A stretch of 14,016 bases of DNA from Ilumatobacteraceae bacterium. GTDB taxonomy: Bacteria > Actinomycetota > Acidimicrobiia > Acidimicrobiales > Ilumatobacteraceae. The translations under genes were made by a program, and so were the position numbers. Below are positions 1-14,016 of the stretch, piece by piece (position 1 is the first letter of the stretch; every line of letters begins with the position of its first letter). Location: positions 1 to 14,016 of the forward strand of contig JAENVT010000456.1 of NCBI GenBank assembly GCA_016650435.1, read 5' to 3'. The notes under the pieces are model-generated. The model worked only from the letters and a program-made list of their open reading frames with translations, did no database searches and was not told the DNA's origin.

Positions 1-1160
1 ACCTTGTAGGGAATGCCGAAGCGCATCAGCGACTCTTCGATGACCCGGCTCTGCGCGTTGGTTCGGTAGAAGGTGGCCATCTCCTTCCACATGAACGAGG
101 CATCGCTCTGCAGCGTTTGCATCGTGCGCGCTACCCAGGTGGCTTCGTCGCCTTCGTCTTCTGCGTGATATCGCGTGATCCGTTCGCCGGTGCCAAGCTC
201 ACTCCACAACTGCTTGTCTTTGCGGTCGGGGTTGTTGGTGATGACGGCGTTGGCAGCGTCGAGGATCGCCTGTGTGCTTCGGTAGTTCTGATCGAGCACG
301 ATCGTGGTGACGTTGTCGAACGCCTCCTCGAACTGCGAGATGTTGCGCAGATCGGCACCGCGGAAGCGGTACACGCTCTGGTCGTGATCGCCGACGATCG
401 TGATCTGCTCGTGCTCGGCGGCCAGTGTGAGGGCGATCTCGTTCTGCGCCATGTTGGTGTCTTGGTACTCGTCGATCAATACGTGCTGAAACCGCTGTTG
501 ATAGTGAGCCAGCACATCGGGATGATCGCGGAACAGCTCGACCGTCTTCATCAACAAGTCGTCGAAGTCCATCGCTCCGGCCTTCAACAAGCGGGCCTGG
601 TAGTCGACGTAGATGTCGGCGTGCTTGCGCTCGAAGATGTTGGCTGCTCGTTCGACGGCCTGCTGCGGGCTGATCAGCTCGTTTTTCCACAGACTGATCT
701 GGCCATGCGCGGCGCGAGGTGGGAACCGTTTGGCGTCGAGGTTGAGATCGCGAACGACATAGCCGGCGAGACGCTGCGCATCGGCTTGGTCGTAGATGCT
801 GAAGGAGCGCGGATAGCCGAGCCGATCGGCGTTGGCCCGCAAGATGCGAACGCAGGCCGCGTGAAACGTGCACACCCACATCGCCCGGGTGACTGGGCCG
901 ACGAGATCGGCGACGCGATGTCGCATCTCCTCGGCTGCCTTGTTGGTGAACGTGATCGCCAGAATCGATGAGGGAGGCATGCCCTCGTCGATGAGGTGGG
1001 CAATGCGTTGCGTGAGCACTCGGGTCTTGCCCGAGCCGGCGCCGGCGACGACCAGCAGCGGTCCGCCACGGTGCACGACAGCGTCGAGTTGGTCGGGATT
1101 GAGCAGGTCGAGGTCGAGCCCTGCACGCTGATTTGTGGCGTGCTCGGTCGGCAGATTCAT
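1..1160 (-). CDS. pcrA: UvrD/PcrA-type superfamily 1A DNA helicase, N-terminal part (truncated by window edge)
   Basis: ATP-dependent 3'-5' DNA helicase of the UvrD/PcrA family, acting in nucleotide excision and mismatch repair and in clearing protein from replicating DNA. About 386 codons are visible from ATG 1160. In order they show a Q-motif (LNPDQ, about 20-24), Walker A AGAGSGKTR (39-47), motif Ia TFTNKAAEEM (near 79), Walker B with DEYQDT (about 230-235), motif III GDHDQSVYRFRG (about 257-268) and the QNYRST motif IV. The visible part ends at GIPYKV, just before the usual GG-x-F-x-x-R-x-E-I/V-K-D stretch, so domain 2B, motifs V-VI and the C terminus lie outside. No frameshift is seen. 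The start is supported by the fit to family N termini and by a -10-like TAGAAT 9 nt upstream. It diverges from crcB1. Family assignment is very secure; pcrA versus uvrD naming is less so. Confidence 0.96.
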   Translation of the reverse strand, partial: MNLPTEHATNQRAGLDLDLLNPDQLDAVVHRGGPLLVVAGAGSGKTRVLTQRIAHLIDEGMPPSSILAITFTNKAAEEMRHRVADLVGPVTRAMWVCTFHAACVRILRANADRLGYPRSFSIYDQADAQRLAGYVVRDLNLDAKRFPPRAAHGQISLWKNELISPQQAVERAANIFERKHADIYVDYQARLLKAGAMDFDDLLMKTVELFRDHPDVLAHYQQRFQHVLIDEYQDTNMAQNEIALTLAAEHEQITIVGDHDQSVYRFRGADLRNISQFEEAFDNVTTIVLDQNYRSTQAILDAANAVITNNPDRKDKQLWSELGTGERITRYHAEDEGDEATWVARTMQTLQSDASFMWKEMATFYRTNAQSRVIEESLMRFGIPYK

Positions 1161-1169
1161 GGTGAACCC

Positions 1170-1175
1170 ATTCTA
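1170..1175 (-). promoter_or_regulatory. -10-like box TAGAAT before the helicase gene
   Basis: On the minus strand TAGAAT, close to the TATAAT consensus, is followed by 9 nt and then ATG 1160. The transcript would have almost no 5' leader. No convincing -35 was seen and no Shine-Dalgarno sequence stands before the ATG. Confidence 0.45.
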
Positions 1176-1212
1176 CGGAAGGGGTGTCACGTTGAAGTCG
1201 AAGCCCGCCGAA

Positions 1213-1218
1213 TATGGT
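1213..1218 (+). promoter_or_regulatory. Possible crcB promoter -10 (TATGGT)
   Basis: TATGGT fits the TANNNT -10 pattern. TTGAAG at 1192-1197 could serve as -35, but the spacer is only 15 bp. A leader of roughly 35 nt would result, containing the purine-rich ribosome binding site at 1246-1256. Placed by pattern only. Confidence 0.3.
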
Positions 1219-1259
1219 TCCCAGGGGGCTCGGATGCGCAGGGAGAAGGTGGAGGTCAC

Positions 1260-1769
1260 ATGAGCGACGAGAAGTCCCGCATCCCCATCGACCCCGACCT
1301 GTCGCCGTCCGATCCCGGCGAGCCTGTCGTCGGTCGCAGCAGGCGCTCAGCCCGCCGACGATTCGGGCGCGCCCAGCCCGACGTTCTCGCAGTCATCGCC
1401 ATCGGAGGAATGCTTGGTGCCGCCGCCCGGTTCAAGCTCGCCGAGGCACTGCCCACCAATCCTGGTCACTTCCCGTGGGCCACATTTTGGACAAACCTCT
1501 CAGGCAGTTTCGTGCTCGGCTTCTTGCTGATCGTGCTGTTGGAACGGTTCCCGCCCACTCGATATGTGCGCCCATTCGTGGCGACAGGCATCCTCGGCGC
1601 TTACACCACGATGTCCACCTTCACCGTCGAGACGGCGCTGCTCATCAAAGACGACCACGCCGCCACTGCAGTGCTCTACGGCCTCGGCAGCGTCGCCGCC
1701 GGTGTCTTCCTCGCCTATGCGGGCATCGCCATCGCCCGTCTTACGGTGGCCGGAGCGTCGCACCGATGA
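1260..1769 (+). CDS. crcB: CrcB/Fluc fluoride channel subunit 1
   Basis: A 169-residue membrane protein of the CrcB/Fluc family, which exports fluoride passively as an antiparallel dimer. Visible family features are GGMLGAAARF (49-58), the pore asparagine segment TNLSGSFVLG (78-87, N79) and GAYTTMSTFTVE (113-124). Four hydrophobic segments follow a charged N-terminal tail of about 38 residues that is longer than usual. The start ATG 1260 is chosen because the purine-rich AAGGTGGAGGT run lies directly upstream; the frame stays open to 996 but that part overlaps the helicase. The stop overlaps the next gene's start (ATGA), so the pair is very likely co-translated and forms a heterodimer. The TTFSTF 'Phe box' of the family reads TTMSTF here, a Phe-to-Met change. 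Confidence 0.93.
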   Translation: MSDEKSRIPIDPDLSPSDPGEPVVGRSRRSARRRFGRAQPDVLAVIAIGGMLGAAARFKLAEALPTNPGHFPWATFWTNLSGSFVLGFLLIVLLERFPPTRYVRPFVATGILGAYTTMSTFTVETALLIKDDHAATAVLYGLGSVAAGVFLAYAGIAIARLTVAGASHR

Positions 1770-2143
1770 GCAATCTCGCGTGGCTCGCGTTCCTCACGGC
1801 CGCGGCCATCGGCGCCCCGGCGCGCTACCTCATCGATGGACTCGTTCAAGACCGCACCGACGGCGCCTTCCCGTGGGGCACCTTCGTCGTCAATGTCAGC
1901 GGCAGTCTCGTTCTCGGCACGATCACCGGGCTCGGCCTCTACCACGCTCTCGACACCACCACCAGAACCGTGCTCGGCACCGGCGGCATGGGGGCCTACA
2001 CCACCTTCAGCACGTTCACGTTCGAGACCGTCCGTCTTGCCGAGGAAGGCGCCATCGACGAAGCGCTGAAAACCGTCGTCGCCAGCTTCATCGTCTGCCT
2101 CGCCGCGGCGAGCGCAGGCCTCGCATTGACCGCTCTGCTGTGA
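1766..2143 (+). CDS. crcB: CrcB/Fluc fluoride channel subunit 2
   Basis: A 125-residue second CrcB/Fluc subunit, of normal length for the family. It carries the pore motif VNVSGSLVLG (42-51) and an intact GAYTTFSTFTFE (76-87) with both Phe-box phenylalanines. Four hydrophobic segments span nearly the whole protein. It starts at ATG 1766 within the ATGA overlap with the upstream subunit, so translation is coupled. In many Gram-positive bacteria two adjacent crcB genes encode opposite-topology halves of a heterodimer; that is the likely arrangement here. No fluoride riboswitch was recognised upstream of the pair. Confidence 0.94.
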   Translation: MSNLAWLAFLTAAAIGAPARYLIDGLVQDRTDGAFPWGTFVVNVSGSLVLGTITGLGLYHALDTTTRTVLGTGGMGAYTTFSTFTFETVRLAEEGAIDEALKTVVASFIVCLAAASAGLALTALL

Positions 2144-2164
2144 TCGCCGCATCAAGCAAGTGCG

Positions 2165-2851
2165 TCAACCGGCACGAAATCGTAGACCTGCGCGTCGGCG
2201 CACCATCGTCCAGTCGTTGACCACGATGCGCCTCTTGCCGGTCTCGAGGATGCCTTCCTGACGAGCTTCATTGAGCACCCGATTGGTGATCCTCAATCCG
2301 ACACCGGTCATCGACGCAAGCTGCTGCTGGCTGATCGGAAGTTCGGCCGGGGTGCGGCGCTTCTCGAACACCTCGCCGAGCCTCCACAATTGTCGGTACA
2401 GCCGCGTCGGGCCGTCGAGTTCGGAGAGCTCACTGACCTGAGTGGTCAACCGTTGCACCAAACGCAACAATGCCTCGATGAACACATCGGAGATCCGCGG
2501 GAAGCGTTGCCGCAAGGCTTCGATGTCGGCGCGCAAGATCTGGATGACCTCGACTTTCGACAGCGCCTGCGTGGTGGCCGTGCGTACCCGCTCGTTCGAC
2601 AGGATCGCCATCTCGCCGAACATTTCGCCCGGGCCCAGGATGGCCAGCAGTACCGGCTCGCCGCGTTCGCCGCCACTCCAGATACCGACCCGCCCGCTGA
2701 CCAGCACGTAGACCGCGTCACCGGCCTGGCCCTCGTGGTACAGGTACGCCTGGGCAGGGATCTGCAGATGACGGCATCGCGTCTCGAGCGCTGTGCGTTC
2801 GCGTTCGGGAAGAGATGCGAAGAGAGCAATGGTCGGGGCGATGAAGCTCAA
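2165..2851 (-). CDS. Crp/Fnr-family transcriptional regulator with cyclic-nucleotide-binding domain
   Basis: Homologue of cAMP-receptor-type regulators. Using TTG 2851 as start gives 228 residues. The N-terminal half is a cNMP-binding beta barrel, with a GQAGDAVYVLVSGRVGI strand pair and the phosphate-binding cassette GEMFGEMAIL followed by R-T-A (FGEMA 78-82, R90-T91). R90-T91 align with the cAMP-contacting R82-S83 of E. coli CRP, so nucleotide binding is plausible. The C terminus (about 165-215) is a Crp-type winged helix-turn-helix: LPISQQQLASMTG followed by a recognition helix and the ILETGKRRIVV wing. No Fnr-type cysteine cluster is seen. The start is uncertain. The frame is open to ATG 2935, but that N terminus looks unlike the family and would place the palindromic site 2859-2889 inside the gene; GTG 2890 is another option. 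It diverges from the sigma factor gene and may control both. Confidence 0.9.
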   Translation of the reverse strand: MSFIAPTIALFASLPERERTALETRCRHLQIPAQAYLYHEGQAGDAVYVLVSGRVGIWSGGERGEPVLLAILGPGEMFGEMAILSNERVRTATTQALSKVEVIQILRADIEALRQRFPRISDVFIEALLRLVQRLTTQVSELSELDGPTRLYRQLWRLGEVFEKRRTPAELPISQQQLASMTGVGLRITNRVLNEARQEGILETGKRRIVVNDWTMVRRRAGLRFRAG

Positions 2852-2858
2852 GATACAC

Positions 2859-2889
2859 CAACACGCAGTATTGCGTGTTGCAACACGCA
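2859..2889. promoter_or_regulatory. Candidate operator: three alternating copies of a 9-mer between regulator and sigma factor genes
   Basis: CAACACGCA (2859-2867), a 4-bp spacer GTAT, its exact reverse complement TGCGTGTTG (2872-2880), then CAACACGCA again directly adjacent (2881-2889). The last two copies form a perfect 18-bp palindrome, TGCGTGTTGCAACACGCA. The first two form an inverted repeat with 9-bp arms. The site lies in the divergent spacer between a Crp-like regulator and a sigma factor, so autoregulation by the Crp-like protein is the natural reading. That is an inference; the sequence is not a textbook TGTGA-N6-TCACA site. Confidence 0.6.
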
Positions 2890-2933
2890 CAGGGGCGTGG
2901 ATAGACAGCCACCCCGCGTGGTTTCGTTCACAC

Positions 2934-3515
2934 ATGAGGACGAACGCAACACCCGAAGAAGTCGCCGCGCTGGTTCAGCGTCATTTCGATGGCGATGCCA
3001 AGGCGCTGGCCGAGCTGATCGCGATCTTCCAATCTTTGGTCAGAGCTGCGGCGCGCCGAGTATTGCGCTGCGCCTCCGATGTCGACGATGCCGTGCAGGA
3101 CACATGGCTGAATTTCGTCCGCTTCGGTGATCGCATCGCTGACCCCGAGCGCGTCGGTGCATGGCTATGGACCGTCGCGCTCAATTCCGCACGTCGCATT
3201 CAACGCCGCGACAGCCGCTGCATCGTCGCCGACAACGTGGCCGATCTGGCCGACGCCATGGCCGACGACGTACCGGACCCCGACCACGCTCTGCAGCGCT
3301 GCGAGCGGGCAACGGTGGTTCACCGAGCCGCGACAGAAATGCGCGAGACCGACCAGCGGGTGCTCAGTCTGATGATGGACGACCGCGCCTACGACTACCG
3401 CCAGATCAGCACGATCAGCGGCCGCCCGATCGGGAGCCTCGGACCGACGCGCGATCGAATCATCCGCAAGCTGCGCACCAATCCGCAGGTTGCAGAGTTG
3501 ATGGCTGCTGTCTGA
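2934..3515 (+). CDS. RNA polymerase sigma-70 family factor (ECF-like)
   Basis: A 193-residue sigma factor with the ECF layout. Region 2 spans about residues 25-95 and includes VDDAVQDTWLNF, which matches the core-binding D-x-x-Q-x-x-W/F signature, and the ERVGAWLWTVALNSARR stretch. Region 4 (about 140-185) contains DQRVLSLMMDD followed by YDYRQISTISGRPIGSLGPTRDRIIRKLR, the typical helix-turn-helix with its GSLGPTR loop. No extra C-terminal domain and no anti-sigma factor gene are found beside it. Start ATG 2934 is the only methionine before region 2 and lies almost back to back with the opposite-strand frame; no Shine-Dalgarno is visible. The shared spacer with the Crp-like regulator suggests common control. 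Which promoters it serves cannot be read from the sequence. Confidence 0.88.
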   Translation: MRTNATPEEVAALVQRHFDGDAKALAELIAIFQSLVRAAARRVLRCASDVDDAVQDTWLNFVRFGDRIADPERVGAWLWTVALNSARRIQRRDSRCIVADNVADLADAMADDVPDPDHALQRCERATVVHRAATEMRETDQRVLSLMMDDRAYDYRQISTISGRPIGSLGPTRDRIIRKLRTNPQVAELMAAV

Positions 3516-3547
3516 ACCCTTGTTCCGGCGGACGCGCCTCATGTAAG

Positions 3548-3553
3548 TAGCGT
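3548..3553 (+). promoter_or_regulatory. -10-like box TAGCGT before the DUF445 gene
   Basis: TAGCGT fits TANNNT and is followed by 7 nt and then GTG 3561, the geometry of a leaderless transcript. There is no Shine-Dalgarno sequence. Confidence 0.4.
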
Positions 3554-3560
3554 CGCCGCA

Positions 3561-4814
3561 GTGGATGTGATGTCGGCGGCCGATCTCGAGCGTCAAACCG
3601 CGCTGCGAAAGATGAAGATCGTCGCAACGGCACTCCTTGTCGTCGTCACCGTCGTCTTCTTCGTCGCCCGCTGGCAAGAGCAGAAGCACAGCTCGGTGGG
3701 TTTCGTACGAGCGTTCGCCGAAGCGTCGATGGTGGGCGCCTTGGCCGACTGGTTTGCAGTGTCGGCGCTCTTTCGACATCCGCTCGGGATACCCATCCCG
3801 CATACAGCCATCATCCCGCATCGCAAGGATCAGATCGGTCGCTCGCTGGGCGAGTTCGTGCAGACCAACTTTCTGACACGCGAGGTGCTCAACGAGCGTC
3901 TCGGCGGTGCACATGTCGGCAAGCGCCTCGGCGACTGGCTGGCAGACGAACACAACGCCGGCAAGGCAGGCGAAGGAATCGGCGACCTGTTGCGTGGCGC
4001 ACTCGAGGTACTCGATGACCGCGATGTCGCCAGTGCGCTGGAGACGTTGATCGAACGCCGGGTACGAGATACCCCCGTTGCCCCACTTGTCGGCAAGGCC
4101 ATCGATCTGGCGATCGAAGGTGGACACCATCAGCGGTTGCTCAATGCCGTGCTGACCGGCCTCGACGGATTCCTCGACGACAACAAGGCAACGTTCAGGG
4201 AACGGCTCGAGCACGAGTCTCCGTGGTGGATACCCGAACGGATCGACGACAAGTTGTTCACCAAGATCTACGGCGCGGTGCACAGCTTCTTGGCCGATGT
4301 TCGTTCCAACCCCGACCACGAAGTACGCCACTCCCTCGACACTCGCGTAGTGGCGTTCGCTCAACGACTGCGCCATGACCCGGAACTGTTGGCAAGAGGC
4401 GAGGAACTGAAAACGGAGCTGCTGGCCCATCCCGACGTGCGCGCCTGGCTCGGCTCGCTGTGGGGCGAACTGAAGCGCAACACGGTCAGCGCCCTCGACG
4501 ATCCCTCCAGCGAGCTCCGCCGCCGACTCGATCAATCACTCGTGACACTGGGCCGGCGGCTGGCAAGCGAATCTGAACTGCAGGCCAAGGTCGACGACTG
4601 GATCATGCGCGCTGCCGGACACATCGTCGATCACTACAAGGGCGAGGTTGCAGACCTGATTGCCACAACCGTTGCCAAGTGGGACGGCAAAGCCACGGGC
4701 GAACGCATGGAACTTCAAGTCGGTCGCGACCTGCAGTTCATCCGCATCAACGGCACGATCGTCGGGGGACTCGCCGGACTAGTGATCTACAGCGTCAGCC
4801 AACTGCTGTTCTGA
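3561..4814 (+). CDS. DUF445 family membrane protein
   Basis: A 417-residue protein of the DUF445 family (E. coli YjiN-like), whose biochemical role is not established. A transmembrane helix lies near residues 18-37, followed by the hallmark GALADWFAVSALFRHPLG (59-76), IPIPHTAIIP and GRSLGEFVQTNFL. A long, mostly helical, charged middle region (about 95-385) follows. A second hydrophobic segment ends the protein (NGTIVGGLAGLVIYSVSQLL, about 397-416). This N- and C-terminal membrane-anchor layout is typical of the family. GTG 3561 is taken as the start because of the -10-like box 7 nt upstream; ATG 3570 is three codons inside and equally possible. It lies 45 bp after the sigma factor gene on the same strand and converges on the gene at 4835. 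Confidence 0.9.
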   Translation: MDVMSAADLERQTALRKMKIVATALLVVVTVVFFVARWQEQKHSSVGFVRAFAEASMVGALADWFAVSALFRHPLGIPIPHTAIIPHRKDQIGRSLGEFVQTNFLTREVLNERLGGAHVGKRLGDWLADEHNAGKAGEGIGDLLRGALEVLDDRDVASALETLIERRVRDTPVAPLVGKAIDLAIEGGHHQRLLNAVLTGLDGFLDDNKATFRERLEHESPWWIPERIDDKLFTKIYGAVHSFLADVRSNPDHEVRHSLDTRVVAFAQRLRHDPELLARGEELKTELLAHPDVRAWLGSLWGELKRNTVSALDDPSSELRRRLDQSLVTLGRRLASESELQAKVDDWIMRAAGHIVDHYKGEVADLIATTVAKWDGKATGERMELQVGRDLQFIRINGTIVGGLAGLVIYSVSQLLF

Positions 4815-4834
4815 GCGTTGAGCCCCTGAGCAGA

Positions 4835-6175
4835 TCAGGACCAGTCGCGGCGAGTCATCGGCATACCCGCGTTGCCCGATTCCGTTTGCACCACGCCCAG
4901 CACCTGGTGGATGGCGATCCCACCATCTTCGAAGCCCACCGCGGACCCGGCCATGTACAGGCGCCAGATCTTGGCCCGCGGCTCGCCGACCAGCTTGACG
5001 GCCTCGTCCCACGAGCCTTCGAGGTTCGACACCCACGCCCGCAGCGTCCGCGCGTAGTGCTCGCGCAGCGATTCGACATCGCGCACTTCCAAACCGGCAC
5101 GCTCCATCGCTAGTACGACACCACCGACGTCGATCAGCTCACCATCTGGGAACACATACCGGCCGACGAAGGACCGCGAGCCGAGCGTTGATCCTCCGAC
5201 CGACGAGATCGCATGGTTCAGCAGCCGCCCCTGCGGTACGAGCACCGAGCGAAGCGTCGTGAAGTACTGGTCCAATTTGCCGTGACCGACGTGCTCCGAC
5301 ATGCCGATCGACGAGATCGCGTCATACGACTCACCGGACAGGTCGCGATAGTCCTGCAGTCGAATCTCGACGCGATCGGCAACACCGGCTTCCTCGACGC
5401 GCTGCCGTGCCAGCTCGGCCTGCTGTTTGCTGATGGTGATACCAACCACGCGTGCGTCGTAGTGCACAGCAGCATGAATGGCCATCGATCCCCAGCCACA
5501 ACCGACATCGAGCAGGCGTGCGCCGGCGTGTTCGTGCAGTCCCAGCTTGCGACAGACAAGTTCGTGCTTGGCGTTCTGCGCTTCTTCGAGCGTCGTGCCG
5601 GGCTGGGTGAACCTGGCGCACGAATACGTCATCACGGGGCCGAGCACCAGGCGGTAAAAGTCGTTGCCGACGTCGTAGTGGTGTCCTACCGCGCGCGCAT
5701 CGCGGCGCAACGAATGCCGCAATCCGCGCAGCCGCGCTTCCTCGGGCGGCGGAGGCAATGGACCGCCGAGCGCGCCGACTCGCTTGGCGGCGACGACGGC
5801 GGTCGGCAACACCCGCCACGCTCGCCTTGGCTCGGCAAGCTCGGGCTTGGCATCGCGGAACGCCACGACGACATCGAAGAGATCGCCGACGAGGTCGATG
5901 TCGCCGGAAACATAGGCGCGACCGAGACCGAGCTCGTTCGGCATCCACAGCAGTCGTCGAATGGCGTCCGGGGAGTTGAACCTCAACGTCGCCACGGTGT
6001 TGTCCGGAGGGTCGAGTCTCGACCCATCCCAGAACTCGAAGCGAATCGGAATCTTGCGCCCGAAGCTGCCTTCGATGACCGGCCTCACGGCCGCCGCGAC
6101 GCGGCCGTCGGTCTGGATTGTGCGGGCGGCGGTTGTGACATCGTCGGTCAGCGAGGTCTGGGCTGGCGGAACCAT
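4835..6175 (-). CDS. cfa: Cyclopropane-fatty-acyl-phospholipid synthase family methyltransferase
   Basis: SAM-dependent enzyme that adds a methylene or methyl group to unsaturated acyl chains of membrane phospholipids. It has 446 residues, of which about 1-150 form the N-terminal lipid-binding domain. The catalytic domain shows HYDVGNDFY (166-174), MTYSCARF (182-189), SAM motif I LLDVGCGWGS (221-230), the SIGMSEHVG motif (289-297), NHAI (320-323) and REHYARTLRAW (381-391). By comparison with E. coli CFA synthase, C186, E294, H321 and Y384 match the bicarbonate-site residues C139, E239, H266 and Y317. The usual MFEHVG reads MSEHVG. ATG 6175 is preceded by AAAGGGG with a 7-nt spacing, a good ribosome binding site. 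The exact product (cyclopropane or methyl-branched chain such as 10-methylstearate) cannot be decided from the sequence. Confidence 0.93.
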   Translation of the reverse strand: MVPPAQTSLTDDVTTAARTIQTDGRVAAAVRPVIEGSFGRKIPIRFEFWDGSRLDPPDNTVATLRFNSPDAIRRLLWMPNELGLGRAYVSGDIDLVGDLFDVVVAFRDAKPELAEPRRAWRVLPTAVVAAKRVGALGGPLPPPPEEARLRGLRHSLRRDARAVGHHYDVGNDFYRLVLGPVMTYSCARFTQPGTTLEEAQNAKHELVCRKLGLHEHAGARLLDVGCGWGSMAIHAAVHYDARVVGITISKQQAELARQRVEEAGVADRVEIRLQDYRDLSGESYDAISSIGMSEHVGHGKLDQYFTTLRSVLVPQGRLLNHAISSVGGSTLGSRSFVGRYVFPDGELIDVGGVVLAMERAGLEVRDVESLREHYARTLRAWVSNLEGSWDEAVKLVGEPRAKIWRLYMAGSAVGFEDGGIAIHQVLGVVQTESGNAGMPMTRRDWS

Positions 6176-6202
6176 CTCATCACCCCTTTGTTGGTTTTGC
6201 CC

Positions 6203-6208
6203 AGCTTA
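6203..6208 (-). promoter_or_regulatory. -10-like box TAAGCT for the CFA-synthase gene
   Basis: On the minus strand TAAGCT (TANNNT) lies 27 nt before ATG 6175, leaving a short leader that holds the AAAGGGG ribosome binding site at 6183-6189. The palindrome 6219-6232 would cover the -35 region. Confidence 0.3.
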
Positions 6209-6218
6209 GAACGCACGA

Positions 6219-6232
6219 TCTCAGGGCTGAGA
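6219..6232. promoter_or_regulatory. Small palindrome TCTCAGGGCTGAGA between methyltransferase and CFA-synthase genes
   Basis: Two perfect 6-bp arms surround a 2-bp centre. Just beside it lies CCGAG-aatca-CTCGG (6234-6248), a 5-bp hairpin 3' of the methyltransferase stop on the minus strand. The first may be an operator over the -35 region of the CFA-synthase promoter. The two together may be a weak terminator of the methyltransferase transcript. There is no T-tract, so intrinsic termination is doubtful. Confidence 0.3.
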
Positions 6233-6251
6233 ACCGAGAATCACTCGGCAT

Positions 6252-7658
6252 CTACGGCAAGCTGCCCAACGCCGCGAGTGTCGAAACTGCTGACTCCGAC
6301 AACATGTCGACGACCGCCGTCACCGGCTTGCCGGCGCCCGTGACGGCGGCGAGCGCGCGACCGCCCGAAGCCGCAGTTGGTTGGTCGACCGTCAAGATGA
6401 CGAAGCCGGCCGACGGATCGACCTGACGGACCACGGCGCCCTTCGAGATGGCGCGCCACAGGAGATCGAGACGAACCGCTCCCGGACGATTCGACGTGCG
6501 GCCACCGACGACTTCGAACCACCACGTCTTGCCATTGCGGTCGCTGGCGCGCAGCGTTGGCACCACGCTGGGTATGACCGTCGCTTGGTCATCGAGATCG
6601 GTGAACGCAGCCTCGGTGAGCAGCCACCTGGCGATTTCCTTCGACGACCAGCCCCCTGGCAGCGGCTCGGTTTTGCGACCATCGTTTGCCAACAACCCAA
6701 CAGCCAACCGATCGTGCTCTGTTCTCGTGCCCTCCTCGGCGACGCGGCGGCGGGCCGCCTCGATGTATTCGGGCTCCGTGTCGTAACCGATGTACGACCT
6801 GCCGGTGCGCACAGCGGCGACTGCTGTCGTGCCGGAGCCGACGAAGGGATCGAGCACAAGATCGCCGACGTAGGTGTTCATGTGGATCAGCCGCTCGGGC
6901 AGGCCGACCGGAAATGGCGCCGGATGGCCGACACGGCTGGCCCGCTCTGGAGGGATCTCCCACACGTCGACGGTTGCCTCCATGAACTCGTCACGAGTCA
7001 TCGAGCTGATCGATGGAAGTCCGATCTTGGCGCGATCCTTTGCACTGATCGCTCGGTCGAAGCGGCCCTTCGAGGCGATGATCACGCGCTCGCTGAGGTC
7101 GCGGATCACAGGGTTGCCCGGGCGCTGAAAGCTCCCCCACGCACAGTTGCCGGCCGCGCCGCGCTGTTTGATCCACAGCACTTCACCGCGCAGCAGCAAT
7201 CGAAGATCGTCCTGCAGGATTGTCGTGACGTCGGCGGACAGCGACCGGTACGGACGCCGGCCGAGATTGGCCACGTTGATCGCGATGCGTCCGCCCGGTT
7301 CGAGCACGCGTACGCATTCGGCGAACACGTCGCGAAGCTGTTCGAGGTACTCGATGTACGTCGCCGGAACGTGACCGTGCCCGAGCGCCTCTTCGTACTC
7401 TTTGCCGGCGAAGTAGGGCGGCGATGTGACAACGAGTGCGACGCTGTTGTCGGCGACATCGCCCATGTGCCTGGCATCGCCGACGATGAGCCGATCGATG
7501 CATTTCGGTGGAGCGACCTGATCGTCGGCGCTGACCTCTGGCGCTTGAAATCGTTCGTAGAAAGCCGTCGAATCGTGACCCTCTCGGCGACCGACCCCAA
7601 ACGACGACGTTCGGGTGCCGCGTCGCCGGGCCGTTGGCTGGTCGGCGGTATCCTCCAC
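6252..7658 (-). CDS. Beta-class DNA methyltransferase (TSPPY motif) with extra C-terminal domain
   Basis: Site-specific DNA methyltransferase of 468 residues using SAM to methylate an exocyclic amino group. Motif IV is TSPPY (78-82), and motif I, DPFVGSGTT (270-278), comes after it; this order (IV, target-recognition region, I) defines the beta class. TSPPY favours N4-cytosine but does not exclude N6-adenine. Residues between about 130 and 255 would hold target recognition. Residues about 325-468 are not part of the catalytic domain. They include TWWFEVVGGRTSNRPGAVRLD (from about 378), a strand-E-V-GG pattern reminiscent of PD-(D/E)XK nucleases in which the expected lysine is replaced by valine. 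No separate restriction gene is adjacent, so it looks solitary. GTG 7658 is preceded by a TAACGT box at 6 nt. Target sequence unknown. Confidence 0.9.
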   Translation of the reverse strand: MEDTADQPTARRRGTRTSSFGVGRREGHDSTAFYERFQAPEVSADDQVAPPKCIDRLIVGDARHMGDVADNSVALVVTSPPYFAGKEYEEALGHGHVPATYIEYLEQLRDVFAECVRVLEPGGRIAINVANLGRRPYRSLSADVTTILQDDLRLLLRGEVLWIKQRGAAGNCAWGSFQRPGNPVIRDLSERVIIASKGRFDRAISAKDRAKIGLPSISSMTRDEFMEATVDVWEIPPERASRVGHPAPFPVGLPERLIHMNTYVGDLVLDPFVGSGTTAVAAVRTGRSYIGYDTEPEYIEAARRRVAEEGTRTEHDRLAVGLLANDGRKTEPLPGGWSSKEIARWLLTEAAFTDLDDQATVIPSVVPTLRASDRNGKTWWFEVVGGRTSNRPGAVRLDLLWRAISKGAVVRQVDPSAGFVILTVDQPTAASGGRALAAVTGAGKPVTAVVDMLSESAVSTLAALGSLP

Positions 7659-7664
7659 GCGGCA

Positions 7665-7670
7665 ACGTTA
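7665..7670 (-). promoter_or_regulatory. -10-like box TAACGT before the methyltransferase gene
   Basis: On the minus strand TAACGT is followed by 6 nt and then GTG 7658, suggesting a leaderless transcript. It is back to back with the -10-like box of the oxidoreductase 40 bp away. Confidence 0.45.
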
Positions 7671-7709
7671 CGCGTCCCACGCTGCCCGCCCGGCGATACG
7701 GGGCTTCGG

Positions 7710-7715
7710 TAGTGT
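7710..7715 (+). promoter_or_regulatory. -10-like box TAGTGT before the FadH/OYE oxidoreductase gene
   Basis: TAGTGT is followed by 8 nt and then ATG 7724, leaderless geometry. No -35 or Shine-Dalgarno sequence was recognised. Confidence 0.45.
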
Positions 7716-7723
7716 GACCGCCG

Positions 7724-9742
7724 ATGGGTTACCGGTATCTGTGGACTCCGTTGGCGCTCGGTCCCGTCACCGTGCGCAATCGCATCGTCTTCAGCGCCCA
7801 CCTCACCAACTACGCCCGCGACGGCAAGCCCACCGAGCAGCACGTCGCTTACTACGCAGCGCGCGCTGCCGGTGGCGCCGGTCTGATCGTCACCGAAGAG
7901 CACTCGACGCATCCAACGGACTGGCCGTACGAGAAACTGATCCACGGCTTCCATCGAGATGTGATCCCCGGCTATCGGGCGATCACAGACGCAGTGCATC
8001 GCCACCGCGTCCCGATCTTCGCCCAGATCAACCACAACGGCGGTCAGGCCAGTTCGATGTTCTCGCGGCTGCCCGTGTGGGCACCGTCTGCCGTCGCTGA
8101 TCCGCTGTTTCGCGAGGTGCCGAAGGCTGTCACCCGACGCGAGATCGACGAGATCGTCGCCGGCTATGCACAGGTGGCAGAGCATTGCGCCGAAGGCGGC
8201 TTCGACGGCATCGAGTTGCAATGCAGCCATTCGTCGATCGTTCGCGGCTTTCTGTCCCCTGCCACCAACAGGCGCACCGACGAGTATGGGGGCTCGCTCT
8301 TCAACCGCGCCAGGCTGATGATCGACATCGTCGACGCAGTGAGACGGGCGATCGGCACCAACCTGGCGCTCGGCGTGCGCATCTGCGGCGATGAGTTGAT
8401 CGAAGGTGGCACGACCATCGACGACGCGGTCGAGGTTGCCCGGCTTGTGGAGGCAACCGGTCAGGTCGACTACATCAACACATCGATCGGTGTCGCCACG
8501 GCCAGTTTGTTCATGATCGAAGCGAGCATGCACATCCCGCCCGGCTACGCGATGTTCATCCCTTCCGCCATCCGCAAGGCTGTCGATCTGCCGGTAGTGG
8601 GGGTCGGACGGTTCAAGGATCCGCTGCAAGCCGAACGCGCCCTCGCCGAAGGTCACTGCGATTTGGTCGGCATCGTTCGCGGACAGATTGCCGACGCCGA
8701 CTTCGCCGCCAAAGCCAAGGCCGGCGCCACCGACGACATCCGCCTGTGCCTGTCGTGCAACCAGGAATGCGTCGGCCGCATGGGCCTCAACCGCTGGCTC
8801 GGCTGCATCGAAAACCCCAAAACCGGAAAAGAGGCGGTTGCGGCGGCGGCGGCGACGAGCCGCACGGAGAGCGAGACCAAAGCGAAGCGGAGGCCAGTCC
8901 CGACCATTCTGATTGTGATTGGCGCGGGGCCGGCTGGGTTGCAGGCGGCGATTGCTGCAGCGCGGAGCGGGCACACGGTGACGGTGTTCGAGAAGGAACG
9001 TCATGCCGGCGGACAGGTGCGGCTGGCGGCGTCGGTGCCGAATCGCGCCGAGTTCGGCGACATGATCCGCAACCAACTGACCGAGTGCCGCCGCTTGGGT
9101 GTGACGATCGAATACGGCGTCAGCGTGTGGCCCGGGCTGATCGCCGAGCGCAAGCCGGATCACGTGATCGTCGCCACAGGTGCCGAACCACAGCGGCCGT
9201 GGTGGGTGCCCGCCGATGCCGATCAGGTCGTCGACGTGCGCGCTGTGCTCGACGGCAGCGCGAGCCCATCCGGTGACGTAGTGGTGATCGATGAACTCGG
9301 CTTCCATCAGGCCACATCGGTGGCCGAGCTGCTCGCCGATCGCGGCTGCAATGTGGAGGTCGTCACCAACGGGATGGTCGTCGGTCAGGACCTCGGCATC
9401 ACGCTCGACATGGAGAACTGGTGGATGCGGGCGACTGCAAAAGGAATCGTCCAGTCCACCGATCTTGTCGCCATGGGCATGGGGGAACCTGCGCCGCGTC
9501 GTGTGCTCAACCTGTTACACCACCCCACGGGCACCAACGTCACTCGTTCACCGGATTGGGTGGTGCTGGCCGTACCCGGCAGCCCCGTCGAGTGGCTCTA
9601 CAACGATCTAAGAGCTGCGGGTGCAAGCGTTGAACGCGTCGGCGACTGCGTCGCCCCGCGTCGTGCGCACGCTGCCGTGATCGAGGGCGAACGGGCCGGC
9701 TCGGCCCTCGCCAGTCGAGTGTTTGACGCGCGCACGGGGTAG
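7724..9742 (+). CDS. FadH/OYE-family FMN, 4Fe-4S, FAD oxidoreductase (mycofactocin-associated type)
   Basis: A 672-residue enzyme built like 2,4-dienoyl-CoA reductase and trimethylamine dehydrogenase. Residues 1-335 form an FMN TIM barrel (LGPVTVRNRIVFSAHLTNYA, QINHNGGQ 101-108, RRTDEYGGS 183-191). A [4Fe-4S] cluster motif C-x2-C-x3-C-x11-C follows (C342, C345, C349, C361). An Ala-rich charged linker (about 368-392) leads to the FAD/NAD(P)-binding domain, beginning with ILIVIGAGPAGLQAA near 395. The N-terminal wording, including HLTNYA and THPTDWPYEKLIHGFH, closely resembles what I recall of the mycofactocin-system FadH/OYE oxidoreductase 2 group. That assignment is from memory, and no mft biosynthesis gene is present in this window. 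Substrate unknown. The canonical His-Ala-Gly of dienoyl-CoA reductases reads His-Asn-Gly here (H104-N105-G106). Confidence 0.92.
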   Translation: MGYRYLWTPLALGPVTVRNRIVFSAHLTNYARDGKPTEQHVAYYAARAAGGAGLIVTEEHSTHPTDWPYEKLIHGFHRDVIPGYRAITDAVHRHRVPIFAQINHNGGQASSMFSRLPVWAPSAVADPLFREVPKAVTRREIDEIVAGYAQVAEHCAEGGFDGIELQCSHSSIVRGFLSPATNRRTDEYGGSLFNRARLMIDIVDAVRRAIGTNLALGVRICGDELIEGGTTIDDAVEVARLVEATGQVDYINTSIGVATASLFMIEASMHIPPGYAMFIPSAIRKAVDLPVVGVGRFKDPLQAERALAEGHCDLVGIVRGQIADADFAAKAKAGATDDIRLCLSCNQECVGRMGLNRWLGCIENPKTGKEAVAAAAATSRTESETKAKRRPVPTILIVIGAGPAGLQAAIAAARSGHTVTVFEKERHAGGQVRLAASVPNRAEFGDMIRNQLTECRRLGVTIEYGVSVWPGLIAERKPDHVIVATGAEPQRPWWVPADADQVVDVRAVLDGSASPSGDVVVIDELGFHQATSVAELLADRGCNVEVVTNGMVVGQDLGITLDMENWWMRATAKGIVQSTDLVAMGMGEPAPRRVLNLLHHPTGTNVTRSPDWVVLAVPGSPVEWLYNDLRAAGASVERVGDCVAPRRAHAAVIEGERAGSALASRVFDARTG

Positions 9743-9760
9743 CCACGAACACTCCGATGA

Positions 9761-9766
9761 CATACT
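9761..9766 (+). promoter_or_regulatory. -10-like box CATACT before purE
   Basis: CATACT matches TATAAT at four of six positions and is followed by 6 nt and then GTG 9773. It is weaker than the other boxes because the first T is missing. No Shine-Dalgarno sequence precedes the GTG. Confidence 0.35.
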
Positions 9767-9772
9767 GAGCCG

Positions 9773-10267
9773 GTGAACGAGCACGCGCTGGTCGCAGTGG
9801 TGATGGGGTCGTCCAGCGACTGGTCGACGATGAGCAAAGCCGTCGACGTGCTGCAGCACTTCGGCCTTGCCCACGATGTGCGGGTGTTGTCGGCACATCG
9901 CATGCCGGACGAGATGTTCAGCTTCGCCGAATCAGCCAGGGAGCGTGGCCTGCGGGCAATCATTGCCGGCGCGGGCGGCGCTGCCCACCTGCCGGGAATG
10001 CTCGCCGCGAAGACAACGGTTCCGGTGCTCGGCGTTCCGGTGGTGTCTCGACATCTCGGCGGGCAGGACTCGCTCTACTCGATCGTGCAGATGCCCGCGG
10101 GCGTACCTGTCGCGACGTTTGCGATCGGCGAAGCAGGCGCGACGAACGCCGCGCTGTTCGCCGTGGCGCTGCTGGCTGGAGCCGATCCCGAGCTGACAAG
10201 TGCACTCGACGCGTACCGCAGCCAACGTCACGACGACGCCGCCGCGGCAGTCCTTCCGCCACAATGA
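9773..10267 (+). CDS. purE: N5-carboxyaminoimidazole ribonucleotide mutase
   Basis: Class I PurE, converting N5-CAIR to CAIR in de novo purine synthesis in the cytosol, directly after the PurK step. It has 164 residues, a normal length. Motifs are VMGSSSDWSTM (10-20), SAHRMPDEM (40-48, with the catalytic His at 42), IIAGAGGAAHLPGMLAAKT (63-81) and SLYSIVQMPAGVPVAT (100-115). The start is GTG 9773; no upstream in-frame alternative fits the family. The stop TGA 10265-10267 lies inside the first unit of a 14-bp tandem repeat and overlaps an ATG, beginning the mini-ORF chain that leads into purK. The usual bacterial purK-purE order is reversed here. Confidence 0.97.
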   Translation: MNEHALVAVVMGSSSDWSTMSKAVDVLQHFGLAHDVRVLSAHRMPDEMFSFAESARERGLRAIIAGAGGAAHLPGMLAAKTTVPVLGVPVVSRHLGGQDSLYSIVQMPAGVPVATFAIGEAGATNAALFAVALLAGADPELTSALDAYRSQRHDDAAAAVLPPQ

Positions 10268-10330
10268 TCTCGGCACAATGATCTCGGCACAATGATCTCG
10301 GCACAATGACCACGGCGCAATGATCACACC
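10261..10330 (+). repeat. 14-bp tandem repeat (three perfect plus two diverged units) bridging purE and purK
   Basis: The unit ACAATGATCTCGGC occurs perfectly at 10261-10274, 10275-10288 and 10289-10302. It then diverges as ACAATGACCACGGC (10303-10316) and GCAATGATCACACC (10317-10330). Unit 1 contains the purE stop and unit 5 contains the purK start. ATGs fall at 10264, 10278, 10292, 10306 and 10320. Replication slippage is the simplest origin. The period is not a multiple of three, yet every unit regenerates an ATGA stop-start overlap. Confidence 0.95.
10264..10323 (+). other. Chain of four 5-codon mini-ORFs (MISAQ x3, MTTAQ) linking purE stop to purK start
   Basis: Reading from ATG 10264, ATG ATC TCG GCA CAA TGA ends at 10281, and the next ATG (10278) overlaps its stop as ATGA. 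The same happens from 10278 to 10295 and from 10292 to 10309. From 10306 the frame reads ATG ACC ACG GCG CAA TGA, ending at 10323 in the overlap with purK ATG 10320. The purE stop itself overlaps ATG 10264. A ribosome could therefore terminate and restart five times without an untranslated gap. No Shine-Dalgarno sequence lies within the repeat. The frames are directly visible; that they are translated is an inference. Confidence 0.6.
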
Positions 10331-11432
10331 GCCTGCAACGCTCGGCATCCTCGGTGGTGGCCAACTCGGCCGGTACTTCGTGATGGCGGCGCGGACGATG
10401 GGCTACGGCACGGTGGTCCTCGAACCCGATCCGCACGCTCCGGCGGGGAAGGTGGCCGACGAACACATCGTCGCCGCGTTCGACGACGAGGGCGCGTTGA
10501 AACACGTAGCCGCGGTCTGTGCGGTGGTGACCACTGAGTTCGAGAATCCTCCCGCGGCGGCCATGGAGTTGCTCAGCGTGCACACGGCGGTTCGGCCCTC
10601 GGCGAGTTCCGTCGCCATCGCCCAGGACCGCCGCGCCGAGAAGGCGTTCTTGCGCTCCGCTGGTGTGCCCATTGCGCCATACGTGGTGATCGAAACCGAT
10701 GACCATGTCGACATCGCCCGTGAGTTTGACTACCCGGCCATCTTGAAGACAGCGCGCCTGGGATACGACGGCAAGGGACAGATTGCCGTTGCCTCTCCCG
10801 GCGATCTACGCGACACGTGGCTACAGCTGAACCGTCAGCCATGTGTGTTGGAGCAGCGGCAGCGGCTCGACGGTGAACTTTCCGTGGTGTTGGCCCGCAA
10901 CGCACACGGCGACACCGCGACGTATCCCGTGGCACACAACACCCACGTCAACGGAATCTTGGACTGCACCGTCGTTCCATACGCGGCGAACGGAGCAACC
11001 AAACTGGCCGACGCGATCGCCACCGCGCTCGACTACGTCGGCGTGCTTGCTGTGGAGATGTTCATCGTCGATGGACAATTGCTCGTCAACGAATTGGCAC
11101 CACGCCCGCACAACAGCGGGCACTGGACCCTCGATGCGGCGCGCACCAGCCAGTTCGAACAACAGGTGCGAGCCGTGTGTGGTGTCGGCCTCGGAGACCC
11201 ATCGATGACCGTCCCGGCGGTGGCGATGGTGAACCTGCTCGGTGATCTGTGGACCGACCTCGAGCCTGATTGGTCCGCCGCGTTGGCCGACCCCGCGGCT
11301 TCGCTTCATCTGTACGGCAAGACGACACCGCGACCGGGCCGCAAGATGGGCCACATCACGGTCACGGCGGCAACACCCGAAGAAGCCCAGCACCGGGCGA
11401 TGGCCATTCGAAGCAGCCTCACCGCTGGCTAG
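10320..11432 (+). CDS. purK: N5-carboxyaminoimidazole ribonucleotide synthase
   Basis: ATP-grasp enzyme that makes N5-CAIR from AIR, ATP and bicarbonate, supplying PurE. It has 370 residues, a normal length. Motifs are ILGGGQLGRYF (10-20, nucleotide-binding N-domain), TTEFEN (71-76), ARLGYDGKGQ (145-154, ATP-grasp glycine loop), CVLEQ (175-179) and NELAPRPHNSGHWT (257-270, metal and phosphate site). All expected motifs are intact. ATG 10320 lies in the last repeat unit and overlaps the stop of the preceding mini-ORF, so expression is probably coupled to purE. No independent ribosome binding site is visible. The stop codon TAG 11430-11432 falls within the -10-like box of the next gene. Confidence 0.97.
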   Translation: MITPPATLGILGGGQLGRYFVMAARTMGYGTVVLEPDPHAPAGKVADEHIVAAFDDEGALKHVAAVCAVVTTEFENPPAAAMELLSVHTAVRPSASSVAIAQDRRAEKAFLRSAGVPIAPYVVIETDDHVDIAREFDYPAILKTARLGYDGKGQIAVASPGDLRDTWLQLNRQPCVLEQRQRLDGELSVVLARNAHGDTATYPVAHNTHVNGILDCTVVPYAANGATKLADAIATALDYVGVLAVEMFIVDGQLLVNELAPRPHNSGHWTLDAARTSQFEQQVRAVCGVGLGDPSMTVPAVAMVNLLGDLWTDLEPDWSAALADPAASLHLYGKTTPRPGRKMGHITVTAATPEEAQHRAMAIRSSLTAG

Positions 11433-11435
11433 TCT
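11430..11435 (+). promoter_or_regulatory. -10-like box TAGTCT before the DedA gene
   Basis: TAGTCT starts with the purK stop codon and is followed by 9 nt and then ATG 11445. It could provide a leaderless internal promoter in addition to read-through from purEK. Confidence 0.35.
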
Positions 11436-11444
11436 GCGCAAACC

Positions 11445-12083
11445 ATGGTTGCCGGAATCATCACCGACCTCACCGATTGGCTCGACCGGACCTCCGGCCA
11501 CAAGTGGTTCTTGGTGGTGATCCTGGTGATCGCACTCCTCGATTCGGTGATTCCGGTAGTTCCCAGCGAGACCTGCGTCATCATCGGCGGTGTCGCCGCA
11601 GGGTTGGGAACCCAGAACCTCCTCGCTGTGATCGCCGCCGGCGCGATCGGAGCCTTTATCGGAGACAACTGCGCCTACATGATCGGGCTGAGGGCCAGTG
11701 ATTGGTTTCGGCGTCGTGCTGAGCGCAAGCCGAAGTTCGCTCGAAAACTGGCCTGGGCGCAGTTGCAGATCCTCGAACGCGGCGGACTGCTGCTGATCAC
11801 CGCACGATTCATCCCCGGCGGGCGAACGGCATTGACGTTGTCGTGCGGAATCACGCGGCAGAGCCGTTGGTGGTTCATGCGGTGGGTCGCGCTGGCAACC
11901 ATCATCTGGGCGACGTATTCGGCGCTGCTCGGGCGCATCGGTGGCGAGGCATTCGAGAACAATCACACCAAGGCGTTCGTGACGGCGTTCAGCCTGGCGA
12001 TCGGCACGAATGTGCTCATCGAGGTCGCTCGACACTTCCGTAAGAAGCGGCGCGAAGCCGCTGCCGCAGCGGCGGCAGGTTGA
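11445..12083 (+). CDS. DedA/VTT-domain membrane protein
   Basis: A 212-residue inner-membrane protein of the DedA (SNARE-associated, VTT) family. Members act in lipid-carrier or phospholipid flipping and in membrane homeostasis; this member's substrate is unknown. Visible features are the hydrophobic helix WFLVVILVIALLDSVIPVVP ending in the re-entrant P-S-E motif (about 21-42), a Gly/Ala-rich segment AAGAIGAFIGDNCAYMIG (64-81), the family signature ARFIPGGRTALTLSCG (about 124-139) and further hydrophobic helices around 147-165 and 175-192. The C terminus is KKRRE followed by an alanine run. ATG 11445 is 12 nt after purK, and the TGA stop overlaps a possible TTG start of the next frame. It may sit in a purEK-led transcript, but no functional link is implied. 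Confidence 0.88.
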   Translation: MVAGIITDLTDWLDRTSGHKWFLVVILVIALLDSVIPVVPSETCVIIGGVAAGLGTQNLLAVIAAGAIGAFIGDNCAYMIGLRASDWFRRRAERKPKFARKLAWAQLQILERGGLLLITARFIPGGRTALTLSCGITRQSRWWFMRWVALATIIWATYSALLGRIGGEAFENNHTKAFVTAFSLAIGTNVLIEVARHFRKKRREAAAAAAAG

Positions 12084-12088
12084 CCGTG

Positions 12089-12925
12089 ATGAATCGACAC
12101 CTCGTCCAGTTGAACATCGCCACCTTGCAACATCCACTCGACGACCCGCACACTGCCGATTTCGTCAACGCGCTGCCGATCGTGAACGAGGCAGGCGAGC
12201 AATCGCCGGGGTATGTGTGGCGTCTGCAATCCGACAGCGGCGACGCCACCGACATCAGGGTCTTCGACGATCCCCTGATGATCGTGAACTTGACGGTGTG
12301 GGAGTCGCTCGAAGCGCTGAAGGCGTTCGCGTACCGCGGGATTCATCGCGATTTCTTCCGCAGGCGCGCTGAGTGGTTCGTCCCTGGTTCTACACGCACG
12401 GCATTGTGGTGGACGCCCGCCGGATCGCTACCCACAACAGACGACGCCAAACGCCGGCTCGAGTTCATCGACGTCTTCGGTCCGTCGCCGTACGCCTTCG
12501 GGATGGGTCAAAACCAGCCGGCGTTGGTGATCGAGCGAGTTGGGTCCGATGACGCTCGGGCCGCGGACGTGATCCGGCAGCTGCAGGATGACGGCGACGT
12601 GTCGACAGCCGACAACGATGGCCTCGTCGTCGTCGAGCTCGACGACGTGGCAGCTGGATTTGGCGCGTATCACCGGCTCGACGACACAACAGCGGAGGTC
12701 GCGCGCATTCATGTGGCCCAAACGGCACGAGGCGTGCGCGTTGGCGCGGCCATCGTGGCGGAGCTCGAAGCGCTCGCCAGGGCCAACGGACTGAGTCGTC
12801 TGTTGCTAGAAACCGGGCCCCAAATGGTCAGCCTGTACGAGAACTTCGGCTTCCGGGTCCGCAACGGCTCCCAACACGGCAAGGCGGTCACCTCGACACA
12901 CGTGGAGAAGCTGCTCACCACATAG
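12089..12925 (+). CDS. DUF3291 domain fused to a GNAT N-acetyltransferase
   Basis: A 278-residue two-domain protein. Residues 1 to about 137 match the DUF3291 pattern: LVQLNIATLQHPLDDP (5-20), DFVNALPIVNEAGEQSPGYVWRL (from 24), MIVNLTVWESLEALKAFAYR (from 64) and ALWWTPAG (105-112). This domain belongs to the dimeric alpha-beta barrel group, and its function is unknown. Residues about 143-278 form a GNAT fold with the acetyl-CoA loop ARGVRVGAAIVAELE (from about 213) and the terminal LYENFGF (249-255). ATG 12089 is preferred because GCAGG lies about 9 nt upstream; TTG 12080, overlapping the DedA stop, and GTG 12086 are in frame. No acetyl acceptor can be named. It follows DedA directly and probably shares its transcript. 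Confidence 0.82.
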   Translation: MNRHLVQLNIATLQHPLDDPHTADFVNALPIVNEAGEQSPGYVWRLQSDSGDATDIRVFDDPLMIVNLTVWESLEALKAFAYRGIHRDFFRRRAEWFVPGSTRTALWWTPAGSLPTTDDAKRRLEFIDVFGPSPYAFGMGQNQPALVIERVGSDDARAADVIRQLQDDGDVSTADNDGLVVVELDDVAAGFGAYHRLDDTTAEVARIHVAQTARGVRVGAAIVAELEALARANGLSRLLLETGPQMVSLYENFGFRVRNGSQHGKAVTSTHVEKLLTT

Positions 12926-12935
12926 CCGGGCCGTT

Positions 12936-12941
12936 TAGCCT
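12936..12941 (+). promoter_or_regulatory. -10-like box TAGCCT before the ETF alpha gene
   Basis: TAGCCT fits TANNNT and is followed by 7 nt and then ATG 12949, leaderless geometry. It lies in the 23-bp gap after the GNAT gene, so the electron-transfer genes may have their own promoter. Confidence 0.4.
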
Positions 12942-12948
12942 GACGTGG

Positions 12949-13851
12949 ATGCTTGCAGTGATCGTTGTACGCGACGGACAATTGCCCGTCGGTGCCGACG
13001 AGACCGTGTCGGAATGCGGCGGCAGGGCGTTTCTGATCGGGTCAGGTACGACGGCGGCGACTGCAGACCTGCAGCACGTCGCTCGCGAGATCACCACGAT
13101 GGAGACCGGCGACTTCAAACCGGCAACATGGGCCGAGGCGCTGTCAGAGCAGCTTGGCGACGAGCCGATCGTCGTCCTGCCGGCGTCGCCCGACGGGCGC
13201 GACCTCGCTCCGCGACTGGCCGCACAATTGCAACGGCCGCTGCATGCCATGGCGATGAGCATCTCGCCGGCGAGAATCGATCTGATCCGTCGCCACGGCA
13301 ATGAGCTGCATTCGTTGGATCCTCCGGCTGCTTTCGTGGCGACATTGCAGCCCGGCGTGCGCGGCGTCGATCACGTCGGCACAGCACCGGTTGTTCGCAA
13401 CATCTCGGTTCAGTTGACAGCGCACAACGACGCGACTATCGAACAGCTGCTGCCACCGGACGCGGCGACAATCGACCTGTCCGAGGCGGAGCGAATTGTC
13501 TCCGGCGGCGCCGGTCTCGACGATGCGCGTCGCTTTGCCCAACTAGCGGAGCTCGGCGCGAGGATTCAAGCAAGTGTCGGTGCAACTCGCGTCATCACCG
13601 ATCGAGGCTGGGCCGGCCACGAGCGTCAGATCGGCACCACCGGCGTGATCGTCAGCCCGAAGCTCTACATCGCGTTCGGCATCAGCGGCGCTGTCCAACA
13701 CACCACTGGGCTCGGACGGCCAGAGCACATCATCAGCATCAACACCGATCCGCACTGCCCGATGATGCAGCTGGCCGATCTGGCAGTGGTTGCCGATGCC
13801 AACGCCGTGCTCGACGAGTTGCTCGCGCGGATCGGGATGCCGGATGGCTGA
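12949..13851 (+). CDS. etfA: Electron transfer flavoprotein subunit alpha (EtfA/FixB family)
   Basis: FAD-binding subunit of an electron transfer flavoprotein, shuttling electrons from acyl-CoA or other flavin dehydrogenases to a membrane quinone oxidoreductase. It has 300 residues, near the usual length. The N-terminal half (1-170) is a weakly conserved Rossmann-like domain. The C-terminal FAD domain is clear: ERIVSGGAGL (181-190), GATRVITDRGW (211-221), QIGTTGVIVSPKLYIAFGISG (227-247), then GAVQHTTG (247-254) and INTDPHCPMMQLADL (264-278). All cofactor-contact motifs appear intact. No EtfB/FixA gene stands upstream, unlike the common fixA-fixB-fixC order. The last codons overlap the following FixC-like gene by 8 nt, so the two are co-translated. 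Confidence 0.92.
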   Translation: MLAVIVVRDGQLPVGADETVSECGGRAFLIGSGTTAATADLQHVAREITTMETGDFKPATWAEALSEQLGDEPIVVLPASPDGRDLAPRLAAQLQRPLHAMAMSISPARIDLIRRHGNELHSLDPPAAFVATLQPGVRGVDHVGTAPVVRNISVQLTAHNDATIEQLLPPDAATIDLSEAERIVSGGAGLDDARRFAQLAELGARIQASVGATRVITDRGWAGHERQIGTTGVIVSPKLYIAFGISGAVQHTTGLGRPEHIISINTDPHCPMMQLADLAVVADANAVLDELLARIGMPDG

Positions 13852-14016
13852 GCAAGATTTCGATGTCATCGTTGTCGGCGCCGGGCCCGCGGGATCGTGC
13901 GCGGCGATCGAGGCCGCCCGAGGCGGGCTGCGGACGTTGCTTCTGGAGCGCGGCCCATTCCCCGGCAGCAAGAACATGTACGGCGGAGTCGTCTATCCGC
14001 GAATCCTCGACGACCT
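13844..14016 (+). CDS. fixC: FixC/ETF-quinone-oxidoreductase-like FAD flavoprotein, N terminus (truncated by window edge)
   Basis: The first 57 codons of a flavoprotein related to FixC and ETF:quinone oxidoreductase, which takes electrons from ETF and passes them to quinone. A dinucleotide-binding fold is visible: DVIVVGAGPAGSCAAIEAARG (from residue 7), then TLLLERG and the FixC-type GSKNMYGGVVYP (44-55). ATG 13844 overlaps the end of etfA by 8 nt in another frame. The catalytic remainder lies beyond the window, so FixC versus a geranylgeranyl-reductase-type relative rests mostly on the GSKNM-x-GG motif and the neighbouring etfA. Confidence 0.85.
   Translation, partial: MAEQDFDVIVVGAGPAGSCAAIEAARGGLRTLLLERGPFPGSKNMYGGVVYPRILDD

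Follow-up and report, generated by a model that had tools for sequence, protein, structure and literature searches.

A chain of four five-codon mini-ORFs built from a 14-nt tandem repeat lies between purE and purK in an Ilumatobacteraceae bacterium

The stretch of DNA analysed (the window, 14 016 nt) carries purE and purK on its forward strand, separated by a tandem array (Table 1). Among the 120 PurK matches listed, all sources with a taxon in their name were labelled Ilumatobacteraceae. Mycofactocin-associated genes flank the pair at 7724-9742 and 12949-13851 and were recognized above the curated cut-offs of TIGR03997 (OYE family 2) and NF038209 (mft_etfA). A DUF3291 and GNAT acetyltransferase fusion is located at 12080-12925; its TTG start overlaps the stop of a VTT-domain gene (11445-12083). 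At 1766-1769, two adjoining short membrane-protein ORFs (CrcB-like by eye) seem to be joined by a direct ATGA overlap of 4 nt, which is the unexpanded counterpart of the purE-purK junction.

Table 1. Features at the purE-purK junction (positions in the window).
Feature	Position	Strand	Evidence
purE, N5-CAIR mutase; TGA at 10265-10267 overlapped by the ATG of mini-ORF 1	9773..10267	+	TIGR01162, 198.7 bits (cut-off 149.6); PF00731
14-nt tandem array, about 4.7 copies, three identical	10260..10325	+	Tandem Repeats Finder score 111 and sequence
Mini-ORF 1, MISAQ*; begins within the purE stop (ATGA)	10264..10281	+	Read from sequence
Mini-ORF 2, MISAQ*; 4-nt overlap with mini-ORF 1	10278..10295	+	Read from sequence
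Mini-ORF 3, MISAQ*; 4-nt overlap with mini-ORF 2	10292..10309	+	Read from sequence
Mini-ORF 4, MTTAQ*; TGA at 10321-10323 overlaps the purK ATG at 10320-10322	10306..10323	+	Read from sequence
purK, N5-CAIR synthetase, 370 aa	10320..11432	+	NF004677, 519 bits (cut-off 441), TIGR01161; PF22660, PF02222, PF17769

The array was scored highest of the four tandem-repeat rows of the window by Tandem Repeats Finder, with 92% matches. Copies 1-3 are identical (ATGATCTCGGCACA at 10264, 10278 and 10292), copy 4 (ATGACCACGGCGCA at 10306) differs from them at three positions, and the purK start at 10320 reads ATGATCACACCGCC, a diverged fifth copy. The five consecutive ATGA junctions (10264-10323) are all exact stop/start overlaps of -4 nt, and each of the four mini-ORFs consists of five sense codons and a stop. 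A sequence-only reading had described a 14-bp unit in three exact and two diverged copies, and a chain of mini-ORFs running through ATGA overlaps from the purE stop to the purK start; both descriptions were borne out, the former also by Tandem Repeats Finder and the latter as four five-codon ORFs. Without the mini-ORFs, purE and purK are separated by a gap of 52 nt.

Because 14 is 2 modulo 3, the frame opened by the ATG of each ATGA-bearing unit closes at the TGA of the following one. The chain thus follows arithmetically from an ATGA-bearing 14-nt unit, and the only free coincidences are the length class of the unit and the absence of an internal stop. Units were also counted loosely (up to three mismatches). 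Four were found in the window against a mean of 1.56 after shuffling, and 11 of 200 shuffles reached four, so this count alone is not striking. We infer that chance cannot yield three identical adjacent 14-mers. Expansion of the array during assembly is unlikely, since at about 70 bp it is shorter than an ordinary short read.

Pairing with the anti-Shine-Dalgarno (anti-SD) sequence was calculated at -1.7 kcal/mol before purK and mini-ORFs 2-4 and at -2.3 kcal/mol before mini-ORF 1, with a median of -2.6 kcal/mol at random window positions. It was equally weak at purE (-1.9), the VTT gene (-1.5), the ETF gene (-1.5) and the DUF445 gene (-1.1). Thus, the expectation that purK lacks a strong start signal of its own held as far as the SD is concerned; since other genes of the window are as weak, coupling cannot be deduced from this. 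Scans for promoter- or terminator-like sites, a sigma-70-like promoter included, gave none in 9600-10700. The predicted RNA fold of the array was not unusually stable (z = +1.5) and no Rfam family was matched within the window. Promoter, terminator, RNA-fold and Rfam readings of the array were set aside after these negative scans.

The search for relatives covered 221 genomes, all from the family to which G001 belongs (its record carries the title Ilumatobacteraceae; entry point, locus L003). PurK was present at E ≤ 1e-60 in 71 of them. The junction set (n = 68) includes the window and a relative from outside the 221 genomes (L152), and in at least one case two of its loci are nearly identical (L003 and L131). 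Nine loci without a usable gene pair and four duplicates of places already covered were left out, and two of the 71 PurK places (G204 and G213, partial PurK matches) are not in the set. Direct RTGA overlap was the commonest purE-purK junction (37/68). In nine further junctions a start codon overlaps the purE stop. In five of these nine (the window, L096, L097, L098 and L100), the RTGA closing the overlapping frame also supplies the first in-frame start of purK; L097 and L100 also carry later candidate purK starts. A single mini-ORF running from RTGA to RTGA is present in four of the 68 junctions besides the window; its unit is 11 nt long in L098 and 14 nt in the other three. The frame overlapping the purE stop runs for 87 codons in L099, and in L147-L149 it ends within purK, at least 8 nt over the candidate starts. 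The closest genome with DNA, G125 (PurK 76%, PurE 86%), has no mini-ORF, its purE and purK meeting in the plain 4-nt overlap.

The closest database relatives (P0002-P0013) are known from proteins alone. For five N-extended PurK proteins (P0010, P0016, P0037, P0079 and P0241) the mini-ORF was back-translated from the protein, and an RTGA stop fits exactly 13 nt before the purK start. This is the sole fitting position in four of the five; P0079 also fits 10 nt. By the same back-translation, P0010 fits one mini-ORF of the mini-ORF 4 type. The PurK trees place the five proteins in different subclades, P0241 with some uncertainty, and G125, which is identical to P0045 across the columns used, nests in another subclade. 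These positions were taken from an 86-row tree without G125 (match orientation) and a 46-row tree with G125 and without P0241. Mini-ORF numbers of 0, 1 and 4 were thus found among relatives. The copy-number variation for which a comparison of relatives had been proposed is present between species, and the ATGA geometry is retained, with its spacing kept. The C-terminus of the PurE protein P0131 (93% identical) is PPFNKSAQ, as would be expected from the loss of the first stop with the second copy closing the frame; by back-translation, it hints at a second copy. Three database proteins (P0242, P0247 and P0263) consist of PurE fused to the N-terminus of PurK, and are probably products of frameshifts in reads or assembly. 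The sequence LPPRMTSASMITPP in P0242 suggests an in-frame leader that the loss of 1 nt could turn into a mini-ORF. A scan of viral contigs gave no relative.

Arrays of four RTGA at fixed spacing were then searched in the 221 family genomes. A chain was called exact if the first RTGA held the stop of an upstream ORF (≥ 60 codons) and the last RTGA held the start of a downstream ORF that stays open for at least 40 codons beyond it. The orientation of the flanks was called with a simple codon model trained on the purE and purK genes of the family and the genes of the window. The 14-nt arrays analysed were those listed, minus one (G112 contig 133) with the same letters as L174, and the 13-nt arrays were likewise taken from the places listed. 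For 11, 16 and 17 nt, the loci returned by the search were analysed and several listed places without a locus were left out. Edge cases (2, 1, 1 and 1 for 14, 13, 16 and 11 nt) are outside the denominators. Arrays were present in at least 46 of the 221 genomes for 14 nt, 25 for 13 nt, 23 for 17 nt, 25 for 11 nt and 31 for 16 nt. The 14-nt spacing is the commonest array length overall, so that a mutational bias is also likely.

Exact chains were formed by 23 of the 103 listed 14-nt arrays, by 7/26 arrays of 17 nt and 1/31 of 16 nt, and by none of 25 (11 nt) or 32 (13 nt). Hence 14 and 17 nt together gave 30/129 (14-nt among the arrays listed) versus 1/63 for 13 and 16 nt. With the same scope, all 3n+2 spacings gave 30/154 versus 1/63 for 3n+1 (Fisher p = 2e-4); compared with the pooled 13 and 16 nt, p was 8e-5 for 14 nt alone (arrays listed) and 6e-4 for 17 nt alone, all p values being optimistic as arrays within one genome are not independent. 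Units of 11 nt are also 3n+2, yet gave no exact chain, which counts against the length rule; their absence fits a lower size limit (11 nt corresponds to four codons), in a small sample. Flanks that were both sense outnumbered those both antisense by 58:10 among the listed 14-nt arrays (binomial p = 2e-9). The ratios were 10:8 for 17 nt, 8:5 for 11 nt, 7:6 for 13 nt and 8:10 for 16 nt (15:16 for 13 and 16 nt pooled), so the bias is clear only for 14 nt and slight for 17 and 11 nt. In 25 of the 103 listed 14-nt arrays the upstream flank is sense and the downstream flank antisense, with nothing to couple, and these look like ordinary repeats behind stop codons. At L231, L234, L250, L265 and others, 14-nt RTGA arrays begin exactly at a gene stop and have an antisense flank downstream, so that TGA stops seem to be a general birthplace of repeats.

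In-frame stops within the units were found in 0/30 exact arrays and 9/101 others, which is the expected direction with too few cases to decide. An SD-like sequence (≤ -6 kcal/mol) precedes the last start in 10 of the 30 exact chains (33%, versus 14% at random positions), and these chains might initiate independently. A draw of 188 Actinomycetota genomes contained a 14-nt array in 21 and a 13-nt array in 7. Of those analysed, 4/24 and 0/6, respectively, were exact chains; the four (L388, L396, L398 and L399) come from genomes outside the 221 and have ORF-called flanks.

Every one of the 30 exact 14- and 17-nt chains has a Pfam match (E ≤ 1e-5) on at least one side, and 23 of them have one on both, so that the flanking genes are real. 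From these domains we take the joined pairs to be, among others, ftsW-murG (L237), nuoD-nuoE (L295), larB-larC (L274 and L284), hydrolase-Sua5 (L305 and L307), S1 protein-coaE (L181), YceG-aroE (L153), aminotransferase V-mnmA (L285) and znuA-ABC ATPase (L179). At L295, the NuoD profile finishes at the last residue. The array of L166 has seven units, and each Sua5 chain is made of three 17-nt units. Between larB and larC the chain counts three units in one genome and four in another; its letters have diverged and the RTGA spacing is intact. In the exact chains of L168, L179, L217, L225, L275 and L279 at least one adjacent pair of units shares 2-5 of 10 bases. That such low-identity units keep the 14-nt RTGA spacing is suggestive, RTGA having been required for detection. 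The genes upstream at L274 and L284 match PF00731 (AIRC), the family of PurE; that three chains follow a PurE-fold gene is probably a coincidence. PIN-domain genes lie behind two exact chains (L275, 14 nt x3, and L311, 17 nt x4). The chain of L275 follows a Phd-like antitoxin match, below the gathering score, and the ratio within an antitoxin/PIN pair is one for which a repeat-based dial might be relevant.

The origin of the units was examined by comparing them with their own junctions. Across the 23 exact chains of 14-nt units, the final unit shares on average 4.7 of 10 bases with the start of its own downstream gene (2.7 after shuffling), and the bases before the first RTGA share 4.3 with those before the second (3.0 after shuffling). 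Neither value was reached in 2000 shuffles. The same two measures gave 6/10 and 7/10 in the window. This likeness between units and the junctions that hold them indicates that the junction was duplicated locally and that the units were not inserted. We read the array of the window as a local tandem duplication of the purE-purK junction; its three identical copies suggest a recent expansion. The two-unit sequence of the window (up to three mismatches) was found in 0/221 family genomes, a set outside which the window's own genome lies. A dispersed repeat was rejected on this ground. Neutral slippage growth of a 4-nt overlap, the alternative given in the sequence-only reading, fits this origin well; in place of strict neutrality, the 3n+2 contrast suggests near-neutral growth limited to lengths at which coupling is kept.

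We somewhat favour a relay of four five-codon ORFs, made by in-place duplication of 14 nt and retained because 3n+2 units preserve coupling. The ribosome ending purE would be handed on to purK by successive ATGA termination-reinitiation steps. The array would have been born by tandem duplication of 14 nt at the junction. With a 3n+2 unit, each new ATG would read into the TGA of the next copy and coupling would be kept at any copy number; with a 3n+1 unit, reinitiating ribosomes would be out of frame, and such units have seemingly been removed at these junctions. Slippage would make repeats at gene ends, and selection would remove only the frame-breaking ones at co-directional junctions. The antisense-downstream arrays and the abundance of 14-nt arrays fit this model of slippage with selection only against frame-breakers. 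The earlier view that an ATGA chain suits termination-reinitiation is supported by the exact -4 nt geometry and by the recurrence under the 3n+2 rule. This recurrence at unrelated operon junctions argues against pure accident. In one study, a gap of +14 nt cut reinitiation in E. coli by 40-80% and one of +38 nt nearly abolished it, coupling fell steeply with gap length in both Haloferax and E. coli, and the last 15 nt of the upstream gene were enough for coupling (PMC10666635). By the E. coli limits, a 52-nt gap without mini-ORFs should uncouple purK and a -4 nt chain should not.

The same chain could be a neutral tandem repeat whose mini-ORFs are unused, purK being begun by short-range scanning or independently and the ATGA chain being a by-product of 14-nt slippage. 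We regard this as a real possibility, if an unlikely one. It agrees with the arithmetic origin of the chain from any ATGA-bearing 14-nt unit, with the listed 14-nt arrays that have nothing to couple, and with the SDs of several window genes, which are as weak as that of purK, so that weak-SD starts may be normal here. It also agrees with hyfH-hyfI of E. coli, where hyfI tolerates a 15-nt gap (PMC10666635). The 52-nt gap of the window, however, exceeds the coupling range given there for E. coli, and neither the contrast between 3n+2 and 3n+1 units nor the sense bias of the listed 14-nt arrays would be expected of unused repeats. An initiation or transcription signal carried by the repeats (SD-start pairs, a promoter or a protein site), acting in place of relayed reinitiation, could account for the SD-like sequences before the last start in a third of the exact chains; mycobacterial interspersed repetitive units (MIRUs) at senX3-regX3 are also reported to drive senX3-independent regX3 expression (PMC4213456). 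We hold such a signal to be highly improbable, given that the units of the window have no strong SD, sigma-70-like promoter or unusual fold, that unit sequences vary between loci, which leaves no shared binding site, and that the two-unit sequence of the window is absent from the 221 family genomes.

Under the relay, some ribosomes would be lost at each reinitiation step, hence a possible dial. Copy number would then be a slippage-prone setting of the PurK:PurE ratio, with each added mini-ORF losing ribosomes and selection or bet-hedging exploiting the result. The differences in copy number among relatives and at larB-larC (3 versus 4) and the three identical copies in the window are in line with such an adaptive use. 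Protein-neutral expansion accounts for the identical pattern, however, and chains occur at many unrelated junctions with no evident common need for tuning, so that we consider an adaptive dial quite improbable.

If the relay is real, tandem repeats in operons obey a 3n+2 rule that reports ribosome behaviour, and the surviving lengths reveal, from genome sequence alone, reinitiation at the overlapping codon and not scanning or reloading. The dispute between reinitiation and scanning would become testable genome-wide. The relay would also explain how operons tolerate the growth of repeats between genes, tie MIRUs to a wider class and provide a simple genetic means of adjusting protein ratios in steps. 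Tentatively, and with considerable doubt, slippage-grown mini-ORF chains may be proposed as a general, frame-ruled operon linker in Actinomycetota, in which 3n+2 units of at least five codons grow and shrink in number at stop/start overlaps without uncoupling and provide a mutable, protein-neutral setting of the ratio between neighbouring gene products, MIRUs being the long, mobile end. In the titles, abstract openings and passages searched, a literature with few subscription papers, no account of short slippage-born mini-ORF chains or of a length rule was found.

Four known arrangements resemble the array in part. At each step it shares the geometry of ATGA (-4 nt) coupling, the commonest purE-purK junction of the family, and differs from it by four extra, repeat-made start-stop steps between the enzymes. 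Short upstream or intergenic ORFs are alike in their likely role of bringing a ribosome to the next start, as described in PMC12548453; the chain of the window differs in being made of near-identical five-codon ORFs that are repeat-born and variable in number. With expression-altering VNTRs it has in common a short unit, identical copies and copy-number differences among relatives (here between species), whereas any effect that it may have would depend on reading-frame geometry where two operon genes meet. MIRUs are the closest known kind. According to a 2025 review, the repeat itself contains an ORF whose coupling to the following gene has a -4 nt geometry (PMC12548453), and at senX3-regX3, 77-bp and 53-bp MIRUs form tandem copies that differ between two strains (PMC4213456); by arithmetic both lengths are 3n+2. 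The likeness is one of geometry only: repeat units within an operon junction, and a repeat ORF at -4 nt overlap in operon orientation. Unlike the 53-77 bp MIRUs, the unit of the window is 14 nt long and belongs to no dispersed family in the 221 genomes, in keeping with local duplication rather than mobility.
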